Positions 1 to 64,000 of a stretch of DNA of 64,000 nt are shown here, in pieces. Origin of the DNA: Acidobacteriota bacterium (lineage in GTDB: Bacteria > Acidobacteriota > Vicinamibacteria > Vicinamibacterales > UBA2999); assembly GCA_030697165.1 (NCBI GenBank), contig JAUYQQ010000013.1, positions 124,001-188,000 on the forward strand, written 5' to 3'. Each line of letters starts with the position of its first letter. Position 1 is the first letter of the stretch. The notes under the pieces are model-generated. The model ran no database searches. It saw only the letters and a program-made list of their open reading frames with translations, and was not told where the DNA came from. A program made the translations under genes and the position numbers.

Positions 1-126
1 ATCGGCGTCATGGATGCCTGGATTGCCGCCACCGCCGAGACCCACGAACTGACCTTGGTGACGCGCAATGCCGCGGACTTTCGCGATGCCGTGTCGGCGG
101 TCCTGGACCCGTGGGCTTCCCCGTGA
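1..126 (+). CDS. PIN-domain (VapC-like) toxin, C-terminal fragment
   Basis: The window opens inside a reading frame that encodes 41 residues and ends in TGA. The segment DAWIAATAETHELTLVTRN followed by ADF matches the last part of PIN-domain ribonucleases. There an Asp and the IAATA helix precede LVTRN..DF, which carries a metal-binding acidic residue. VapC toxins of this kind cleave RNA and are normally paired with a small VapB antitoxin encoded just upstream, here outside the window. The 5' end is missing, so length and partner cannot be judged. The family call rests only on this short tail. Confidence 0.7.
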   Translation: MGVMDAWIAATAETHELTLVTRNAADFRDAVSAVLDPWASP

Positions 127-163
127 GGCCGCGAGCCCCCGGCTCCCAGCGTTTCCTCTTCTT

Positions 164-1141
164 TCAGCGCGCCAATGGCGGCGACTCGATGCCGGTGCCG
201 AGCGTGAAGGACGACCCGACCGCGGCGACGACCGCGGTGCGGCGCGCGAGACCCACGATCTGACGGAGTCGAAACACGGCCTCGATGCCGGTACAGTGGG
301 CGCCCAGCAGGTTGCGGACCCCAAGGGCCTTCAGCCGCCCACCTGTCCACACGAGCGCTTCGTCGGATGCCGCGAAAAGGTGAAAGCCGCCAATCGCCGC
401 CTCAATCGGCACATCGGCGATGGCCTTTCGAGCGTATTCAAGCGTGTTGACGATGCCGGCGTGGCCGCAGCCGCTGATCACGACCAGACCGCTCGGCGTG
501 TTGACCGCGATCGCGGTGTCTTCCGGAACGTTGTCCTCGACCGGCCCACTTGGTAATTGCAGCCGGCCCGTCGTGTTCCAGTTCCGCTCCGGATGCACGC
601 GCGGCACCGGGCCAAGCAACCAGACGCCCGGCAAGAGTTCGAAGGGCGCACCATGTTCGATGAAGGTTCCGCCGAGCTGTTCGAATGCCGACTTGATGGG
701 CCGCAATCCACCGACTTCGCGGCCATCAACGAGACGGCTGGTAAAGATTCCCGCCGGCACGTGCACGCGCGAGAGCGCCGCCGGATTCCTGGCCATGACC
801 GCGCGCCGCAGCGCCAGCAGGCCGCCGGTGTGATCGGCGTGGTTGTGTGTCAGGACCACGTCGGTCACGTTCGACAGGTCGACGCGCATCTCCTCGACAT
901 TGCGCAGCACGGTTTCGGGACGCGCGCCGGTGTCGATCAGGATGCGCCGGCCGTCGGCCTCAACCAGCGCTGCGAATCCCCACTCGCCGATGCCATTCGA
1001 TCCGCCCGCGCCGACGAGCATCGTCGACAGGACGGTCACTTTCAGGTTCGTCACCTGGGCGCGAGTGGCGGTCTGCGCAACACTGGCGGCCGGCATGAGG
1101 AGGGCGAGTGCGAACAAGGCGGCTCGGAGCTGATATGTCAT
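164..1141 (-). CDS. Exported MBL-fold metallo-hydrolase
   Basis: This 325-residue protein starts with a clear signal peptide (residues 1-22, ending ASVAQ). The metallo-beta-lactamase metal motif HNHADH is at residues 99-104, followed by TGG. A later SGCGHAG segment and a GGFHLF segment supply further metal ligands, as in the MBL group often named after dihydropterin ribofuranosyl-aminobenzene phosphate synthase. It should be a periplasmic dinuclear-metal hydrolase; the substrate cannot be told. An in-frame GTG 45 nt upstream is possible, but ATG at 1141 places the signal peptide at the N-terminus. A perfect 7-bp hairpin (1165-1182) lies in the leader. The gene stands alone. Confidence 0.8.
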   Translation of the reverse strand: MTYQLRAALFALALLMPAASVAQTATRAQVTNLKVTVLSTMLVGAGGSNGIGEWGFAALVEADGRRILIDTGARPETVLRNVEEMRVDLSNVTDVVLTHNHADHTGGLLALRRAVMARNPAALSRVHVPAGIFTSRLVDGREVGGLRPIKSAFEQLGGTFIEHGAPFELLPGVWLLGPVPRVHPERNWNTTGRLQLPSGPVEDNVPEDTAIAVNTPSGLVVISGCGHAGIVNTLEYARKAIADVPIEAAIGGFHLFAASDEALVWTGGRLKALGVRNLLGAHCTGIEAVFRLRQIVGLARRTAVVAAVGSSFTLGTGIESPPLAR

Positions 1142-1182
1142 GTTGATTATCTGGGTTCCATCTCGTCTGGCCTCAGCCAGAC

Positions 1183-1320
1183 TCACTTATGAGATCGCAT
1201 CGGATCCGTCGCGGCATCGAAGGTGAGGCGCGCACGATACACCTCGCCCATGCCACCCACGCCCAAGGCAGCGACAATCTCGAACGGACCGATGCGCGAG
1301 CCGGGGACCAGCGGGATGCG
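1183..1320 (-). pseudogene. Relic of a Ser/Thr kinase-PD40 gene with internal deletion
   Basis: About 45 codons survive. They begin with GSRIGPFEIVAALGVGGMGE and continue VYRAR, the glycine-rich loop of PknB-type kinases at the position where acidobacterial kinases normally start. The frame then runs directly into LTFDAATDP, a phrase typical of the PD40 beta-propeller that follows the kinase domain in such proteins, and it stops shortly after. The catalytic lysine, HRD and DFG regions and the propeller are absent. I read this as a relic left by an internal deletion; the PD40 identity of the tail is inferred from a short string. Upstream the frame dissolves into the 18-bp repeat array. Confidence 0.6.
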
Positions 1321-1332
1321 GGGAGTATACCC

Positions 1333-1404
1333 GGTGATCCTTGTCGGGAGGGTGATCCTTGTCGGGAGGGTGAACCATGTCGGGAGGGTGATCCTTGTCG
1401 GGAT
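1333..1404. repeat. 18-bp minisatellite, 4 units (TGTCGGGAGGG core)
   Basis: Four near-identical 18-bp units read GGTGATCCTTGTCGGGAG; the third carries two substitutions. The array ends in a 14-bp perfect palindrome, GTCGGGATCCCGAC, at 1397-1410. It lies between the GH15 stop codon and the kinase relic. The core TGTCGGGAGGG and the 18-bp period recur at 12407-12562 inside a coding region. Apart from this array and the relic, 1142-1439 holds no recognisable gene. Confidence 0.85.
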
Positions 1405-1439
1405 CCCGACCAGAAGTGCTGCCCTCCCGTCAGGCTCTG

Positions 1440-3227
1440 CTAGCTCCAGGCGCGAAACGAACCACTGCGGGCGTCGAGGATCTCGCCGATCGTGATCGCC
1501 GCGTGAATCAGGCCGACATGGGTGTAGGCCTGAGGGAAGTTGCCTAACAGTTCGCCGGTCGACGGTTCGATGTCTTCCGAGTACAGGCCCAGCGGATTCG
1601 CGTAGCCTTCGAGTTTGCGGAACAGCGCAACCGCCTCGTCGATTTCGCCCATCATCGCCAGCGCCTCGACCCACCAGAACGAACAGATCGAGAACGCGCT
1701 GGTGGTGTGGCCAAAGTCGTCCAGGTGCTTGTAGCGCAGCATCAGGCCATCTGGCGCGAGCAGCTTCTCGTAGGCACGGACCGTCGAACGGAAGCGCGGG
1801 TCGAGCGGATCCACCAGGCCAATCTGCGGCAGCAGCAGGTTCGAGGCATCGGCATACTGCCCGTCGAGCGCCTGCGTGAAGAAGCCGAGTTCCTCGTTGT
1901 ACGCGCGGGCCAGAATCCGCGGGCGTTCGGTGTCGGCCCACGCTTTCCACGCCTGGGCTTGCGCGGGCATACCGAAAAACTCGGCGAGCAGGGCGCCGCG
2001 GTGTGCCGCGACCCAGCACATCGCCTTGGAAAAAGTGTAGTGCTTGGGCAGCGTGCGGTACTCCCACAGGCCGGTGTCTTCCACCAGTGACGCCGCCATG
2101 GCCTCGTCCACCAGGTGCTCGAGCAGCGGCGCCAGCGATGGGTCCTCCCAGACCACTCGCGGATCGGTCAGGATGGTCTCGAGGCACAGCACCATCTCCC
2201 CATGCACGTCGTGCTGTTGCTGGATGTACGCCGCATTGCCGATGCGGACCGGACCAATGCCGTCGTAGCCGCGCAGTTCGGGGACGATCTCCTCGTCCAG
2301 GTTGCGCTGACCGGTGATCCCATAGATCGGCTGCAGCGGACCGCTGTCGGCCATCTCGCGCAGGAACCGCACGAACGCCTCGCCTTCCGACAGGTGGCTC
2401 AGGCGCCGCAGCGCCTCCACCACGAACGCGGCATCGCGTAACCAGCAGTACCGGTAGTCCCACGTCCGGCCCGACCCGATCGCCTCGGGCAGGCTCGTCG
2501 TCGCCGCGGCGATGATCGCGCCGGTATCGTTAAAGGCATGCAGCTTCAGGCACAAGGCCGAACGCAGCACCGACTCGGCGGCAAACGATGGCAGCGCGCA
2601 GCTCTTGGCCCACGACCGCCACGCGCGGATCGTCATCTCGGCGCTGGTCTCGGCCGCCGGGCCCGAGTCAATGCCCGGTGGGCGGCCGGAACTGAGCGAG
2701 AAGAAGACCGGGCGATCGATGCGGAACGGGGCGCGGTCCAGGATGTACGCCGCCGGCACGTTCGACGCCAGGTGCAGCCGCGTCGGCCCACCCACTACCT
2801 CGACACCGTGCCCAGCCGCCACCACTTCGACCTTGGCCCGGCTGTAATCGGGGCGTGGGTCGAACCGCATCCGCACCCGAGGCGTGCCCTCGAGCGGACG
2901 GAGCAGCCGGCACACTTCGATCGGCGCATCCACGCGGTAGCCATCGAGCGTGCGCGGGGCAAAGTCGATGATCTCGAAGCGGCCATCGGCCGCCGTGATC
3001 TCGGTGCGGACGACGTTCGTGTTGCGGATGTAGGCGGAGGAGGCCGACCAGGTGTCGATTGGTTCGAAGGCCCACGAGCCGCCGCGCTCCTGGTCCAGCA
3101 GCCGCGCAAATACCGACGGGCTGTCAAACCGAGGCAGGCACAGCCAATCGATGCTGGTGTCGGGCCCGACCAGTGCGAGCACGCGGCCGTTGCCGATGGC
3201 CCCGTGATGAAGCGGAATGGGTGTCAC
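1440..3227 (-). CDS. Glycoside hydrolase family 15 (trehalase/glucoamylase-like)
   Basis: This 595-residue cytoplasmic protein has the full GH15 layout. The N-terminal beta-sandwich opens with the family signature IGNGRVLALVGPDTSIDWLC. The (alpha/alpha)6 barrel follows, with TWDYRYCWLRDAAFVVEA, the general-acid region NLDEEI and the general-base region YSEDIEPSTGELLGNFPQAY. Family members cleave alpha-linked glucosides; bacterial forms beside trehalose-phosphatase genes are often trehalases. It starts 10 bp after the otsB stop on the same strand, so trehalose hydrolysis is the favoured role, but starch or maltose substrates cannot be excluded. Confidence 0.88.
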   Translation of the reverse strand: MTPIPLHHGAIGNGRVLALVGPDTSIDWLCLPRFDSPSVFARLLDQERGGSWAFEPIDTWSASSAYIRNTNVVRTEITAADGRFEIIDFAPRTLDGYRVDAPIEVCRLLRPLEGTPRVRMRFDPRPDYSRAKVEVVAAGHGVEVVGGPTRLHLASNVPAAYILDRAPFRIDRPVFFSLSSGRPPGIDSGPAAETSAEMTIRAWRSWAKSCALPSFAAESVLRSALCLKLHAFNDTGAIIAAATTSLPEAIGSGRTWDYRYCWLRDAAFVVEALRRLSHLSEGEAFVRFLREMADSGPLQPIYGITGQRNLDEEIVPELRGYDGIGPVRIGNAAYIQQQHDVHGEMVLCLETILTDPRVVWEDPSLAPLLEHLVDEAMAASLVEDTGLWEYRTLPKHYTFSKAMCWVAAHRGALLAEFFGMPAQAQAWKAWADTERPRILARAYNEELGFFTQALDGQYADASNLLLPQIGLVDPLDPRFRSTVRAYEKLLAPDGLMLRYKHLDDFGHTTSAFSICSFWWVEALAMMGEIDEAVALFRKLEGYANPLGLYSEDIEPSTGELLGNFPQAYTHVGLIHAAITIGEILDARSGSFRAWS

Positions 3228-3237
3228 CCTTGTGACC

Positions 3238-4017
3238 TTACCCTCTGCTCGCCAGCCATCTCAAGAAATGATCGACATCGGCAATACCGTCGAGCTTGTG
3301 CGTGGCGGCGGTCGGCCGCAGCCCGACCAGCACGCTGATGCCGCGGCTGATCGCGCGGAAGGCGTCTTCGTCCGTGATGTCGTCGCCCAGATACGCCACC
3401 CACGACGGCCGCCCCGTGCGCGCCTCGACGTTTTCGGCAATCCACTGCGTCGCGTCGCCCTTGTGGCCGTTGATGTTCGGCAGGTACTCGACCACCGCAT
3501 GGCCTTCGAGCCGCCGCACCAGCCGCTCGGCAATCCACGGCACCGCCAGGATGTCGGCCGTGGCAAACACGGCCTCGCGCAACTCGGGGGGCACGCCCCG
3601 CGCGTGCACCGCGACGCTGGCGCCCTTGTCTTCGATCAAGGCACCTGGGTGCTCGATGGCCAGCCGGCTCAGAGCATGGGCCAGCCCCTCGAGGCGTTTG
3701 GCCGCGGCCAGCAGGTCCGGATGCCCGGTTCGGCGTCCCTCGATCTCGATCTCCAGGCCGTGCAGGCCGGCATGATAGACATGGCCCGGCAGGCGCGTCC
3801 GCTCCTGGAGGTCGTCGAGGCGTCGGCCGCTGACGATGCCCACCGCCATCCCGGGTTGCCGCGCGATCTGCTCGAGCCAGTCTTTTCGCTGGGGCGTCAG
3901 GTGGGGCGCCGCCGGGTCAAGGTTGAATTCGGCGAGGGTGCCGTCGAAATCAAGCAGCAGTATGAAGGCACTGTCGGCGGGTCGGCCCGCCACGGCCGCC
4001 TGCACTTCATCTAGCAC
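3238..4017 (-). CDS. otsB: Trehalose-6-phosphate phosphatase
   Basis: This 259-residue HAD-superfamily phosphatase carries DFDGTLAEF (nucleophile Asp23 and acid Asp25), SGRRLDDLQ, and the OtsB metal motif GDDITDEDAF near the C-terminus. NINGHKGDATQW matches the conserved lysine region. It dephosphorylates trehalose 6-phosphate. I chose the GTG at 4017, four bases after the preceding gene's stop, because upstream residues do not resemble the family. It is co-directional with the GH15 gene. No trehalose-6-phosphate synthase (OtsA) is present in the window, so the substrate must be made from elsewhere in the genome. Confidence 0.88.
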   Translation of the reverse strand: MLDEVQAAVAGRPADSAFILLLDFDGTLAEFNLDPAAPHLTPQRKDWLEQIARQPGMAVGIVSGRRLDDLQERTRLPGHVYHAGLHGLEIEIEGRRTGHPDLLAAAKRLEGLAHALSRLAIEHPGALIEDKGASVAVHARGVPPELREAVFATADILAVPWIAERLVRRLEGHAVVEYLPNINGHKGDATQWIAENVEARTGRPSWVAYLGDDITDEDAFRAISRGISVLVGLRPTAATHKLDGIADVDHFLRWLASRG

Positions 4018-4021
4018 GTGT

Positions 4022-5554
4022 CTATTGTGCCGGGAAAACCACTCCCGGCGCGAGCATGCCGCGCGGGTCAAGGCTGAGCTTGAGGTCGCGCATCGCCGCA
4101 ATCCCACTTGAGCCGTAGAGCCGCATCAACAGTGCCTGCTTGATGGGATTGCGGCCCACGCCGTGCTCGGCCAGCGGGCTCCCGCCCATGGCGATGACCG
4201 CCTCCCCGAGCGCCAGGATCGCCTCCTGCCCCTTCGTTACTTCGTCGGCGCTGCGCGGGATGACATTGGGGTGCACGTTGCCGTCAGAGATGTGGCCCCA
4301 CACCGCGAGGTCGAGGCCACGCTCGGCAAACAGCCGCCGGCACTCGCGCATCATCTCGGCAAAGCGTTCGAACGGCACAATCATGTCGGCCGCGGTCTTG
4401 TAGATGCGCGGGTCGACCTGTTGTTGAGCCAGGGCGACGCGGCGGTTGACGCCGGCCGGCACAGCTTCCCGCAACTCGGCAAACGCCGCCGCACGGGCGT
4501 GGTGGCCGGGCAGCGCAATCTCGGCGTCATCGAGCGCGCCATGCCGATCGAGCATTGCGCACAAGCGCCGCAGCGGCGAATCGGCGGCGCCGTCATCGCG
4601 CGCGGTCTCGAGCTGCCGCCACAGCTCCTCGTCAGTAACCGGCTGGGACAACTCCATTTCGACCAAGAGGACGATGCCGGCGCCCGAAGGCAAGGTGATG
4701 TCGAGCTTGCGATCGACACCGTCTTCGCGGACCACGGCGATCGATCGCGCATCGATGTGTTCAATCGCTGCCACGTCCACGCCGAGCGGATCGCCCGTGC
4801 GCCAGGTTTGCTGCGCGGCCAGGCGGAGCTCGGCGACCAGGCGAATGCCGGCCTCCTCGCTTTCCATCGGCACAAGCGCGTGACACCGCGCGGCCGGCCG
4901 CGCCGCGGTCCTGAAGATGACCTCGGTGACGATGCCCAGGGTGCCTTCGGAGCCGATGAACAGATCCACCAGGTCCATGTCGGGCGCGATGAAGTAACCC
5001 GCTGAGCACTTGGGCACGTCGGGCATGCGAAGGGCCGGCAGCGACACGAGGCTCGAGGCCAGGCGGCGGCCACGCTCCAGCTCGAGGACGTCGCCACTCG
5101 CGAGCACGACGGTCAAGCCGTGAACCCACGGCCGTATGGTTCCGTACTTGAACGTCGCGGCGCCCGCCGCGCAGGTCGCAGCCGCGCCACCGGCGGTGGC
5201 GCCAAGGTAGGTCGGCACGGGCGGCAACCAGCGGCCAACCGGGGCCAGCGCATCCTGGATGGCTTGCAGGGTCACGCCGGCGCCGGCGCGGACCAGCTCG
5301 CCTTCAATCGCGAGTGTGGTGAGCCGTTCGGTGCTCACCACGACGTCACCAAACGGCGTGGCGCCACCAGTCAGTGACGATTGAGCGCCAACGACCAACA
5401 CCCCGTAGGGCCCTCCTTTATGGGGGGCCGTCAATATCTCCGCGACCTCGCCCGCCGTCTGCGGCCGTGCGACCCCGGCGGCATGACCGCCAGGATACCG
5501 AGCCGCGTCATGGAGGAACCGCTCGACGAGCTCGCTGTTGGTTTCAATGCTCAC
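4022..5554 (-). CDS. FAD-linked oxidase, GlcD/D-lactate dehydrogenase type
   Basis: The 510-residue protein has an N-terminal FAD_binding_4 domain: VVGAQSSLTGGATP binds the FAD pyrophosphate and YLGATAGGAAATCAAGAAT lines the cofactor. The C-terminal FAD-oxidase domain includes VWGHISDGNVHPN and LAEHGVGRNPIKQ. This is the architecture of glycolate oxidase subunit GlcD and D-lactate dehydrogenases, which oxidise 2-hydroxyacids and pass electrons to quinone. The usual GDGNLH is SDGNVH here, so substrate is uncertain. Start is GTG. It lies immediately upstream of otsB and may be co-transcribed, although no shared metabolic logic is obvious. Confidence 0.85.
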   Translation of the reverse strand: MSIETNSELVERFLHDAARYPGGHAAGVARPQTAGEVAEILTAPHKGGPYGVLVVGAQSSLTGGATPFGDVVVSTERLTTLAIEGELVRAGAGVTLQAIQDALAPVGRWLPPVPTYLGATAGGAAATCAAGAATFKYGTIRPWVHGLTVVLASGDVLELERGRRLASSLVSLPALRMPDVPKCSAGYFIAPDMDLVDLFIGSEGTLGIVTEVIFRTAARPAARCHALVPMESEEAGIRLVAELRLAAQQTWRTGDPLGVDVAAIEHIDARSIAVVREDGVDRKLDITLPSGAGIVLLVEMELSQPVTDEELWRQLETARDDGAADSPLRRLCAMLDRHGALDDAEIALPGHHARAAAFAELREAVPAGVNRRVALAQQQVDPRIYKTAADMIVPFERFAEMMRECRRLFAERGLDLAVWGHISDGNVHPNVIPRSADEVTKGQEAILALGEAVIAMGGSPLAEHGVGRNPIKQALLMRLYGSSGIAAMRDLKLSLDPRGMLAPGVVFPAQ

Positions 5555-5572
5555 AGCGTTTCACGATGCCCC

Positions 5573-7270
5573 CTAGCGACGAGCCGGATAGAGGTCATCG
5601 CCGAGCCTGACATCCGCCCCGGCCCAGGCTTTTTCGAAAGCGGTCCTGGTCTCCTGGGCGGCCGATTTTCGCTGCCCCTCGAGGCTGCGGAACAACCCGT
5701 ACAGCGACCGCGGGTTGCCGACATTCTTTTCGAGGTCGGCACGAAACACCGTTTCGGCGTCGGCGAACTTGCCGGCCTTGACGAGCAGCGCCCCCAAACG
5801 TTCCCGTTCGGGAAGCAGCCAGTCGGGCGGTTCGTTGTAGCCCAGGTGATCTTCGGCGGCGACGGCCTCGGTAAACGCCTTGATCGCGGCGGGCATGTCG
5901 CCTTTGGCTTCGGCGACGCGCGCGGCGAGATCGGTGACGGCGACAAAGATCACGTCCACCGCGGCATTGGCCGGGCCGACCATGGCATCTCGAGGGATCG
6001 TCGCCGCTGCGGTCTTCAGGGCCGACAGTTCCGCCTCGGCTTCGGCGACCTGACCCTTGGCGGCACGTGCCGCACCGCGGGCAAAGTGGTAGAGCGACGT
6101 CTGCACGGTGCGGGTGGGCGCCGGCGCCTTCGCATCAAGGATCGGCTCCCACTGGCCGAATCGCACGAGCACGGCCAGCTCCTGCGCGGCAAAGGGCTCG
6201 AGCATCGCCATTTGATCGGCGATGGGATCGGCGAGCGCAACGGTGCGGCGCGCGGCATCGCGCGCCTGCGCGAAGTTGCCGGCATACATGGCTGCCGCCG
6301 ATTCGAACTGCAGATTGTGCCCGTAATACATCGACGCATAGAAGCCCCGGTCGGCGCCGGTGGCCTTGAAGTATTTCTCGTCCACGGCCGCCGCGTCGGC
6401 GTTGCTCTTCGCCGACTTCGCGTACTGACCGGTGCGGATGTAAACGTGCGCAGGCATGTGGACCAGGTGTCCCGCGCCGGGCACGAGGGTTTCCAGGCGC
6501 CCGGCGGCGTCGAGCGCGCGGGCGGGGGTCTGCGACGCCTCGACGGCGTGGATGTAGTAGTGATTCGCGCCCGGGTGCAGCGGGTTGCGTTTGATCACAC
6601 TTTCCAGCGCGGCGACGATCACGTCGGTGCCCGGCTCGGGGGTGCCGTCTTTCTTATACAGACGCCACGGCCGCAGGTTCATCATGCTCTCCGCGTGGAG
6701 CGTCGCCACGTCGTCATCCTCCGGAAAGCGCTTCGCCAGCTCGCCCATCGCCTTCGAGTACGCCTGTTCGCGGTCTTGTTGATCGCCGGTGGGTTCCGCG
6801 ACGTACCGCCTGCCCAGCGCCTCGACCAACCCCTGCTCCACTTCGCTGCCGCCACTCTTACGCTTTTCGGCCTCGGCGAGGTGCGTGTAGCCCTGCTTGA
6901 GGCGATCCGCGGGCGCGACATCGTTGATGTTGGTGCCGAGCGCCAGCGACATCCCCCAGTGCGGCATGGGCGACGAAGGGTCGAGTGTGGCGGCGCGCTC
7001 GAACGACCTGAATGCTTCCTCGTGGTTGAAGCCGTAGAGCAACGCCAGGCCTTCGTCGAAGAACCGCTGCGCCTCGGGGCTGGCCGTCTTGATGGTGCGG
7101 TGGTACGTGCCGAGGTTCCCAAGCAACTTCGTGCGCGGCGCGGCGGCCGGGGCGGCGGCGCCATGCCCGTCGTGGGCGGATTGATTGGTCGGGGTGGGAG
7201 CGGGTTCGGATGGGCGCGCACAAGCGGACGGGACGACGGCGAGCGCGACGAGGAGCAAACGTATTTTCAT
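5573..7270 (-). CDS. TPR-repeat putative lipoprotein
   Basis: The protein has 565 residues. A hydrophobic N-terminus ends in VPSACARP, a plausible though imperfect lipobox, followed by a His/Ala/Pro-rich linker. Helical TPR-like repeats follow, including FDEGLALLYGFNHEEAFRSF and PLHPGANHYYIHAVEAS, a phrase characteristic of a large acidobacterial/proteobacterial TPR family of unknown role. It probably acts as an envelope scaffold. Its ATG overlaps the ctaA stop codon as ATGA (7267-7270), so the two are translationally coupled. A link to cytochrome oxidase biogenesis is possible but rests only on this coupling. Confidence 0.75.
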   Translation of the reverse strand: MKIRLLLVALAVVPSACARPSEPAPTPTNQSAHDGHGAAAPAAAPRTKLLGNLGTYHRTIKTASPEAQRFFDEGLALLYGFNHEEAFRSFERAATLDPSSPMPHWGMSLALGTNINDVAPADRLKQGYTHLAEAEKRKSGGSEVEQGLVEALGRRYVAEPTGDQQDREQAYSKAMGELAKRFPEDDDVATLHAESMMNLRPWRLYKKDGTPEPGTDVIVAALESVIKRNPLHPGANHYYIHAVEASQTPARALDAAGRLETLVPGAGHLVHMPAHVYIRTGQYAKSAKSNADAAAVDEKYFKATGADRGFYASMYYGHNLQFESAAAMYAGNFAQARDAARRTVALADPIADQMAMLEPFAAQELAVLVRFGQWEPILDAKAPAPTRTVQTSLYHFARGAARAAKGQVAEAEAELSALKTAAATIPRDAMVGPANAAVDVIFVAVTDLAARVAEAKGDMPAAIKAFTEAVAAEDHLGYNEPPDWLLPERERLGALLVKAGKFADAETVFRADLEKNVGNPRSLYGLFRSLEGQRKSAAQETRTAFEKAWAGADVRLGDDLYPARR

Positions 7271-8199
7271 ACCGAACCTCTCCAGCTGAGGAGCAGCAAC
7301 ACCGTTTCCGCGCCGAGTAACAGGCTTGCCAGGGTCAGATGCACGACCTGCGCGGCGGGTAACAGGGAAACATATGCCATCACCAGGCCCACCGCCACCT
7401 GCGCCACGGCCAGGCCCAGGACGGCCCACGACCACCAAACCAACGTCATGTGGTGTCCGGCCTTAGTCGGAGCGGTTGCCTTGGCCACCAGCCAGAAACA
7501 CAGCAGGATCGACCCCAGCAGCATGACGAACGCCGCGTCGCGGTGCAGGTAATCGAGCGCGCCCACGGTGGCGAGCGCCGCGTCGCGCGCCACTCCGGCG
7601 TCGAGCGCGGCGTCCAGCGCGCCACGCACCTGCGTGCCGAGCACAATCTGGATCAGCGTAATCGCGATCAGCACCATCGCGAAGGTGCTTACGTGCTTGG
7701 GTGCTGAGGTGCCGGGGTGCGCGGGCGGGAACGCGCGGACCGTGACGTACAACAGCATCTGCACGATCACGAGCGCGACGACCATGTGGACCGTCACGAT
7801 CCACGCCGCAAGCTCGTGCGCCACCACCTGCCCGCCGAGCCATCCCTGGAAGCCGGTGAGCAGCACCGCCGCGATCGTCGTCCACAGGATGCGCGGGTCG
7901 CGGCGATGGTGCCGCCACGCCGAGACGGCCGTGGCAATGATCAAGAGGCCGACGGTGGCGCCGAGCAGGCGATTGAGGTACTCGGTCCACATCAACGTGG
8001 GGTTGAACTGCGAGGGGTCGAACTGCGGCGGCAACTCGGCCAACGACATCGGCGGCACCCAGCCGCCGAAGCAGCGGGGCCAGTCGGGGCACCCCAGCCC
8101 GGCGCCGGAGGCGCGGACCAGTCCACCCACGAGGATCAAGAAATACGTCGTCGCCGTCGCCCACAGGGCGAGGCGCTGGAAGGAGGTCAGGCGGTTCAA
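7267..8199 (-). CDS. ctaA: Heme A synthase, COX15/CtaA family
   Basis: This polytopic membrane protein (about 310 residues) has eight predicted hydrophobic segments. The first extracytoplasmic loop carries a cysteine pair, GLGCPDWPRCFGGWVPP, typical of CtaA. Histidine-bearing helices WTEYLNRLLGA, VTVHMVVAL, LDYLHRDAAF and AAQVVHLTLA match the heme ligands. It oxidises heme O to heme A for cytochrome c oxidase. I favour the TTG start at 8199. A GATAAT hexamer sits exactly 6 nt upstream, and the alternative ATG at 8265 would run into the divergent permease gene and add a tail unlike the family. It forms a coupled pair with the downstream TPR gene. Confidence 0.87.
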   Translation of the reverse strand: MNRLTSFQRLALWATATTYFLILVGGLVRASGAGLGCPDWPRCFGGWVPPMSLAELPPQFDPSQFNPTLMWTEYLNRLLGATVGLLIIATAVSAWRHHRRDPRILWTTIAAVLLTGFQGWLGGQVVAHELAAWIVTVHMVVALVIVQMLLYVTVRAFPPAHPGTSAPKHVSTFAMVLIAITLIQIVLGTQVRGALDAALDAGVARDAALATVGALDYLHRDAAFVMLLGSILLCFWLVAKATAPTKAGHHMTLVWWSWAVLGLAVAQVAVGLVMAYVSLLPAAQVVHLTLASLLLGAETVLLLLSWRGSV

Positions 8200-8205
8200 G
8201 CCTCT

Positions 8206-8211
8206 ATTATC
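8206..8211 (-). promoter_or_regulatory. -10-like hexamer for ctaA (leaderless)
   Basis: GATAAT lies 6 nt before the TTG start, with no room for a ribosome-binding site. The spacing equals that seen at several other genes in this window. It matches TANNNT except in the first base. Confidence 0.45.
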
Positions 8212-8257
8212 CGCCGAGGCTGAAACAATTTCCGGCCGATCGGCGTCTAGTGGGAGC

Positions 8258-10714
8258 ATGGCCATCCTCCCCGATCTGCGTTACGCCGTCAGGATGCTCG
8301 GGCGCAGCCCGCTCTTCACGCTGACCTCGGTGGCCTCGCTGGCGATTGGCATTGCCGCCGCCACCACCATTTTCAGCCTGACCGACGCCCTCCTGTTCGA
8401 GCCGGCCCCGGGCGTGCGCGACGGGTCGCGGGTGGTCGATATTGGCCGCGCCAACCAGGGCGAGAGCGGGTTCGACAACATGTCGTATCCGGCGGTGAAA
8501 TACCTGAAGGACCACACCCAGACGCTCGAGGGCATCGCGGCCCTCAACTTTGGCGGCGGGCCCATGACGCTCAGCGACCACGGCGCGAGCGAACGCATTT
8601 TCGGCATGCTGGTCTCGGGTAACTACTTCGACGTGCTGGGGACGCGGCCGGCGCTCGGCCGCTTCTTCAGACCCGACGAAGACGAGGTTCCCGGCGAACG
8701 GCCGGTGGTGGTGCTGAGCCACGCCTTCTGGGAACGCCGCTTCAACCGCGACCCCGAGATCCTGCAGAAGCCCCTCCGCCTCAACAACCAGACCTTCACC
8801 GTGGTCGGCGTCGCCGAGCCGGGTTTCAACGGCTCGTCACTCGTTGGCACCGAAGCGTGGGTCCCCATGGCCATGGTTGCGACGGTGCGCGGCATGGACA
8901 ATTCGCGACTGCTCACGCAACCAAGCGCCGTCTGGACCGTGGCGATCGGCCGGCTGAAACCTGGGATTACGGCCGCGCAGTCACAAGCCGAACTGGTCAC
9001 GTTGATGGAAGCGTTCAAGGCCTCGGAGCCGCTCGCCAACCCTCGGCACACGATTGCAGTGATTCACACCAGCCGAATCCCTGGACCGATGCGCACGCCG
9101 TTCCTCGCCTTCATCGGCTTCCTCTTCGCCCTCACCAGCGCACTGGTGGCGATCGCCTGCAGCAATGTTGGCGGCATGCTGCTGGCGCGCGCGGCCACCC
9201 GCCGGCGCGAGATGGCGACGCGACTGGCGGTCGGCGCGGGCCGTGGACGGCTGATCGCGCAGCTACTGACCGAAACGGTGGTGCTCTTTGCCGTCGCCGG
9301 CGCCGCGGCGCTGCCGCTCACCTTCGCGCTGATCCAGGTGCTCGAAAGCTTCCTGCCGGCGTTGCCGGTGATGATCAACCTCGACCTGTCGCTGAACTGG
9401 CGGGTCATGCTGTTCGCCATGGGCGTGGCGCTCGCCGCCGGCCTGGTGTTTGGTCTCGCGCCCGCGCGGCATGCGCTTGGCGCCGACCTCGCGCCGATGC
9501 TTCACGGCGCCAATGCGACCGTCGACCGCCGCCGCTTCCGCTTGCGCAACGTCCTGGTCGCGGGCCAGGTGGCGCTGTCACTGATGCTCGTGGTGATCGC
9601 ATTCCTGTTCGTGCGCACGTTGCAGGCCGCGTCCACGATCGACACGGGATTCGCGACCGCCAACGTCCAGATTGCCTCGGTGGATGTCTCGCTCTCGGGC
9701 TTTCGGGGGCAGGAGGCCGTCGCGTTGGCCGAGCGCTACGAAGAACGGCTGCGCGCGATCAACGGCGTGACCGCGGTCGCAACAGCGCGAATGGTCCCCC
9801 TGCAGGGTGGCGGGTTCGGCCTCGGTTCGATCAGCGCGCCGGGCGTCAGCGGACCACAGCGGGACGGCACGTGGGACGCCGACTGGGACATCGTCTCGGC
9901 CGGCTACTTCGAAACTGTTGACATGGCGATTGTCGAAGGCCGCGCTTTTACCGCCGCCGACCGAGAAGGGTCCCCGCGCGTCACCGTGCTCAACCAGACC
10001 TTCGCACGGCGGCTGTTCCCCGGGCGATCGGCCGTCGGCCAGCAGGTGATGCATCATTCCCGCGAGTCCGAGCCGCAGCCGCTCACCGTCGTCGGCGTCG
10101 CCGCCGACGCCAAGTACCGCTACGTCAGCGACGGCCCGCGCAACTTTGTCTACGTGCCGCTCGCGCAGCAGGCGTTCAGCGAGTTCTCGCTCTTCGTGAA
10201 GCACGCCGCCGGGCGGCCGGTCGCCACCGACATCCGAAGCGCCATGACGCAGGTCGAGCCCAACGTGCCGATCGTCCTGCTGCAGTCGTTCGATGAGGCG
10301 GTGGCGGTAGGGTTGCTGCCGCAGCGGCTGACGGCATGGATCGCGGGTAGCGTGGGCAGCATTGGCGTCGGCCTGGCCGCGCTCGGTTTGTACGGCCTAA
10401 TGGCGTTCCTGGTCACCCAACGCACGCGCGAGATTGCCATCCGCATGGCACTCGGCGCTTCGCACGGCAACATGCGATCGATGGTCATGAAGCAGGCGGC
10501 GTGGCTCGGCATGGCCGGCGTCACCATCGGCCTGCTGCTCGCCGGCGTGGTCGGCACACTGGCGCAAAGCCTGCTGGTCGGCGTCACGGCGATCGACCCC
10601 GTGGCTTTCGGCGGAACCGCGCTGTTGTTTGCGGTGGTGCTCGCGGCGGCGTGTTGGGCACCCGCCAGGCGAGCCGCGGCCACGGATCCAGCCGTCGCCC
10701 TCAGAGCGGAATAA
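8258..10714 (+). CDS. ADOP-family duplicated MacB/FtsX permease
   Basis: The 818-residue protein starts with the ADOP hallmark DLRYAVRMLGRSPLFTL. It contains two MacB periplasmic-core plus FtsX units in tandem, about residues 20-410 and 430-818. FtsX helices are seen near residues 285-400 and again at the C-terminus (QRTREIAIRMALGASHGNM, then helices up to DPAVALRAE). Acidobacterial duplicated orphan permeases resemble MacB-type ABC exporters but usually lack an adjacent ATPase, and none is encoded here. They are proposed to export peptides or other substrates, but function is unproven. The start is 58 bp from the divergent ctaA start. Confidence 0.9.
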   Translation: MAILPDLRYAVRMLGRSPLFTLTSVASLAIGIAAATTIFSLTDALLFEPAPGVRDGSRVVDIGRANQGESGFDNMSYPAVKYLKDHTQTLEGIAALNFGGGPMTLSDHGASERIFGMLVSGNYFDVLGTRPALGRFFRPDEDEVPGERPVVVLSHAFWERRFNRDPEILQKPLRLNNQTFTVVGVAEPGFNGSSLVGTEAWVPMAMVATVRGMDNSRLLTQPSAVWTVAIGRLKPGITAAQSQAELVTLMEAFKASEPLANPRHTIAVIHTSRIPGPMRTPFLAFIGFLFALTSALVAIACSNVGGMLLARAATRRREMATRLAVGAGRGRLIAQLLTETVVLFAVAGAAALPLTFALIQVLESFLPALPVMINLDLSLNWRVMLFAMGVALAAGLVFGLAPARHALGADLAPMLHGANATVDRRRFRLRNVLVAGQVALSLMLVVIAFLFVRTLQAASTIDTGFATANVQIASVDVSLSGFRGQEAVALAERYEERLRAINGVTAVATARMVPLQGGGFGLGSISAPGVSGPQRDGTWDADWDIVSAGYFETVDMAIVEGRAFTAADREGSPRVTVLNQTFARRLFPGRSAVGQQVMHHSRESEPQPLTVVGVAADAKYRYVSDGPRNFVYVPLAQQAFSEFSLFVKHAAGRPVATDIRSAMTQVEPNVPIVLLQSFDEAVAVGLLPQRLTAWIAGSVGSIGVGLAALGLYGLMAFLVTQRTREIAIRMALGASHGNMRSMVMKQAAWLGMAGVTIGLLLAGVVGTLAQSLLVGVTAIDPVAFGGTALLFAVVLAAACWAPARRAAATDPAVALRAE

Positions 10715-10761
10715 CAGGAGGTCAAGAGATAAGGAATTTCTCTTGGTCTCCTGATCTCTTG
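10715..10761. terminator. Hairpin between convergent genes, likely bidirectional terminator
   Basis: CAGGAG-GT-CAAGAGA (10715-10729) pairs with TCTCTTG-GT-CTCCTG (10739-10753). Only two G:T wobbles interrupt a 15-bp stem around a 9-nt loop. It sits one base after the permease stop and just before the stop of the convergent STT3 gene. The 14-mer CTCCTGATCTCTTG (10748-10761) recurs inverted at 17991-18004 between another convergent pair. Confidence 0.7.
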
Positions 10762-13089
10762 TTAATCCGGAATGACCTCGAAAATCCGGACCATCGGCGA
10801 TTCGTTCGGCTTTTGACCCTCGGCGCGAAACTCCTGCGCCAGTCGCATGCTGGTCACTCCTGGCACCGGGAACGCCGGTTGCCACGGGGTGCGGCCGACG
10901 ACGACGAATTCGGGACCGCGGCCGGCGGCGGCCCGTCTGGCGTCATCTGCCGAGGCGAATGACTGCGCCTCCGACACCTCGCAGAACTGACGGCCGGTCG
11001 AATCCACTCGTTGCTGCCTGCGCACCAACCAGGTGCTGTTCACCGGGTTGACTCCCTGGCCGCCCAGCACCATCAACCGGTACGCCATCGCCTGGTAGTA
11101 GGGCTCGAAGTAGATCCAACTGGGCGTCCACGCGTCGCTCTCGCGAATGCGCGAGTAGCACAGCGAGTAGAAGCGATCGGTGGGCACGCCGGCCCAGTCG
11201 GCGAGGTTCTGGAAGCGCCCGGCCAGCGAGCCGTTACCGGCATCGCGGAACGGCAGTTCCCAGTCCACCATCACGAAGCGCGACCGATTGGCCTTCAGGA
11301 TGTCGAGCGCTGCCGCCTCGTCTGTCGCCGTGAGAAACGCAGCGGACTGTGGCGCCCCGCCCTGCGTCGGGTTCGACACCGGCACGCGGTGCGCGGCCTG
11401 GATCAGCCAGTACCCCTGATCCCACCAGTTCATGACCGTGTAGGCCGCGGGCGGATTCGCGGCACCGTACCTGGCGTAGTAGTAACCGGGTTGCGCGAAC
11501 GGCTCTGGCGTCTGGGTCCGCAACCACTGCATGGCCGACGCCCAGTAATCGGCCATGCCGCCGGCGCGGGTGGTGGTAAGCGCGGCCGGCACGAGATTGG
11601 GCGCCACGACCACGCCCGCCACCAGCACAATTGCCAACTCGCGCTGCATCGGCAGCCACGGCTTGATGAGGGGGCGTGGATTGCCAGCGTGGGGCACGCC
11701 GCCCCAGTCGAGCACGCGCACACACAGCCAGCCCGCCACCAGCGCCGCAGCCGGTACGAGGTAGTAGCCGAAACGGTTCTGGCCCACGGTCGCCGCGTAG
11801 TTGACCACCGTGAAGATCACGATCAGCAGGTGATCGAGACGCCGCGACTTCCAGACGGTGACCGCGAGCCACACCACGGCGAGCAACCCGACATAGAAGC
11901 CGCCGCGAAAGAATACCCAGGGCTGCGACCATTCCCAGTTGCCGGTGTAGAGAAACAGCGGCCGGGCCTCGAGCACGGCCATGCGCGTGGGATCGGGGCT
12001 GAACCGGGCGAGATCGGTCGTTACTTGCCGCACGAGATTGGGCTCGACCAGGTAGGCCGCGGCCATGGCCACGACGGCCAGCGCGCCCAGCGCACCGAAA
12101 GCCAGGAGAACTCGATCGGCCAGCAGCATGACCAGCAGCGACAACACCAGCAACGCCGCCAGCGCCGCGACTTGGGTGTTGTAGCGGAAGAGACCCGGGT
12201 CCTGCAGCACCACGACGAGCACGAGCGCCACCGCGGCAGCAATCGCCGAAGCGCGGGCCGCCGGCGCGACGTCGTCACGAGACCGGCCCACCAGCGGCAT
12301 CAACCCCACCCACGCGGCCAGGATGGCGACAAAATACGCGCCACTCCCCCACGCCAAGAGGTATAGCCCTAGCAAGAGACCTGCGGCTACCGCCGGGACT
12401 GCCAACTCTTGACGGGAGGACACCTCCTGTCGGGAGGGCACCTCTTGTCGGGAGGGCACCTCTTGTCGGGAGGGCACCTCATGTCGGGAGGGCACCTCAT
12501 GTCGGGAGGGCACTTCTTGTCGGGAGGGCACTTCTTGTCGGGAGGGCACTTCTTGTCGGGAACGAAGAGCCACAGTGAGACACACCAAGGCGGCGAACGA
12601 GAGCAACACCTCAAGCGCGTGGTGGTCGACAAAGCCCACGAGCGTGCGGTCGAGGAAGTGCCCGGGCAAGACTGCCGCCAGCAGTCCCGCGATCAGACCG
12701 GCGCGGCGATCGAACGCGATCGTGCCGAGGAGCCAGACCGCCGCCACGGCCAGCACACCTGCGACCGCCGGCGCGAGCGCCGCGACGCGCTCAATGTAAT
12801 CTGTCGACGCGTCCCTGCCCTGGGTCGCGACCACGGCGATGGAGATTGCGATGTCGAGAAGGGGCGCCACCGCGACGTACTGGCCGTTGGGCGAGGCGTA
12901 TGGATCGACCGTGACGCGATGCGGGAAATTGCGAACCTGGTTCTCGACCAGCCTGACGTGGTACCAGGCGTCGGTTTCGAGAAAGTTCACGCGGGTTCCG
13001 CCGAGCACATCGTCCCACGGCGCCCACAACCTCAACACCGAGGCGATCAGCAGGATTGCGGCCAGGAACACCCAGTCGAGTCTCTTCAC
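10762..13089 (-). CDS. STT3/PglB-like oligosaccharyltransferase catalytic subunit
   Basis: This 775-residue protein has about 11-13 membrane helices and then a soluble C-terminal domain. The first loop carries FLETDAWYHVRLVEN (about 37-51), the acidic metal motif of STT3 proteins. The second acidic motif is DRTLVGFVDHHALE (147-160). NWWDQGYWL (about 552-560) is the acceptor-sequon pocket equivalent to WWDYG. Such enzymes transfer lipid-linked glycans to asparagine. A stretch of about nine RQEVPS-type hexapeptides (about 177-233) is encoded by an 18-bp minisatellite and sits in an inter-helix loop. The start codon GTG overlaps the upstream gene's stop (GTGA). No lipid-linked glycan assembly genes are in the window. 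Confidence 0.8.
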   Translation of the reverse strand: MKRLDWVFLAAILLIASVLRLWAPWDDVLGGTRVNFLETDAWYHVRLVENQVRNFPHRVTVDPYASPNGQYVAVAPLLDIAISIAVVATQGRDASTDYIERVAALAPAVAGVLAVAAVWLLGTIAFDRRAGLIAGLLAAVLPGHFLDRTLVGFVDHHALEVLLSFAALVCLTVALRSRQEVPSRQEVPSRQEVPSRHEVPSRHEVPSRQEVPSRQEVPSRQEVSSRQELAVPAVAAGLLLGLYLLAWGSGAYFVAILAAWVGLMPLVGRSRDDVAPAARASAIAAAVALVLVVVLQDPGLFRYNTQVAALAALLVLSLLVMLLADRVLLAFGALGALAVVAMAAAYLVEPNLVRQVTTDLARFSPDPTRMAVLEARPLFLYTGNWEWSQPWVFFRGGFYVGLLAVVWLAVTVWKSRRLDHLLIVIFTVVNYAATVGQNRFGYYLVPAAALVAGWLCVRVLDWGGVPHAGNPRPLIKPWLPMQRELAIVLVAGVVVAPNLVPAALTTTRAGGMADYWASAMQWLRTQTPEPFAQPGYYYARYGAANPPAAYTVMNWWDQGYWLIQAAHRVPVSNPTQGGAPQSAAFLTATDEAAALDILKANRSRFVMVDWELPFRDAGNGSLAGRFQNLADWAGVPTDRFYSLCYSRIRESDAWTPSWIYFEPYYQAMAYRLMVLGGQGVNPVNSTWLVRRQQRVDSTGRQFCEVSEAQSFASADDARRAAAGRGPEFVVVGRTPWQPAFPVPGVTSMRLAQEFRAEGQKPNESPMVRIFEVIPD
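12407..12562. repeat. 18-bp minisatellite inside the STT3 gene, about 9 units
   Basis: TGTCGGGA recurs every 18 bp at 12428, 12446, 12464, 12482, 12500, 12518, 12536 and 12554, with a degenerate unit before them. Variants differ mainly at CACCTC, CACTTC, CTTG and CATG. On the coding strand each unit yields Arg-Gln(His)-Glu-Val-Pro-Ser. The core TGTCGGGAGGG and period match the array at 1333-1404, so both belong to one dispersed family that tolerates insertion in coding sequence. Confidence 0.9.
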
Positions 13090-14789
13090 GGTTGCCTGAG
13101 CGTTTGTACCTGTTCGCCGCGCAGAAAGCGAACGCGATCACTCAAGCGCCAGACCCGCGTGCGATGCGAGGTGCCCGCGTCGAACACCGATGGCCATTCA
13201 AGGGAGACCGCCGGCAGCGCGCCAAGCCTGGCGCGAAACGGTTCGTGCTCCCACGCATCGAGAGCGACCACGACTGGGCGGTCGGCCGCGTTCAAGGCGA
13301 TGAGCGCCGCCGCCAGTGCGTCGGGCGACGCGAGATCCCAACGCAGGATCGAACGGCCGGTGTAGTACCTCAAAGCGCCACTCTGTTCGCCTGACACGAT
13401 CACGCCATCGGCCGGCAGTGTGGTGGACAGGAAACGCGCCACTTGTGCGACCCGCCGCTGCTGATCGGCCAGCCGGAACGTATCAAGCGCTCGCGCCTGG
13501 GAGATGCCGTGCGCGGCGATGCCCAGGATCGCAGCCAGCGCGGCCATCACTCGCACTGGCGCAGGCAGGCGCCGGAGCGCGGCCGCGATCGCAATAGCCG
13601 CGAATACCGCGGCGATGGCCATCGCAGGAAGCAGGAAGCGCAGGTATGACCAGACATCAAAGACGGCATAAACAAGATAGGCGGCCACGACCAATGCGCT
13701 GAATGCGGCGAGCGGCTTCGTGAACGCGTGGCGCCACACGAGGGCTGCTCCAACCGGCGCGACCAGCAGCATCGGAGACGTGGACATCAGCCATGAGAAG
13801 TATCGGGAGGCGTTGGCGCCGATGTTCGAGAGCGCAAACAGCTCGTCGGCGGTGCCATAGCCAGAGCGCAGCGGCGACCCGTACCACATGTTCTGAAGGA
13901 ACATCAGGATTGCTGCCGCAATCACGACGGGCAGAGAGAATCCGGCTAGACGCCGAAGGTGCCAACCAATCGCAAACAGCGGTACGGCGGCTAGCGGTGC
14001 CAGATTCGGTCGGATGAGCACAGCGAATGCGCACGCGATGCCGGCGGCAAACCGCGCCCTCGGCCACAACAGCAGAGCCCAGCATGTCATCCAGGCGGCC
14101 GTCACCGGCACATCGCTCATCGGTTGAACCGACTGAAACAGAAACACCGGGCTGATGGCCAGCAGCATGGCCGCCAGCATTCCGGCGACCGGTCCCGAGA
14201 GCCGCACCGCCATCACTCCAGTCGCACACACGGCAGCGGCCGCCGAGAGCATCACGACCCAGTCGGGGTGGCTTGTGCCTGGAACCCACGACATCAGCCA
14301 GGGAAGGCCAGGCGGATAGGTGGGCGCTTGCATCCACGGGATGTGCATCGGCCGCCATCCCAGGGGCGACGTGATCCACGGATCGATCGCCGTCAGGGTA
14401 AGAGCGAGCTCGTCAATATGTGTGAAGCCACCGCGCTCCCACATGGCTGCCTGGCTTAAGTAGCCAGAAGCGTCAGCGCCGGCAGCAGAACTTGTGGCGA
14501 AGATGGTCGCAACAGTTCCACTCGCCGCAGCGACGAGGATGATGGCGGGCGTGCCGTGGCGTTCAAGGGTGAGCCAGGCCGATTCGAGATCTGAATCAAC
14601 CGACTTCGCGCGGCGTGCCAGCAGCCACCAGGCGCCGACCGCGGCGAGCGCGGCAATTGATGTAGGAAGAGGGAATCGGGCGGAAATGCGAAGGCCGCCA
14701 ACGGTGGCGCGAACGCCGCCGCTCGCGGCCAGCAACACAGCGACTGCGGCCAGGATGGCCGCGAGTAGTAATAAACTTCGGCGGTTCAA
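13086..14789 (-). CDS. Membrane glycosyltransferase, GT39/ArnT-like
   Basis: About 567 residues with at least ten hydrophobic helices. The first periplasmic loop holds an acidic motif (GADASGYLSQAAMW) as in PMT/ArnT-type enzymes that use polyprenyl-phosphate sugars. HIPWMQAPTYPPGLPWLMSW and SVQPMSDVPVTAAW are typical of the family. The C-terminal soluble part is short. The start is uncertain. TTG at 14789 has TAGACT 8 nt upstream; GTG at 14825 would read through a dispersed palindromic repeat and is less likely. It is coupled to the STT3 gene, which suggests a shared role in glycan handling at the membrane. Confidence 0.75.
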   Translation of the reverse strand: MNRRSLLLLAAILAAVAVLLAASGGVRATVGGLRISARFPLPTSIAALAAVGAWWLLARRAKSVDSDLESAWLTLERHGTPAIILVAAASGTVATIFATSSAAGADASGYLSQAAMWERGGFTHIDELALTLTAIDPWITSPLGWRPMHIPWMQAPTYPPGLPWLMSWVPGTSHPDWVVMLSAAAAVCATGVMAVRLSGPVAGMLAAMLLAISPVFLFQSVQPMSDVPVTAAWMTCWALLLWPRARFAAGIACAFAVLIRPNLAPLAAVPLFAIGWHLRRLAGFSLPVVIAAAILMFLQNMWYGSPLRSGYGTADELFALSNIGANASRYFSWLMSTSPMLLVAPVGAALVWRHAFTKPLAAFSALVVAAYLVYAVFDVWSYLRFLLPAMAIAAVFAAIAIAAALRRLPAPVRVMAALAAILGIAAHGISQARALDTFRLADQQRRVAQVARFLSTTLPADGVIVSGEQSGALRYYTGRSILRWDLASPDALAAALIALNAADRPVVVALDAWEHEPFRARLGALPAVSLEWPSVFDAGTSHRTRVWRLSDRVRFLRGEQVQTLRQP

Positions 14790-14797
14790 ATCGCCCA

Positions 14798-14803
14798 AGT
14801 CTA
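14798..14803 (-). promoter_or_regulatory. -10-like hexamer for the GT39 gene
   Basis: TAGACT lies 8 nt before the TTG start, the alternative spacing also seen before ispH, the PfkB gene and the ABC-F gene. Confidence 0.35.
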
Positions 14804-14820
14804 TCCGGCTAAAGCCGGAT
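14803..14820. repeat. REP-like hairpin (ATCCGGCT..AGCCGGAT)
   Basis: A perfect 8-bp stem with a 2-nt loop sits 12 bp beyond the methyltransferase stop, where it could terminate that transcript. TCCGGCT/AGCCGGA also forms the outer stem of the repeat at 31961-32006, so this looks like a dispersed palindromic element. Confidence 0.6.
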
Positions 14821-14832
14821 GCCACAAAGACC

Positions 14833-15387
14833 TTACCGCTTCGGAATCGTCCAGTAGTAAACCTTGCGGCCGTCGACGTCCAGTTCCTTCTCGGGCTTCC
14901 AGTCGCCCATGTCGAAGGCATGCGAGACGATGCGGGTGCCGGGCTTCAGTTCCTTCATCAGCTTGGGCATCAGCTTCACGTTGAGCGACGGCAGCAGGTA
15001 AAGCGTGATCACGCTGGCCCCGCTCAGGTCCTGTTCGAAGAGGTCGCCTTCGACCACCTTGACCAGGTTTCCGACGTTGTTCTTGGCGACGTTCTCGTTG
15101 GCTTCCTTGATGCGCTGCGGATCGATGTCAAAGCAGACGCCGCGTGCGCCATACTTCTTGGCGGCGGTCACCGGAATGCGGCCGTCGCCACACCCGAGGT
15201 CGTACACCATGTCGTTCTTGGTAACGTTGGCCACCTGCAGCATCGCTTCGACCACCGCCTCGGGGGTGGGCACGAAGATGACGTCAGGGCGGCGAGCCGG
15301 CGCGGCGGTTTGCGCGAGCGCCGCGGTGGCGCCGGGAAGTCCCGCCACGACGACAGTGATGGCCAGGGCGAGAAAACGATTACGCAT
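14833..15387 (-). CDS. Exported class I SAM-dependent methyltransferase
   Basis: This 184-residue protein has a signal peptide (MRNRFLALAITVVVAGLPGA, cleavage near ALAQ). The SAM-binding motif I is MVYDLGCGDGRIPV and the acidic residue after strand 2 is CFDIDPQRI. FVPTPEAVVEAML precedes motif I, as in a family of small bacterial methyltransferases with unknown substrate. The ATG at 15387 is preferred: AGGAGG lies 9 nt upstream, whereas the ATG at 15396 would touch it. A periplasmic SAM enzyme is odd because SAM is cytoplasmic, so the signal may act as a membrane anchor. Confidence 0.8.
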   Translation of the reverse strand: MRNRFLALAITVVVAGLPGATAALAQTAAPARRPDVIFVPTPEAVVEAMLQVANVTKNDMVYDLGCGDGRIPVTAAKKYGARGVCFDIDPQRIKEANENVAKNNVGNLVKVVEGDLFEQDLSGASVITLYLLPSLNVKLMPKLMKELKPGTRIVSHAFDMGDWKPEKELDVDGRKVYYWTIPKR

Positions 15388-15390
15388 GCG

Positions 15391-17181
15391 ATGCATCCTC
15401 CTGTGGACGTAAGACCGACAGTATATCCCTTGCTCGTCGCCGTGCTGGCGCTGTCTGCCTGTGGGCAGGCGCCCCCGCCCGCGCCGGCCGGACCGGAACC
15501 GGTGCGTGCGGCTTGGCTGGCACCAGGCTCGGTCGAGGTGGGCTCGGGCGCCGACTACCCCTTTGGACTCGCGCTGGCCCCCGATGGCCGCCGGCTGGTG
15601 TTTCCGGCCGCAGCCGCAGGCCGTGTCTCGCTGTGGCTGCAGGATCTATCAACCGCCGAGGCCCGCGCGTTGCCGGCGACTGACGGCGCCGCCGCCCCGT
15701 TCTGGTCGACCGACGGGTCGCGCGTGGGCTTCCTGGCCGAGGGCCGCTTGCGGGCACTGGATCTCGCCTCGGGAGCGGTCAGCGATCTCGCCGACGCGCC
15801 GGGCGCGCGCGGCGCCACATGGAACGCGGCCGGCGATTTGGTGTTTGCCGGCAGCACCGGCGGGTTGCGGCGGCGGGCCGCCGACGGCGTTGTCACTCCG
15901 CTCACATCGATCGCTGAGGGCGGCGAGACCTCCCACTCCTGGCCGGCGTTCCTCCCGGATGGGCGGCACGTCGCCTACCTCGTGACGGCGAGCGAACGAG
16001 GCCGGGCCGGCGTCTGGCTGACGTCGCTCGACAACCCCTCCTCGCGCACGAAGGTCAGCGACTCCGACGCACAACCGCTGATCGCCGGACACACGCTGCT
16101 GACCCTGAACGACACGAACCTGATGGCGCAGCTGCTCGACCCCGCCACCTGGCAGGCGTCCGCCCGACCGACGCTCGCCGGCCTGAATGCGGGGCGCGGA
16201 CCGCTCGGGCAACTGTTCGCCACTGCGGCCGCCGAGGTACTGATCTACGGCGCACCGGGATCGCGGCTCCGCGAACTGCGCTGGCTATCACCGACCGGCG
16301 ACCTCCTCGGCCGCGCCGGTGAGCCGGCTGAATCGTGGGACCTGCGCATTGCCCCAGACGGCCGCCGGGTCGCCGTGACGCAACTCGATCCGCAATTGCG
16401 CACGCTCGACGTGTGGATTCGCGACGCCGCGCAGACGGTGCCGACGCGACTGTCGCTCGGCACCGATGTCGACGAGAGCGCGGTGTGGTCGCCCGACGGC
16501 CGGCGCGTCGCGTGGGTCGGCAAGCGCCGGCACATCATGATTCGCGGCGCCGGCGCGGTGCTGCCCGAGCAAACGATCGTAACGCTCGATCCGCCGATCC
16601 AACTCTGGGACTGGTCCCGCGACGGCGCCTTCCTGCTGGTCGGACGCACCGACGCGCAGACCCGCGACGACCTCTGGGTGTTGCCGCAGGTGCCAGGCGC
16701 GACACCGGGCGCCTATCTATCGTCCAGCTTCAACCAGACCTACGGCGCGTTCGCGCCCAACGGCCGCTCGGTCGCGTATACCTCTGACGAATCGGGGCAG
16801 CCTGAAATCTACGTGGATTCGTTCCCGAAGCCAGGCACTCGGCTGCGCGTGACCACTGCCGGCGGCACCGAGCCACGCTGGCGCGGCGACGGCAGCGCGC
16901 TGTACTTCCGGCGCGGTTCCGAAGTGCACATGGTTCGCCTGCAGTGGGGGCCACCCCTTCGCGGGGTTGCGCAACCGCCGGCGGTCGCCTCGCTCGATCG
17001 CCTGTTCGACGCCGGCGCGCCCATTCGCGCGTTCGACGTCACGCCCGACGGCACGCGCTTCCTGGTCAACTTGCCGGCGAGCGATGCCGCGCCGCGATCG
17101 GCGACGCTGGTCGTGAACTGGCAAGCCAATGCGCCGCACGGAAACCCGGCAGCACCGAAACACGGAACCCAATCCAGATGA
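15391..17181 (+). CDS. PD40 beta-propeller lipoprotein (TolB-like)
   Basis: About 596 residues. A lipobox (LALSACGQ) follows the hydrophobic segment, then a Pro-rich linker. Repeated PD40 blades follow: FGLALAPDGRRLVFP, APFWSTDGSRVGFL, SWPAFLPDGRHVAYL, AVWSPDGRRVAWVG, GAFAPNGRSVAYTSDESGQP and PRWRGDGSALYFR. This matches the propeller half of acidobacterial Ser/Thr kinases but lacks the kinase. The role is probably substrate binding or scaffolding in the envelope. The start is uncertain: ATG 15391 overlaps the divergent methyltransferase start, and GTG 15403 is an alternative. The last dozen residues come from an ACGGAA-rich repeat, so the original C-terminus may have been replaced. Confidence 0.75.
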   Translation: MHPPVDVRPTVYPLLVAVLALSACGQAPPPAPAGPEPVRAAWLAPGSVEVGSGADYPFGLALAPDGRRLVFPAAAAGRVSLWLQDLSTAEARALPATDGAAAPFWSTDGSRVGFLAEGRLRALDLASGAVSDLADAPGARGATWNAAGDLVFAGSTGGLRRRAADGVVTPLTSIAEGGETSHSWPAFLPDGRHVAYLVTASERGRAGVWLTSLDNPSSRTKVSDSDAQPLIAGHTLLTLNDTNLMAQLLDPATWQASARPTLAGLNAGRGPLGQLFATAAAEVLIYGAPGSRLRELRWLSPTGDLLGRAGEPAESWDLRIAPDGRRVAVTQLDPQLRTLDVWIRDAAQTVPTRLSLGTDVDESAVWSPDGRRVAWVGKRRHIMIRGAGAVLPEQTIVTLDPPIQLWDWSRDGAFLLVGRTDAQTRDDLWVLPQVPGATPGAYLSSSFNQTYGAFAPNGRSVAYTSDESGQPEIYVDSFPKPGTRLRVTTAGGTEPRWRGDGSALYFRRGSEVHMVRLQWGPPLRGVAQPPAVASLDRLFDAGAPIRAFDVTPDGTRFLVNLPASDAAPRSATLVVNWQANAPHGNPAAPKHGTQSR

Positions 17182-17206
17182 CTTCAGTGCTTCCGTGCTT
17201 CCGTGT
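17136..17206. repeat. Inverted ACGGAA/TTCCGT repeat at the propeller gene 3' end
   Basis: GCACGGAA (17136-17143) and ACACGGAA (17160-17167) pair with TTCCGTGC (17191-17198) and TTCCGTGT (17199-17206). The element straddles the stop codon at 17181 and ends before the xth start. It could fold as a terminator for the propeller gene. Confidence 0.6.
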
Positions 17207-17221
17207 AAGGCTTTGATAAAG

Positions 17222-17983
17222 ATGAAGATTGCGACCTGGAACGTCAACGGCATTCGTGCCCGGCAAGGACAGCTCCTCGACTGGCTCGCCACCGAAAAGC
17301 CCGACATCGTGTGCCTGCAGGAAATCAAGGCGTCGCTCGACCAGTTGCCGTTTGAGCTGCGTGATGTCGAGGGCTATTGGAGCTACTGGCACGGCGAGAA
17401 GGGCTACTCGGGTGTAGCCGTGCTGTTCGCGAAGTCGCTGACCAACGTCTTCCCATCCTGTTCGCACCCGGGCTTCGACTTCGAACAGCGCATCGCCTGC
17501 GCCACGATTGCCTCGCCGCTCGGCGAGATCATGGTGGCGTCGATCTACGTGCCCAACGGCGGCAAGGACTACGAGGCGAAGCTGCGCTTTCTCGACGCGC
17601 TCGACTCGTTTGCGGCGGAGGCAGAGCGCGAACAGCGGCTGGTGATCTTCTGCGGCGACCTCAATGTCGCCCGCGAAGAGCGGGATGTTCACATCAAGCT
17701 GCGCAAGTTGAACCAGATCGGGACCAGGCCCGACGAGCGGGGGTTGCTGGAACGCGTCATCTCACACGGGCTGGTCGATGTCGGACGCACGCTCGATCCC
17801 GACAACCACGACCTGTTCACCTGGTGGGCGCCGTGGCGCAACCAGAAAGCGCGCAACATCGGCTGGCGGATCGACTACGTGCTGGCCTCGACGGCCCTCG
17901 CCTCTCGCGCCACCACCTCGGTCGTTCAGCGAGAAATCGGGACGAGCGATCACGGGCCGGTCGTGGTGACACTGGATGTCTAG
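17222..17983 (+). CDS. xth: Exodeoxyribonuclease III
   Basis: The 253-residue protein is complete and typical. MKIATWNVNGIRAR is at the N-terminus, CLQEIKA carries the metal-binding Glu, and IYVPNGG, FCGDLNVAREERDVH and the C-terminal GWRIDYVL...GTSDHGPVVV supply the catalytic Asp, Asn, Asp and His. It is an AP endonuclease and 3'-5' exonuclease in base excision repair. The short gap to the propeller gene is filled by an inverted repeat, so it is probably transcribed independently. It converges on the TPR gene at 18049. Confidence 0.95.
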   Translation: MKIATWNVNGIRARQGQLLDWLATEKPDIVCLQEIKASLDQLPFELRDVEGYWSYWHGEKGYSGVAVLFAKSLTNVFPSCSHPGFDFEQRIACATIASPLGEIMVASIYVPNGGKDYEAKLRFLDALDSFAAEAEREQRLVIFCGDLNVAREERDVHIKLRKLNQIGTRPDERGLLERVISHGLVDVGRTLDPDNHDLFTWWAPWRNQKARNIGWRIDYVLASTALASRATTSVVQREIGTSDHGPVVVTLDV

Positions 17984-17990
17984 AGGAGAT

Positions 17991-18041
17991 CAAGAGATCA
18001 GGAGAAGCTAGAGTAGGGGTTCTCTTCTCCTCCTGAACTCC
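17991..18041. terminator. Hairpin between convergent genes
   Basis: AGGAGAAG (18000-18007) pairs with CTTCTCCT (18024-18031) across a 16-nt loop, between the stops of xth and the TPR gene. The 14-mer CAAGAGATCAGGAG (17991-18004) is the exact reverse complement of 10748-10761, also between convergent genes. Confidence 0.6.
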
Positions 18042-18048
18042 TGTAAGG

Positions 18049-19629
18049 CTAAGGCATCTTCTCGATCGCCGCCTTGAGCGCCGCCGCCTTCTCTTTCATG
18101 CGCGGTTCGGCGATCGCCATCTCGACGTGCGCAAGCGCCAGCGCCTTTTGCCCCATTCGGGCGTAGCCCTGGGCGGCGTTGAAGGCGGATTGCGCCGAGC
18201 GCTCGGCGGCCACTTCCATGTCCCTCGTCAACTTGGCGCGCTGACGCGCTTCCCTGCCAGGCGGGGTCAACGACCCGCCCGCGCGTTTGACCTCGGCATC
18301 GAGCGCGCCCAGGTCGGCCTTGGCCTGCGATGCGGCGTTCGAGAAACAACTCATCGCCCGCGCGAACTTCGGCGAAGCCAGCGGCCACGATTCCTGATCC
18401 ACGTGGACCAGTCCTGCCATCCACACCGCATCGCAGTTGGTGCCGTCGAGATCGAACGATCGATCGAACCTGGCAATCGCGGTCGGCAGGTCCTTACGGT
18501 CGTAAGCAATCAAGCCGGCAAGCATGTAGACGCTGCTGTTGGACAAGAGCTTGATCGCCTGCTCGACGTCAGACCACGCCAGCGCGAGCGCCTTGAGGTG
18601 GTATTGGTTCCACGCCCGCCAATAGTACGCGTCGCCCATGTGCCAGGTGCCGAGCTCGATCATCCGGGACGCCGTCGCGACCGCCTCCGGGTGCCGCATC
18701 AGGTAGCTCAGGCTGGTCACGCGGCCGAGCAGGGCATCGCGATGGGTCGCCGTCTCGGCGAGCACGGTATCGAATCCGCTGAGCGCGGCTTCAAACTCCG
18801 CCAGCGACTGATGGATGCGCGCCCCGGTGAGCGTGATCCACGGCGAGGAAGGAAACGCCTCGTGTGCCGAGCGCAGCAAGGTGGCCGCGCGGTACAGGTC
18901 GATGGGCTCGGACGGCCCGCCCACCATGGCGCGGCGCGCTTCCCACGGCGGCGTGTCGAGAAGGCGAGGGTTGGCCTCGCGAAGCGGCGCGGCCTGGGGC
19001 GCGCCGGCCCCACCACACACCGCGAGCCGGAACCCGATCAGCGGCACGCCGTCGTAGCGAGCCAGGACTGCGGCAGGATCGACGGTGTTGCGCAAGCGGG
19101 TTTGCTCGCAATCGATCATCAACGCGACGTATTGAGCGACCGGATCGGTCGCGACCCAGGGATCAAGGGCGCGGCGCGCGGCGTTGGCGGGGTCAAGCGC
19201 GGCCCTCGCTCCGAAGAGTCTTGCGCGCTGCTCGGGATCGAGGCCGCCGGTCTCGCCGTTCACGAGTTCGGCCGCGTCGAGCAGCACCGAGGGAGAGGCA
19301 GTGGAGGCAACCCCTTCTTTGGGATTGCCTGTTGGACTGGCCAGCTGCCTCGCCCGAGCGAGTGAGACCTCGGCTGGAATCCCCAGCTCCTTCTCGCGCA
19401 TTGCGATCAGCAGGGTTGCCTCGAACGCGCCTTGGGCCGCACCAGGCGCCGGTCGCGGCGGCCCGGCAAGCCGCTCGAAGATGGCCTGTGCTTCTTTCAG
19501 GCAGGAATAACAGCCTTCGCGGACAAGCGCGGTGGCTTTGCCCAGTTCGGCAACCACTTGCGGAGAAGGCCCACGCGCAGCGCATCCAGCGGCTGCGATG
19601 GCGAACCACGTGAGAGCGGTCCGTGACAT
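18049..19629 (-). CDS. TPR-like lipoprotein, unknown function
   Basis: The 526-residue protein has a lipoprotein signal (ALTWFAIAAAGCAARG). Cysteine-containing helices follow (REGCYSCLKEAQAIF, where C-x2-C could bind metal or heme weakly), and then TPR-like helical pairs to the C-terminus. Examples are LTGARIHQSLAEFEAALSGF, YYWRAWNQYHLKALALAWSD and AFNAAQGYARMGQKALALAH. It probably serves as an outer-membrane-attached scaffold. ATG at 19629 is chosen because it gives the cleanest signal; an in-frame GTG lies 15 nt upstream. No operon partner is evident. Confidence 0.65.
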   Translation of the reverse strand: MSRTALTWFAIAAAGCAARGPSPQVVAELGKATALVREGCYSCLKEAQAIFERLAGPPRPAPGAAQGAFEATLLIAMREKELGIPAEVSLARARQLASPTGNPKEGVASTASPSVLLDAAELVNGETGGLDPEQRARLFGARAALDPANAARRALDPWVATDPVAQYVALMIDCEQTRLRNTVDPAAVLARYDGVPLIGFRLAVCGGAGAPQAAPLREANPRLLDTPPWEARRAMVGGPSEPIDLYRAATLLRSAHEAFPSSPWITLTGARIHQSLAEFEAALSGFDTVLAETATHRDALLGRVTSLSYLMRHPEAVATASRMIELGTWHMGDAYYWRAWNQYHLKALALAWSDVEQAIKLLSNSSVYMLAGLIAYDRKDLPTAIARFDRSFDLDGTNCDAVWMAGLVHVDQESWPLASPKFARAMSCFSNAASQAKADLGALDAEVKRAGGSLTPPGREARQRAKLTRDMEVAAERSAQSAFNAAQGYARMGQKALALAHVEMAIAEPRMKEKAAALKAAIEKMP

Positions 19630-19661
19630 GGGAGAGTTAGACACAGTCCGGAATGAAAAGT

Positions 19662-19706
19662 TCCTTCGTGTCCTTCGTGGCGACCTTCGCGTCCTTCGTG
19701 GTTGCC
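19662..19706. repeat. CCTTCGTGG direct repeats
   Basis: Copies of the phrase CCTTCG(T/C)GTCCTTCGTGG occur back to back between the quinoprotein gene's stop and the TPR gene's start. No gene is present here; the repeat is of the low-complexity dispersed type. Confidence 0.6.
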
Positions 19707-19707
19707 T

Positions 19708-21753
19708 TTAAGGCAGCGCCAACGCCACCAACTCCGGCACCGCCGCCTGAGTCGCGCCTTGCACGGTGATCGCCACGTACTGCTTCCCGTCGACCGAATA
19801 CGTCATCGGCGTGCCGATGGCCACGCCCGGCAGGTCCACCGACGCCAGTTCCTTCCCCGTCGCCTTGTCGTATGCCACCAGGCGTGGACCGCCGGTGCTG
19901 CCACCCGCCGTCAGCGCATACATCAACAGCGTCTTGGTCAGCAGCGGACCGCTGAACGTGCTGTCGCCACCGACCGGCGGCAGGTTGAGGCCCTTCAGCC
20001 GCGGGTTGTTGCGAATGCGATCGCCGTCGCCGGCCGGCACCATCCACGTGTGGTTGCCGGTGTTCATGTCGATGGCGGTGATCCGCGAGTACGGCGGCTT
20101 GAACAGCGGCACCCCATCCGGCATCTGCGGGCTGCGGCCCGGCTGCTGCATGTAGAGCAGGTTGCTGTCGAGCGCGGCGTCAGGCACGCCGAGCTTGACC
20201 ACGCCGTAGGCGTTGCGCGACGGCACATAGAGCAGGCCCGTTGACGGGTCGACGGCGGCGCCTTGCCAGTTGCCGCCGCCGGTGGTGCCGGGCCTGACGA
20301 TGGTCCCCTGCACGGACGGCGGCGTGAATAACGGCCCGTAGCGGAACGGTTCGATCGCCTTGATCGCCGCCGCGCGGAGCTCCGGCGTGAAATCGGCGAG
20401 GTCGTCAACCGCGACGCCCTGGTACTCGTACGGCGCCGGCCTCGACGGAATGGGCTGCGTCGGCGACGCCTTCTCGCCGGGCACATCGGACGCCGGCACC
20501 GGCGTCTCGACAATCGGCCACACGGGCCGGCCGGTCACGCGATCGAAGGTATAGACGTAGCCCTGCTTCGTTATCTGGGCCAGCGCCTTGATGCGCCTGC
20601 CATTCACCGTGATGTCGAGCAGGTTCGGCGCCGCCGGGTTGTCGTAGTCCCACAGGCCGTGATGCACGGTCTGGAAGTGCCACACGCGCTTGCCCGTCGC
20701 GATATCCAGCGCGACGATACTTTCGGCGAACAGGTTGTCGCCGAGACGATGCGCGCCGTAGAAGTCGGGCGCGGTCGTGTTGGTCGGCAAGTAGACCTGC
20801 CCCAACTCCTCGTCCGCGCTCATCATGGTCCACACCGTGACCTTGCCGGCGTACTCGTTCGAACCGTCGGCCCAGGTCTCGCTGCCAAACTCGCCCTTCG
20901 ACGGCACGGTCTGGAACGTCCACCGCACCTTGCCGGTGCGAACATCGAAGCCGCGGATCCACCCAGGGATCTGTTCCTTGGTCTTGATCAACGACGAGAT
21001 CGCGGCCGGCGTGATGATCACGTCCTTGACGACGATGGGCGGGGATTGCACGGAGTAGGTCAAGGCGTTGAGGTAGTCGCGGGTGCCGCGCTTCGCGCGC
21101 GGCAGGCCCTCCATCAAGTCCACCTTGCCGTTGTTGCCGAAGCCCGCCACCGGCTTGCCGGTCTTGGCATCGACGCAAATGAGGTATCCGTCGCCGGTGC
21201 CCCAATAGATCCGCTCGTCACTGCCGCCCGCCCAGTACGCGACCCCGCGCTGATTCCACCGCAACGTCAGCGTCGTCGTCCCCGACTCGTAGCTCTTGGG
21301 GTTGTAGACCCACTTGAGCGCGCCGGTGCGCGCGTCGTAGGCGGCGCCGACTGACGAAGCCGTGTTCACGTACAAGGTGCCGTTGACCATCAGCGGCGTG
21401 GCCTTGTAGTTCTGCACGAACGGTGGCTGGCCGTCGCGCCACCGCGTGGGGTCAAGACGATTCAGCTCGTCGAAGATCAACTTGGAGTCGGCCGACCACC
21501 CGGTGCCGTCGGGCAGGGTCAGGCTGAGAAAACCGTCTGGCGACTTGGCGCGCCACGCGATCTTCAGCGAGGCGAAGTTCGCCGCGGTGACCTGGTCGAG
21601 CGGTGAGTACTTGGTGCTGGCCAGGTCGCCACCGTAGGTGGGCCATTCGCCGCGCGCGGTGGACGGTGCCGCGGACGACGCCGGAGACGGCGCCTGCGCG
21701 CCGAGCGCCGTGGCCAGGACGAGGGCAACCAGCAGCGTGGTGATTCGGGTCAT
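19708..21753 (-). CDS. PQQ-dependent quinoprotein dehydrogenase-like beta-propeller
   Basis: The 681-residue protein has a signal peptide (TTLLVALVLATALGAQA). The quinoprotein opening EWPTYGGDLASTKYSPLDQV is followed by PQQ-type blades such as TLYVNTASSVGAAYDARTGA, VDAKTGKPVAGFG and LVAYDKATGKELASVDLPGV. HFQTVHHGLWDYDNPAAPNL is the region that carries PQQ/Ca ligands in soluble quinoprotein glucose and alcohol dehydrogenases. GVPFGTPMTY-type endings are represented by VAIGTPMTYSVDGKQYVAI. A periplasmic aldose or alcohol dehydrogenase is likely, with substrate unknown. No PQQ biosynthesis genes or cytochrome partner are seen. Confidence 0.85.
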   Translation of the reverse strand: MTRITTLLVALVLATALGAQAPSPASSAAPSTARGEWPTYGGDLASTKYSPLDQVTAANFASLKIAWRAKSPDGFLSLTLPDGTGWSADSKLIFDELNRLDPTRWRDGQPPFVQNYKATPLMVNGTLYVNTASSVGAAYDARTGALKWVYNPKSYESGTTTLTLRWNQRGVAYWAGGSDERIYWGTGDGYLICVDAKTGKPVAGFGNNGKVDLMEGLPRAKRGTRDYLNALTYSVQSPPIVVKDVIITPAAISSLIKTKEQIPGWIRGFDVRTGKVRWTFQTVPSKGEFGSETWADGSNEYAGKVTVWTMMSADEELGQVYLPTNTTAPDFYGAHRLGDNLFAESIVALDIATGKRVWHFQTVHHGLWDYDNPAAPNLLDITVNGRRIKALAQITKQGYVYTFDRVTGRPVWPIVETPVPASDVPGEKASPTQPIPSRPAPYEYQGVAVDDLADFTPELRAAAIKAIEPFRYGPLFTPPSVQGTIVRPGTTGGGNWQGAAVDPSTGLLYVPSRNAYGVVKLGVPDAALDSNLLYMQQPGRSPQMPDGVPLFKPPYSRITAIDMNTGNHTWMVPAGDGDRIRNNPRLKGLNLPPVGGDSTFSGPLLTKTLLMYALTAGGSTGGPRLVAYDKATGKELASVDLPGVAIGTPMTYSVDGKQYVAITVQGATQAAVPELVALALP

Positions 21754-21803
21754 TCGGGCACCGGCGGACGGCCGGACAGGCACATTCTAGAGGGAAACGG
21801 CGT

Positions 21804-23654
21804 CTAGCGGGCGACGCGAAATGCCACCCACTGCTCCGCCGACTGTTCGCCGACGGTGGCCGTGACCTTGAGGAGGTAGGTGCTGTTGGCCAAGCTCCCG
21901 ACCGGCAGCGGCATGCGCAGGCGGCCACCGGACAGCGGCGGCGCGTCGAGCACGCGCAACGGCGATCCCTTGGCGTCGAGCAACTCGACCTTGACCAGGG
22001 CGGCATCGCCAGCTGGCGAGTCCAACCCAATCTCCACCAGCACCCGCTCGGTAGCGGTGAACCGGGTTAATGCGGTGGGCGATGCCGACGGGTTCGCTTC
22101 GATCGCCCGCAGCTCGATCATGTTGCGCGCGCGCAGGAACCGCGGAGTCGCAAGCACGAGCGCGCTCTTCGACAGGTCGGGCACCACCTGGGCCTGTACC
22201 CAGCGGTCGATGGTCTCGCCGGCCTGGGTCATCGAGGTAAAGCGCAGGCGCTGCCGCCCGGCCGGCCACTCGAAATGCGCCATCAGCGGCAACTCGCCGG
22301 GCGCGCCGCCAATCACTTGCGCCGGCATCGATTCCTTGCCGGCATCGTCCAGCGGCTGAATCTCGAGCCGCGCCGGCCGGTCGGCCGAGGCCGGCGCCGC
22401 TTCCCAGGTGTAGGAAAAGCGCGTGCGGCCCTCGTCGCCCCTGGACACGCCGGTCCAGATGGTCACTGCCCTGCCGGTCGCCGAATCGGACATCGCCGAC
22501 AACGCCGTGGTGAGCGCCGTGTTCACCGGCGTGGCGGCGGCTTCGGCGGCGGCGGTGATCTCTTTCTCGCTGGCCGCCCAGTAGCCGCGCCGTGCGGTCA
22601 CGTCGACGCCACGCCGCTTCACGCGCACCTTGATCTCGTGGAACTTGCCGTCGTTGGTGCGCCGCGTCGGCGTGTAGCCGATCAAGTAATAAGAGCCGGC
22701 ATCGGACATCACAGTTCGCAGGTGGCGTTCGGGATCGTTGGTGCTGACAATGGCGCGGCCGCCGGTGTCGTAGGCAATGCGGCGCAGGATGTCGTCGCCA
22801 CCGAAGCCGACGGACCCGAGCGGGCGCGGATCGATGACATGAATAGTGACGTTGCCGCGATTGGCCGCCTCGATCGCCTCCTTGTAGCGCTGGTCGTTGG
22901 GGCTGCCCGGGCGTACTGGTGGGCCCTGGCTGAAGAACAGGATCGACTTGCGCCCCTCCCGCAACCCGCCAAACTGGGTCGCCAGCGCGCCCAGGGCCGA
23001 CAGCGTGACGCCGGCCCGCAGCTCCATCCAGTTGCGCTGGGTCATCTGCGCCTCTTCGACCGCGCTCTTGACCGGAAAGGTCTCGCCGCGGCGGCCTTCG
23101 AACGTGCGCACGCGCGCGAGCAGCTCGTCTTTCGAGCGCGTGTACTTCAAGTCGCGCAGGCTCTCGAGCGGCTCCATCATCACCGCCAGGTCGTTGGGCC
23201 CGAGCTGCTTGATGAAGCTGCTGATCGCCTCGCGCAGCGGCAACGTGATCTCGGGCCGCTTGTCGATGTGGTAGTCGTCCAGGAAGATGCCGAACAACCG
23301 CACATCCTCGCGCGCGGCCTCGAGCAGTGCGTGCTCGCGGGAACGAATCTCGAGTGGCTCGTTCAGGTCGGTGGTCCGGACGCCATCGACGCGCGCGAGC
23401 TGCATGGTTTCGACGACCTGCGGCACGCCGTCTTCAGTGACTTCGAAGTCGGCCAGCTGCAGGTCGGTCACGGGTTGGTCGTCGCGCGCCGTCACGGTGA
23501 CGTCGACGCGCACCAGGTCGGTGCCGGCGCGGAAGATCGGCTGCTGGGGAAGCTCCTGCACCGCTTGCGGATCGGGTTGCTGGGCGGACGCCAGCACGCC
23601 GAGGGTCATCAGCCCCGCCACCACCGCCGCCCGTCCGCGCCTCATGTCCCTCAT
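21804..23654 (-). CDS. VWFA-related domain protein (acidobacterial type)
   Basis: The 616-residue exported protein contains the acidobacterial VWFA-related domain. FRAGTDLVRVDVTVTARDDQ opens a domain with LQLADFEVTEDGVPQVV. Next comes a VWA fold in which the usual DxSxS motif is replaced by FLDDYHIDKRP, then KSILFFSQGP and YYLIGYTPTRRTNDGKFHEI. The degraded MIDAS suggests it may not bind metal like classical VWA domains. The C-terminal 250 residues form beta-rich domains of unknown role. ATG at 23654 or 23645 could start translation. The gene is divergent from the PfkB gene, 20 bp apart. Confidence 0.8.
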   Translation of the reverse strand: MRDMRRGRAAVVAGLMTLGVLASAQQPDPQAVQELPQQPIFRAGTDLVRVDVTVTARDDQPVTDLQLADFEVTEDGVPQVVETMQLARVDGVRTTDLNEPLEIRSREHALLEAAREDVRLFGIFLDDYHIDKRPEITLPLREAISSFIKQLGPNDLAVMMEPLESLRDLKYTRSKDELLARVRTFEGRRGETFPVKSAVEEAQMTQRNWMELRAGVTLSALGALATQFGGLREGRKSILFFSQGPPVRPGSPNDQRYKEAIEAANRGNVTIHVIDPRPLGSVGFGGDDILRRIAYDTGGRAIVSTNDPERHLRTVMSDAGSYYLIGYTPTRRTNDGKFHEIKVRVKRRGVDVTARRGYWAASEKEITAAAEAAATPVNTALTTALSAMSDSATGRAVTIWTGVSRGDEGRTRFSYTWEAAPASADRPARLEIQPLDDAGKESMPAQVIGGAPGELPLMAHFEWPAGRQRLRFTSMTQAGETIDRWVQAQVVPDLSKSALVLATPRFLRARNMIELRAIEANPSASPTALTRFTATERVLVEIGLDSPAGDAALVKVELLDAKGSPLRVLDAPPLSGGRLRMPLPVGSLANSTYLLKVTATVGEQSAEQWVAFRVAR

Positions 23655-23660
23655 CCTAGC

Positions 23661-23666
23661 TATACT
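23661..23666 (+). promoter_or_regulatory. -10-like hexamer for the PfkB gene
   Basis: TATACT lies 8 nt before the ATG with no Shine-Dalgarno sequence between. The divergent VWFA start is only 20 bp away, so promoters on both strands must overlap here. Confidence 0.45.
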
Positions 23667-23674
23667 CGACGCCA

Positions 23675-24628
23675 ATGTCCGCTCGAAATGGTTCGCCCCC
23701 AGCGCCTGGGCGGAGGTGGGACGTGGTCGGGGTGGGCGCCAATTCCGTCGACTATGTCTACCGCCTGCCGGCCTCGCCACGCGCCGACAGCGCCACCGCC
23801 AAGCTGCGCATCACCAGCCACTTTGTGTCGTGCGGCGGGCAGACGGCGACGGCGCTCGCCGCCTGCGCCGCGCTCGGCCTTCGCCCCGCCTACGTCGGCG
23901 CCGTCGGCAGCGACGACAACGGCGGACTCGTCCGTCGGGAACTGGCCGGCCGGGGCATCGACCTGGCTCATGTTGTGACGCGCGAGGCAGCCAATCAGTT
24001 TGCGGTCATCACCGTGGACGACCGCACCGGCGAGCGAATCGTCTTGTGGGATCGCGACGACCGGCTGAGGTTGCACGCCGCCGAATTGCCCGAAGCGCTC
24101 ATCGCCTCGGCCCGCCTGGTGCACGTGGACGATGTGGATGAGGAGTCGGCGATTCGCGCAGCGACGCTGGCGCGCGCGGTCGGGGTGCCCGCCACGAGCG
24201 ACCTCGATCGCGTGACCAGCCGCACCGCGGAACTGGTGGCGGCGGTCAGCATTCCGATTTTCGCCGAGCACGTCGTGCCGGCCCTGACCGGCGAGACCAA
24301 TTCCGAGCGCGGGCTGCGAACACTTCGTCAGACCCACGCAGGCATGCTGTGCGTCACCCTCGGCCCACGCGGGTCGATGATGCTGGTGGACGATCGCTTG
24401 TATGTGGAGCCCGGGTTTGCCGTGCAGGCCGTGGACACGACCGGAGCCGGCGACGTGTTTCGCGCCGGCTTCATTCACGCCCTGCTGAGTGGGGCCGCCC
24501 CTGCAGAGATCCTTCGCTTCGCGAATGCCGCCGCGGCCGTGAGCTGCACTCGGGCGGGCGCCCTGAACAGCGTGCCGTCCCTCGCCGAGGTGGAGCGGTT
24601 TATGGCCGAGGCGCCAACGCTTCGGTGA
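23675..24628 (+). CDS. PfkB-family sugar/nucleoside kinase
   Basis: This 317-residue ribokinase fold has the N-terminal VVGVGANSVDYVYRLP, the glycine-rich SCGGQTATALAACAALG, and the C-terminal PfkB signature DTTGAGDVFRAGFIHALL containing the catalytic Asp and anion hole. Substrate contacts differ between subfamilies, so ribose, fructose or nucleoside cannot be assigned. The 3' end overlaps the convergent phosphatase gene by 29 nt (24600-24628). An upstream TATACT 8 nt from the ATG suggests a leaderless or near-leaderless message. Confidence 0.85.
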   Translation: MSARNGSPPAPGRRWDVVGVGANSVDYVYRLPASPRADSATAKLRITSHFVSCGGQTATALAACAALGLRPAYVGAVGSDDNGGLVRRELAGRGIDLAHVVTREAANQFAVITVDDRTGERIVLWDRDDRLRLHAAELPEALIASARLVHVDDVDEESAIRAATLARAVGVPATSDLDRVTSRTAELVAAVSIPIFAEHVVPALTGETNSERGLRTLRQTHAGMLCVTLGPRGSMMLVDDRLYVEPGFAVQAVDTTGAGDVFRAGFIHALLSGAAPAEILRFANAAAAVSCTRAGALNSVPSLAEVERFMAEAPTLR

Positions 24629-26282
24629 GCACGCGGCCGGTCGCGTCGGGCAGGGTGACGCCAGCGAGAAACGCCAGCGTAGGCGCCAGGTCGGTCGGCG
24701 AGGCCGGCTGCAGGTACTCGCCCCTCTTGATGCCGCCGCCGAACAGGATCACCGGCACGTGCGTATCGTAGCGGTGGCCGGTGCCGTGCGTGCTGGTGCT
24801 CGAGGAGGTGATCCAGTAGCTGCGGCCGAGCATCTTGAGGTCGCCGCTGCGCCCCTCGTAGTGGCTGAACGCCGACGCGCGCGTCAGCACATCAGTGGTT
24901 GATAACTCTTCCTTGCGGTAGACCCGCCACACGCCCTCGGTCTGCCGAATCGCATCGATCACGGCGGCCATCGCCTGGGCGTTCTGGGTCAGCTTCAGGT
25001 AGACGCCGTCGTTGAAGTAGACGTCGTTGTAAATCACCCGCGTCCGATACGGGCCGGCGCCGAGCTCGCGCTGCAGCACCTCGTCGATCCGGCGGCCCAC
25101 GGCGACGGTGCTGATCCGGCCGGCCTCGAAGCCGAGCGCCTTGACCCGCTCGGGCACCAGCGCCACACCGTGATCGGACGACAACGCCACCACGTAGTTG
25201 CCCGTGCCGACGTCGCGATCGAGCGTGTCGAGCAGCGTGCCGAGTTCGCGATCGAGGCGAATCAGGACGTCCTGCACCTCGTGCGAATCCGGGCCGAAGT
25301 CGTGGCCCACCTTGTCGAGCGCCGAGAATCCGACGGCCAGGTAATCCAGTCCGGGTCCGCGCCCGAGCTTCAGGCCATCGAGCGCCGCGCCGGCCAGGCC
25401 CGCCAGGTAGGCGTCGGAATGCGGGCTCGACTCCCACGCGTCGGTGAAGGCGCCGGCGATCTCCTTGCCGTCGCCCTTGACGATGTGGGGAAAGTCCTTG
25501 GTGATGAGCGCGGTGCGCTGCAGCCCTTGTGACGAGCCGTCATAGAGGTAGCGGTCCTTCGGCAATGCGCGATCCCAGGCCCGGCCCATCTCGTTGCGTA
25601 GTGGATGCTTCGCGATGTACTCCGCAAAGTACGGCGCGGTGGTCTTCGCGAACGCGGTCGAGGTGACCCACTCGCCGTCGACCTCGTCCAGCCAGATCAC
25701 TGCGTCGGGCCGGTGGCCACCCAACGTGACCGCCGACCGGGCCTTCAGCGACACGCTCACCACGCGCGGCGCCGACGCGCCCTGCAGCCGGAGCTCGTCG
25801 GCGAGCGTGGTCGTCATCAGATTCCGGGCGCTGTGGCCCACGCTCTTGACGGCCCCGCCGTAGGTGATGAGCTGCTGGGTGTCGTCGTCCGTGCAGCTCA
25901 CGATGCGGCTGTTGTTGCGCTCCCACCACTGGTTCAGCACCATGCCGTGCACGGCGGGAATCGCGCCGGTGCTGATACTGGCGTGGCCGGCACAGGTCAC
26001 GGTGTTGTAGTACGGAAAGTCGGCCTGCCGGAACCAGGCGCCCTCGGTGACCAGCCGCTTCAGGCCGCCGGTCCACTGGTGCTGGAAGCGGTCGACGTAG
26101 TCGGCCCGCATCTGGTCCACCGAGATCATCACGATCAGCTTCGGCTTGCCCGCGCCCGGCGTTTGCCTGTCTTGAGCGAGCGCGGTGGCGGGCCACGGCC
26201 CGCCGGCGGCCGAGTCGAAAGGGGCCGCCGGTCCGACGGTGATCAGGAGTGCGGCAAGAACAGCGAGAACGGCAATTCGCAT
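24600..26282 (-). CDS. Alkaline phosphatase superfamily enzyme, PafA-like
   Basis: The 560-residue protein has a signal peptide. SVDQMRADYVDRF supplies the first metal-binding Asp, and YYNTVTCAGHASI places the nucleophilic Thr as in PafA/type I phosphodiesterases. Later metal motifs are SALDKVGHDFGP and SSDHGVALVP, and HGTGHRYDTHVPVILFG near the end. It should be a periplasmic Zn-dependent phosphomonoesterase or phosphodiesterase. It follows yaeQ by 6 bp, so the two may be co-transcribed. Confidence 0.87.
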   Translation of the reverse strand: MRIAVLAVLAALLITVGPAAPFDSAAGGPWPATALAQDRQTPGAGKPKLIVMISVDQMRADYVDRFQHQWTGGLKRLVTEGAWFRQADFPYYNTVTCAGHASISTGAIPAVHGMVLNQWWERNNSRIVSCTDDDTQQLITYGGAVKSVGHSARNLMTTTLADELRLQGASAPRVVSVSLKARSAVTLGGHRPDAVIWLDEVDGEWVTSTAFAKTTAPYFAEYIAKHPLRNEMGRAWDRALPKDRYLYDGSSQGLQRTALITKDFPHIVKGDGKEIAGAFTDAWESSPHSDAYLAGLAGAALDGLKLGRGPGLDYLAVGFSALDKVGHDFGPDSHEVQDVLIRLDRELGTLLDTLDRDVGTGNYVVALSSDHGVALVPERVKALGFEAGRISTVAVGRRIDEVLQRELGAGPYRTRVIYNDVYFNDGVYLKLTQNAQAMAAVIDAIRQTEGVWRVYRKEELSTTDVLTRASAFSHYEGRSGDLKMLGRSYWITSSSTSTHGTGHRYDTHVPVILFGGGIKRGEYLQPASPTDLAPTLAFLAGVTLPDATGRVLTEALAPRP

Positions 26283-26288
26283 AGTGGC

Positions 26289-26831
26289 TCAGCTGAAGTG
26301 ATGCTCGTTGATGCTGGTGGTGAACGTCCGCCCATCGACATCCAGGTAGAGTTGACGCTCGGTGACCGACACCGACACCTTCGCGCGACGCTCGATCGTA
26401 GCCGCGACCTCTTCGATAAAGCCAGCGCCAAACTCGTAAACCGGAATCTCGGCCGCCCGGTGCACGCCCTGGCCTGCCAGCTGCGCCAGCACCTGGCCGA
26501 CCGCACGATGCGTATACACCGCGACACGTCCGGTCTTCTTCATGCCGCGATGCAGGCGATCGGCGGCCGGCATGCCGACTTCGATCCAGGCCGTGACCTG
26601 TCCGGTGAGGTCGCGAATCATCACGGCGGGCTCCTCCCCACCAGCGGCGACGCCCTCGGTGAAGGTGATGCCTTCCGCGTATTCGAGGCAATAGGCGAGA
26701 TAGCGCGCCAGCATGTACTCGGCGGTCTCTGACGGTTGGCGCGCCATGCGCACCGCCAGCGTCTCGTACACGCCGCGATCGATGTCGGCCAGTTCGGTGT
26801 CGAGGTTGTATACCGTTGCGGTCAGGGCCAT
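26289..26831 (-). CDS. yaeQ: YaeQ family protein
   Basis: The 180-residue protein matches YaeQ along its length. ALTATVYNLDTELADIDRGV starts it, ARQPSETAEYMLARYLAYCL forms the conserved helix, and WIEVGMPAADRLHRGMKKTG with VAVYTHR carries the PD-(D/E)XK-like core residues. YaeQ has a nuclease-superfamily fold, but its biochemical role is not settled. The start codon is followed upstream within 2 bp by a C[AG]GGGAT array, so the mRNA leader, if any, would consist of that repeat. It lies immediately upstream of the phosphatase gene. Confidence 0.87.
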   Translation of the reverse strand: MALTATVYNLDTELADIDRGVYETLAVRMARQPSETAEYMLARYLAYCLEYAEGITFTEGVAAGGEEPAVMIRDLTGQVTAWIEVGMPAADRLHRGMKKTGRVAVYTHRAVGQVLAQLAGQGVHRAAEIPVYEFGAGFIEEVAATIERRAKVSVSVTERQLYLDVDGRTFTTSINEHHFS

Positions 26832-26833
26832 TT

Positions 26834-26896
26834 CAGGGATCAGGGATCAGGGATCAGGGATCGGGGATCGGGGATCAGGGATCGGGGATCAGGGGA
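26834..26896. repeat. Heptamer array C[AG]GGGAT, 9 units
   Basis: Nine tandem 7-bp units mix CAGGGAT and CGGGGAT and lie directly upstream of the yaeQ start. The + strand has runs of three or four G separated by 3-4 nt, which fits a G-quadruplex motif; it is the template strand for yaeQ. The same heptamer family occurs at 41469-41564 and 59359-59392, always with G on the + strand. Confidence 0.9.
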
Positions 26897-26906
26897 TGCC
26901 AGGAGG

Positions 26907-26924
26907 GCGGCACTTTAGTGCCGC
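26907..26924. repeat. REP-like hairpin GCGGCACT..AGTGCCGC
   Basis: A perfect 8-bp stem with a TT loop lies 17 bp beyond the stop of the FG-GAP gene. It could serve as its terminator; the sequence has the look of a dispersed palindromic element. Confidence 0.65.
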
Positions 26925-26941
26925 TAGAAACCAATCGTACC

Positions 26942-28420
26942 TCACCGCACCCGAACCGTAACGGTCCGGCCGGGCGCGATGCCGCGCTGCCACACCGGCA
27001 CGCGCCTGCCATTCCGCGGCGCGATCACTTGCACATCCACCCGCGACACGCCGGCCGGGACGCCGACGTGCACTGGCATCTCGTTCTGGGCGTCGTAGCC
27101 GGAGCCGGTATCGACCAGGCGCGCGCCCACCAGGCGCGTCGTGCCGGCGGCATAGACGCGCACTTCCGCGCCGGGCAGCGTCGCGCGGCCCCGGCTGTCG
27201 ACCACCCGCACGTGCAGCCCCCGCGCGGCATCGGCGGCCGGCAACAGGTTGCGCATCACCAGGTGCATGCCGTCGGCGCGGGCACCGGTGAGCGCCAGGT
27301 CGAGATCCCCGTCACCATCCACATCGGCCCACTGCACGCCGTGATCCGCCTGCAGCCTTCGGATGGATGGCGGCGTCACGTCGACGAACGCTGATCCGGT
27401 GTTGCGAAACAGCGTGTCCTGCCAGCTGGCGCCGCCGGTGACGGTGCCGTTGACGTAGAGGTCCAGCCGGCCATCGTGATCGAAATCCGCGAACGCGCAC
27501 GCGTCGTAGCGCGAGTCAATGGCGATGTTCCATGCCGCGCCGCGGTCCTCGAACAGGCCCTTGCCGCGGTTGCTGAAGAAGCCCAGCGGGCCGTAGTTGG
27601 CGGCGAACAGATCGAACCGGCCGTCGTTGTCCACATCGGGAGCACAGACGCGAACCGTGCCGTTGCCGGCGTGCTTCGGCGCGCGGCCGCCCCAGGCGAC
27701 GCCTGCCGCCTCCGCGACATCGGTGAACTTGCCGGCGTCGTTGCGATACAAGCCGTTCGCGTCGCCATCCATGTTGGCATCGGCCAGGTCGAGGTCGCCG
27801 TCTTCGTCGTAGTCGAACCACACGGCGCCCACGGTTCGGCGCGGGTCGGCCAGGCCTACGGCCGTTGAAACGTCGGTGAACCGCCCGGCATCTACACGAA
27901 ACAGCGCGTTGGGCCGATCGCGGAACGCCACGAACAGGTCGAGATCGCCGTCCCCGTCAAAATCCACCCACGCCGGCTGGCGTACGGCGCCGGTGGGGAC
28001 GGTCAGCCCCACGGCGGTGGTGACATCGTCGAAGCGGCCACCGGTGTTGCGATAGAGGCGGAGGACGGAGGTTGCGGCTTGGGGGGTGAAACCGAGCAAC
28101 AGGTCGGGGTCGCCATCCGCATCGAAGTCACCCCACGCGGCGGCGCGGGTGGCACGGGAATCGGCCACGCCGGCGGCGGTCGCCACATCGGTAAAGACGC
28201 CCTGGTCGTTGCGATAGAGCCGGTTGGGCGCGCCGTCGAAGCCCACGAACAGGTCGAGGTCGCCGTCGCCATCCACATCGGCAAAGGCATTCACGAAGGT
28301 CGCGCCGGCCCCGAACAGTTCCGGCTGGATGGGCTCGAACAGCGGGCTTGGTGCTTGGGTCGTGGTGGGCTGGAACGACGCCATAAGCAGGGCGCATAGA
28401 AGCAATACGGCAGTTGGCAT
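26942..28420 (-). CDS. FG-GAP/VCBS beta-propeller with ASPIC/UnbV-like end
   Basis: The 492-residue secreted protein has a short signal peptide. At least six calcium-binding FG-GAP repeats follow, with the motif D-x-D-G-D-x-D-L, for example FADVDGDGDLDLFVGFDG, WVDFDGDGDLDLFVAF and WADVDGDGDLDLALTGARAD. The C-terminal region (RGLHVRVVDSRGRATLPGAE onward) resembles the ASPIC/UnbV domain of CRTAC1-like proteins. Such proteins are extracellular or outer-membrane calcium-binding adhesin-like molecules of unknown ligand. Confidence 0.85.
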   Translation of the reverse strand: MPTAVLLLCALLMASFQPTTTQAPSPLFEPIQPELFGAGATFVNAFADVDGDGDLDLFVGFDGAPNRLYRNDQGVFTDVATAAGVADSRATRAAAWGDFDADGDPDLLLGFTPQAATSVLRLYRNTGGRFDDVTTAVGLTVPTGAVRQPAWVDFDGDGDLDLFVAFRDRPNALFRVDAGRFTDVSTAVGLADPRRTVGAVWFDYDEDGDLDLADANMDGDANGLYRNDAGKFTDVAEAAGVAWGGRAPKHAGNGTVRVCAPDVDNDGRFDLFAANYGPLGFFSNRGKGLFEDRGAAWNIAIDSRYDACAFADFDHDGRLDLYVNGTVTGGASWQDTLFRNTGSAFVDVTPPSIRRLQADHGVQWADVDGDGDLDLALTGARADGMHLVMRNLLPAADAARGLHVRVVDSRGRATLPGAEVRVYAAGTTRLVGARLVDTGSGYDAQNEMPVHVGVPAGVSRVDVQVIAPRNGRRVPVWQRGIAPGRTVTVRVR

Positions 28421-28493
28421 AGGACGGCAGCCAGCTTACACCCGCGTTGACGGACTGACGAGGGGGAGCTAGAGTCATGCGTCTGGAGCGTGT

Positions 28494-29930
28494 ATGAACA
28501 TCGCGGTATTTGCCAACGTCGCCATTTTCGTCCTTGCGATGTACTGGCTCGCTCGCCGGGCGAAGAACGGCTCGCCGCTCTCCACCAACGTGCTGATCGC
28601 GGTGCTGCTGGGCGCCGCCCTCGGCGCCGCGGCGCAGGCGGTCTACGGGCTCGGCAGCGCCCCCATCCGTGACACGCTCACCTGGGTGGGCATTGTCGGC
28701 AGCGGTTACGTGCGGCTGCTGCAGATGGTGATCGCGCCGCTCGTGCTGATCTCGATCCTGGCGGCCGTCACCAAGCTGAGCAACGCCCGGTCACTCGGCG
28801 CCATCGCCGGCGGCGTGCTGGGCATGTTGATGGTGACCGTGGCGCTGTCGGCAGTGATCGGCATCGGCATGACGACGCTGTTCGGACTGAGAGCCGACGG
28901 CCTGGTGCAGGGCGCGCGGGAGCTCGAGCGCGGCTCGGCCCTCGAGGCGCAGGTGGCCCAGGCGGCCACGCTCACCATCCCGTCGCTGCTGCAGTCGTTC
29001 GTGCCGATCAACATCTTCGCGGACCTGGCCAACAGCCGCTCCACCTCCATCATCGGCGTCGTCATCTTCGCGGCCCTGCTGGGGCTGGCCGTCCTCTCGC
29101 TGCGCAAGGAGAACCCGGAGCTGGGCGATCGGTTGCTGCGGGGCATCGAGACCCTGCAGGCGCTGATCATGCGGCTGGTGCGCATCGTGATTAGGCTGAC
29201 GCCCTACGGCGTGCTGGCGCTGATGGCGCGGGTGGTGGCGAGCTCGAACGTGCAGGACGTCGTCAACCTGGGCGGGTTCGTGGTGGCGTCGTATGTCGGG
29301 ATGGGCGTGATTTTGGTGATGCACGCGGTCATCCTCACGATGGCCGGTCTCAGCCCGGTGCGCTTCTACCAGAAAATCTGGCCGGTGCTCACCTTCGCGT
29401 TTACGTCCCGTTCGAGCGCCGCGGCCATCCCGCTCAGCGTCGAGACGCAAGTCACCCGGCTTGGCGTGTCCCCCGCCATTGCCAACTTCGCCGCCAGCTT
29501 CGGCGCCACCATCGGGCAGAACGCGTGCGCCGGGCTCTACCCCGCCATGCTTGCCGTGATGATCGCGCCGAGCGCGGGCATCGACCCCACCTCGCTCTCG
29601 TTCATCGGCTCTCTCGTGGTCGTGGCGACGCTCGGGTCGTTTGGCATCGCCGGCGTCGGCGGCGGCGCCACGTTTGCTGCGCTCGTGGTGCTGTCGGCCA
29701 TGAACCTGCCGGTGGCACTGGCTGGCCTGCTCATCTCGGTGGAGCCACTCATCGACATGGGCCGCACGGCGGTGAACGTGAGCGGATCGATGATGGCCGG
29801 CACGGTGACCAGCCGGTGGCTGGGGCAGACCGAGATGGCGGTGTATGCGGCCAGCGACGCGGTGGCGGTGGCGCCGGCCGCGGCGGCCACGCCCGACCGT
29901 GTCGGCGAGTCCGCGCCCTCCGCGATATGA
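28494..29930 (+). CDS. Dicarboxylate/amino acid:cation symporter, TcyP-like (cystine)
   Basis: The 478-residue protein has about eight helices plus two re-entrant loops, as in the GltP/DctA fold. IVGSGYVRLLQMVIAPLVLI and the serine-rich loop FAFTSRSSAAAIPLSVETQ are diagnostic. VGGGATFAALVVLSAMNLPV and DMGRTAVNVSGSM carry the substrate and cation residues. The N-terminal pattern resembles TcyP (YdjN), an L-cystine symporter, more than DctA, so cystine uptake is my preferred reading. A GGAG Shine-Dalgarno site lies about 7 nt upstream of the ATG, unlike many neighbours. The stop is 7 nt before the amidase start. Confidence 0.85.
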   Translation: MNIAVFANVAIFVLAMYWLARRAKNGSPLSTNVLIAVLLGAALGAAAQAVYGLGSAPIRDTLTWVGIVGSGYVRLLQMVIAPLVLISILAAVTKLSNARSLGAIAGGVLGMLMVTVALSAVIGIGMTTLFGLRADGLVQGARELERGSALEAQVAQAATLTIPSLLQSFVPINIFADLANSRSTSIIGVVIFAALLGLAVLSLRKENPELGDRLLRGIETLQALIMRLVRIVIRLTPYGVLALMARVVASSNVQDVVNLGGFVVASYVGMGVILVMHAVILTMAGLSPVRFYQKIWPVLTFAFTSRSSAAAIPLSVETQVTRLGVSPAIANFAASFGATIGQNACAGLYPAMLAVMIAPSAGIDPTSLSFIGSLVVVATLGSFGIAGVGGGATFAALVVLSAMNLPVALAGLLISVEPLIDMGRTAVNVSGSMMAGTVTSRWLGQTEMAVYAASDAVAVAPAAAATPDRVGESAPSAI

Positions 29931-29931
29931 T
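29926..29931 (+). promoter_or_regulatory. -10-like hexamer for the amidase gene (leaderless)
   Basis: TATGAT overlaps the end of the symporter gene and is exactly 6 nt before the GTG start. No Shine-Dalgarno sequence is present. Confidence 0.5.
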
Positions 29932-29937
29932 TCGCGC

Positions 29938-31494
29938 GTGACCAGACCCGCGCTCATCGTCGCGCTGCTCGTCGCGGCCTGCGCCGCGCCGCAGGCGCAA
30001 TCCCCGCCCGCCTTCGACGTGCACGAGGCGTCGATCGCACAGATCCACTCGGCGTTACAGGCCAGGCGCCTCACCTGCCGCGCGTTGGTCGAGCAGTATC
30101 TGCGTCGCATTGATGTCTTCGACAAGAACGGACCCGCCCTCAACGCCATCGTCATCACCAACCCCGAGGCGCTGAAGCAGGCGGACGATCTGGATCGACG
30201 TTTTGCCGAGAGCGGCCTCACCGGACCGCTCCACTGCGTGCCGACGATCGTGAAGGACAACTTCGAGACAATCGGGCTGCAAAGCGCCAATGGCTCGCTG
30301 GCGCTGGCTGGCTTCGTGTCGAACAAGGACGCGTTCCAGGTGGCGCGCATCAAGGCGGCCGGCGCGATCGTCATCGCCAAGTCGAACATGGCGGAGTGGG
30401 CGTTCACGCCCAACGAAACCCTGAGTTCGATCCTGCCCGGTTACACGAAGAACCCCTATGCGCTCGACCGGGTCACGGCGGGATCGAGCGGCGGCACGGC
30501 AGCGGGGGTCGCGGCCAGCTTTGGCGCCGTCGGCCTCGGCAGCGACACCGGCAATTCCATTCGCGGCCCGTCATCGCATCAAGCGCTGGTAGGCATTCGC
30601 TCGACCATGGGGCTGACGAGCCGGGGCGGCGTGATGCCGCTCAACCTGCTGGCCGACATCGCCGGACCGATGGCGCGAACGGTGGAGGATGCGGTGAAGG
30701 TGTTCCAGGTGGTGGTCGGCAGCGACCCGGCCGACCCGGTGACGGCGGCCGCGGCGGCGCACCTGCCGCAAAACTACTCCGCGGCGCTGGTGCGCGATGG
30801 GCTGAAGGGCGCGCGAATCGGTGTGTTGCGCTTTGCGTACGAACGCGAGTCCACCGACCCGGAGATCGTGCAGGTGTTCATGCGCGCGGTCGACGACTTG
30901 CGAACCCATGGCGCGACCATTATCGATCCAGGCGTCGTCGACGGCCTCGATCAGATCAAGCGGCCGCAGGGCATGGGCCCGTGCGCCGGGTTCAAGTACG
31001 ACATCAACCGCTACCTCGCCGAACACGGCGAACGCGTGCCGGTGAAGAGCCTGGCCGAGATCGTCAAGTCGGGCCGGTTCCACCCCACCGTCCGGCGTCA
31101 ACTCGAACAAGGCGAGCAGGGCCCCGAGAACGGTCCCGATTCACCGGAGTGCAAGGCCGACGCACAGTATCGCCAACAGGTGCGCGAGGCCGTCACGAAG
31201 ACGATGGATGCGCAGAAGCTGGATGCCTGGGTCTATCCCACGTGGAGCAATCCGCCGCGCCTGATCGGCGACCTGAATACGCCCGGCGGCGACAACAGCC
31301 AGTTCTTCTCGCCCACCACGGGGTTTCCGTCGATCCAAGTGCCGATGGGTTACACGCGCGGGGGCCGGCTGCCGGCCGGCATCACCTTCTTCGGTCGCGC
31401 GTGGTCGGAACCCACGTTGATCAAGCTCGCCTACGCCTACGAGCAGGCGACGCATCACCGCCGCGCGCCTGAAAGCACGCCGCCATTGCGCTAG
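29938..31494 (+). CDS. Exported amidase-signature family hydrolase
   Basis: The 518-residue protein starts at GTG, with a signal peptide ending near APQAQS. The Ser-cisSer-Lys triad of the amidase signature is visible: Lys in VPTIVKDNF, cis-Ser in GSDTGNSIRGPS and nucleophile Ser in DRVTAGSSGGTAAGVAA. The family hydrolyses amides from small molecules to peptides; the substrate is unknown, and GatA is excluded by the signal peptide and lack of partners. The start is preceded by TATGAT at 6-nt spacing. Confidence 0.9.
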   Translation: MTRPALIVALLVAACAAPQAQSPPAFDVHEASIAQIHSALQARRLTCRALVEQYLRRIDVFDKNGPALNAIVITNPEALKQADDLDRRFAESGLTGPLHCVPTIVKDNFETIGLQSANGSLALAGFVSNKDAFQVARIKAAGAIVIAKSNMAEWAFTPNETLSSILPGYTKNPYALDRVTAGSSGGTAAGVAASFGAVGLGSDTGNSIRGPSSHQALVGIRSTMGLTSRGGVMPLNLLADIAGPMARTVEDAVKVFQVVVGSDPADPVTAAAAAHLPQNYSAALVRDGLKGARIGVLRFAYERESTDPEIVQVFMRAVDDLRTHGATIIDPGVVDGLDQIKRPQGMGPCAGFKYDINRYLAEHGERVPVKSLAEIVKSGRFHPTVRRQLEQGEQGPENGPDSPECKADAQYRQQVREAVTKTMDAQKLDAWVYPTWSNPPRLIGDLNTPGGDNSQFFSPTTGFPSIQVPMGYTRGGRLPAGITFFGRAWSEPTLIKLAYAYEQATHHRRAPESTPPLR

Positions 31495-31575
31495 CAGTAT
31501 TTGATGGCCGGCTCGCGCAACCAGCGATAAGCTCATCTATTCGATTCATTCGTCACCCGAAGGGACCTTCAATTG

Positions 31576-31929
31576 ATGAAATCACTCACGCTCGCGCTCG
31601 CTCTGCTCGCCGGAAGCCTGGCGCCGATCCTCGCGCAGAGCAAACTCGACTTCACGCTCAAGAACGACACCGGCGTCATCATTGCCGAGGTCTACGTGGC
31701 TCCCAGCACCTCGGATGACTGGGAAGAAGACATCATGGGCAAGGACGTCCTCGGCAACGGCGAGTCGGTGGACATCACGTTCTCTCGCACGGAAAAGACC
31801 TGCGACTGGGACCTGAAGATCGTTGACGAGGACGACAACGAAATCGAGTGGACCGAACTGAACCTCTGCACGGCATCGCACATCACCCTGCAGTACAAGG
31901 GCAAGAAGGCGACGGCGATCATCAAGTAA
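31576..31929 (+). CDS. Small secreted protein, unknown function
   Basis: The 117-residue protein has a signal peptide (MKSLTLALALLAGSLAPILA). It then folds as an acidic beta-rich domain with KNDTGVIIAEVYVAPSTSDD and WDLKIVDEDDNEIEWTELNL. Two cysteines (TCDWD and NLCTAS) could form a disulfide. It belongs to a family of short secreted proteins in this phylum whose role is not known to me. GGGACC before the ATG is a plausible ribosome-binding site; a TTG three bases upstream is an alternative start. Confidence 0.75.
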   Translation: MKSLTLALALLAGSLAPILAQSKLDFTLKNDTGVIIAEVYVAPSTSDDWEEDIMGKDVLGNGESVDITFSRTEKTCDWDLKIVDEDDNEIEWTELNLCTASHITLQYKGKKATAIIK

Positions 31930-31960
31930 GGAGTCAGCCAGCGGCGGGTGTGCAGAATGG

Positions 31961-32006
31961 TCCGGCTAGCCACCTTCGCCAAGGCTACGGTGGTCAAGAA
32001 GCCGGA
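31961..32006. repeat. Palindromic repeat copy A (22-bp core shared with 53238)
   Basis: The core CACCTTCGCCAAGGCTACGGTG (31971-31992, split here as CACCTTCGCCA plus AGGCTACGGTG) lies inside an outer stem TCCGGCT (31961-31967)/AGCCGGA (32000-32006). It separates the convergent small-protein and msrB genes and ends 2 bp from the msrB stop. The identical 22-mer occurs inverted inside a coding region at 53238-53259. Confidence 0.85.
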
Positions 32007-32008
32007 CG

Positions 32009-32500
32009 CTACATATCAGCGGCGGGGTCGGCGAGCGACGCCAGCTTGTCGGCGTCGGTGAAGCGCAACGATTCGGAGTTGACGCAGTGGCGCTGCCCGG
32101 TCGGCTTGGGACCATCGGGAAAGACGTGCCCCAGGTGGCAGTCGCAGCGCGCGCACAGGATCTCGACGCGCACCATGCCGAAACTGCGATCCGAGATCGT
32201 AGCGACGTTCTCTTCGGCGATCGGCTGGAAGAAACTGGGCCAGCCGGTGCCCGACTCGAACTTGGCGTTCGACGAGAACAACGGCAGCCCGCAGCACACG
32301 CACGAGTAGACGCCACTGCGCTTGTTATCGAGCAACGTGCCGCAGAACGGCCGCTCGGTGCCGTGCGCCCGGGCTACCGCGAACTCCTCTGGCGTGAGAA
32401 GCTCTTGCCACTCGGCATCGCTCTTCTCGACCCGCGGCACCGGCAACGGCCCGACCAGCTGGCCGTGGCGGTTGTAGACGAACAACGGCACCAGCTTCAC
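32009..32500 (-). CDS. msrB: Peptide-methionine (R)-S-oxide reductase
   Basis: The 163-residue protein contains the SelR/MsrB domain. Zinc cysteines occur in CVCCGLPLF and CARCDCHLGHVFPDG, GTGWPSFFQP is the substrate pocket, and the catalytic Cys is in RHCVNSESLRF. It reduces methionine-R-sulfoxide in proteins. The GTG start at 32500 gives no signal peptide, so it should be cytoplasmic. It lies 22 bp downstream of the Uma2 gene on the same strand. Confidence 0.92.
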   Translation of the reverse strand: MKLVPLFVYNRHGQLVGPLPVPRVEKSDAEWQELLTPEEFAVARAHGTERPFCGTLLDNKRSGVYSCVCCGLPLFSSNAKFESGTGWPSFFQPIAEENVATISDRSFGMVRVEILCARCDCHLGHVFPDGPKPTGQRHCVNSESLRFTDADKLASLADPAADM

Positions 32501-32522
32501 TTGTGACTCTCTCTTCTCGGGA

Positions 32523-33104
32523 CTACCCGAACAATTGGCCGAGCGGGAGTGCCCAACCCGGCAAGAGCGGCGTGGTGAGGGCTCGGTCAGCCGCCAGCAC
32601 TCCCACACGAACGAACTTAGCGTTCTCGTCCAGTCGATCCACGGTCACTGTGTTTCGCTCCGGATCAATCATCCAGTATTCCCGCACGCTGCTCTTCTCA
32701 AACAGCCGCTGCTTGAGCTGCTGATCGCGCCTCCTTGTGGATGGCGACAGGATCTCCACAACCAGGGCCGGTGCGCCCACGACGTTCTTCTCCGTCAGGA
32801 TGCTCTGTTGGTCAGCGGCGACGAACAGCAGATCCGGCTCGACGATGTCCCAGTGTGACAGGACCACATCCAGTGGCGCGTAGTAGACCTCACCGACCAA
32901 CGGGTGTGCTCGCAGGTACTCCGCGAGCGACAGATGGAGTCGGCCTGAGAGCTTCTGGTGCCTCAGGTTAGGGGAGGGCGTCACGTAGTGCTCCCCATCG
33001 ATGAGCTCGTGCCGTTGCCCATCGTCCGGGAACAACAGGAAGTCGTCGTAGGTGAGGCGAGAGTCAGGCCGAGCGCTCGTCGACATGGCGTCGCTACCCT
33101 CCAT
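32523..33104 (-). CDS. Uma2-family putative restriction endonuclease
   Basis: The 193-residue protein is a Uma2/DUF820 protein of the PD-(D/E)XK fold. RLTYDDFLLFPDDGQRHELI gives the N-terminal acidic residue, and DIVEPDLLFVAADQ with GAPALVVEILSPSTRRRD gives the E-P-D and E-x-x core. VREYWMIDPERNTVTV completes the family pattern. Family members occur in many copies in some genomes and their targets are unknown. The first ATG (33104) has TAAGAT exactly 6 nt upstream, supporting it over the ATG at 33086. Confidence 0.87.
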   Translation of the reverse strand: MEGSDAMSTSARPDSRLTYDDFLLFPDDGQRHELIDGEHYVTPSPNLRHQKLSGRLHLSLAEYLRAHPLVGEVYYAPLDVVLSHWDIVEPDLLFVAADQQSILTEKNVVGAPALVVEILSPSTRRRDQQLKQRLFEKSSVREYWMIDPERNTVTVDRLDENAKFVRVGVLAADRALTTPLLPGWALPLGQLFG

Positions 33105-33110
33105 TCGGCA

Positions 33111-33116
33111 ATCTTA
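33111..33116 (-). promoter_or_regulatory. -10-like hexamer for the Uma2 gene (leaderless)
   Basis: TAAGAT lies 6 nt before the ATG at 33104. The 160-bp gap to the next gene (33105-33264) shows nothing else that I recognise. Confidence 0.5.
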
Positions 33117-33264
33117 CACCTGGGCATGACGACCCAGTAGTGCTAACGCCGTGCCGCTCGCATTCCCGCGCGTTCGCTCGTATTTGCGTGAATCGTGGAA
33201 TGAGCGATAGCAGAAACAGCAGCGGCAACGGCCGGGCGGTGTGGCAGATCCTGCGAGGTGATGC

Positions 33265-35163
33265 CTACTGGATGGGCATCGTGCCACGCCACAGTGTCTC
33301 GCCTTCGACCGTGACCACGATGGTGGCCGAACCGGCGGCCGCCGGATCCCGCTGATCGACAATCGCGGTGAATGCCCGCTCGTTGGCGCCCCCGGCCGTT
33401 GTCGTCACGCCGGTGAAGCTCGACCAGCCGTCGGTGGATTGCAGGACCCCCAAGACGCTGGCCGCGATTGACCTGGTCTTATCCGGCGCGTCGATGGTGA
33501 ACGTGCCGATCGCCTGTCGTGCTCCCGCGCGGTGGGTGATATCGATGGCGACTCGTGCTCTCGCCGCCAAGCCCTTGGCCGAAAGCTCGCGGGCACCGAA
33601 GGACATGGGCCGGCTGGGCATGTTGCCGGATCTGAGCAAGGCACGACCGCTGCGCACGCCCGTAGCAGTGCCGTTGGTCAACGCGACGGTGCCGTTGACC
33701 AGCACGTGCCGAATGCCCTCCGATGGCAGCGCCGGCTGTTCGTAAGTCGCACGATCAATTACCGTCGCCGGGTCGAGCACAACTAGGTCGGCGGCCATGC
33801 CGAGCGCGATCAGGCCGCGATCGATCATGCCGATGGTGGCGGCGGGCAGCGCCGAGGATTTCCGGATCGCCTCCTCCCACGACATGATCTGCTGCTCGCG
33901 CACGTAGCGGCCGAGGACGCGCGGATACGAACCGTAGAAACGTGGATGGACTCGGGTGGCGGTCGAGGCGCCGCAGTCGCATGCCATCGACGTGGTGGGG
34001 TGCTGGAGGATCTTGACCAGGTCGGCCTCGCTGCCGAAGCGCAGGATCGCGCCGGGATCCCCGGTGGTTTCGAGAATCCGGACGATGGTCTCGCCGGCCC
34101 CGGCATTCATGTCTTTCATCACCGCGGTCAATTCCTGCTGGGTGCGCGGGAGGTAGACACCCTGCGGGCCGCCGAAACGCGCGGTCATGGCCTGCTCGGC
34201 CTCGGTGATAATCCGCGCGCGCTCGGCCGGCTCGGCAAACCGCTTCAGCATGGCCTGGCGCCCGCCCTCTTGCGCCCAGCCCGGAATGATCAACGAGCCA
34301 AGGCCCGACTGACCGGCGAGATACGGATACGCATCGGCCGCGGTGTAGGCACCGCGCCTGGTCGCGTCATCCATCGACGCGAGAATGGCGCCCGCGGTTC
34401 CCTGCTCCAAGCCCTGGGCTTTCATGTGGGTCACGACCGGGACCAGTCCGGCTTTCTGCCCAATCGCGACGGTCTCGGCCACGCCGACCTTCGAACTGTA
34501 GTTGGATTCCGGTGCGATGCGATCGTGATTGGTGAAGTTGGTGCGGAAGGGCCGCGCCACGTCGACAATCCTGATCACTTCCTCGGTGCGGGCGAAGTAC
34601 CCCGGCTTGTAGTCGAGCCCGGCTGACACGCCCCACGCGCCTTGATCGAGACCCCTGGCGATCAGCGCGCGCATCTGCTCGATCTCGGCCGGCGTCGGAC
34701 GCTTGTCCGCGTTCCCGTTCACCGACTGCCAGGCGGCATTGAAGCCGATGTAGCCGCCGATGTTCACGGCCAGGCCGGACGCAGCCAGCGTCTGCATTTG
34801 CTGCGCGATGTCGAGCGGCCCGTTGCCGTCGGCGTTGAAGATCTCGGTGGTCACGCCTTGCGTCAGCATGTTCACCGCCGTCGGCAGCGCGTCGGGTGAG
34901 GCGTGGCTGTGGATGTTGATGAAGCCTGGTGTCACGAACAGTCCGCGCGCCTCGATCTCGGTCGCTGCGGTCGCGCCGGCCAGGTCGCCGATGGCGACAA
35001 TGAAGCCGTTACGGACGGCGATGTCGGCGTCGTAGCGGGGATTGCCGCTGCCGTCGAGCACCGTGCCGTGGCGAATGATGGTGTCATACCGAGGGGCCTG
35101 TGCCTGGGCGTGGCCAATCGACAGACTGATGAGGCAGGCAACGGCGAAGCAAGTCGGGTTCAT
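33265..35163 (-). CDS. Exported D-aminoacylase-type amidohydrolase
   Basis: The 632-residue protein has a signal peptide. The composite beta-domain YDTIIRHGTVLDGSGNPRYD and the HxH metal motif FVTPGFINIHSHASPD follow. VPVVTHMKAQG and AADAYPYLAGQ occur in the barrel, then GYMADLVVLDP-type closure (GMAADLVVLDPATVIDR). This is the N-acyl-D-amino-acid deacylase/dihydroorotase-like group. About 130 extra C-terminal residues form a beta-rich tail not found in classical enzymes. The periplasmic location suggests hydrolysis of exogenous N-acyl amino acids or peptides. The ATG overlaps the preceding gene's stop (ATGA). Confidence 0.87.
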   Translation of the reverse strand: MNPTCFAVACLISLSIGHAQAQAPRYDTIIRHGTVLDGSGNPRYDADIAVRNGFIVAIGDLAGATAATEIEARGLFVTPGFINIHSHASPDALPTAVNMLTQGVTTEIFNADGNGPLDIAQQMQTLAASGLAVNIGGYIGFNAAWQSVNGNADKRPTPAEIEQMRALIARGLDQGAWGVSAGLDYKPGYFARTEEVIRIVDVARPFRTNFTNHDRIAPESNYSSKVGVAETVAIGQKAGLVPVVTHMKAQGLEQGTAGAILASMDDATRRGAYTAADAYPYLAGQSGLGSLIIPGWAQEGGRQAMLKRFAEPAERARIITEAEQAMTARFGGPQGVYLPRTQQELTAVMKDMNAGAGETIVRILETTGDPGAILRFGSEADLVKILQHPTTSMACDCGASTATRVHPRFYGSYPRVLGRYVREQQIMSWEEAIRKSSALPAATIGMIDRGLIALGMAADLVVLDPATVIDRATYEQPALPSEGIRHVLVNGTVALTNGTATGVRSGRALLRSGNMPSRPMSFGARELSAKGLAARARVAIDITHRAGARQAIGTFTIDAPDKTRSIAASVLGVLQSTDGWSSFTGVTTTAGGANERAFTAIVDQRDPAAAGSATIVVTVEGETLWRGTMPIQ

Positions 35164-36083
35164 GGCGCGGTGCCGGATGATAGCACCCACCCATCGGCGT
35201 AGTGAACGATCAGCAGGTCGCTCTGTCGGATAGCCTGCTTAAGAAGTTCAGCGTCAAGCGGGCGATCGGCGGTGATGCATTGGCGGACCGCCTCGATCCG
35301 CAGCACCGCATCGGCAATGTCCGCAACCCGCAGCACCGCCTCCAGCCCATCGGCGGTGTACGCGGCCCACGAAGCGAATACCTTGGCCGCGCGGTACCGC
35401 TGCACCACTGGCGCAAAGCCCGGCCACGCCGGCGCGACCCGCGCCTCCCACTGTTGCTCTACATCAGACGGCGCCTCGTTCCATGACCAGGGCGCGGGCA
35501 CGGCGAAGCGCGCGTGCTCGAACAAGGCAATCGCGACGGCCATCGATGGAGTCGTGGGCGCCTTCCCCACTTCAGAGCGCTCCCAGGCCGCGAACGCGTC
35601 GAACGTCATCAGCCGCTCCGGCGCTTCGAGCGGCGGCAGTGATTCGCGCGCATCGAGCCCTTCGGGAAGGTCGAAACCCGCGACCGGTGACGGCCCGTCG
35701 ACAATCTCAATCGCTCCTTCATGCGTGAACAGCAGCGACGCTGCCGCCGGGCAGTAGTGCGACAGCGTGACGTGCACGCCACGCTGATCGATCAGGCAGA
35801 CGTACGGGAAATGCGCGCAGCTCACCGGGCGCGCGCGGTGAACCCCGCAGCCGCCGGCGCCGTGAAACACGCAGTGACCGTTCGCCTGCAGCGCCAGCAT
35901 CCCGGCCACCTCGCCGGGCGCGTCGGGTTCAGGCACCAGCCACGAGTCGTCTGGCCGGCCCGCCAGGCCGCGAATGGGAATGACCCGGTCACGTTCCACC
36001 GGAATCGCCCAGCCCGAGGAACAACAGGCGCCGCTGTGGCGGCAGGCGTAGGTGACGTGGAAGTTGAGCCAGGAGGTGCGCAC
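35160..36083 (-). CDS. YkgJ-type cysteine-cluster protein
   Basis: The 307-residue protein has an N-terminal Cys/His cluster: YACRHSGACCSSGWAIPV, then HCVFHGAGGCGVHRARPVSC, AHFPYVC and SHYC. This fits the YkgJ/Fli-B family proposed to bind zinc or an iron-sulfur cluster. The C-terminal 200 residues are helical and lack recognised motifs. The function is unknown. The GTG start at 36083 is only 8 bp from the outer end of the repeat-flanked cassette at 36091. Its stop overlaps the amidohydrolase start. Confidence 0.75.
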   Translation of the reverse strand: MRTSWLNFHVTYACRHSGACCSSGWAIPVERDRVIPIRGLAGRPDDSWLVPEPDAPGEVAGMLALQANGHCVFHGAGGCGVHRARPVSCAHFPYVCLIDQRGVHVTLSHYCPAAASLLFTHEGAIEIVDGPSPVAGFDLPEGLDARESLPPLEAPERLMTFDAFAAWERSEVGKAPTTPSMAVAIALFEHARFAVPAPWSWNEAPSDVEQQWEARVAPAWPGFAPVVQRYRAAKVFASWAAYTADGLEAVLRVADIADAVLRIEAVRQCITADRPLDAELLKQAIRQSDLLIVHYADGWVLSSGTAP

Positions 36084-36120
36084 TTGGGTGGAGTTGAAAG
36101 TTTAAGAGTTGGTAGTTGGT

Positions 36121-36192
36121 AGTTTCAGTTGAGAGTTTCAGTTTCAGTGGCAGTTTCAGTGGCAGTTTCAGTTTCAGTGGCAGTTTCAGTTG
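36121..36192. repeat. Left hexamer array (GTTTCA / GTGGCA)
   Basis: About eleven 6-bp units, mostly GTTTCA with interspersed GTGGCA, run up to GTTGCG. They are the reverse complement of the units in the right array, so the two can pair over a distance of about 600 bp. Confidence 0.9.
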
Positions 36193-36325
36193 CGGTTCAG
36201 CCGCCGGGTCGCAGAAATTGCTGCGGGCTTCGGCCACTCACCGGTCAGAAATTTCCACGTCTCGCAACGGCAATAGGCGATTGTCGCCGAAAAACCGGCG
36301 GTACACCCCTTGCTCTTGATTGACC

Positions 36326-36733
36326 ATGAAGCCACCATCCGACGCCCGAAAACGCACCCTCGCACTGCAGGAGCGCGCCTTACGGTTCAGCACTGGAGTG
36401 AATCTCTCGTGTCCGAGCCAGTTCTCCAACATCCCAAGCGCCACCATCTGGCGTCAACTGGTTCGCTGTGCGGACTCCGTGTCCGCGAATCTAGTCGAGG
36501 CCGACGATGCGTCGAGCACCGCGGACTTCTTGTATAAGATCCAGTTGACGCTGAGAGAGGCCAAGGAATCACGCCAATGCCTGGCCAAACTCCGGCTGGC
36601 CAAACTGGACGCGTGGGATGCCGTCGGTAGACTGGAGGACGAGGCCATCGAACTGTCGGCGATCTTCGCGACGATCGCCATCAAGGTCGCCAGCCGCCTC
36701 GAACGGGAATCGCAATCTCGACGCCGAAACTGA
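36326..36733 (+). CDS. Four-helix-bundle protein (23S rRNA intervening-sequence / Avd-like)
   Basis: The 135-residue protein has the amphipathic helix pattern of this family. LQERALRFSTG forms helix 1, ATIWRQLVRCADSVSANLVE the second, FLYKIQLTLREAKESRQCL the third, and the fourth runs VGRLEDEAIELSAIFATIAI. The EA...DF..K...REAKES signature is diagnostic. Family members include proteins encoded in 23S rRNA intervening sequences and Avd-like proteins of diversity-generating retroelements; they form oligomers and may bind nucleic acid. No rRNA or retroelement surrounds this copy. ATG is chosen; TTG 6 nt upstream is possible. The stop codon TGA is within the first GAAACT unit of the right array. 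Confidence 0.85.
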   Translation: MKPPSDARKRTLALQERALRFSTGVNLSCPSQFSNIPSATIWRQLVRCADSVSANLVEADDASSTADFLYKIQLTLREAKESRQCLAKLRLAKLDAWDAVGRLEDEAIELSAIFATIAIKVASRLERESQSRRRN

Positions 36734-36761
36734 AACTGAAACTGAAACTGCAACTGCAACT
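36726..36761. repeat. Right hexamer array (GAAACT / GCAACT)
   Basis: Four GAAACT units followed by two GCAACT units overlap the last codons and the stop codon of the four-helix-bundle gene, and then grade into TTCAAC-type repeats up to 36789. Confidence 0.9.
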
Positions 36762-36807
36762 TCCAACTTCAACTACCAACTTTCAACTCGTCAACTTACA
36801 ACTATCC

Positions 36808-37047
36808 ATGATGCAGGCATTTTCGGTCGTCGCCGCGCTGTTGATTCTCTTTCCGTTCGCAGCCAGTCAACTGGGCCGGCTGTCCACGCGCACCTTGTCG
36901 TACCAACTGATGAACCTGGCTGGCTCTTCCGCGCTCACCATCGTTGCCCTGGTCGAACGGCAGTACGGGTTCATCCTGCTCGAGGGGACCTGGGCCATTG
37001 CGAGCGCCGTCGGGTTGGTGAGCGTCCTGCGCGCCAGGGGGAAATAG
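36808..37047 (+). CDS. Small two-to-three-helix membrane protein (CBU_0592-like)
   Basis: The 79-residue protein has hydrophobic stretches VVAALLILFPFAASQLG, LMNLAGSSALTIVAL and WAIASAVGLVSVL. The spacing resembles the CBU_0592-type small membrane protein family, in which a Y-x-L-x-N-x-x-G motif (here YQLMNLAGSS) precedes the second helix and a Glu-Gly-x-W motif (LLEGTWA) the third. The role is unknown. Two adjacent ATGs could start it. It begins 18 bp beyond the end of the repeat-flanked cassette. Confidence 0.7.
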   Translation: MMQAFSVVAALLILFPFAASQLGRLSTRTLSYQLMNLAGSSALTIVALVERQYGFILLEGTWAIASAVGLVSVLRARGK

Positions 37048-37067
37048 GGCGGCCTCTGGCTGGCACA

Positions 37068-37745
37068 CTACTGGATCGCGTATCCGGTCAGCAGGAACTT
37101 CGCGCTGCCGCCGCGCACGTTGATGCCGTGACCGAACGAACAGCCGCCGCCGAACGTCACCCCGAGCCGCGAGACATTCAGCAGCGCCTTGTCGAAGTTG
37201 AACCGCGCGACGCTGTCGGCATTGCCGAACTGCCCGTTCACGCTCGACCACGCGCCGGGCTCCAGGGGCACGGCGATCGTCGCGCTGCCATCGGCGAGCG
37301 CGAACGCCCGTGGATTGGACCACCATCGGTCGTAGGCGCCGTTGCCGTTGTTGTTGGCCCACAGAAATGGCCGCACCGAAGCCGGAAGGCTACATGCGCT
37401 CGTGATGGGATCAAGCGAGTTGAACACGACCGGGCCAGTGGTCATGACGCGCAGCGACACCACCACGGTCCCGCGGATCGTCGTCAGGGCACTGGGCGAG
37501 AAGAGGTAATGCATCGATCCCGTCTCCGGGAAGTCGAACTCCAGCTGCGCGGCACTATTGGTGGTGAGCGGGAACGGATCGGGAGTGCCGATGGTCTGCC
37601 AGAGGCCGCTTTGCAGCGACAGCGTGAGCGGCGTCGGCGGATCAGCCGACGGCCCCGTCGGTGACCCCGAACACGCCACCTGTGTGGCTAGTGACACCAA
37701 TAGCGCCACCACGAACGCGCGTCGGGGCCTCACCAGGTTCGTCAC
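37068..37745 (-). CDS. Hypothetical lipoprotein
   Basis: The 225-residue protein begins with an arginine-rich n-region, a hydrophobic core and the lipobox TQVACSGSPTGPS, so it is probably lipid-anchored. The mature part is beta-rich, with paired cysteines (TSACSLP and GGCSFG), and matches no family I recognise. Its GTG start overlaps the methyltransferase stop (GTGA, 37742-37745), so the two are translationally coupled. Confidence 0.65.
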   Translation of the reverse strand: MTNLVRPRRAFVVALLVSLATQVACSGSPTGPSADPPTPLTLSLQSGLWQTIGTPDPFPLTTNSAAQLEFDFPETGSMHYLFSPSALTTIRGTVVVSLRVMTTGPVVFNSLDPITSACSLPASVRPFLWANNNGNGAYDRWWSNPRAFALADGSATIAVPLEPGAWSSVNGQFGNADSVARFNFDKALLNVSRLGVTFGGGCSFGHGINVRGGSAKFLLTGYAIQ

Positions 37746-38341
37746 TCTCTACCTGGTTGGCGGCGTTCGGCCACGACAGACGCGATAAAGCGGCCGTCGA
37801 CCTCGCCTTCCCGTGATCGAATCACGGCCAACGGTGCCAGGAGCGCGGGCAGTTCGCCCGCATTCAGCAGGAATACCGGGTTCTTCGGATGGCCACGCTC
37901 GGCCTGCCGCGCGGTGAAGGTCTCGTAAAAGAGCCGCCCGCCTGGCGCCAATGCCTCTCGCAGGGCGGGCATCAGCGGACGATGCAGGTAGTTGAACACC
38001 AGCACCGCGTCGCACGGCCCAGGCAACGACGGCACCGGATCGGTTTCAAGATCCACCACGTCGCAACTGAGCGACAGGTGCAACCGTTCGGCCGTCTCCT
38101 GGAGAAACTCGATCTTCTCCGGATCGCGGTCGATGGCGTGCACGTCGAAGCCGGCGCTGGCCAGCAACAGCGCGTGCCGGCCGCGGCCGCTCGCGACATC
38201 CAGCACCTTGCCGCCACGCGGCAGCAGATCGGCATTCTCGATCAACCAGGCGGCGGGCCCGGGAAGTAAAGGCGCAGCGGACGCGCGAGTCGCCGCCCAG
38301 GCGGCCAGGTCCTGGGCAATAGTGCGGAAATTCTGCTTCAT
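37742..38341 (-). CDS. Class I SAM-dependent methyltransferase, TehB-like
   Basis: The 199-residue cytoplasmic protein has GGKVLDVASGRGRHALLLA (motif I), VHAIDRDPEKIEFLQE with the acidic ribose contact, DAVLVFNYLHRPLMPALREA and LAPGGRLFYETFT. The arrangement resembles TehB/YcgJ-type small methyltransferases; substrate unknown. I chose ATG 38341, because upstream codons look non-coding and an AGGAGG-like stretch lies before it. It is upstream of and coupled to the lipoprotein gene. Confidence 0.82.
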   Translation of the reverse strand: MKQNFRTIAQDLAAWAATRASAAPLLPGPAAWLIENADLLPRGGKVLDVASGRGRHALLLASAGFDVHAIDRDPEKIEFLQETAERLHLSLSCDVVDLETDPVPSLPGPCDAVLVFNYLHRPLMPALREALAPGGRLFYETFTARQAERGHPKNPVFLLNAGELPALLAPLAVIRSREGEVDGRFIASVVAERRQPGRE

Positions 38342-38476
38342 GTTTGCGGGAACTGCGTACCTCCTGATGCTACACGGTTGCCGCGTTCTTCGATGACCGT
38401 TCGTACCCCTGTTTTGCCCAGCGAACACGCTTGACGATCCGATTCAGACGATGGCATCGTCGTCGCGAGGGCGCAC

Positions 38477-39028
38477 ATGACCTTGTTTACGCGACGGCAG
38501 CAGACGGTGAACGAGTACCTCGCTGGCGAGGAGACACTCAACCGGCAGGGACTCATCTGGGGCTCGGTCTTGAACGAGCCGGCCCCCAACTACACCCACC
38601 AGGCCATCGTGACCCGCGTGGTCGTCCTGCTGGATGAGCACGTGCGCGCACACCAGGCGGGGCTGGTGTGCGTGTCGCCGCTGGATGTCATCCTCGACGA
38701 GAAGCGGGCGCTGGTGGTGCAGCCAGATCTCCTGTTCATCTCGAACGAGCGGGTCACCATCCTGCGGAACCAGGTCTGGGGCGCCCCAGATCTGGTCGTC
38801 GAAGTCGAGTCTCCCAGCACGCGCCGCCGCGACCGCACCGCCAAGCGGGTCTGGTATCGGCGCTACGGGGTCCGCGAATACTGGCTGATCGATCCCATCG
38901 CAGAGACGGTGACGGTGGTCGGACTGGAGGCGGCGCGCTCGACCCGCCGGCAGTTCCACGGCCAACGCTCCCTCCGGTCGACGGTGTTGCCAGAGCTTCG
39001 CATTCTTGCCGCCGCATTCTTCGAATAG
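38477..39028 (+). CDS. Uma2-family putative restriction endonuclease
   Basis: The 183-residue protein is the second Uma2/DUF820 member in the window. It has VQPDLLFISNERV, GAPDLVVEVESPSTRRRDRT and VREYWLIDPIAETVTVVGLE, with the PD-(D/E)XK core residues in place. It is about as similar to the 32523 copy as two paralogues would be, but it starts with a different N-terminal helix (FTRRQQTVNEYLAGEE). It lies 85 bp upstream of the methionine-biosynthesis fusion gene on the same strand; no functional link is evident. Confidence 0.87.
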   Translation: MTLFTRRQQTVNEYLAGEETLNRQGLIWGSVLNEPAPNYTHQAIVTRVVVLLDEHVRAHQAGLVCVSPLDVILDEKRALVVQPDLLFISNERVTILRNQVWGAPDLVVEVESPSTRRRDRTAKRVWYRRYGVREYWLIDPIAETVTVVGLEAARSTRRQFHGQRSLRSTVLPELRILAAAFFE

Positions 39029-39057
39029 TCCACGGAGCCGCCGGCCGCCGAGATGCG

Positions 39058-39075
39058 TATCCACGTATGTGGATA
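39058..39075. promoter_or_regulatory. Palindrome TATCCAC-GTAT-GTGGATA, candidate operator
   Basis: A perfect 7-bp inverted repeat with a 4-bp spacer lies 39-56 bp upstream of the fusion gene's ATG, in the only intergenic space before the methionine block. The size and symmetry suit a dimeric repressor. I do not recognise it as a MetJ, SahR or SamR box and saw no SAM riboswitch fold. Confidence 0.4.
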
Positions 39076-39101
39076 TGTTTGTAATACTTCCAGATTCAAG
39101 G

Positions 39102-39107
39102 CACAAT
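39102..39107 (+). promoter_or_regulatory. -10-like hexamer for the MetX-Hom fusion gene
   Basis: CACAAT lies 6 nt before the ATG, the same spacing as the clearer TANNNT sites. It differs from TANNNT in its first base, so support is modest. Confidence 0.35.
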
Positions 39108-39113
39108 GCCGCG

Positions 39114-41465
39114 ATGGCAACCCTGGCGGCCACCGACCTGCGCCCGCGCCGGCTGGTGATCGAACACCTGTCCATCACGATCGAGGGCCGCGCCCTCGAA
39201 GACGTCCAGCTCGGCGGCTGGGTCTACGGCCCCGAGCTCGGCACCGCTCCCGTCGTCGTGGTCGTCGGCGGCATCACCGCGTCGCCGTTTCCGTTCGGCG
39301 ACGGCCAGGCGGCCGGCGACGATGAGCGCGCGGCGTGGTGGCCGGCGCTCTGCTCGCCTGACCTGATCGATCCCGCAAGGCACACCGTGCTGTGCCCGTC
39401 GTGGCCCGGCAACGGCTCGACGTGGCGCGGGTTCGACGATCCGGGCACCATTGAATCCATCTCGATTGCCGGGCTCGCAGACCTCGTCGCCGCGTGGCTC
39501 GACGGCTGCGGCTGCTCGACCCCGGTCACGTGGGTGGGCGCCAGCCTGGGCGGCATGGTCGGGGTCGCCTTTGCGGCGCGCCATGCCGACCGGTGCGCCA
39601 GGCTTATTTCGATTTCCGGTGGCCTGCGGCCCGACGGCTGGGGCACGGCCACGCGCCACTTGCAGCGCGAACTGGTCCGCGACGGCTTGCGCAACGGCGA
39701 CGTCGCCACCGGCATGAGCCGCGCCCGCCAGTTGGGCATGCTGACTTATCGCGGCCGCGATGAGCTGGACACGCGCTTCGGCAAGCTGCAACCGGGCCTC
39801 GATCGGCCGCCGGTCGCCGCGTATCTCGATCACCATGGCCGTCGGTTCGCCGAACGGTTTCCGGTCAAGACGTTCCTGATCCTGAGCGAGGCCATCGATC
39901 GCGGGTGGCTGAGCGATCCGCGGGCGATGCGCGAGGCGATCCAGGCGATCAGCGCTGAAACGCTGGTGGTGGGCGTGCCCGGCGACATGCTGTTTCCGTG
40001 GGCACTGCAGGTCGAGCTGCACCGCGCGCTGCAAGCGGCGGGCGCCGACTCGTCGCTGTGGAAGCTGGAGTCGGTGTTCGGGCACGACGCGTTCCTCGCC
40101 GACCAGGAACGGCTGGCCGAGGTCCTGCGCGGCGCCGGCGCGTTCGGCGGCGAGCTGCGGCTGGCGGCACGGCCGCGATTCGACGGGGTGGGAGTCGAAC
40201 CGGTGCGCGAGATCCGCATCGGCCTGGTTGGCTGCGGCACGGTGGGGCGGGGCGTGCTCGAAATGATCGAGCGGCAACGCGACGCCGTGGCCGAGCGCTA
40301 CGGTGTCCGGTTCCGCGTGTCGCGGATTGCGGTGCGCGACCTGACCAAGGATCGCGGCCCACGCGCGGCCGGCATCCCGATCGGCGATCAGGCGCTCGAG
40401 CTCGTCAGCGATCCCGAAGTCGACGTCGTCGTCGAGGTCGCCGGCGGGACCGCGCTGGAACCGATCCTGCGCGCGGCCCTGGCCGCCGGCAAGCCGGTGG
40501 TCACCGCCAACAAGGCGCTGCTCGCCTCGAAACTGGCCGACCTGGGGGTGCTGGCGCAACGCACCGAGACGCCGCTGTACTGTGAAGCGGCCGCGGCCGC
40601 GGCCATTCCGATCGTGCGGCACTTGAGCCATCGCGCCGACGAGGTGGACAGCTTGTGGGGCATCGTCAACGCCACCTGCAACTTCGTGATGACCCGCCTC
40701 GAGCAAGGCGACCTGTCGCTGGCCGATGCGATTGCTGAAGCCCAGAAGCTGGGGTTCGCCGAAGCGCAGCCGGATGCCGACCTCGACGGCCACGACGCGG
40801 CCGCCAAGCTGTCGATTCTCGCGTATCGCGCCTTTGGCGCGTGGGTGCGGCCCGACGGGTTCCTGGTGCGCGGCATTCGCGACATCGATCCGGCGGATTG
40901 CGACCTGGCCGAATCCATGGGTTGCCGCATCCGGCAGATCGCGCGGGCCGTGCGCATCAACGGCGCGCTCGACATGGCGGTGGAGCCGTTGCTGCTGCCC
41001 ACCTGGCACCTGCTGGCCTCGGTCGAAGAGGAATACAACGCGGTCTACATGCGGTGCGTGTCGTCCGGCGACTTGAGCCTGTTCGGCAAGGGCGCTGGCG
41101 CGTTGCCCACCGCCACGGCCGTGCTCGGCGACCTGATCGATCTGGCCCAGGACAACTCCGTCCGCTGGCCGGTGCCACGGGTCCTGCCAGTCGCCCGCGA
41201 CGGCACGGCGGTCACGCCGGCGCCGCGGCGGCACTACCTGCGCATCACCGGCCAGCCGCATCCGGGCCTCGAACGAAAGTTCGAAGGGCTCGTGCGGCGT
41301 CACGGGCTGACGGTGCAGAACCGCGCCTCGCGGCTCGAGGCCGACCGCGTGCACACCGCCTTCATGATCTCCGCCAGTTCCGACACGCAGATTGCCGAGG
41401 TGACCGAAGCGGTGGGAAACCTCGCCCGCGTCGAACAGAAGCTCTGCCTCGGAGTCATGGATTGA
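39114..41465 (+). CDS. Fusion of MetX-like acyltransferase and homoserine dehydrogenase
   Basis: The 783-residue protein joins two enzymes. Residues 1-360 are an alpha/beta hydrolase of the homoserine O-acyltransferase (MetX) type, with nucleophile Ser144 in GASLGG, Asp291 in VPGDMLFP and His324 in FGHDAF, the MetX triad pattern. Residues 363-700 are homoserine dehydrogenase, with IRIGLVGCGTVGRGVLEM binding NAD(P), PVVTANKALLA and LDGHDAAAKLSILAYRAFG. Residues 705-783 are a C-terminal ACT domain. The enzyme would make homoserine from aspartate semialdehyde and activate it by acylation in one chain. A PLP sulfhydrylase-type gene follows, which completes the route. Start ATG 39114 excludes an unlikely upstream extension. 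Confidence 0.85.
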   Translation: MATLAATDLRPRRLVIEHLSITIEGRALEDVQLGGWVYGPELGTAPVVVVVGGITASPFPFGDGQAAGDDERAAWWPALCSPDLIDPARHTVLCPSWPGNGSTWRGFDDPGTIESISIAGLADLVAAWLDGCGCSTPVTWVGASLGGMVGVAFAARHADRCARLISISGGLRPDGWGTATRHLQRELVRDGLRNGDVATGMSRARQLGMLTYRGRDELDTRFGKLQPGLDRPPVAAYLDHHGRRFAERFPVKTFLILSEAIDRGWLSDPRAMREAIQAISAETLVVGVPGDMLFPWALQVELHRALQAAGADSSLWKLESVFGHDAFLADQERLAEVLRGAGAFGGELRLAARPRFDGVGVEPVREIRIGLVGCGTVGRGVLEMIERQRDAVAERYGVRFRVSRIAVRDLTKDRGPRAAGIPIGDQALELVSDPEVDVVVEVAGGTALEPILRAALAAGKPVVTANKALLASKLADLGVLAQRTETPLYCEAAAAAAIPIVRHLSHRADEVDSLWGIVNATCNFVMTRLEQGDLSLADAIAEAQKLGFAEAQPDADLDGHDAAAKLSILAYRAFGAWVRPDGFLVRGIRDIDPADCDLAESMGCRIRQIARAVRINGALDMAVEPLLLPTWHLLASVEEEYNAVYMRCVSSGDLSLFGKGAGALPTATAVLGDLIDLAQDNSVRWPVPRVLPVARDGTAVTPAPRRHYLRITGQPHPGLERKFEGLVRRHGLTVQNRASRLEADRVHTAFMISASSDTQIAEVTEAVGNLARVEQKLCLGVMD

Positions 41466-41468
41466 AGC

Positions 41469-41564
41469 CAGGGAACAGGGATCAGGGATCGGGGATCAGG
41501 GATCAGGGATCGGGGATCGGGGATCAGGGATCGGGGATCGGGGATCAGGGATCGGGGATCGGGG
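41469..41564. repeat. Heptamer array C[AG]GGGAT, 13-14 units
   Basis: An uninterrupted 7-bp array of CAGGGAT and CGGGGAT begins 3 bp after the fusion gene's stop and ends 50 bp before the next start. The G-rich strand is the non-template strand, so the transcript would carry a run of potential G-quartets. It is the longest of three copies in the window. Confidence 0.92.
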
Positions 41565-41614
41565 CGTGGCTCGACCCGGCGGGCTGCCCCGCTGAGCGGC
41601 CGCCGGTTTCGGCG

Positions 41615-42946
41615 ATGGCCCCCGCGACTCAGGCCATTCACCAGGGCATCGACGACCACGCGCGGCGCACCGGCGTCCCGTATCTGCATCCCGACGAGCC
41701 GACCGTGCAGCTCGACCTGCTGGGCTCGGCACCGGTCGTGGCCTGGCAGGAGGGCAAGGCCGCATTCCTGTTTGCCAGCGAGGGCTGCTGGTCGGAACTG
41801 CCTCACTTGTATGCCCGCTATGGCACCACCGCGACCACCGCGTTGATTGCGAAACTGAAGGCACTGGAGCACGCGACCAGCGCGATTGTGTGCGATTCGG
41901 GCATGCAGGCCACCGCGCTGGCCTTCGATGTCCTGATGGGTCCCTTCGACTCCGCTCAGGGCAGGTCGGGTGGTCACGCCGTGCTCATGCGCCAGGTCTA
42001 CAACAAGACCCGCAGCTACCTGGAGTGGCTGGCGGCCCGCACCGGCGGCAGCGTCACGATCGTGGACGATGGCGATGCCGCGGCGCTGGCGGCGGCCATT
42101 ACGCCGGCGACCCGATTCGTGTTTGCCGAAACGTTCACCAACCCCCTGGTCCGCGCCCAGGACTTCAACCGGTTGCGCGAGGTAATGGCCGGAGCCCGCG
42201 AGCGGGCCCCGGGCATTCGACTGGTGCTCGACACGACCATCGCCTCGCCCTGGGCCTTCGCCGTGCCGCCCCTCCAAAATGGCATCGATATCGTCGTCGC
42301 CAGCGGCACCAAGTCGCTCGGCGGCAACGACCGTGACATGTGGGGCTACCTCGCGACCAACGATTCGCCCTTTGCCAATGCGGTGATGGACCTCGTGGCC
42401 ATGCGCGGCGGCATTCTCGACTGGCGCCGCGCCGAGGCCGTGGTGGCGTCGTTCGACGGCGCCGGCGAGTCGCACGCCCGGCGATCGGCGTCAGCATCGA
42501 AGGTGGCCGCCTTCCTCGCGGCCCATCCCAAGGTCAGCGAGGTGTTCCACCCGTCGCTCGGGTCACACCCCGACGCGGCGGCCATTGCCAGCCAGTACAC
42601 GCGGCCCGGGTCGCTGCTCTCCTTCAGGGTGAAGGGCGCGGACGAGGACCAGACCCGGCACCTCGCCGACGTGCTCGCCACCTGCATCATCGTGCGCTAC
42701 GCGCTGTCGTTCGACGGTCTGGCCACCAAGGTGAACCATCACCGCACCGTGTCCGAGTACTTCACGGCCCTCGAACAGCTGAAACGCAACGGATTCGACC
42801 GGCTGATCCGGCTCGGACTCGGCCTGGAGGAGGCCGACGACGTGATCGCCGCGCTCAACTGGACGCTGCATCACGGGCAGACGGTGACCGCCGCTGAAAT
42901 TGCGGCATGGCAGCAGCAGCGCCGGGCAGTTACACTGGGAGCCTGA
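41615..42946 (+). CDS. Cys/Met-metabolism PLP enzyme (MetY/MetB/MetZ-like)
   Basis: The 443-residue fold-type I PLP enzyme has the lysine in SGTKSLGGNDRD (about residue 232). SAIVCDSGMQATALAFDVLM is the cofactor-phosphate loop, and SLGSHPDA and GSLLSFRVKG lie in the C-terminal domain. It is expected to make homocysteine or cystathionine from O-acylhomoserine produced by the upstream fusion; which sulfur donor is used cannot be told. Residues about 110-120 (PFDSAQGRSGG) derive from a dispersed palindromic repeat inserted in frame. The stop overlaps the next ATG (TGATG). Confidence 0.88.
   Translation: MAPATQAIHQGIDDHARRTGVPYLHPDEPTVQLDLLGSAPVVAWQEGKAAFLFASEGCWSELPHLYARYGTTATTALIAKLKALEHATSAIVCDSGMQATALAFDVLMGPFDSAQGRSGGHAVLMRQVYNKTRSYLEWLAARTGGSVTIVDDGDAAALAAAITPATRFVFAETFTNPLVRAQDFNRLREVMAGARERAPGIRLVLDTTIASPWAFAVPPLQNGIDIVVASGTKSLGGNDRDMWGYLATNDSPFANAVMDLVAMRGGILDWRRAEAVVASFDGAGESHARRSASASKVAAFLAAHPKVSEVFHPSLGSHPDAAAIASQYTRPGSLLSFRVKGADEDQTRHLADVLATCIIVRYALSFDGLATKVNHHRTVSEYFTALEQLKRNGFDRLIRLGLGLEEADDVIAALNWTLHHGQTVTAAEIAAWQQQRRAVTLGA
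41942..41961. repeat. Repeat-derived insertion inside the PLP enzyme gene
   Basis: CCCTTCGACTCCGCTCAGGG has CCCT/AGGG ends and encodes FDSAQG in a loop before HAVLMRQVYN, where homologues normally run straight through. The phrase looks like a dispersed element tolerated in frame. Confidence 0.55.
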
Positions 42947-43608
42947 TGGGCGCCGCGACACACCTCGGTATCAAACTCAACGAATACGATGCGGTAATCC
43001 GCACCCTGATCCCTCACTACCAGGAGCTGATCGCCTCGGCCGGGATGGTCGTCGGCGCGCTGGCGCGAACGGCGCCGGCGGTGGTCGACCTTGGCACCGG
43101 TTCCGGCGCGCTGGCGCAGGCTATTCTCAAGGCCCGGCCGCGGGCGCGCCTGATTGGCATCGACGAAGATCCCGGCATGCTGGCGATGGCCGAAAAGCGC
43201 CTGCGCGGCCGGATCCAGGCCATCGAAGGCGACTTCGAGTACACCGTGATCCCGCGCTGCGACGTCATCTCGGCGTCGTTCGCGCTGCATCACATCCCAA
43301 CCGGCCGCCGCAAGGCGGCGATCTACAAGCGATGCTTCGCGGCGCTGCGGCCCGGCGGCATGCTGGTGAGCGCCGATTGCTGCCTCGCCGCGTCGAAGAT
43401 GCTGCAACAGACCCACCGCGCCGAATGGCTGGCCCACTTGCAGGCACGCTACCCGCGCGCGAAGGCCGAGGGCTACTTGCGCGCGTGGGCCAAGGAAGAT
43501 GTGTACTTCACGCTCGAGCGGGAAGTGGCGCTGCTGCAGGACGCCGGGTTCAGCGTCGAGATCGCGTTCCGGAAGTCGTGCTTCGCGGTGGTGGTGGGGC
43601 TGAAGTAG
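42946..43608 (+). CDS. Class I SAM-dependent methyltransferase coupled to the PLP enzyme
   Basis: The 220-residue protein has AVVDLGTGSGALAQAI (motif I), IGIDEDPGMLAMAEK, ISASFALHHIPTG and LRPGGMLVSADCCLA. It is of the UbiE/CobT-like general methyltransferase group; substrate unknown. Its ATG overlaps the stop of the upstream PLP enzyme gene as TGATG, indicating translational coupling. That placement within the methionine block suggests a role in methyl or sulfur metabolism, but no residue proves it. Confidence 0.83.
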   Translation: MGAATHLGIKLNEYDAVIRTLIPHYQELIASAGMVVGALARTAPAVVDLGTGSGALAQAILKARPRARLIGIDEDPGMLAMAEKRLRGRIQAIEGDFEYTVIPRCDVISASFALHHIPTGRRKAAIYKRCFAALRPGGMLVSADCCLAASKMLQQTHRAEWLAHLQARYPRAKAEGYLRAWAKEDVYFTLEREVALLQDAGFSVEIAFRKSCFAVVVGLK

Positions 43609-43615
43609 TTGAAAT

Positions 43616-43668
43616 GACGCCGGGTTCAATTTCGGCAGGACGCGCCAGACGAAATTGAACCCGGCGTC
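43616..43668. terminator. 19-bp perfect hairpin between convergent genes
   Basis: GACGCCGGGTTCAATTTCG (43616-43634) and its exact inverse (43650-43668) flank a 15-nt loop, between the methyltransferase stop and the YjbQ-like stop (1 bp away). It is suited to bidirectional termination. The perfect match over 19 bp suggests a dispersed REP-type element. Confidence 0.75.
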
Positions 43669-43669
43669 C

Positions 43670-44737
43670 TTACGAAAACTGGGTGACGACCACGTCGATG
43701 TGGCGTTCCTGCCTCTCGGCCGGCTGCCACTGCACCAGGATCGGGCTCTGGTAGGTGCCGCGCAGCACGCGCGGCTGGCCGGTCTCCGGATCGGTGCCAG
43801 CCAGGAAGCTGACGCGACGTGACCGCAGGAAGCGGCGGGCCGGCAGCGACATGACCTTCGCCATCAGCCGCTCGAACGACCCGGCGTCGATCCGCAACGC
43901 CTCCATCAGCGAGTTGAGCACGCGCACCGCGTCGTACTTGGCGTAGTTCAACGTCTTGCCGGGAATCGAGAATGGATCCGCCACCATGTGGCTGGCCTTG
44001 GCACGGGCAAACCGCAGCGGGTCGCGCAGCACGTCGACGAGGTCGTGCTGCATCAGCAGCGTTTCGTACTCGTTCACGGTGATGCCAACGTTGCGCTCAG
44101 CGGGATCGACCACCAGGTCGACGCGCGCGCGCTCGATGCCGACCTGCGCCACCAGCTCGTTGATGCGTTCGAGCACGCCGAGCCGCGGGTCGGCCAGGTT
44201 GACCGAATCGATCGGGTGCTTCGACACCGGAATGGTCAGCGTCGTGCGGGCGACGATCTCCTCGTGATCGTAGCCGACGACGGTGGTCTTGCGCTTGCGC
44301 ATGGCGGCATCACACTTGCCGTCCAGCTCGATGAAGTAGACCGGCGAATGCGGCCGGGTGCGGTAGGTCACGCAGTTGCGCATGCCGGCGCCGATGAACG
44401 TCAGGTGCGAGTCGGCGTTGCGCGGCTCGACCACCTTCTGTTCCTCGGTGAGCTCCGATCGCAGCTCCATCTGGTCGTGGCGGTACTCGCCGCCCTGCGG
44501 AAACAGGGCATGGAAGGCGCTGAAGAACTGCGACACCAGGTCCGGGCTGTGATGCATGCGCACCGACAAGCTCTGGTCGAGATAACCGGCGGTGGTATGG
44601 AACGAGGTGTACAACGCGCGCCGGTGCTGGCGCAGCAGGTCGCCGGCCTCCTGGTTGATGCGCGAGTTGACGTCGATGGCCTCGAAGCGCCGCTGCGGCG
44701 CGAGGGTGAGCGTGAGTTCGGTCGGCTTGGTGGCCAT
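43670..44737 (-). CDS. YjbQ/UPF0047-like protein with 200-residue unknown C-terminal domain
   Basis: The 355-residue protein has an N-terminal YjbQ-like domain (about residues 8-145): SFHTTAGYLDQS, NADSHLTFIGAGM and VYFIELDGKCDAAMRKRK parallel the conserved His and acidic residues of that family. Some members have thiamine-phosphate synthase activity. The C-terminal 200 residues contain VDLVVDPAERNVGITVNEYE and LNYAKYDAVRVLNSLMEALR and match nothing I know. The ATG overlaps the ispH stop (TGATG), so the pair is translationally coupled. Confidence 0.7.
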   Translation of the reverse strand: MATKPTELTLTLAPQRRFEAIDVNSRINQEAGDLLRQHRRALYTSFHTTAGYLDQSLSVRMHHSPDLVSQFFSAFHALFPQGGEYRHDQMELRSELTEEQKVVEPRNADSHLTFIGAGMRNCVTYRTRPHSPVYFIELDGKCDAAMRKRKTTVVGYDHEEIVARTTLTIPVSKHPIDSVNLADPRLGVLERINELVAQVGIERARVDLVVDPAERNVGITVNEYETLLMQHDLVDVLRDPLRFARAKASHMVADPFSIPGKTLNYAKYDAVRVLNSLMEALRIDAGSFERLMAKVMSLPARRFLRSRRVSFLAGTDPETGQPRVLRGTYQSPILVQWQPAERQERHIDVVVTQFS

Positions 44738-45972
44738 CAGCTGATCGGTGCCCCGGCCACCGCGCCACTTGGCGCTGTCAGGTCGGCGGGCGTGCATCCG
44801 CGCAGTGCCAGGATGCGCTCCAACACCTCGCCGACCACGCTATCCGGGGTCGACGCGCCGGCGGTAATCCCGATGGTCTGGGGTCCGGCCGGCAACCAGC
44901 CGTCGGTGCGGCCTTCCTCGGCCGCGCCGACCTGCCGGTGGCGGATGAAAGTTTCCTCGATGCACGACGGATTGTCGATGTAAAAGGTGCGGACGCGCGG
45001 CGCGCACATCCGCGCCAGCGCCTGGGTATTGCTGCTGTTGTAGCCGCCAATCACGATCATCTGGTCGAGGCCGCCGTCGCGCAGCAGGTCGAGCACCGCG
45101 TCCTGCCGTTCCTGGGTGGCCGAGCAGATGGTGTCGAACGCGCGGTAGTGCGCCTCGAGGTCGTCGCTGCCATGCCGTTCGATCAGGGCCCGGCGCAGCG
45201 TTTCCTGCACCTTGAGCGTCTCGGTCATCAGCATGGTGGTCTGGTTGGCGAGGCCCATGCGCTGCAAGTCGCGATCGGGATCGAAGCCCGGGCTCGCGGC
45301 CTCGCGGAACTCGTCCATCAACTCGGCCGCGGTCCGCCGGCCGAGCAGGAACTCGCACAGCCGCTCGGTCTCGGCGACATCGCGGACGCACAGATACTGG
45401 CCGCCGGGATGGGTGAGCGCCTGCGACGCCGTGGCCCGCGTCTCTTCATGGTGATGCTTGCCGTGGATGATCACCGTGTAGCCGTCACGCGCGTAGAAGT
45501 GCACCTTCTTCCACACGTTCAGCACGCTGCCACAGGTGGTGTCGACCAGCACGCAACCCTTGCTCTTGAGCTGATTCAGTTCGGGAACGCTGACGCCAAA
45601 CGCCGGCAGGATCACCACGTCGGCGGCGGACACCTCCCGAAAGCGGGTTTCGGGGTCAAGCGAGTCCTCGAGAATCCGGATCCCCATGGCGCGAATGCGC
45701 TGGTTTACGTCAGGGTTGTGGATGATCTCACCCGACAGGAACACGCGGCGGTCGGGAAACTTCTGCCGGGTCTGGTAGGCATAGTCCACGGCGCGATCGA
45801 CGCCGTAACAGAAGCCGAATTCCTTGGCGAGCTTGAAGCAGAGCCCGCCCGCCTCGGCCTGGTAACCGAGCGCCTTGAGCCGCTCGACCACCGGGCTCTC
45901 GTAGGTACGCGCCAGAACCGGTCCGACCTCGGATTTCAGGCCGAAACCCTTCTGGAAATACAACTGAGTCAC
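44737..45972 (-). CDS. ispH: 4-hydroxy-3-methylbut-2-enyl diphosphate reductase
   Basis: The 411-residue protein is the long (cyanobacterial/plant-like) form of IspH. The three [4Fe-4S] cysteines appear in EFGFCYGVDRAVDYAY, VLVDTTCGSVLNVWKKV and FDTICSATQERQDAV. VIIHGKHHHEETRATASQ and IGGYNSSNTQALARMC are also conserved. It catalyses the last step of the MEP isoprenoid pathway. The GTG start has TATACT 8 nt upstream. It is transcribed with the YjbQ-like gene. Confidence 0.93.
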   Translation of the reverse strand: MTQLYFQKGFGLKSEVGPVLARTYESPVVERLKALGYQAEAGGLCFKLAKEFGFCYGVDRAVDYAYQTRQKFPDRRVFLSGEIIHNPDVNQRIRAMGIRILEDSLDPETRFREVSAADVVILPAFGVSVPELNQLKSKGCVLVDTTCGSVLNVWKKVHFYARDGYTVIIHGKHHHEETRATASQALTHPGGQYLCVRDVAETERLCEFLLGRRTAAELMDEFREAASPGFDPDRDLQRMGLANQTTMLMTETLKVQETLRRALIERHGSDDLEAHYRAFDTICSATQERQDAVLDLLRDGGLDQMIVIGGYNSSNTQALARMCAPRVRTFYIDNPSCIEETFIRHRQVGAAEEGRTDGWLPAGPQTIGITAGASTPDSVVGEVLERILALRGCTPADLTAPSGAVAGAPIS

Positions 45973-45980
45973 GTGTCACA

Positions 45981-45986
45981 AGTATA
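45981..45986 (-). promoter_or_regulatory. -10-like hexamer for ispH
   Basis: TATACT lies 8 nt before the GTG start; no Shine-Dalgarno sequence is visible between them. Confidence 0.45.
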
Positions 45987-46050
45987 GCCGACGGAGCGAC
46001 TTAGGCCCAAGTGCGGGCCGCCCGAGCCGTTGTTGATAGCATGAGCCAAC

Positions 46051-48246
46051 ATGCTCCGTCGTGTTGTCGTGTTGCTGGCCCTGGCCGTGCCGGCCGCCGC
46101 CCTGGCCCAGTCCTCCGCCCCCACCGTCCGCGCCCACCGGGTCGCCGAACCCATCCGCATCGACGGCAAGCTCGACGAAGCGGTCTACGCCAGCACGCCG
46201 GCGATCAGCAACTTCGTGCAGCAGGAGCCCGACGAGTTCAAGCCCGCCACCGAGAAGACCGAGGCGTGGATCTTCTTTGACGATGACCACGTCTACGTGT
46301 CGGCTCGTAACTGGGAAAGCGCGCCCGAACGGCGGGTCGCCAACGAGATGCGCCGCGACACCGCCCAGTTGCGGCAAAACGACACCTTCGCGGTGCTGTT
46401 CGATACCTTCCACGACAAGCGCAACGGCTACATCTTCTACGCCAACGCCATCGGCGGCCTGTCCGACAGCCAGGTCACCGACGAGGGCCCGCCCAACACT
46501 GACTGGAACACGGTGTGGGACGTGCGCACCAGCACCTTCGATGGCGGCTGGACCATCGAAATGGCCATTCCGTTCAAGTCGCTGCGCTACCAGCCGGGCA
46601 CCGACCAGACCTGGGGCATCAACCTGCGACGGGTAGTCCGCTGGAAGAACGAGTGGTCGTACCTGGCACAAGTGCCGCGTGCGCTGACCACGTTTCGCGG
46701 CATCCTCAAGGTGTCGTCGGCAGCCACCCTCGAAGGGCTGCAGGTGCCGTCAGGCGGCCGCAACCTCGAGGTCAAGCCGTACGTGCTGGGCAACCTGGCC
46801 ACCGACAACACGGTCAACCCACCAACCTCGAATGAGACGACCGGCCGCATCGGTGGCGACTTGAAGTACGGCGTCACCCAGAACATCACCGCCGACCTCA
46901 CGATCAACACCGACTTCTCGCAGGTCGAGGTCGACGAACAGCAGGTCAACCTCACCCGCTTCAACCTGTTCTTTCCGGAGAAACGCGACTTCTTCCTCGA
47001 AGGCCTCGGCACCTTCGCATTTGCCGGCCGCGCCAGCGCCGGACAGGCCGCTGGTACCGGCGACACGCCGTACCTGTTCTTCAGCCGCCGCATTGGCCTC
47101 GACCTGTCACGGGTCGTGCCGCTGCGGGTCGGCGCCCGTGTCAGCGGCAAGGCCGGCAAGTTCACCTTTGGCGCAATCAACGTGCAAACCGGCGAGCACG
47201 ACAAGGCCGGCATCGATTCGGCCAACTTCACGGTGCTGCGCGCGAAACGCGACGTCCTGCGCCGCAGCAGCATCGGCGGCATGTTCACGCATCGCACGGC
47301 CACGCCCGGCCGCGCCGGCTCCAACGATGGCTACGGCGTCGATGCCGCGCTGTCGTTCTACCAGAACGTCCGGTTCGACGCCTACCTCGCCGCCACCCAG
47401 ACCAAAGCGCGCACCGGCAACAACCTCAGCTACCGCGGCTACTTCGACTACAACGCCGACAAGTTCGGCGTGCAGCTGGAACACCTGGCGGTGGAGCCCA
47501 ACTTCCTGCCCGAGATCGGCTTCGTCCGCCGCACCGACATGCGCCGCAATTTTGGACAGCTCCGCTACAGCGCCAGGCCGGTCGGGCTGGGCCGCGTTCG
47601 CCGAATGACGACGCAGGCGAGCTTGAACTACACCACCAACACGCAGAACCGGCTCGACACGCGTGACGGCATCGGCCGATTCGAAACCGAGTTCACGAGC
47701 AGCGACGTGGCCAGCCTGACCTATACCGACAACTTCGAGCGGCTGGTCCGGCCGTTTGTCATTTCCCCCGGCGTCATCCTGCCAGTGGGCACCTACAATT
47801 TCCATACCACGCGACTCGGCTACACCGCCGGCCAGCAGCGCCGCGGCTCGGGCGAGCTGGTCTACGAGTTCGGCCCGTTCTACAACGGCGACCGGCAAAC
47901 CATCGCGGTCAACTCCGGCCGCCTCCAGGTGACGCCGCAGGTGTCGCTCGAGCCGAGCTTCTCGATCAACTGGGTGGACCTCGTCCAGGGGTCGTTCACC
48001 GCCAAGGTGGTGCGGACCCGCGCCACTTACACGATCACGCCGCGGATGTTCGTCAGCGGCATCCTGCAGTACAACTCCGCCGGCACCTCGTTCGGCAGCA
48101 ACGTCCGCTTCCGCTGGGAGTACCGTCCCGGCAGCGAACTGTTCGTCGTCTACACCGACGACTTCGACACCGAGCCCCGGCCGAACCTCGACGCGCTGCG
48201 CAATCGCGCGTTCGTCGTGAAGTTCAACCGGCTGTTCCGGTTGTAG
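46051..48246 (+). CDS. DUF5916 outer-membrane protein with CBM9-like N-terminus
   Basis: The 731-residue protein has a signal peptide (VVVLLALAVPAAALAQ). A carbohydrate-binding family 9-like domain follows (IRIDGKLDEAVYASTPAISN, DDHVYVSARNWE, GGWTIEMAIPFKSLRY). A C-terminal region of about 500 residues rich in alternating beta-strands fits an outer-membrane barrel, with the DUF5916 landmark VNLTRFNLFFPEKRDFFLEG. The function is unknown; glycan or heme-protein binding at the surface has been guessed for relatives. The start ATG is 79 bp from the divergent ispH start. Confidence 0.87.
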   Translation: MLRRVVVLLALAVPAAALAQSSAPTVRAHRVAEPIRIDGKLDEAVYASTPAISNFVQQEPDEFKPATEKTEAWIFFDDDHVYVSARNWESAPERRVANEMRRDTAQLRQNDTFAVLFDTFHDKRNGYIFYANAIGGLSDSQVTDEGPPNTDWNTVWDVRTSTFDGGWTIEMAIPFKSLRYQPGTDQTWGINLRRVVRWKNEWSYLAQVPRALTTFRGILKVSSAATLEGLQVPSGGRNLEVKPYVLGNLATDNTVNPPTSNETTGRIGGDLKYGVTQNITADLTINTDFSQVEVDEQQVNLTRFNLFFPEKRDFFLEGLGTFAFAGRASAGQAAGTGDTPYLFFSRRIGLDLSRVVPLRVGARVSGKAGKFTFGAINVQTGEHDKAGIDSANFTVLRAKRDVLRRSSIGGMFTHRTATPGRAGSNDGYGVDAALSFYQNVRFDAYLAATQTKARTGNNLSYRGYFDYNADKFGVQLEHLAVEPNFLPEIGFVRRTDMRRNFGQLRYSARPVGLGRVRRMTTQASLNYTTNTQNRLDTRDGIGRFETEFTSSDVASLTYTDNFERLVRPFVISPGVILPVGTYNFHTTRLGYTAGQQRRGSGELVYEFGPFYNGDRQTIAVNSGRLQVTPQVSLEPSFSINWVDLVQGSFTAKVVRTRATYTITPRMFVSGILQYNSAGTSFGSNVRFRWEYRPGSELFVVYTDDFDTEPRPNLDALRNRAFVVKFNRLFRL

Positions 48247-48249
48247 ACT
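48244..48249 (+). promoter_or_regulatory. -10-like hexamer for the ATP-grasp gene (leaderless)
   Basis: TAGACT includes the stop codon of the DUF5916 gene and lies 6 nt before the GTG start. Confidence 0.45.
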
Positions 48250-48255
48250 GCTCTG

Positions 48256-49116
48256 GTGACAGTCGTCTTCGCCACTTGCGCCCACCAGCCCTACATCACG
48301 GACGACGACCAGCCGCTCGCCGATGCGCTGGGGGCGCTCGGCTACCGCGTCGAGCCCGAGCCGTGGACCGACATCGACCCCGACACCCACCTGGCCGCCG
48401 ACCCGGTGGTGCTCCGGTCAACGTGGGACTACCACCGCGTGCCGACGCTGTTCACGTCGTGGCTGGCGGCAATGGCCGATTCGTCACGCCCGCTGCTGAA
48501 CCCCGCCGACATCGTCCGCGACAACCTCGACAAGATCTACCTGCAACGTCTCGAACGCGCCGGCATTGCCATCCCTGCGACGCAGTGGGTCGAGAAACCC
48601 GATGCCGCGTCGCTGACCGCCATTCTCGATCAGCAAGTCTGGAAGCAGGCCGTGCTCAAGCCCCGCATTGCCGCGACCGCCTACGGCACGTTCGTGATCG
48701 CCGGCGATTGCATGCCGGCGGACGAGGACCTGGCGCCCGCGCGCGCATCGGGCGCACTCGTCCAGGAGTTCATCCCGGAGATCGCCACCCGCGGCGAAGT
48801 GTCGCTGGTCTATGCCGGCGGCCAGTTCAGCCACGCGGTCTTAAAGCGGGCCAGGGATAGTGATTTTCGCGTGCAAGAGGAATTCGGCGGCTCGGCCGAA
48901 GCGATCGTGCCATCGGCCGCCCTGCGCGCGTTCGGCGAGTCGGTCATGGCGCAGGTATCCGGGTCGTGCGCGTACGCCCGGGTGGACGTCGTCGACAGTG
49001 CGCGCGGGCCGCTGCTGATGGAACTGGAGCTGATCGAACCGGTGCTGTACTTCAGGGTCGTCCCGGGCGCGGCCGAGCGCATGGCGCGAGCCATCGTTGA
49101 CCGCCTGACCCTATAA
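48256..49116 (+). CDS. ATP-grasp protein (glutathione-synthetase/RimK-like)
   Basis: The 286-residue protein has VVLRSTWDYHRVP and LLNPADIVRDNLDKIYLQRL, where the Asn-x-x-Asp-Lys start of the ATP-grasp fold is seen. AVLKPRIAATAYGTF carries an ATP-binding Lys, LVQEFIPEIATRGEVSLVYA follows, and MELELIEPVLYF holds the metal Glu cluster. It would ligate a carboxylate to an amine; products are unknown. No carrier, peptide or partner ligase gene is adjacent. Start is GTG. Confidence 0.8.
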   Translation: MTVVFATCAHQPYITDDDQPLADALGALGYRVEPEPWTDIDPDTHLAADPVVLRSTWDYHRVPTLFTSWLAAMADSSRPLLNPADIVRDNLDKIYLQRLERAGIAIPATQWVEKPDAASLTAILDQQVWKQAVLKPRIAATAYGTFVIAGDCMPADEDLAPARASGALVQEFIPEIATRGEVSLVYAGGQFSHAVLKRARDSDFRVQEEFGGSAEAIVPSAALRAFGESVMAQVSGSCAYARVDVVDSARGPLLMELELIEPVLYFRVVPGAAERMARAIVDRLTL

Positions 49117-49117
49117 T
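49112..49117 (+). promoter_or_regulatory. -10-like TATAAT for the DUF457 gene (leaderless)
   Basis: A consensus TATAAT overlaps the stop codon of the ATP-grasp gene and lies 6 nt before the GTG start of the next gene. Confidence 0.6.
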
Positions 49118-49123
49118 TCCCGG

Positions 49124-49792
49124 GTGTTCATCGGTCATTACGCGCTCGCGTTCGGCGCCAAACGCTACGCCCCCACGGTGTCGCTCGGCACGCTGTTTCT
49201 CGCCTGCCAGTTTGCCGACCTGCTCTGGCCCACGCTGGTCGTCCTCGGCATCGAGCGGGTGGAGGTTGACCCGGGCAACACGGCGGTGACACCGCTCAAC
49301 TTCATCAGCTATCCCTACTCGCACAGCATGGTGATGCTGCTGATGTGGTCGGCGCTGTTCGCCCTTGCCTATCGCATGATCAAGGGCTGGCAAGCCCACG
49401 CCATGGCGGTGATCGCCACGCTGGTGTTCAGTCACTTCGTGCTGGACTTCGTCACCCATCGTCCCGACCTGCCGCTCACCCTCACGGGCCCGCAGCGGGT
49501 CGGCCTGGGACTCTGGAACTTTCCGATCGCGGCACTGGCCATCGAGGTCACGCTGTTCGCAGTGGGCACCGCGATTTACGTGGTGACGACTCGCGCACGC
49601 GATCGCGTCGGGTCACTCGGCCTGTGGTCCCTGATCGCGTTTCTGTCGGCCATCTACTTTGCCGCCGTGTTCGGCCCGCCTCCCCCGAACGCCGCGGCGG
49701 TCGCGATGGCCGGCCACTTGTCGTGGCTGTTTGTGTTGTGGGCCTACTGGGTCGATCGCCATCGCCAGAGCCCCCGCTCTTCGGCACCCTAG
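49124..49792 (+). CDS. Membrane-bound metal-dependent hydrolase-like protein (DUF457/YdjM type)
   Basis: The 222-residue protein has about five helices. GHYALAFGAKRYAP, NFISYPYSHSMVM and the metal motif SHFVLDFVTHRPDLPLT (His, Asp and His in a membrane setting) match the YdjM/DUF457 group, proposed to be membrane metal-dependent hydrolases. Its substrate is unknown. GTG start, with its own TATAAT at 6-nt spacing, so it probably has a separate message from the upstream ATP-grasp gene. Confidence 0.8.
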   Translation: MFIGHYALAFGAKRYAPTVSLGTLFLACQFADLLWPTLVVLGIERVEVDPGNTAVTPLNFISYPYSHSMVMLLMWSALFALAYRMIKGWQAHAMAVIATLVFSHFVLDFVTHRPDLPLTLTGPQRVGLGLWNFPIAALAIEVTLFAVGTAIYVVTTRARDRVGSLGLWSLIAFLSAIYFAAVFGPPPPNAAAVAMAGHLSWLFVLWAYWVDRHRQSPRSSAP

Positions 49793-49803
49793 GCACCTTA
49801 GTC

Positions 49804-51141
49804 CTACGGCTTCGCGCGTTCGAGCACGAGGCCGACCGCGGTGCCGCGCCTGAATCCTTTCCAGTAAGTGTGCGCCGGTAGCGGCTTGCCGTCGCGGTCC
49901 AGCGCGAAGACCCCGTCCTTGCCGTTCGGCACGACATCAAAGTACGCCTGCTTGTCGTTTTCGCCCTTCAGATAGAGCCCGAAGTAGGCCGTCGCGAAGT
50001 GATGAAGGATGTTGTTCATTCGCGCGGTGTCCCAGACGGGATCGGCATAGTGGGTAAAGCCGGGCGTGCCTGTCCCCGACGCGCGATAGGTCTCCGCCGG
50101 CGCCGGCATTGGCGCCGCAGCGTTGTGGCCGGCGTTGATGAACGTCAGCAGGTATCGGTCGGCGTTGACCGCGCCCTGGAAGATGGCGCGCGGCCCTCGC
50201 TCGTATCCCGAAGTCTCATCGGCGCTTCCGGCAACGATCAGCACCGGCGTGCGAATCCCCTTCAAGCCTTCGGCGTCCCAGTAGCCGGCCTGCATGCCCC
50301 AAGGGCCAATCGCGATGGCAGCCTTGATGCGTGCATCGCGCGCCTTCTGGTAGGCCGGATTCGACGCCGCACGTTCCGCCAGGAGCTTATTGGGCGGCGC
50401 CTGCGCGCCGGCGACGCTGGCATCGCTGTAGCCGCCGCCGATCACGTTGACGACGCCGTAGCCACCCATCGAGTAGCCGACGATGCCGGCGCGGCTGGCG
50501 TCGACGAGCCCGGCAAGGAAACTGCCCGAGCCTGCCTGGCTCTGACGATCGACCTCGTTCAGCACGAAGAGCTGGTCGAACGACCGGTTGTAGAGCGTGC
50601 TGCCGAACGGCTTCTGGTCGTCGTAGGTGCTGTCCTTGTGATCGATCGACACCGCCACGAACCCCTTGCTGGCCAGGTTCTCGCCGATGTGGCTCATGAG
50701 GTAGCGATTGCCAGGGTAGCCGTGCGAGATGATTACCAGAGGGTAGCCGCCTCCGCTTGGCTTCGGCGCGCCAGGGGCACCGGGCGCAGCCAGCGGCGCG
50801 GCGTCGCGTACAGCCGTGCCGAGGATCGTGGCCGTGATCGCCGGGTCGCGCGTGATCACGCGATACTCCCCACCCGCTTGCTGGCCGGCCGCGAGGGCCG
50901 CCGGATACCAGACTTCAAGGGTCAGGCTGCGGTCGTAGCGTGCGACCGGACCACCGTCCTTGGTATTGAGGATGTCGGGACGGTTCTGGTCGGTCACCTG
51001 GATAGTCCGCACGCCGATGTTGAGCGGGCCGCGGGCCGACAGCTCGGGCGCGCTCGGCGTCACGACATCAATACGGTTCTGCTGCGCAAAGACGCCGGCC
51101 GACGCCAGCACCAGGACCAAACCCACCGTTACTCGACGCAT
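49804..51141 (-). CDS. Exported alpha/beta hydrolase, dienelactone-hydrolase/PAF-acetylhydrolase-like
   Basis: The 445-residue protein has a signal peptide (VTVGLVLVLASAGVFAQQ). The fold core is YPLVIISHGYPGNRYLM (oxyanion), then the nucleophile elbow GIVGYSMGGYG, VLIVAGSADETSGY (Asp) and FINAGHNAAAP (His). Residues before the core form a beta-rich segment. An esterase or lipase-like activity on a small ester is likely; substrate unknown. ATG 51141 is supported by GGGAG 7 nt upstream and TATAAT at 51175-51180. Confidence 0.85.
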   Translation of the reverse strand: MRRVTVGLVLVLASAGVFAQQNRIDVVTPSAPELSARGPLNIGVRTIQVTDQNRPDILNTKDGGPVARYDRSLTLEVWYPAALAAGQQAGGEYRVITRDPAITATILGTAVRDAAPLAAPGAPGAPKPSGGGYPLVIISHGYPGNRYLMSHIGENLASKGFVAVSIDHKDSTYDDQKPFGSTLYNRSFDQLFVLNEVDRQSQAGSGSFLAGLVDASRAGIVGYSMGGYGVVNVIGGGYSDASVAGAQAPPNKLLAERAASNPAYQKARDARIKAAIAIGPWGMQAGYWDAEGLKGIRTPVLIVAGSADETSGYERGPRAIFQGAVNADRYLLTFINAGHNAAAPMPAPAETYRASGTGTPGFTHYADPVWDTARMNNILHHFATAYFGLYLKGENDKQAYFDVVPNGKDGVFALDRDGKPLPAHTYWKGFRRGTAVGLVLERAKP

Positions 51142-51174
51142 ACGCCATCTCCCAGTCTTGTCACGACGCCACGG

Positions 51175-51180
51175 ATTATA
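51175..51180 (-). promoter_or_regulatory. TATAAT for the alpha/beta hydrolase gene (with leader)
   Basis: TATAAT is 33 nt before the ATG, with a GGGAG site (51149-51153) between. This is a normal leadered arrangement in contrast with the leaderless genes nearby. Confidence 0.45.
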
Positions 51181-51199
51181 TGGCGTAGGATCTCGCTCC

Positions 51200-52606
51200 A
51201 TGGGAAATCGCTGTTTCGTTGCCGCCACCGCCGCCCTGGCCCTGTCCCTCATGCCCCATCTCATGGCGGCGGGCGGCCAGACCACCTCCTCGCCAGAAGC
51301 TGCCGTGGACAAGGTGTTTGCCAGATGGACCAGCGCGACGCCCGGTTGCACGGTCGGCGTCGCCGTCGGCGGCAAGACGGTGCTCGCCAAGGCCTACGGC
51401 ATGGCCGACCTCGAGCACGATGTGCCCAACACGGTGGACACCGTCTTCGAGGCTGGCTCGGTGGCCAAGCAGTTCACCGCGATGGCGGTGCTGCTGCTCG
51501 CAAAGGACGGAACGATCTCGCTCGACGACCCGGCACGGAAGTACGTTCCTGAACTGCCCGACTACGGCGCACCGCTCACGATCCGTCACCTGCTGAACCA
51601 CACGAGCGGCCTGCGCGATTGGGGCAGCATGGCCGGCATTGCCGGCGCACCACGCACCACCCGCGCATACACCCACGCCCACGTCCTCGACATCGTCAGT
51701 CGCCAGACCGCGCTGAACTTCCCCACCGGCACCGAGTGGTCGTACACCAACACCGGCTTCAACCTGGCGGCCGTGATCGTGTCGCGGGTCAGCGGCATGT
51801 CGTTCGCGGAGTTCTCGCGAACACGCATCTTCACGCCGCTCGGCATGACCCGCACGTCGTGGCGCGACGATCACACGCGGGTCGTCAGGGGCCGCGCCAG
51901 TGCCTACGCCAGCGCGAGCGACGGCTACCACCTCGATATGCCGTTCGAGAACGTCCACGGCAACGGCGGACTGCTGACCACGGTTGGCGATTTGCTGACG
52001 TGGAACGAGAACTTCGTGACGCCGGTGATCGGGGACCGCGCGCTGCTGACGACGCAGTCAACGGCCGGACAGTTCAACGACGGCCGGCCGCTCGACTACG
52101 CCCTGGGCCTGTTCGTCGGCCAGTATCGCGGCGCACGGAATATCTTTCACAGCGGCTCGACGGCAGGCTACCGCGCACACTTGAATCGATTCCCGGACAG
52201 CCACACGTCGGTGGCCGTGCTCTGCAACGTCGCGACGGGCGATGCCACGCGATCCGCCAACCTGGTGTCGGACCTGTTCCTCACCGGGCTGAAGCCGGTG
52301 ACACCCACCACGCCGACGTCACCGGCGCCGGCCATGACGCCAGCACCGACGGCCGCACAGCTCGCGGAGTTCAGCGGCAGCTACTGGAGCGATGACGCAG
52401 AAGTCGCCTTGACCGCCGTGGTCGAAAACGGGGGGCTCGTCATGAAACGCCGGCCCGACGCGGTGATCGCGCTCACGGCCATCGATCGCGACACGTTCCG
52501 CGGATCGCTCGGGATGATCGCCTTCCGCCGCGACGCGGCCGGCAAGGTCAACGGGCTGAGCATCAAGCAGGACCGTGTGTGGGACCTGCGCTTCCAGCGA
52601 CGATAA
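51200..52606 (+). CDS. Serine hydrolase of the beta-lactamase/class C family
   Basis: The 468-residue protein has a signal peptide. The active-site tetrad FEAGSVAKQFTA contains the SxxK serine and lysine, the YxN motif is SYTNTGFN, and HSGSTAGY replaces KTG. HLLNHTSGLRDWG is typical of EstB/Pab87-like enzymes rather than true beta-lactamases. The C-terminal 140 residues form a beta domain resembling DUF3471. A peptidase or esterase activity on D-amino-acid substrates is plausible. No resistance phenotype should be assumed. Confidence 0.87.
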   Translation: MGNRCFVAATAALALSLMPHLMAAGGQTTSSPEAAVDKVFARWTSATPGCTVGVAVGGKTVLAKAYGMADLEHDVPNTVDTVFEAGSVAKQFTAMAVLLLAKDGTISLDDPARKYVPELPDYGAPLTIRHLLNHTSGLRDWGSMAGIAGAPRTTRAYTHAHVLDIVSRQTALNFPTGTEWSYTNTGFNLAAVIVSRVSGMSFAEFSRTRIFTPLGMTRTSWRDDHTRVVRGRASAYASASDGYHLDMPFENVHGNGGLLTTVGDLLTWNENFVTPVIGDRALLTTQSTAGQFNDGRPLDYALGLFVGQYRGARNIFHSGSTAGYRAHLNRFPDSHTSVAVLCNVATGDATRSANLVSDLFLTGLKPVTPTTPTSPAPAMTPAPTAAQLAEFSGSYWSDDAEVALTAVVENGGLVMKRRPDAVIALTAIDRDTFRGSLGMIAFRRDAAGKVNGLSIKQDRVWDLRFQRR

Positions 52607-52607
52607 T

Positions 52608-52838
52608 CACAGCCACCGATTACACACAGATTCGTCACAGATTGCACGCGCCAGGCCGTGGACTGCCGTTCGCTGGCGGCGCTTCGCGCCGCTGGTCCGG
52701 TGTGAGCCCGCGAGAAATGAGTCCGCTGGCACCTGGAAGACTCATTTCTCGCGGGCTCACGCCGGACCAAGCGCCGGGCGGAGCCCGGCGCCAGCGGACC
52801 CGCATCGGTGTCTAATCTGTGTCCAATCTGTGGCTGCA
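52608..52838. repeat. Nested palindrome with cloverleaf core
   Basis: Outer flanks CAGCCAC (52610-52616) and two CACAGATT (52625, 52636) are inverted as AATCTGTG (52814, 52825) and GTGGCTG (52830-52836). Inside, CGCTGGCG (52671-52678) pairs with CGCCAGCG (52789-52796). Three arms follow: GGCGC-TTC-GCGCC (52678-52690), a 30-nt arm 52693-52722 paired with 52740-52769 (one mismatch), and GCGCCGGGC-GGA-GCCCGGCGC (52771-52791). No gene lies here. Confidence 0.85.
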
Positions 52839-52859
52839 TTTCTGTGGCAGCATCGAAGC

Positions 52860-53762
52860 ATGACTCGCCGCCAGACGTTGGGCGCATTGGCCGTGGTGGT
52901 TGCTGTCGCCGGAATCGCCAGTGGCCAGGCGTTGGTCTTTCCATCGCCGCGAGCAACCGCCGAGATCGTCGCTGACAACCAGGACTTTCCGTTTATCCCG
53001 GCGCTCCCAGGGGCGCAGCTGATCTCGACCACGCGCATCCGCGGCCCCCTCGAACTGCGGCCGGCGATGGCTCGTGATGAGGCCGTGCTGGCGGGCAAGT
53101 CGTACTTACAGAAGACCTACGACCGCCCCGGCAGCCTGACGCCGATTGTCTTCATCGCCGTGTTGAGAGACTCCCTATTTGCGGCCGGCTGGAAGCTGAT
53201 CGACGTGACGAAGCTCGAGGAGATTCCGATTCCTGGGCACCGTAGCCTTGGCGAAGGTGGCCAGCCCGGGACCGTGAACGTCGCCGCGCACTACTCGGCC
53301 AACGACCGGATCATCTACGCGCGCATGACGCTGGAGCCGGGCGGCCCCTACCAGGTCAACGTGGCGGATGTCGGTGGAGAGGACTGGGCCGCGACGTTGG
53401 CGAAAGAGTGCCACCTGCGGCCGTACTCCATCCAGTTTGATCTCGATCGGCCCACCTTCAGGCCCGAAGCGGCGCCGTCGCTCGAGAAGCTGGCAAACGT
53501 GCTGAAGGCGCGAGCGGCGCCGGCGGTGGAAGTCCAGGGTCACATGGACAACGTCGGCCCGGCAGGTGACGCGGCGCGCCAGGCGCTGTCGGAGGCGCGC
53601 GCGAGAGCGGTCGTGGCCTGGCTGGTCGCCAACGGCGTCCCGGCGGCGAAGCTGACGGCGAAGGGGTACGGAAAAACGCGACCCGTCGCGGCCAACGACA
53701 GCGACCTGGGCCGCGCGATGAATCGCCGGATCGAGATCGTCAGGACAGGTTGTTCGCGCTAG
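52860..53762 (+). CDS. Exported OmpA-family protein
   Basis: The 300-residue protein has a signal peptide. An unfamiliar N-terminal domain of about 170 residues is followed by an OmpA-type peptidoglycan-binding domain: VEVQGHMDNVGPAGDAARQA, LSEARARAVVAWLVANGVPA and DSDLGRAMNRRIEIV, where Asp and Arg contact diaminopimelate. It probably ties the envelope to peptidoglycan. Residues about 125-137 (PGHRSLGEGGQPG) are encoded by an inserted copy of the 22-bp palindrome found at 31971. The 3' end overlaps the convergent ABC-F gene by 23 nt. Confidence 0.85.
   Translation: MTRRQTLGALAVVVAVAGIASGQALVFPSPRATAEIVADNQDFPFIPALPGAQLISTTRIRGPLELRPAMARDEAVLAGKSYLQKTYDRPGSLTPIVFIAVLRDSLFAAGWKLIDVTKLEEIPIPGHRSLGEGGQPGTVNVAAHYSANDRIIYARMTLEPGGPYQVNVADVGGEDWAATLAKECHLRPYSIQFDLDRPTFRPEAAPSLEKLANVLKARAAPAVEVQGHMDNVGPAGDAARQALSEARARAVVAWLVANGVPAAKLTAKGYGKTRPVAANDSDLGRAMNRRIEIVRTGCSR
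53238..53259. repeat. Palindromic repeat copy B, inside the OmpA-like gene
   Basis: The 22-mer here is the exact reverse complement of 31971-31992 and encodes HRSLGEG in frame, in a loop between two otherwise ordinary segments. Confidence 0.85.
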
Positions 53763-55344
53763 CGTAGTCCTCGTAGGTGCCCTTGAAGTCGGTGATCTTG
53801 CCGTGATCGAAGTGCCACACGCGCGTGCCGACTTCTTCCATCAGGTCCTGGTCGTGCGTCACGAGCAGCACCGTGCCCTCGAACTTCTGCAGCGCCACGT
53901 TGAGGGCGTTGATGGCTTCGAGGTCGAGGTGGTTCGTGGGTTCATCGAGGATCAGCACGTTCGGCTTCTGCAGCATGATGCGGCAGAACAGCAGCCGCGC
54001 GGTTTCGCCGCCCGACAGCGCCTCGGTCGGCTTCAGCCCTTCTTCGCCGGTGAACAGCATCTGCCCCAGCAGGCCGTGGATGTCCTGGCGCGACGCGTCG
54101 GGGTCGAACTGGTGCAGCCACGCCGCCGCGGTCAGGCCCTTCTGGATCTCGCCGGTGTGATCCTGCGCGAAGTAGCCGATCGACACCTCGTGGCCCCACT
54201 TGGTCGTGCCGGCATCGAGGTCACTCTTCGACCCGATGTTGCCGGGCGCGTCCGACAGCAGCGCCTTGAGCATGGTGGTCTTGCCGGTGCCGTTGCGGCC
54301 GACCAGCACGATCTTCTCGCCGCGGTTGATGATGCCGCTGAAGTCGTCAATCACCTGGAGCGAACCATGCGCCTTGGCGATGCCCTCGAACTCCAGCGCC
54401 GTGCGGCCTGACGGGCGCAAGCTGGTGAACTTGATGTACGGGCGTTGAATGTTCGAGCGCGCCAGCTCGGTGGTCTGCAGGCGCTCGACTTCCTTGCGCC
54501 GCGACTGCACCTGGCTGGAGCGGGTGCCGGCCGAGAAGCGCTGGATGAAGTCCTGCAGCTGCGCGATCTTCTTGTCGCGCTGTTCGTTCTGCGATTCCAG
54601 CCGCGAGCGAATCTGCGTCTTCGCCATCACCATGTCGTCGTAGCCACCGGTGTAGGTGATGATCGTCTGGTAGTCGATGTCGGCGGTGTGCGTGCAGACC
54701 GCGTTCAGGAAGTGGCGGTCGTGCGAGATCACGATCAGCGTGCCGTCGTAGCGGATCAGGAAGTCGCGCAGCCAGTGGATCGAGTCGAGGTCGAGGTGGT
54801 TGGTCGGTTCGTCCAGCAACAGCGCCTGCGGGTGGCCGAACAGCGCCTGCGCCAGCAGCACGCGCACCTTCTGGCCGCCCTGCAGCTCGCTCATCTTGCG
54901 TTCGTGCACCTCGTCTGGAATGTCGAGGCCCTGCAGCAGGATGGCGGCGTTGCTCTCGGCCTCGTAGCCGTCTTCTTCGCCGACAATGCCCTCGAGCTCG
55001 CCCAGGCGCATGCCGTCGGCCTCGGTCATCTCGGCCTTGGCGTAGAGCAGTTCACGTTCTTCGAGCGCGCTCCACAGCCGGGCGTTGCCCATGATCACGG
55101 TATCGATCACGCGCAGCTTGTCAAAGGCGAACTGGTCCTGCTTCAGCACGCCGAGCTTCTTGGGCCGAACCACGTCGCCCTTCTGCGGCTGGTTCTCACC
55201 CGTCAGCAGCTTCATGAAGGTCGACTTGCCCGAGCCGTTGGGGCCCGAGAGACCATAGCGGCGCCCCGCCAGAAAAGTGGTGGTGACCTCGTCGAAGAGG
55301 ACCTTCGAGCCGAAGCGCATGGAGACGTTATTAACGGAAATCAC
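53740..55344 (-). CDS. ABC-F family ATPase, YbiT-like
   Basis: The 534-residue protein is two fused ABC ATPase domains without membrane helices. Walker A GPNGSGKST and GRNGTGKTT, signature motifs LQGGQK and LSGGET, Walker B LLLDEPTNHLDL and LILDEPTNHLDL are all present. The N-terminus ISVNNVSMRFGSKVLFDEV is closest to YbiT. ABC-F proteins act at the ribosome to resolve stalled translation or antibiotic binding; no resistance claim can be made. The GTG start has TATAAT 8 nt upstream. It is divergent from nothing and converges with the OmpA gene. Confidence 0.93.
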   Translation of the reverse strand: MISVNNVSMRFGSKVLFDEVTTTFLAGRRYGLSGPNGSGKSTFMKLLTGENQPQKGDVVRPKKLGVLKQDQFAFDKLRVIDTVIMGNARLWSALEERELLYAKAEMTEADGMRLGELEGIVGEEDGYEAESNAAILLQGLDIPDEVHERKMSELQGGQKVRVLLAQALFGHPQALLLDEPTNHLDLDSIHWLRDFLIRYDGTLIVISHDRHFLNAVCTHTADIDYQTIITYTGGYDDMVMAKTQIRSRLESQNEQRDKKIAQLQDFIQRFSAGTRSSQVQSRRKEVERLQTTELARSNIQRPYIKFTSLRPSGRTALEFEGIAKAHGSLQVIDDFSGIINRGEKIVLVGRNGTGKTTMLKALLSDAPGNIGSKSDLDAGTTKWGHEVSIGYFAQDHTGEIQKGLTAAAWLHQFDPDASRQDIHGLLGQMLFTGEEGLKPTEALSGGETARLLFCRIMLQKPNVLILDEPTNHLDLEAINALNVALQKFEGTVLLVTHDQDLMEEVGTRVWHFDHGKITDFKGTYEDYASANNLS

Positions 55345-55352
55345 AACCTACG

Positions 55353-55358
55353 ATTATA
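55353..55358 (-). promoter_or_regulatory. TATAAT for the ABC-F gene
   Basis: A consensus TATAAT lies 8 nt before the GTG start and overlaps the end of the upstream pcm gene. Confidence 0.55.
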
Positions 55359-56079
55359 ACCCCTCGCCTTTGGGTTTGCCGGTCATCGGCACGAACCGCA
55401 CCGGAAGTGTCCTCAGCAGTTGCGTGCCGGTCTCGGTGCGCCGCAGGATGCGCAGTTCCTGGTTCGCGGTCCCGACCGGAATCGCCATCAAGCCTCCGAC
55501 TTTGAGCTGTTGCACGAGCGCCGGCGGCACCTCGTCTGGCGCGGCCGTCACCATGATCCGGTCATACGGCGCGTGCTCGGGCCAGCCGAGGTAGCCGTTG
55601 CCGGTGCGCACGTGAATGTTGCGGTAGCCCAGATCCGCGAAGATCTTGCGCGACCCTTCTGCCAGCGGCGAGAGGATCTCGATCGTGTAGACCTCCTTCG
55701 CGAGCAGGCTGAGCACGGCGGCCTGATAGCCGGACCCGGTGCCGATCTCGAGCACGCGATGACTGGGCTCCGGTTCAAGCGCCTGCGTCATGAACGCGAC
55801 GATGTAGGGCTGGGAGATGGTCTGGCCGAGACCGATGGGCAGAGGGGAATCCTCGTAGGCCTCGACGCGCTGGGGTTCCGGCACGAACAGGTGGCGCGGC
55901 ACCTTGCGCACGGCGTCGAGTACCTGCGCGCTGCGAATGTCGCGCGCCCGCAACTGGTCCTCGACCATGCGCTCGCGCTGGGCGTCCCAGTCGCGCGCGC
56001 CTTGCTGGCCCGCGGTTCCCGTCACCCCGCAGGCCACCGCCACGGCAGAAATCAGGGCGCCGAATGGATGCCTAAACAT
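55354..56079 (-). CDS. pcm: Exported protein-L-isoaspartate O-methyltransferase
   Basis: The 241-residue protein has the Pcm core: MVEDQLRARDIRSAQVLDAV, VPRHLFVPE, the SAM motif VLEIGTGSGYQAAVLSLLAK, GNGYLGWPEHAPYDRI and VTAAPDEVPPALVQQLKVGG. It methylates isoaspartyl residues for protein repair. The N-terminus has a signal-like segment (ALISAVAVACGVTGTAGQQ), so it may be periplasmic or anchored, unlike cytoplasmic Pcm. The ATG has TAAGCT 6 nt upstream. Confidence 0.9.
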   Translation of the reverse strand: MFRHPFGALISAVAVACGVTGTAGQQGARDWDAQRERMVEDQLRARDIRSAQVLDAVRKVPRHLFVPEPQRVEAYEDSPLPIGLGQTISQPYIVAFMTQALEPEPSHRVLEIGTGSGYQAAVLSLLAKEVYTIEILSPLAEGSRKIFADLGYRNIHVRTGNGYLGWPEHAPYDRIMVTAAPDEVPPALVQQLKVGGLMAIPVGTANQELRILRRTETGTQLLRTLPVRFVPMTGKPKGEGL

Positions 56080-56085
56080 GTTCCC

Positions 56086-56091
56086 AGCTTA
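56086..56091 (-). promoter_or_regulatory. -10-like hexamer for pcm (leaderless)
   Basis: TAAGCT lies 6 nt before the ATG. The rest of 56092-56267 has a perfect CCCCCCGGGGGG palindrome (56118-56129) and no gene that I recognise. Confidence 0.45.
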
Positions 56092-56267
56092 CGCCTGTCG
56101 GCCGGCGCGTGGGGATGCCCCCCGGGGGGTGACTTTCCCGGCGTTTGGGGGTACTTTTGATTCGACAGCAACCGTGTCGCTCCACGAATCGCGGGCGCGG
56201 TGTTTCATTCACTGTCCGTTGGCCAAGCTCTTCTGGAGCCGGCCGATTCACACAAGGGGAAGTTGCC

Positions 56268-56567
56268 ATGGCACCCTCAACTACCGAAGCGCGTGAACTC
56301 GCGGCCAAGGCCGTTCGTGAGGCCGAACACCTGGCGCACGAAGCGGCCCGGCTCAAGGCGGTCGCCGCCGAGGCCGTCGAAGACGGCGTGCGTGCCACCA
56401 AACGCGCGATCACCCACGGTCTTCACGACCTGGACGATGCGCGCGACGCGGCCGCCTATCGCATCAAGCAGGCGCCGCTCATGACGGTCGGGCTGGCCTT
56501 CGGGGTGGGCATCCTGCTCGGCCTGATCGTTGGACAGGCGACGCGCCAAGCAGCGCCAGAGCGGTAA
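56268..56567 (+). CDS. Small membrane-anchored coiled protein (DUF883/ElaB-like)
   Basis: The 99-residue protein is a long Ala/Glu/Arg-rich helix (EARELAAKAVREAEHLAHEA onward) followed by one C-terminal membrane helix, MTVGLAFGVGILLGLIVGQA. That plan fits the DUF883/ElaB/YqjD group of tail-anchored inner-membrane proteins, some of which bind ribosomes in stationary phase. A good AAGGGGA ribosome-binding site lies 7 nt upstream of the ATG. Confidence 0.75.
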   Translation: MAPSTTEARELAAKAVREAEHLAHEAARLKAVAAEAVEDGVRATKRAITHGLHDLDDARDAAAYRIKQAPLMTVGLAFGVGILLGLIVGQATRQAAPER

Positions 56568-56576
56568 GACGCCGAG

Positions 56577-58556
56577 CTATCGCAGGACGTTGCTCTTCTC
56601 GGCCTGCGCCACCAGCCGCGCCGCGTCATCCGGTAACAGGAACCGTTCGACCACCGCGCGCGCCGCGGCGGCCTTGACGCGGGCGACATACGCGTCGTGC
56701 GAGCCGTAGCGCTCTTCCAGCGACAGGCGTGGATCGCCCGACGCCAGTCGTTGCGCCTTGGTCTGGGCGAACGGAACAAACCCGCCGCCGAGCGACTGGA
56801 TGCTGCCCTTGAACACCCCGCGGGCGATGGGATTCCAGCCGGTATAGGTGCCGAGCGGCGCCTCGAGCAGCACGCTGCGCACTCCGGCCAGTTCGTTCCC
56901 GTCCGCATCCACGCGGGGCACGAGCATGGGCAGCGTCTGCCGCACGATGGGCGGCTGGAGCGAGACAACGCCGGAGACGTCGGCGTTCTTGAAGCCGGGT
57001 CCGAAGTCGTACTCGAAGAACGGTACGATCACCCCGTCAGGGAGCGAGACGCCGGGGATCAGCGGAAACCCGAGGGCGGCCTGCGTCGGCGGCACCAGGT
57101 CGCCACGATCCAGGCGAGGGTAACGGCTCGGTGGCGGCGGTGCGTCCTTCGCCACCCAGTCCACGAGCGCGTGCATCAGCGCCCGATTCGTGTCAGCGGA
57201 CGGGTTCGGGTTCGATGCCAGCAGGCAACACGCATCGACCGGGACGTCCACGGTGAACCCGCCCGGGCCGCCACCGTGACGGGTGCTCGGCGAGTAGTAG
57301 CGCCGGACGTTGGCCGGCAGCGGAATGTCGCGATCCGCCCGCGTGCCGACGAGGTTGGGCGAGGCCCGCAACGAGTAGAACTCGGCCGAGCCAAACGTCT
57401 CCACAATGCGCGGGCACGTCTCGGTGGCCTGGCAGCGCGCCAGCAGTCCGCCGGCCTGTCGCCCGCGCGCCTGATCGGCGTAGTCGCCCCACCACAGGAT
57501 TCCCTCGCTGCCGGGCTCGAACATCTCGGCCGCGCCGCTTGGTGCGCTGAAGCGGATGTTCATCGCCAGCTGACGCGCGGCGATGTTCGGATTCATGCCG
57601 TCGAACACGCGGCGGCCGGCCTCGTCCTGGTTGAAGCCCAGGTGCACCAGGCTCCGCAGGTAGTTGCCCGACTGCGAATTGCCTTGCGCGATGGTGTGAC
57701 GGACCGCCGCAGCGAGCGGATTACCGGCGGACCCGTGTCGCAGGAACGCGATCAAATCGCGGGTGGCCGCGAAGCCAATGCCGTGGACCGGCGGATCCTT
57801 GGCGAGGTAGGTCAGCTCGTAGAGCGATGCGGGATCGAAGCCACCCTTCAGGCACACCTTGTCGGGCGCCGCCGTGCCAGGAAAAGGTGTCGCGGTGCAA
57901 TCGGCAAACGCCCACTCGTCGGCACCGAGCGGCACCCGGCTGCCAGTTTCAGAGGCGCGTCGCGTCAGCGTCGCCTTGGCCGGGTCGAGGCTCGCCGGTG
58001 TCGCGGTGCCTGTGACGCGGCCACGAATGATCGCTTGCGTGTTGGATCCGGCCGGCGCATCGGCGATGCGCGACATCACCGGTCCGGTGATGCTGGAGCC
58101 ATCCGGGTTCCTGGCAACGGGCGTCACCATCGTCTCGATGCCGGCGCCCGCAGCAATGTCGGCCTGCCATCCACTGGCGACCAGCACATGGCCCTGCGAG
58201 CGGAAATCGGCGAAGTAGCCGCCGCCTTCGATGCCTGAGCGACCGCGATTGGGCACCTGGTAAAAGAGGATGCCTGTGGCGCCCGTCATGTCCACCGGCT
58301 TCAGGATGGTGAACGTGGCCGAATACTCGACCCGGCCGCGCGCGTTCCGGGGTGCGTATTCGATGTCGGTGATGACAGCGTTCAGCGGATGGCGGGCGTC
58401 GAGCTCGCCGTAGAAGCGGCCGGTCAGCTTCTCGTACGGCCGGCCGGCGCTGCTAAACGCCTCGCGTTTCTCGACCACCAGCGTCACCACGTCGGCGTGG
58501 GCGGCCGAGCCGAACAGGAGGACGCAGGCGGCGAGACAGACCGACCTGACGGTCAT
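56577..58556 (-). CDS. Large exported alpha/beta-hydrolase-domain protein (Abhydrolase_10 type)
   Basis: The 659-residue protein has a signal peptide (SVCLAACVLLFGSAAHADVV). It matches a family annotated as alpha/beta hydrolase domain-containing proteins: GILFYQVPNRGRSGIEGGGY near the start, IAQGNSQSGNYLRSLVHLGF as the nucleophile-elbow-like segment, and ASSLGTYTGWNP-type closure (EAPLGTYTGWNPIARGVFKG). The substrate is unknown. The ATG overlaps the S51 peptidase stop (ATGA), so the two are coupled. ATG 58556 is chosen over a long non-coding-looking extension. Confidence 0.8.
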   Translation of the reverse strand: MTVRSVCLAACVLLFGSAAHADVVTLVVEKREAFSSAGRPYEKLTGRFYGELDARHPLNAVITDIEYAPRNARGRVEYSATFTILKPVDMTGATGILFYQVPNRGRSGIEGGGYFADFRSQGHVLVASGWQADIAAGAGIETMVTPVARNPDGSSITGPVMSRIADAPAGSNTQAIIRGRVTGTATPASLDPAKATLTRRASETGSRVPLGADEWAFADCTATPFPGTAAPDKVCLKGGFDPASLYELTYLAKDPPVHGIGFAATRDLIAFLRHGSAGNPLAAAVRHTIAQGNSQSGNYLRSLVHLGFNQDEAGRRVFDGMNPNIAARQLAMNIRFSAPSGAAEMFEPGSEGILWWGDYADQARGRQAGGLLARCQATETCPRIVETFGSAEFYSLRASPNLVGTRADRDIPLPANVRRYYSPSTRHGGGPGGFTVDVPVDACCLLASNPNPSADTNRALMHALVDWVAKDAPPPPSRYPRLDRGDLVPPTQAALGFPLIPGVSLPDGVIVPFFEYDFGPGFKNADVSGVVSLQPPIVRQTLPMLVPRVDADGNELAGVRSVLLEAPLGTYTGWNPIARGVFKGSIQSLGGGFVPFAQTKAQRLASGDPRLSLEERYGSHDAYVARVKAAAARAVVERFLLPDDAARLVAQAEKSNVLR

Positions 58557-59341
58557 AGCTGTTCGGGCTCCATCACCTTCTCGACGACCTTCCCGCCCTC
58601 CACGCTGACGTAGTACACCTTGGCCGCGGCGCGGGTCGAGACGACCCGCTTGACGGTGTTGTCCTCGAAGTAGATGCCGGCGTCGTTGTCGCACGCGTAG
58701 CCCGGCTTCATCTGGCCCGAGCCGATCAGCTTCTGGTAGAGCGGCCGGCGGCCCGGCTCCGCGTCGTAGTGCGGCGAGTGGCTGCCCTTCAGGAAGCCAA
58801 GGCACTGCACAATCGACAACTCTTTCGGCCGCGAGTCGGTGGTGCCTTCTTCGAACCAGCACAGCGAACCGGCACTGGCGCCGCCGAGCACGATGCCGCG
58901 GTCCCACGCCTGCCGCAGGATGACGTCGATGCCGTGCGCCTTCCAGATCACCTGCTGGTTCAGCGTGTTGCCACCCGAACAGACGATGCCGTCGACTGAC
59001 AGCAACACCTCTTCCCAGGTGCGGGTTTGCCGCGTGCTGGCGATGAAGCTGATCTGGTGTGACGGTTCGACGTTGAGCGTCGCGCAGTTGGTGTACCAGG
59101 TCAGGATCCCAGAGGGTGAATCGGCCGACGCGGTGGGCAGGTACAGCAGCTTCGGCCGCGTCTTGCCCGTGAGCGCCGCCATGTAGCGGATGTAGGCAGT
59201 GTTGAAGCCGCCACCGGCGATCAGGATCCTTCGGTTCGTCGAGGCGCCTGCCTGCAGGCGTTCAGCCGCGGACGAGGGTGACGCGGCAAGGGTGGCTAAG
59301 GGGGCGATCAACGAGGCGGCGATGAAGTCACGGCGTTCCAT
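58553..59341 (-). CDS. Peptidase S51 family (cyanophycinase/dipeptidase E-like), Tat-type signal
   Basis: The 262-residue protein has ERRDFIAASLIAPLATLAAS, a twin-arginine-like signal. GGGFNTAYIRYMAALTGK is followed by IVCSGGNTLNQQVI and the nucleophile region VLGGASAGSLCWFEEGTTDS, then FLKGSHSPHYDAEPGRRPLY. This is the class I amidotransferase-like S51 fold of peptidase E and cyanophycinase. Substrate is probably Asp-X dipeptides or a related peptide; not certain. It is coupled to the esterase-like gene downstream. Confidence 0.85.
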   Translation of the reverse strand: MERRDFIAASLIAPLATLAASPSSAAERLQAGASTNRRILIAGGGFNTAYIRYMAALTGKTRPKLLYLPTASADSPSGILTWYTNCATLNVEPSHQISFIASTRQTRTWEEVLLSVDGIVCSGGNTLNQQVIWKAHGIDVILRQAWDRGIVLGGASAGSLCWFEEGTTDSRPKELSIVQCLGFLKGSHSPHYDAEPGRRPLYQKLIGSGQMKPGYACDNDAGIYFEDNTVKRVVSTRAAAKVYYVSVEGGKVVEKVMEPEQL

Positions 59342-59358
59342 GGGGTGTATGTATACAT

Positions 59359-59392
59359 CAGGGATCGGGATCGGGGATCAGGGATCGGGGAT
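59359..59392. repeat. Heptamer array C[AG]GGGAT, 5 units
   Basis: Five units (one shortened to CGGGAT) lie between the S51 peptidase start and the -10 hexamer of the next gene, occupying the place of a -35 region. The G-rich strand is again the + strand. Confidence 0.85.
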
Positions 59393-59398
59393 CCCCGC

Positions 59399-59404
59399 TA
59401 CAAT
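59399..59404 (+). promoter_or_regulatory. -10-like TACAAT for the two-gene nucleotidyltransferase module
   Basis: TACAAT lies exactly 6 nt before the ATG, so the message would be leaderless. Confidence 0.55.
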
Positions 59405-59410
59405 TGCGCT

Positions 59411-59668
59411 ATGGATCCCGACGACCTGCGCGCGTTCGTCCAGCGAGACTGGGCAGCCGCAGAGCGCGCCAAGCAACAGTACTGGGCGGACCGCTATCGC
59501 GGCGAGGGCGGCGCCCCGGCGCGTCACGCCGCGACGCTGTTGCTCGAACACGCCCGCCGGCTCGGAGTGCTGAGGCTTTCGGCGGCCGATCGGCGCGACG
59601 ATTTCGCCCACCACCTGGAGATCCGCGACCGACTGGATCGCGCCGCCCGTGCGTTCGCCGATCGCTGA
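59411..59668 (+). CDS. Small protein upstream of nucleotidyltransferase, unknown function
   Basis: The 85-residue charged helical protein (DPDDLRAFVQRDWAAAERAK, then AATLLLEHARRLGVLRLSAA, DRRDDFAHHLEIRDRLDRAA) has no family I can name. It overlaps the next gene by 20 nt, so the two are a tight operon. Its size, charge and position suggest a partner of the nucleotidyltransferase, perhaps one half of a toxin-antitoxin-like pair. That is inference from arrangement only. Confidence 0.7.
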   Translation: MDPDDLRAFVQRDWAAAERAKQQYWADRYRGEGGAPARHAATLLLEHARRLGVLRLSAADRRDDFAHHLEIRDRLDRAARAFADR

Positions 59669-60227
59669 TCTGCTCTCGGACCTGGGGCGTGCCTTCGATA
59701 CCCTGGGCATCTCCTGGTATCTGTTCGGTGCCCAGGCCGCCATCGTCTACGGCGTCGCCCGGCTGACCGCCGACGTGGACGTCACGGTTCGGGCGCCGGC
59801 CATGCCAACGGCCGATTGGCTGGCCACGCTGACCGAGCACGGCTTTCACGGGCGATTCGCCGATGCCGCCTTCGTCGCCAGCACGCGCGTCCTGCCGGTG
59901 ACACATCTCGACACCGGCCTGCCGGTCGATATCGTGATCGCCGGTCCCGGGCTCGAGGACGAGTTCCTCGATCGAGCCGTCATGCGCTCGATTGATGGGG
60001 TGCAGGTTCCAGTCATCGAGATGGCCGACCTCGTGGTACTGAAGATCCTGGCCAGCCGGCCCAAGGATCTCGATGACGTGGTCTCGCTGTTGCGGATTCA
60101 TCCCGGTGATCTGGACACCGTGCGCATCCGCACCGTCCTCAAGATGCTCGAAGACGCGCTCGGGCAGAGCGACCTGCTGAGCGCATTCGAACAGTGCCTG
60201 TCGCGAGCCCAGGCGGGCCGCGGCTAA
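59649..60227 (+). CDS. Nucleotidyltransferase (MNT/AbiEii-like superfamily)
   Basis: The 192-residue protein has the Pol-beta nucleotidyltransferase pattern: YLFGAQAAIVYGVARLTADV with the DxD residues at 42-44 (DVDV), then DIVIAGPGLEDEFLDRAV carrying a third acidic residue, and a helical C-terminus. The same superfamily includes MNT antitoxins and AbiEii toxins. GTG start, 20 nt inside the upstream small gene. The pair sits under a leaderless-type promoter. Whether it is a defence, toxin-antitoxin or housekeeping pair is open. Confidence 0.8.
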   Translation: MRSPIADLLSDLGRAFDTLGISWYLFGAQAAIVYGVARLTADVDVTVRAPAMPTADWLATLTEHGFHGRFADAAFVASTRVLPVTHLDTGLPVDIVIAGPGLEDEFLDRAVMRSIDGVQVPVIEMADLVVLKILASRPKDLDDVVSLLRIHPGDLDTVRIRTVLKMLEDALGQSDLLSAFEQCLSRAQAGRG

Positions 60228-60241
60228 CAGAGTTTCATCCC

Positions 60242-61705
60242 ATGCCTACCAACGAAGTTCTCACCGAAGCGGCCGGCGCGATCGCGTGGCTGGAACGCAT
60301 CGCCGGCGACCGGAGCCTGCTGCGGTCGCTCCCCACCGAAGATCGCCACCGCTTTCACCGTGCGATCGCGACGTTGTCGGAGATCGACCCTCAGGCCAAG
60401 CGCAAGCGGCAGAAGGCCATCAAGGCCGACGGCGTGAGGAAAGCCGAAGCCGTGTTGAACGAGTCCGGGATCCGCGCGCTGCGGCGCCGGCCGATGATCA
60501 CCACGCCCAACGTGTTTCCCCCGCAAGTCGACGGGTCCGACACGACCAACCAGCTCCCACCGGCGGTGGACCGCGTCTGCTACGTCTGCAAGGAACCCTA
60601 CTCGCAGCTCCACCACTTTTACGATCAGCTCTGCCCCGCGTGCGCCGAGACCAACTTCGCCGCCCGCACCGAGCTTGCAGACCTGCGAGGCCGCGTGGCG
60701 CTGCTGACCGGCGGGCGCGTGAAGATCGGCTACCAGGCGGGATTGAAGCTGCTGCGCTGCGGCGCGCACCTGATCGTGACGACGCGGTTTCCGCGCAACG
60801 CGGCCGATCGATACGCGCAGGAACCCGACTTTGTCGAGTGGGGCCACCGCCTGGAGATCTACGGCCTCGACCTGCGGCACATCCCGAGCGTGGAGGCGTT
60901 CTGCCGCGACATGAACGCCACGCGCGAACGCCTTGATTTCATCATCAACAACGCCTGCCAGACGGTCCGCCGTCCGCCCGAGTTCTACACGCACATGATG
61001 GAAGCGGAACTGGCGGCGTCACGGGATCAACCGGAACACGTCGGCAAGCTGCTGGGCGCAAGTGAACACGCGGTGGCACTCACCGACTCGGGCCAGGGCG
61101 TGGTGGTGGCCGCCCAACTCTCGCAGGTGCCGATGCTCGAAGAGGAGCTGGTCGCGCGGTCGCACCTGTTCCCGACCGGCCAGTACGACCACGACCTGCA
61201 ACAGGTGGACCTGCGCGATCGGAACTCCTGGCGCATGCTGCTGGCCGACGTGCCGACGGTCGAGATGCTCGAAGTGCAGTTCGTCAACCAGGTGGCGCCG
61301 TTCCTGTTCAACGCGCGGCTGAAGCCGCTGATGCTGCGGACCGCCGAACGCGACAAGCACATCGTGAATGTCTCGGCCGTTGAAGGACAGTTCTATCGTG
61401 CCTTCAAGACGACCCGGCATCCGCACACCAACATGGCGAAGGCGGCGCTCAACATGATGACGCGCACGGCCGCGACCGATTACTTCAACGACGGCATTCA
61501 CATGAACAGCGTCGACACCGGGTGGGTCACCGACGAGGATCCGGTCGAGATCGCGACGCGCAAGACCGCCGAACACCGCTTCCATCCCCCGCTCGACATC
61601 ATCGACGGCGGCGCCCGCATCGTCGCGCCCATCGTCACGGGTTTCAACACCGGCAACCACGTGTGGGGCCAGTTCCTGAAGGACTACAAGCCGACCCCCT
61701 GGTAG
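60242..61705 (+). CDS. SDR-family oxidoreductase with N-terminal zinc-ribbon-like domain
   Basis: The 487-residue protein begins with a helical segment, then Cys113/Cys116 (CYVC), His124/His125 and Cys131/Cys134 (CPAC), a likely zinc site. A Rossmann fold follows from VALLTGGRVKIGYQAGLKLL, with VNVSAVEGQF later. The usual catalytic Tyr-x-x-x-Lys is not in place before MAKAALNMMTRTAA: the Tyr position reads Thr, though YRAFK occurs 12 residues earlier. It may have shifted catalytic residues or a non-redox role. It lies 14 bp after the nucleotidyltransferase gene. Confidence 0.8.
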   Translation: MPTNEVLTEAAGAIAWLERIAGDRSLLRSLPTEDRHRFHRAIATLSEIDPQAKRKRQKAIKADGVRKAEAVLNESGIRALRRRPMITTPNVFPPQVDGSDTTNQLPPAVDRVCYVCKEPYSQLHHFYDQLCPACAETNFAARTELADLRGRVALLTGGRVKIGYQAGLKLLRCGAHLIVTTRFPRNAADRYAQEPDFVEWGHRLEIYGLDLRHIPSVEAFCRDMNATRERLDFIINNACQTVRRPPEFYTHMMEAELAASRDQPEHVGKLLGASEHAVALTDSGQGVVVAAQLSQVPMLEEELVARSHLFPTGQYDHDLQQVDLRDRNSWRMLLADVPTVEMLEVQFVNQVAPFLFNARLKPLMLRTAERDKHIVNVSAVEGQFYRAFKTTRHPHTNMAKAALNMMTRTAATDYFNDGIHMNSVDTGWVTDEDPVEIATRKTAEHRFHPPLDIIDGGARIVAPIVTGFNTGNHVWGQFLKDYKPTPW

Positions 61706-61708
61706 CGC

Positions 61709-61714
61709 TAAGAT
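61709..61714 (+). promoter_or_regulatory. -10-like hexamer for the PQQ-propeller gene (leaderless)
   Basis: TAAGAT lies 6 nt before the ATG at 61721. Confidence 0.45.
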
Positions 61715-61720
61715 TGCCCC

Positions 61721-63187
61721 ATGCTGATGAAGCGCGTGGGACTGGTGGTGGGATTGGCGGCGGTGCTCGGCGTCTCGCTCGGCGCCTCGGAGAATTGGAC
61801 GCGCTTCCGCGGCCCCAACGGCCTCGGCGTTTCCGACGCCACGAACGTGCCGGTGGATTTCGGTCCCACCAAGAACGTCAAGTGGAAGGCGCCGCTGCCG
61901 AACGGCCACTCGTCGCCGGTGCTGACCGACACCCACATCTTCCTGACCGGCCACTCGGCCGAGAAGGACGCGTACAAGCTGTTCGTGCTCGCGCTCGATC
62001 GCCAGACCGGCAAGCAGTTGTGGCAGCACGAGGTGCCCCGCCTGCAGCCGGGCCGCCGCGAGAACGTCAACGGGCCGGCATCACCGAGCCCGGTCACCGA
62101 CGGCACCAACGTCTACTTCTTCTTCCAGGACTTCGGGCTGATCAGCTACACCGCCGACGGCAAGGAGCGCTGGCGCCTGCCGCTTGGGCCGTTCAACATG
62201 TTCTACGGCTTCGGCGCGTCGCCGATTCTCGAAGACGGCGTGCTGATCCTGCCGGTCGATCAGGACACCGATCCGTATTTGCTCGCGGTCGATGCGAAGA
62301 CCGGCAAGCCGCGCTGGAAGGTGTCGCGGCCGCACGTGATTTCCGGTTATTCGACGCCGACCATCTGGCGGCCGACGACCGGCCCCGCGCAGATCCTGAT
62401 TCCCGAGTCGTTCCAGCTGACCGCCTACTCGATCGCCGACGGCAGGCAGTTGTGGTGGGTGCGAGGCCTCGCCTGTGAGATGAAGTCGGTGGCCAGCATC
62501 GACGGCGACACGCTTTACGTCAACGGCTGGGGCTTCGGCCAGAACCAGGCCGGCACGCAGATTCCCACGGTGGACTTCGCCACCGGCCTCAAGCGCTTCG
62601 ACAAGAACGGCGACGGGTTCGTTGGGCGCGACGAAGTGTCGAACCCGGCGGCGACCGAGCGCATGGACCGCATGCTGCGACCCGAAGCGGGCTTCGACGC
62701 GTTCGATGGCAATCGCGACGGCAAGCTGGATGCCAAGGACTGGGACGTCTTCCGCGCCATGCTCGCGGCCGAGAACGGCTTGATGGCCATCACGCTCGGC
62801 GGCTCGGGCGACATGACCGCCACCGCAGTGAAGTGGAAGTATCTCCGGCCGGTGCCGCAGGTGCCGTCCACGGTGCTGTACCAGGGCGTGCTCTACATGG
62901 TGAACGACAGCGGGATCCTGCTGTCGTTCGACCCGAAGACCGGCAACGTGTTGAAGCAGGGCCGTCTCAAGGGCGCCATCGACAAGTACTTCGCCTCGCC
63001 AATTGGCGCCGACGGCAAGATCTGGCTCGCCAGCCAGGACGGCACCATCTCCATCGTCACCGCCAAGGGCGACTGGGAGATGGTGCAGGTCAACACCCTG
63101 GACGACGAGGTGTTTGCCACGCCCGTGCCGGCGGATGGTGAGCTGTTCGTGCGCACGCGCAGCGCGTTGTATAACTTCGTGAAGTAG
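61721..63187 (+). CDS. PQQ-like beta-propeller with EF-hands
   Basis: The 488-residue exported protein has the opening ENWTRFRGPNGLGVSDATNV and propeller blades such as VLALDRQTGKQLWQHEVPRL, LAVDAKTGKPRWKVSRPHVI and LSFDPKTGNVLKQGRLKGAI. Two EF-hand-like calcium loops are inserted mid-protein: FDKNGDGFVGRDEV and FDGNRDGKLDAKDW. It resembles outer-membrane quinoprotein-like proteins common in Acidobacteria and Planctomycetes; enzymatic activity is not certain because PQQ ligands are not clear. The next gene starts immediately at the stop. Confidence 0.83.
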   Translation: MLMKRVGLVVGLAAVLGVSLGASENWTRFRGPNGLGVSDATNVPVDFGPTKNVKWKAPLPNGHSSPVLTDTHIFLTGHSAEKDAYKLFVLALDRQTGKQLWQHEVPRLQPGRRENVNGPASPSPVTDGTNVYFFFQDFGLISYTADGKERWRLPLGPFNMFYGFGASPILEDGVLILPVDQDTDPYLLAVDAKTGKPRWKVSRPHVISGYSTPTIWRPTTGPAQILIPESFQLTAYSIADGRQLWWVRGLACEMKSVASIDGDTLYVNGWGFGQNQAGTQIPTVDFATGLKRFDKNGDGFVGRDEVSNPAATERMDRMLRPEAGFDAFDGNRDGKLDAKDWDVFRAMLAAENGLMAITLGGSGDMTATAVKWKYLRPVPQVPSTVLYQGVLYMVNDSGILLSFDPKTGNVLKQGRLKGAIDKYFASPIGADGKIWLASQDGTISIVTAKGDWEMVQVNTLDDEVFATPVPADGELFVRTRSALYNFVK

Positions 63188-64000
63188 ATGGCCAAGATCA
63201 TCGTCGCCCTGCTGATCGCGCTGCCGTTCCTGGATCAACGGCCGGTCGACCTTCGCGGCAACAGTTTCCGCGCCTCGTCTGAGCTCGTGACCACCGCCGT
63301 CACCGTCCGCGACGCCGAGGGCCGGTTGGTGAAAGACCTCACGCAGGCCGACTTCACCATTGAAGAAGACAGTGCACCGCAGCGCATCACGCAGTTCAGC
63401 AAGGAGCGGGTTCCGGTCAGCCTGTCGCTGACCCTCGACATCAGCGACAGCATGCGCGGCCAGCGCATTGCCGACGCGCGCGCGGCGCTCGCCATTTTTC
63501 TCGACCAGCTGCTGGCGCCCGAAGACGAGGCGGCGCTGCTGGGCTTCAACCACGAAGCGCGGATGCTGGCGCCGTGGACGACCGAACGTGGCGGCATGCG
63601 CACCACCCTCGACGGGATCATCCCGTCAGGCGGCACGGCCCTGTACGACGCGATCGACGTGTCGTTGCCGCTGTTCGAGTCGCGGCTGCACCCGCGGGCG
63701 GCCATCCTGCTCGTGTCGGACGGCGCCGACACCGCCAGCGACGCCACCCCGACGCTGCTGAAGTACAAGCTGGTGCGCAGCGACGTGTTCCTCTACGCCA
63801 TCGGCATCGACTCGCTCGACGCCCGCAACTCACAGCGCATCAACCAGTACACGCTGGGCGAGTTGACCGCGCAGGGCGGCGGCTACACCGAGATCATTCG
63901 CAACGCGACCGAGCTGGGCCCGGCGACCGAGCGCATTGCCGAAGAACTGAATCACCAGTACATGATCGGCTACACGCCCGCGACCCGCGGCGACGGCAAG
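63188..64000 (+). CDS. VWFA-related domain protein, 3' truncated by the window
   Basis: At least 270 residues are visible and the frame is open at the window end. A short N-terminal hydrophobic segment precedes FRASSELVTTAVTVRDAEGR and LTQADFTIEEDSAPQRI. The VWA domain has an intact MIDAS, LTLDISDSMRGQRI, plus IIPSGGTALYDAID and ILLVSDGADTASD. The acidobacterial closing phrase HQYMIGYTPATRGDGK is reached at the edge. Unlike the VWFA protein at 21804 it keeps the metal motif. It follows the PQQ-propeller gene without a gap, suggesting co-transcription. Confidence 0.85.
   Translation, partial: MAKIIVALLIALPFLDQRPVDLRGNSFRASSELVTTAVTVRDAEGRLVKDLTQADFTIEEDSAPQRITQFSKERVPVSLSLTLDISDSMRGQRIADARAALAIFLDQLLAPEDEAALLGFNHEARMLAPWTTERGGMRTTLDGIIPSGGTALYDAIDVSLPLFESRLHPRAAILLVSDGADTASDATPTLLKYKLVRSDVFLYAIGIDSLDARNSQRINQYTLGELTAQGGGYTEIIRNATELGPATERIAEELNHQYMIGYTPATRGDGK

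Follow-up and report, generated by a model that had tools for sequence, protein, structure and literature searches.

Inverted tandem-repeat arms around a four-helix-bundle gene in an Acidobacteriota genome: a probable autonomous copy of a mobile-element family

The Locus

The window (the whole stretch of 64,000 nucleotides that was analysed) carries, at approximately 36091–36803, an element in which a gene for a four-helix-bundle protein is enclosed by inverted hexamer arms. The element is placed between two protein genes and not inside a 23S rRNA gene. The features of the locus are the following:

35160–36083, minus strand: neighbour gene with a weak CxxCxxCC match below the Pfam cut-off; marks the left boundary of the element
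36091–36193, plus strand: left (5′) arm, a terminal inverted repeat (36091–36120) and then an AGTTTC/AGTGGC hexamer array (inverted-repeat search, TRF, terminal-repeat pattern)
36326–36733, plus strand: four-helix-bundle protein gene, 135 aa, TIGR02436/PF05635 (profile matches, AlphaFold model, G008 orthologue)
36726–36803, minus strand: right (3′) arm, a GAAACT/GCAACT array (36726–36761) overlapping the stop codon, and a terminal inverted repeat (36776–36803)
36808–37047, plus strand: gene for a membrane protein of the CBU_0592 family, the neighbour that sets the right boundary (scanned as 36808–37044, stop codon by eye)

The inverted hexanucleotide arrays around the gene, pointed out in an earlier sequence-only reading, are confirmed by inverted-repeat search and by TRF. 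The inverted arms (36092–36169 and 36726–36803) span 78 nt and are 81% complementary. TRF places the left array at 36121–36191, with AGTTTC or an 18-mer containing AGTGGC as the unit, and the right array at 36726–36761, with GAAACT followed by GCAACT. The stop codon (TGA, 36731–36733) lies inside the right array, as that reading had stated. The perfect terminal inverted repeat, given there as 10 bp, is real and has a length of 12 bp (36091–36102 and 36778–36789). The terminal-repeat pattern is matched at 36092–36119 (plus strand) and 36776–36803 (minus strand), and because it reaches 36803, the right end is better placed at about this position, 4 bp before the ATG at 36808. The described tight fit between the neighbours holds on the left, where the end lies 8 bp from the predicted GTG start (36083) of the minus-strand neighbour; on the right, the 18 bp counted from 36789 to the ATG are reduced to 4 bp.

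The open-reading-frame list starts the gene at a TTG (36320); the ATG at 36326 is preferred as the start, since the orthologue in G008, a member of the same genus, begins at a matching ATG. To score the arms, 600 bp from the left side of the domain were locally aligned with the reverse-complemented 600 bp from its right side, and the threshold was set at 35. The window element scores 81; when the scoring position was moved along the remainder of the window, 0 of 401 positions attained the threshold. In the predicted fold, the element strand has its arms paired (z = −6.2 against 20 shuffles). Rfam gives no match on 35800–37100 up to E 1.

The Protein

The window protein belongs to TIGR02436 (E 9.1e-12) and PF05635 (35.0 bits, cut-off 33.8). 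These are the only matches in the profile scans, which detect no catalytic, HUH (Y1_Tnp) or transposase domain. The AlphaFold model (mean pLDDT 90.2) is all-helical. Its best match among solved structures is the S23-family protein 2rld (best E 3.0e-4), followed by a weaker match to 2gsc (best E 0.017); both crystal structures are titled as hypothetical or of unknown function. Avd, a protein of diversity-generating retroelements (DGR), is a pentamer that works with a reverse transcriptase, and the five chains present in both 2rld and 2gsc are in keeping with it. The match of the model to chain E of 8ub7, a DGR ribonucleoprotein, is weak (E 0.32, TM by target 0.72). The PHROG 'Avd protein of DGR' is matched by two family members; the window protein itself matches no PHROG at E 0.01. 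A resemblance of PF05635 to Avd is mentioned in a passage of a DGR review (PMC10053308). A PADLOC defence-system scan of three members gives no match.

Inverted Arms Across the Family

The genome of the window (own genome, G000) has 10 family matches. Inverted arms are present at eight of them, each with a different arm unit (for example CAGTAGC, GGGATCA, AGGTGCCA, AGGTTCGGAG and one 14-mer); the remaining two are a copy with a single-sided array and a fragment.

In an order-level survey of 21 genomes, 123 matches yield 118 loci after omission of four weak fragments (G005:C179, G007:C46, G005:C106 and G010:C22) and merging of one split match, and 116 loci are scorable. Inverted arms are found at 86 of these 116 members. 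The direct-orientation control in the same 21 genomes (left against right) reaches the threshold at 8 of 116, and the mismatched-pair control (left of one member against right of another in the same genome) at 4 of 324. Control positions in other stretches reach it at 5 of 732 in the own genome and 11 of 488 in G014.

A survey of many phyla, represented by the best 80 of at least 582 loci and thus not random, shows inverted arms at 58 of the 80. The corresponding controls, within the same best 80, give 13/80 in direct orientation and 2/320 for mismatched pairs, so direct-orientation arrays also flank some members. Viral contigs of IMG/VR contain 23 loci, of which five near-duplicates were omitted before scoring; 14 of the 18 scored have inverted arms. 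In the family around a Xanthomonas (60 genomes, 39 matches), inverted arms occur at 22 of the 30 loci scored, three of which are shorter than the script assumed and have imprecise positions. Eight of 35 matching plasmid records were read, all cyanobacterial; six reach 35 with 400-bp flanks, and two of these six are copies of one region. The INPHARED phages, searched by tblastn with one family member, give no match, yet the element is present on IMG/VR contigs. No relative was confirmed in a viral scan for which the divergent window protein served as the query.

Arrays that never accompany the protein family would have spoken against the sequence-only reading; they do co-occur with it, but the association is not constant: 30 of the 116 members in the order, and 22 of the best 80 of at least 582 loci in many phyla, remain below the arm threshold. 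Some of the sub-threshold members are fragments, some have a one-sided array and others are simply armless. Counts taken from related genomes are not independent of one another. The spread of the element class over many phyla is strongly supported.

Evidence for Mobility

In lambda-type phages, the element is located between the head-decoration and major head genes (PHROG families). Between an AAAGGAG box and the major-head ATG, the three filled contigs (L344, L345 and L351) have 431 nt, and eight empty phage contigs, which are repeat-free there, have 7–10 nt. These numbers derive from 18 of 80 related contigs read at the site, comprising the three filled and eight empty ones, L347 and six more distant contigs in which no element was seen. 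L344 shares 93–97% identity upstream (350 bp) and 89–91% identity in the head (capsid) gene with four of the empty phages. The element is 96–98% identical among the three filled phages, with 73–86% identity in the upstream 400 bp and 79–90% in the head genes; the pair L345–L351 is 96% identical in the nearest 100 bp. This comparison indicates that the phages acquired the unit in one piece, either through insertion or through recombination at the site. The close phages give both the empty and the filled state, whose alignment had been suggested earlier as a way to define the insertion boundary and any target duplication; the phage site is ambiguous in the latter respect, and in a few copies of the element inspected by eye no target-site duplication is apparent.

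Neighbour-gene scans for two further phage elements yielded no empty site that could be used: among the relatives of L253, of which 8 of 14 loci were read, the position is occupied by different DNA, and L254 matched itself only. In L347, the DNA preceding the head gene is unrelated and includes a reading frame that, judged by eye, resembles a reverse transcriptase or intron protein. The copies L336 and L337 on plasmids 1 and 2 of Calothrix brevissima were rejected as independent insertions, the plasmids sharing 3.6 kb at 97.5% identity; the shared 3.6 kb hold a phage-integrase-family gene and the four-helix-bundle element.

Two copies in G002 align over 560 bp, arms and gene included, at 82.5% identity, with no other match at E 1e-5 within 1.5 kb on either side. 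The window locus itself is readable in G003, G005, G006 and G008; in the remaining four members of the genus, the two flanks were not recovered next to each other. The gene and arms are kept in G008, with repeat numbers different from those of G000. The locus is decayed in G006, where the left arm and a gene remnant remain, and both the gene and arms are absent from G003 and G005. The latter two are not clean empty sites, because the genes to the right differ as well. No orthologue without arrays was found in the relatives readable at this locus.

The proposal that the gene and arms form one mobile unit is strongly supported by their pairing across the family and across phyla, by the empty and filled phage sites and by their joint retention or loss in the four relatives.

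Gene-less Copies in the Own Genome

Arrays related to the arms of own-genome elements are also present in the window without a gene. Each is listed with its score against the own genome and the control score:

12406–12561, plus strand: gene-less 18-mer array related to the arms of C23:267962 (L003); own-genome score 41, control 16
26833–26894, plus strand: gene-less GGGATCA-family array; own-genome score 114, control 38
41469–41564, plus strand: gene-less GGGATCA-family array; own-genome score 142, control 36
59357–59393, plus strand: gene-less GGGATCA-family array; own-genome score 63, control 31

The gene-bearing element of the GGGATCA family lies elsewhere in the own genome (C23, locus L002). 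The GGGATCR heptamer pattern has 222 matches in the own genome, 0–68 in other genus members, and 1 and 3 matches in two genomes outside the genus. For AGTTTCAGTTTC, the own genome gives 43 overlapping matches, and the reversed control gives 0.

The terminal repeat of the window element (up to two mismatches) is matched 46 times in the own genome, against 4 for the reversed pattern; there are 0–5 matches per other genus member (reversed control 1 in G008) and none in 12 genomes outside the genus. Two of the 46 matches are the ends of the window element itself; the others form 11 close inverted pairs and 22 single ends. The inverted pairs span about 90–170 bp and are too short for a gene. Some of the single ends have a weaker partner, as at L026.

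Of the 41 tandem arrays in 304 kb of the own genome, 17 score at least 30 against the arms of one of nine own elements, and all 17 prefer the own element over any of 34 control elements from six other genomes; the control elements reach 30 with 12 of the 41. In 160 kb of G014, 6 of 18 arrays match own elements, one of them no better than the control, and the controls reach 3 of 18. A comparison of array density with the number of family matches in 10 genomes gives rho 0.63 (p = 0.051); G015 and G001 run counter to the trend. G015 has 5.0 non-triplet tandem arrays per 100 kb, yet no TIGR02436 match; its arrays may be relics or have another source, or a gene may have been missed. G001, with 13 family matches, has 30 kb without any non-triplet array.

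At 1333–1403 of the window, an 18-mer array (GGTGATCCTTGTCGGGAG) is followed by an inverted CCCTCCCGTC stretch; the array is weakly similar to own-genome arms (score 21) and resembles CGGGAGGGCAC arms in G008 and G002. At L324, the enclosing arrays are apparent only, being separate gene-less arrays around ordinary genes.

Arm Units and Their Link to the Protein

The array periods are mostly 7, then 14 and 8. The unit is locus-specific and common to both arms. G outnumbers C on the coding strand of the 5′ arm in 70 of the 86 order elements (the reverse in 13) and in 51 of the 58 phyla elements drawn from the best 80 of at least 582 loci (the reverse in 6); the 5′ arm is thus usually G-rich.

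Among 58 pairs of related elements (at least 55% protein identity), the match between the two arms of one element surpasses their match to the partner's opposite arms in 56 pairs, and to its same-side arms in 48, with the elements pre-selected by the arm threshold, which favours the within-element match, and with syntenic pairs kept in. The mean same-side score is higher (76 vs 67), because some of the pairs are syntenic. Array similarity grows with protein identity (Mantel rho 0.16, 0 of 500 permutations). An array cosine of at least 0.2 is reached by 7/7 pairs at 80% protein identity or more, 14/49 at 60–80% and 10/2898 below 30%, under an imperfect synteny filter that let the G000–G008 pair at the window locus pass. 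The array unit evidently tracks the protein among close relatives; outside them, the correlation is weak.

Xanthomonas and Dispersed Heptamer Repeats

In X. arboricola, the gene of L235 (2001–2324) is flanked by GGGAATC arms and reads as placed inside the accB–accC operon. GGGAATC is also a dispersed repeat of X. campestris, where 186 copies with 70 convergent (inverted) pairs are reported by Rehm et al. 2015 (PMC4692102), who, in the portion consulted, note generally no association of the repeats with mobile elements. Neither helix bundle nor S23 nor XCC0516 appears as a term in the main text of that paper. The triple GGGAATC heptamer has 84 matches in the L235 genome and none in five genomes holding other family loci.

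Among the 60 genomes of the family around this Xanthomonas, GGGAATC arrays and the gene occur together in 14, arrays only in 3, the gene only in 15 and neither in 28 (Fisher p = 0.0013); accordingly, 3 of the 17 genomes with arrays have no family match. Arms containing GGGANTC at least twice are found in 9/14 vs 3/15 (p = 0.025). Both p-values ignore relatedness. For the TAACTGA heptamers of Beggiatoaceae and cyanobacteria, the part of MacGregor 2015 (PMC4679880) consulted describes no evident transfer mechanism, and its main text lacks the terms helix bundle and S23. In Vreelandella sedimenti (L237), the right heptamer array is extremely long, with a TRF score of 1176 within the 600-bp flank.

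Proposed Mechanism and Alternative Explanations

The window cassette is probably (about 0.7) an autonomous, gene-bearing copy of a mobile-element family composed of one four-helix-bundle gene inside inverted tandem-repeat arms. Comparison of the sequences makes evident the gain of whole units, a unit common to both arms, and scattered gene-less copies with matching ends.

The four-helix-bundle protein could recognise the arm of its own element, either as a hairpin of single-stranded DNA or in RNA form, and could serve full and gene-less copies in trans. Host enzymes would carry out the copying and joining, most likely at replication forks. They are proposed because nothing recognisable as a nuclease or polymerase is encoded in the element, and because several hosts rich in copies gave no reverse transcriptase match. 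Through fold-back copying between the arms, both arrays would stay alike and could expand. In its sharing of tasks, such a system would be akin to RAYT transposases and their REP/REPIN sequences, though the protein is unrelated. The trans-acting specificity of the protein is plausible.

Diversity-generating retroelements suggest another route, in which an Avd-like protein would be mobilised together with a reverse transcriptase acting in trans. The PHROG match of two members (not shared by the window protein at E 0.01) and the weak match of its model to 8ub7 chain E (E 0.32) are consistent with such retro-mobility. Nevertheless, no PF00078 reverse transcriptase was found in G000, G001, G007, G008 or G014, each with 8–13 family matches; G014 is a single-contig genome, and the others include drafts. 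A reverse transcriptase as a required same-genome partner is thus unsupported in five member-rich genomes, although divergent enzymes, draft gaps or past loss could account for this, and the route is considered unlikely. Alternatively, the repeats could be REP/REPIN families moved by HUH (Y1/RAYT) transposases, with the four-helix protein as a passenger. Y1_Tnp matches occur in 19 of the 21 genomes, so these enzymes could act in trans in most of them, and three of four scored Y1 loci also have inverted repeats; L312–L315 are likely REP/RAYT systems. None of the four, however, shows tandem arrays with one unit common to both sides. The array unit follows the four-helix protein, and G018, with 17 four-helix matches, gave no Y1 match. 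The last result weakens the Y1 transposase as a required partner, and the passenger model is considered very unlikely. With no catalytic domain in the protein, no PF00078 match in the five genomes and no Y1 match in G018, the favoured model is a binding protein that acts in trans, would pair with its own arm and would rely on the replication or repair enzymes of the host.

The arrays could also be ordinary microsatellites grown by slippage, the gene being inserted into, or merely located beside, repeat-rich DNA; the copy number of the arrays indeed differs between the orthologues in G000 and G008, and similar arrays exist without a gene. However, insertion into an array predicts equal orientation on both sides, whereas the arms are inverted at 86/116 loci and direct at 8/116. 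In addition, the eight empty phage sites are repeat-free, the gene is missing together with the arrays in two relatives at the window locus, and the terminal repeats are common to gene-less and gene-bearing copies. Slippage alone is rejected because of the inverted arms and the array-free phage sites, and microsatellite growth in general appears very unlikely. Arms that form a stem cut by RNase III could instead make the insert a harmless RNA-level element similar to the intervening sequence (IVS) of 23S rRNA, with the arms serving RNA processing and with rare and incidental spread. The predicted pairing of the arms (z = −6.2) agrees with this, as do the positions of elements within operon-like rows (phage head genes, cas6–cas4, ribonucleotide reductase subunits, putative accB–accC) and the Coxiella rRNA insert, which, in the portion of PMC4990558 consulted, combines the same protein family with inverted ends and strain-variable upstream heptamers. 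This explanation leaves unaccounted for the tens to hundreds of gene-less copies, the one-sided copies and the unit that tracks the protein, and it seems improbable as the whole account. RNA processing is compatible with a mobile element and may be a second function of the arms.

Significance

We consider it rather probable that such elements constitute an unrecognised, widespread mobile class, in which a non-enzymatic four-helix protein serves as the specificity factor for the arms and acts via host enzymes, and that this class is the source of many dispersed heptamers in Xanthomonas, cyanobacteria and other bacteria and the parent of the 23S rRNA IVS. A common protein family of unknown function thereby gains a likely role, and dispersed heptamer repeats, whose origin stayed open, gain a candidate source. 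If the proposal is true, rRNA intervening sequences belong to a larger mobile class, arms diversify yet stay matched, and a non-catalytic protein of about 120 residues that directs the spread of DNA via host enzymes would amount to a novel mode of DNA movement. Because the units differ from locus to locus, binding assays could test the claim directly.

The entry '23S rRNA IVP' appears in a figure legend of a CRISPR survey (PMC10910872). On a Pseudanabaena plasmid (L338, NZ_CP112875.1 44774–48106), a four-helix-bundle element lies between cas6 and cas4; its long AAAGCT-type arrays score higher in direct orientation (125) than in inverted orientation (59). This insertion may explain the reported link between the family and CRISPR.

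Comparison with Known Systems

The 23S rRNA IVS of Coxiella and Leptospira shares with the window element an S23/TIGR02436 reading frame inside complementary ends, which in the window are those of the predicted fold. In Coxiella, tandem heptamers of strain-variable number lie upstream of the reading frame, similar to the element arms; the consulted part of the same report (PMC4990558) mentions a proposed mobile origin for the insert, and its authors suggest that the protein is not made in vivo. Unlike the IVS, the window element is situated between protein genes and not in rRNA, its family has dispersed gene-less copies, and its arms are arrays with an element-specific unit. The 23S rRNA IVS may be a part of the wider element class. 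Among the papers listed by searches of open-access PMC text (with preprints and most subscription journals outside this scope), none describes this element class or links the protein family to tandem-array arms, except for the Coxiella IVS heptamers.

The published heptamers, namely GGGAATC of Xanthomonas, TAACTGA and the cyanobacterial STRR, resemble the element arms in being mostly intergenic heptamer arrays, as far as the consulted portions of these sources describe them, and GGGAATC is the very unit of the L235 arms. Those portions name no source gene for the Xanthomonas and Beggiatoaceae heptamers, whereas the element arms flank a gene.

REPIN/RAYT systems consist of a gene flanked by inverted repeats and of scattered gene-less palindromic copies. 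The window element is similar in having inverted repeats beside its gene and gene-less copies elsewhere in the genome. It differs in its protein, which is PF05635/TIGR02436 and not an HUH transposase, and in its arms, which are short tandem arrays and not the single 20–40 bp palindromes of REP. The fold may resemble that of Avd of diversity-generating retroelements, to judge from the weak 8ub7 chain E match and from the PHROG match of two relatives; in contrast to a diversity-generating retroelement, no PF00078 reverse transcriptase was found in the own genome. Unlike an insertion sequence or MITE, the gene has no transposase domain, and the ends of the gene-less copies are those of a four-helix-bundle element. 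By these comparisons, the element is neither an IVS, a diversity-generating retroelement, a RAYT system nor a classical IS/MITE.
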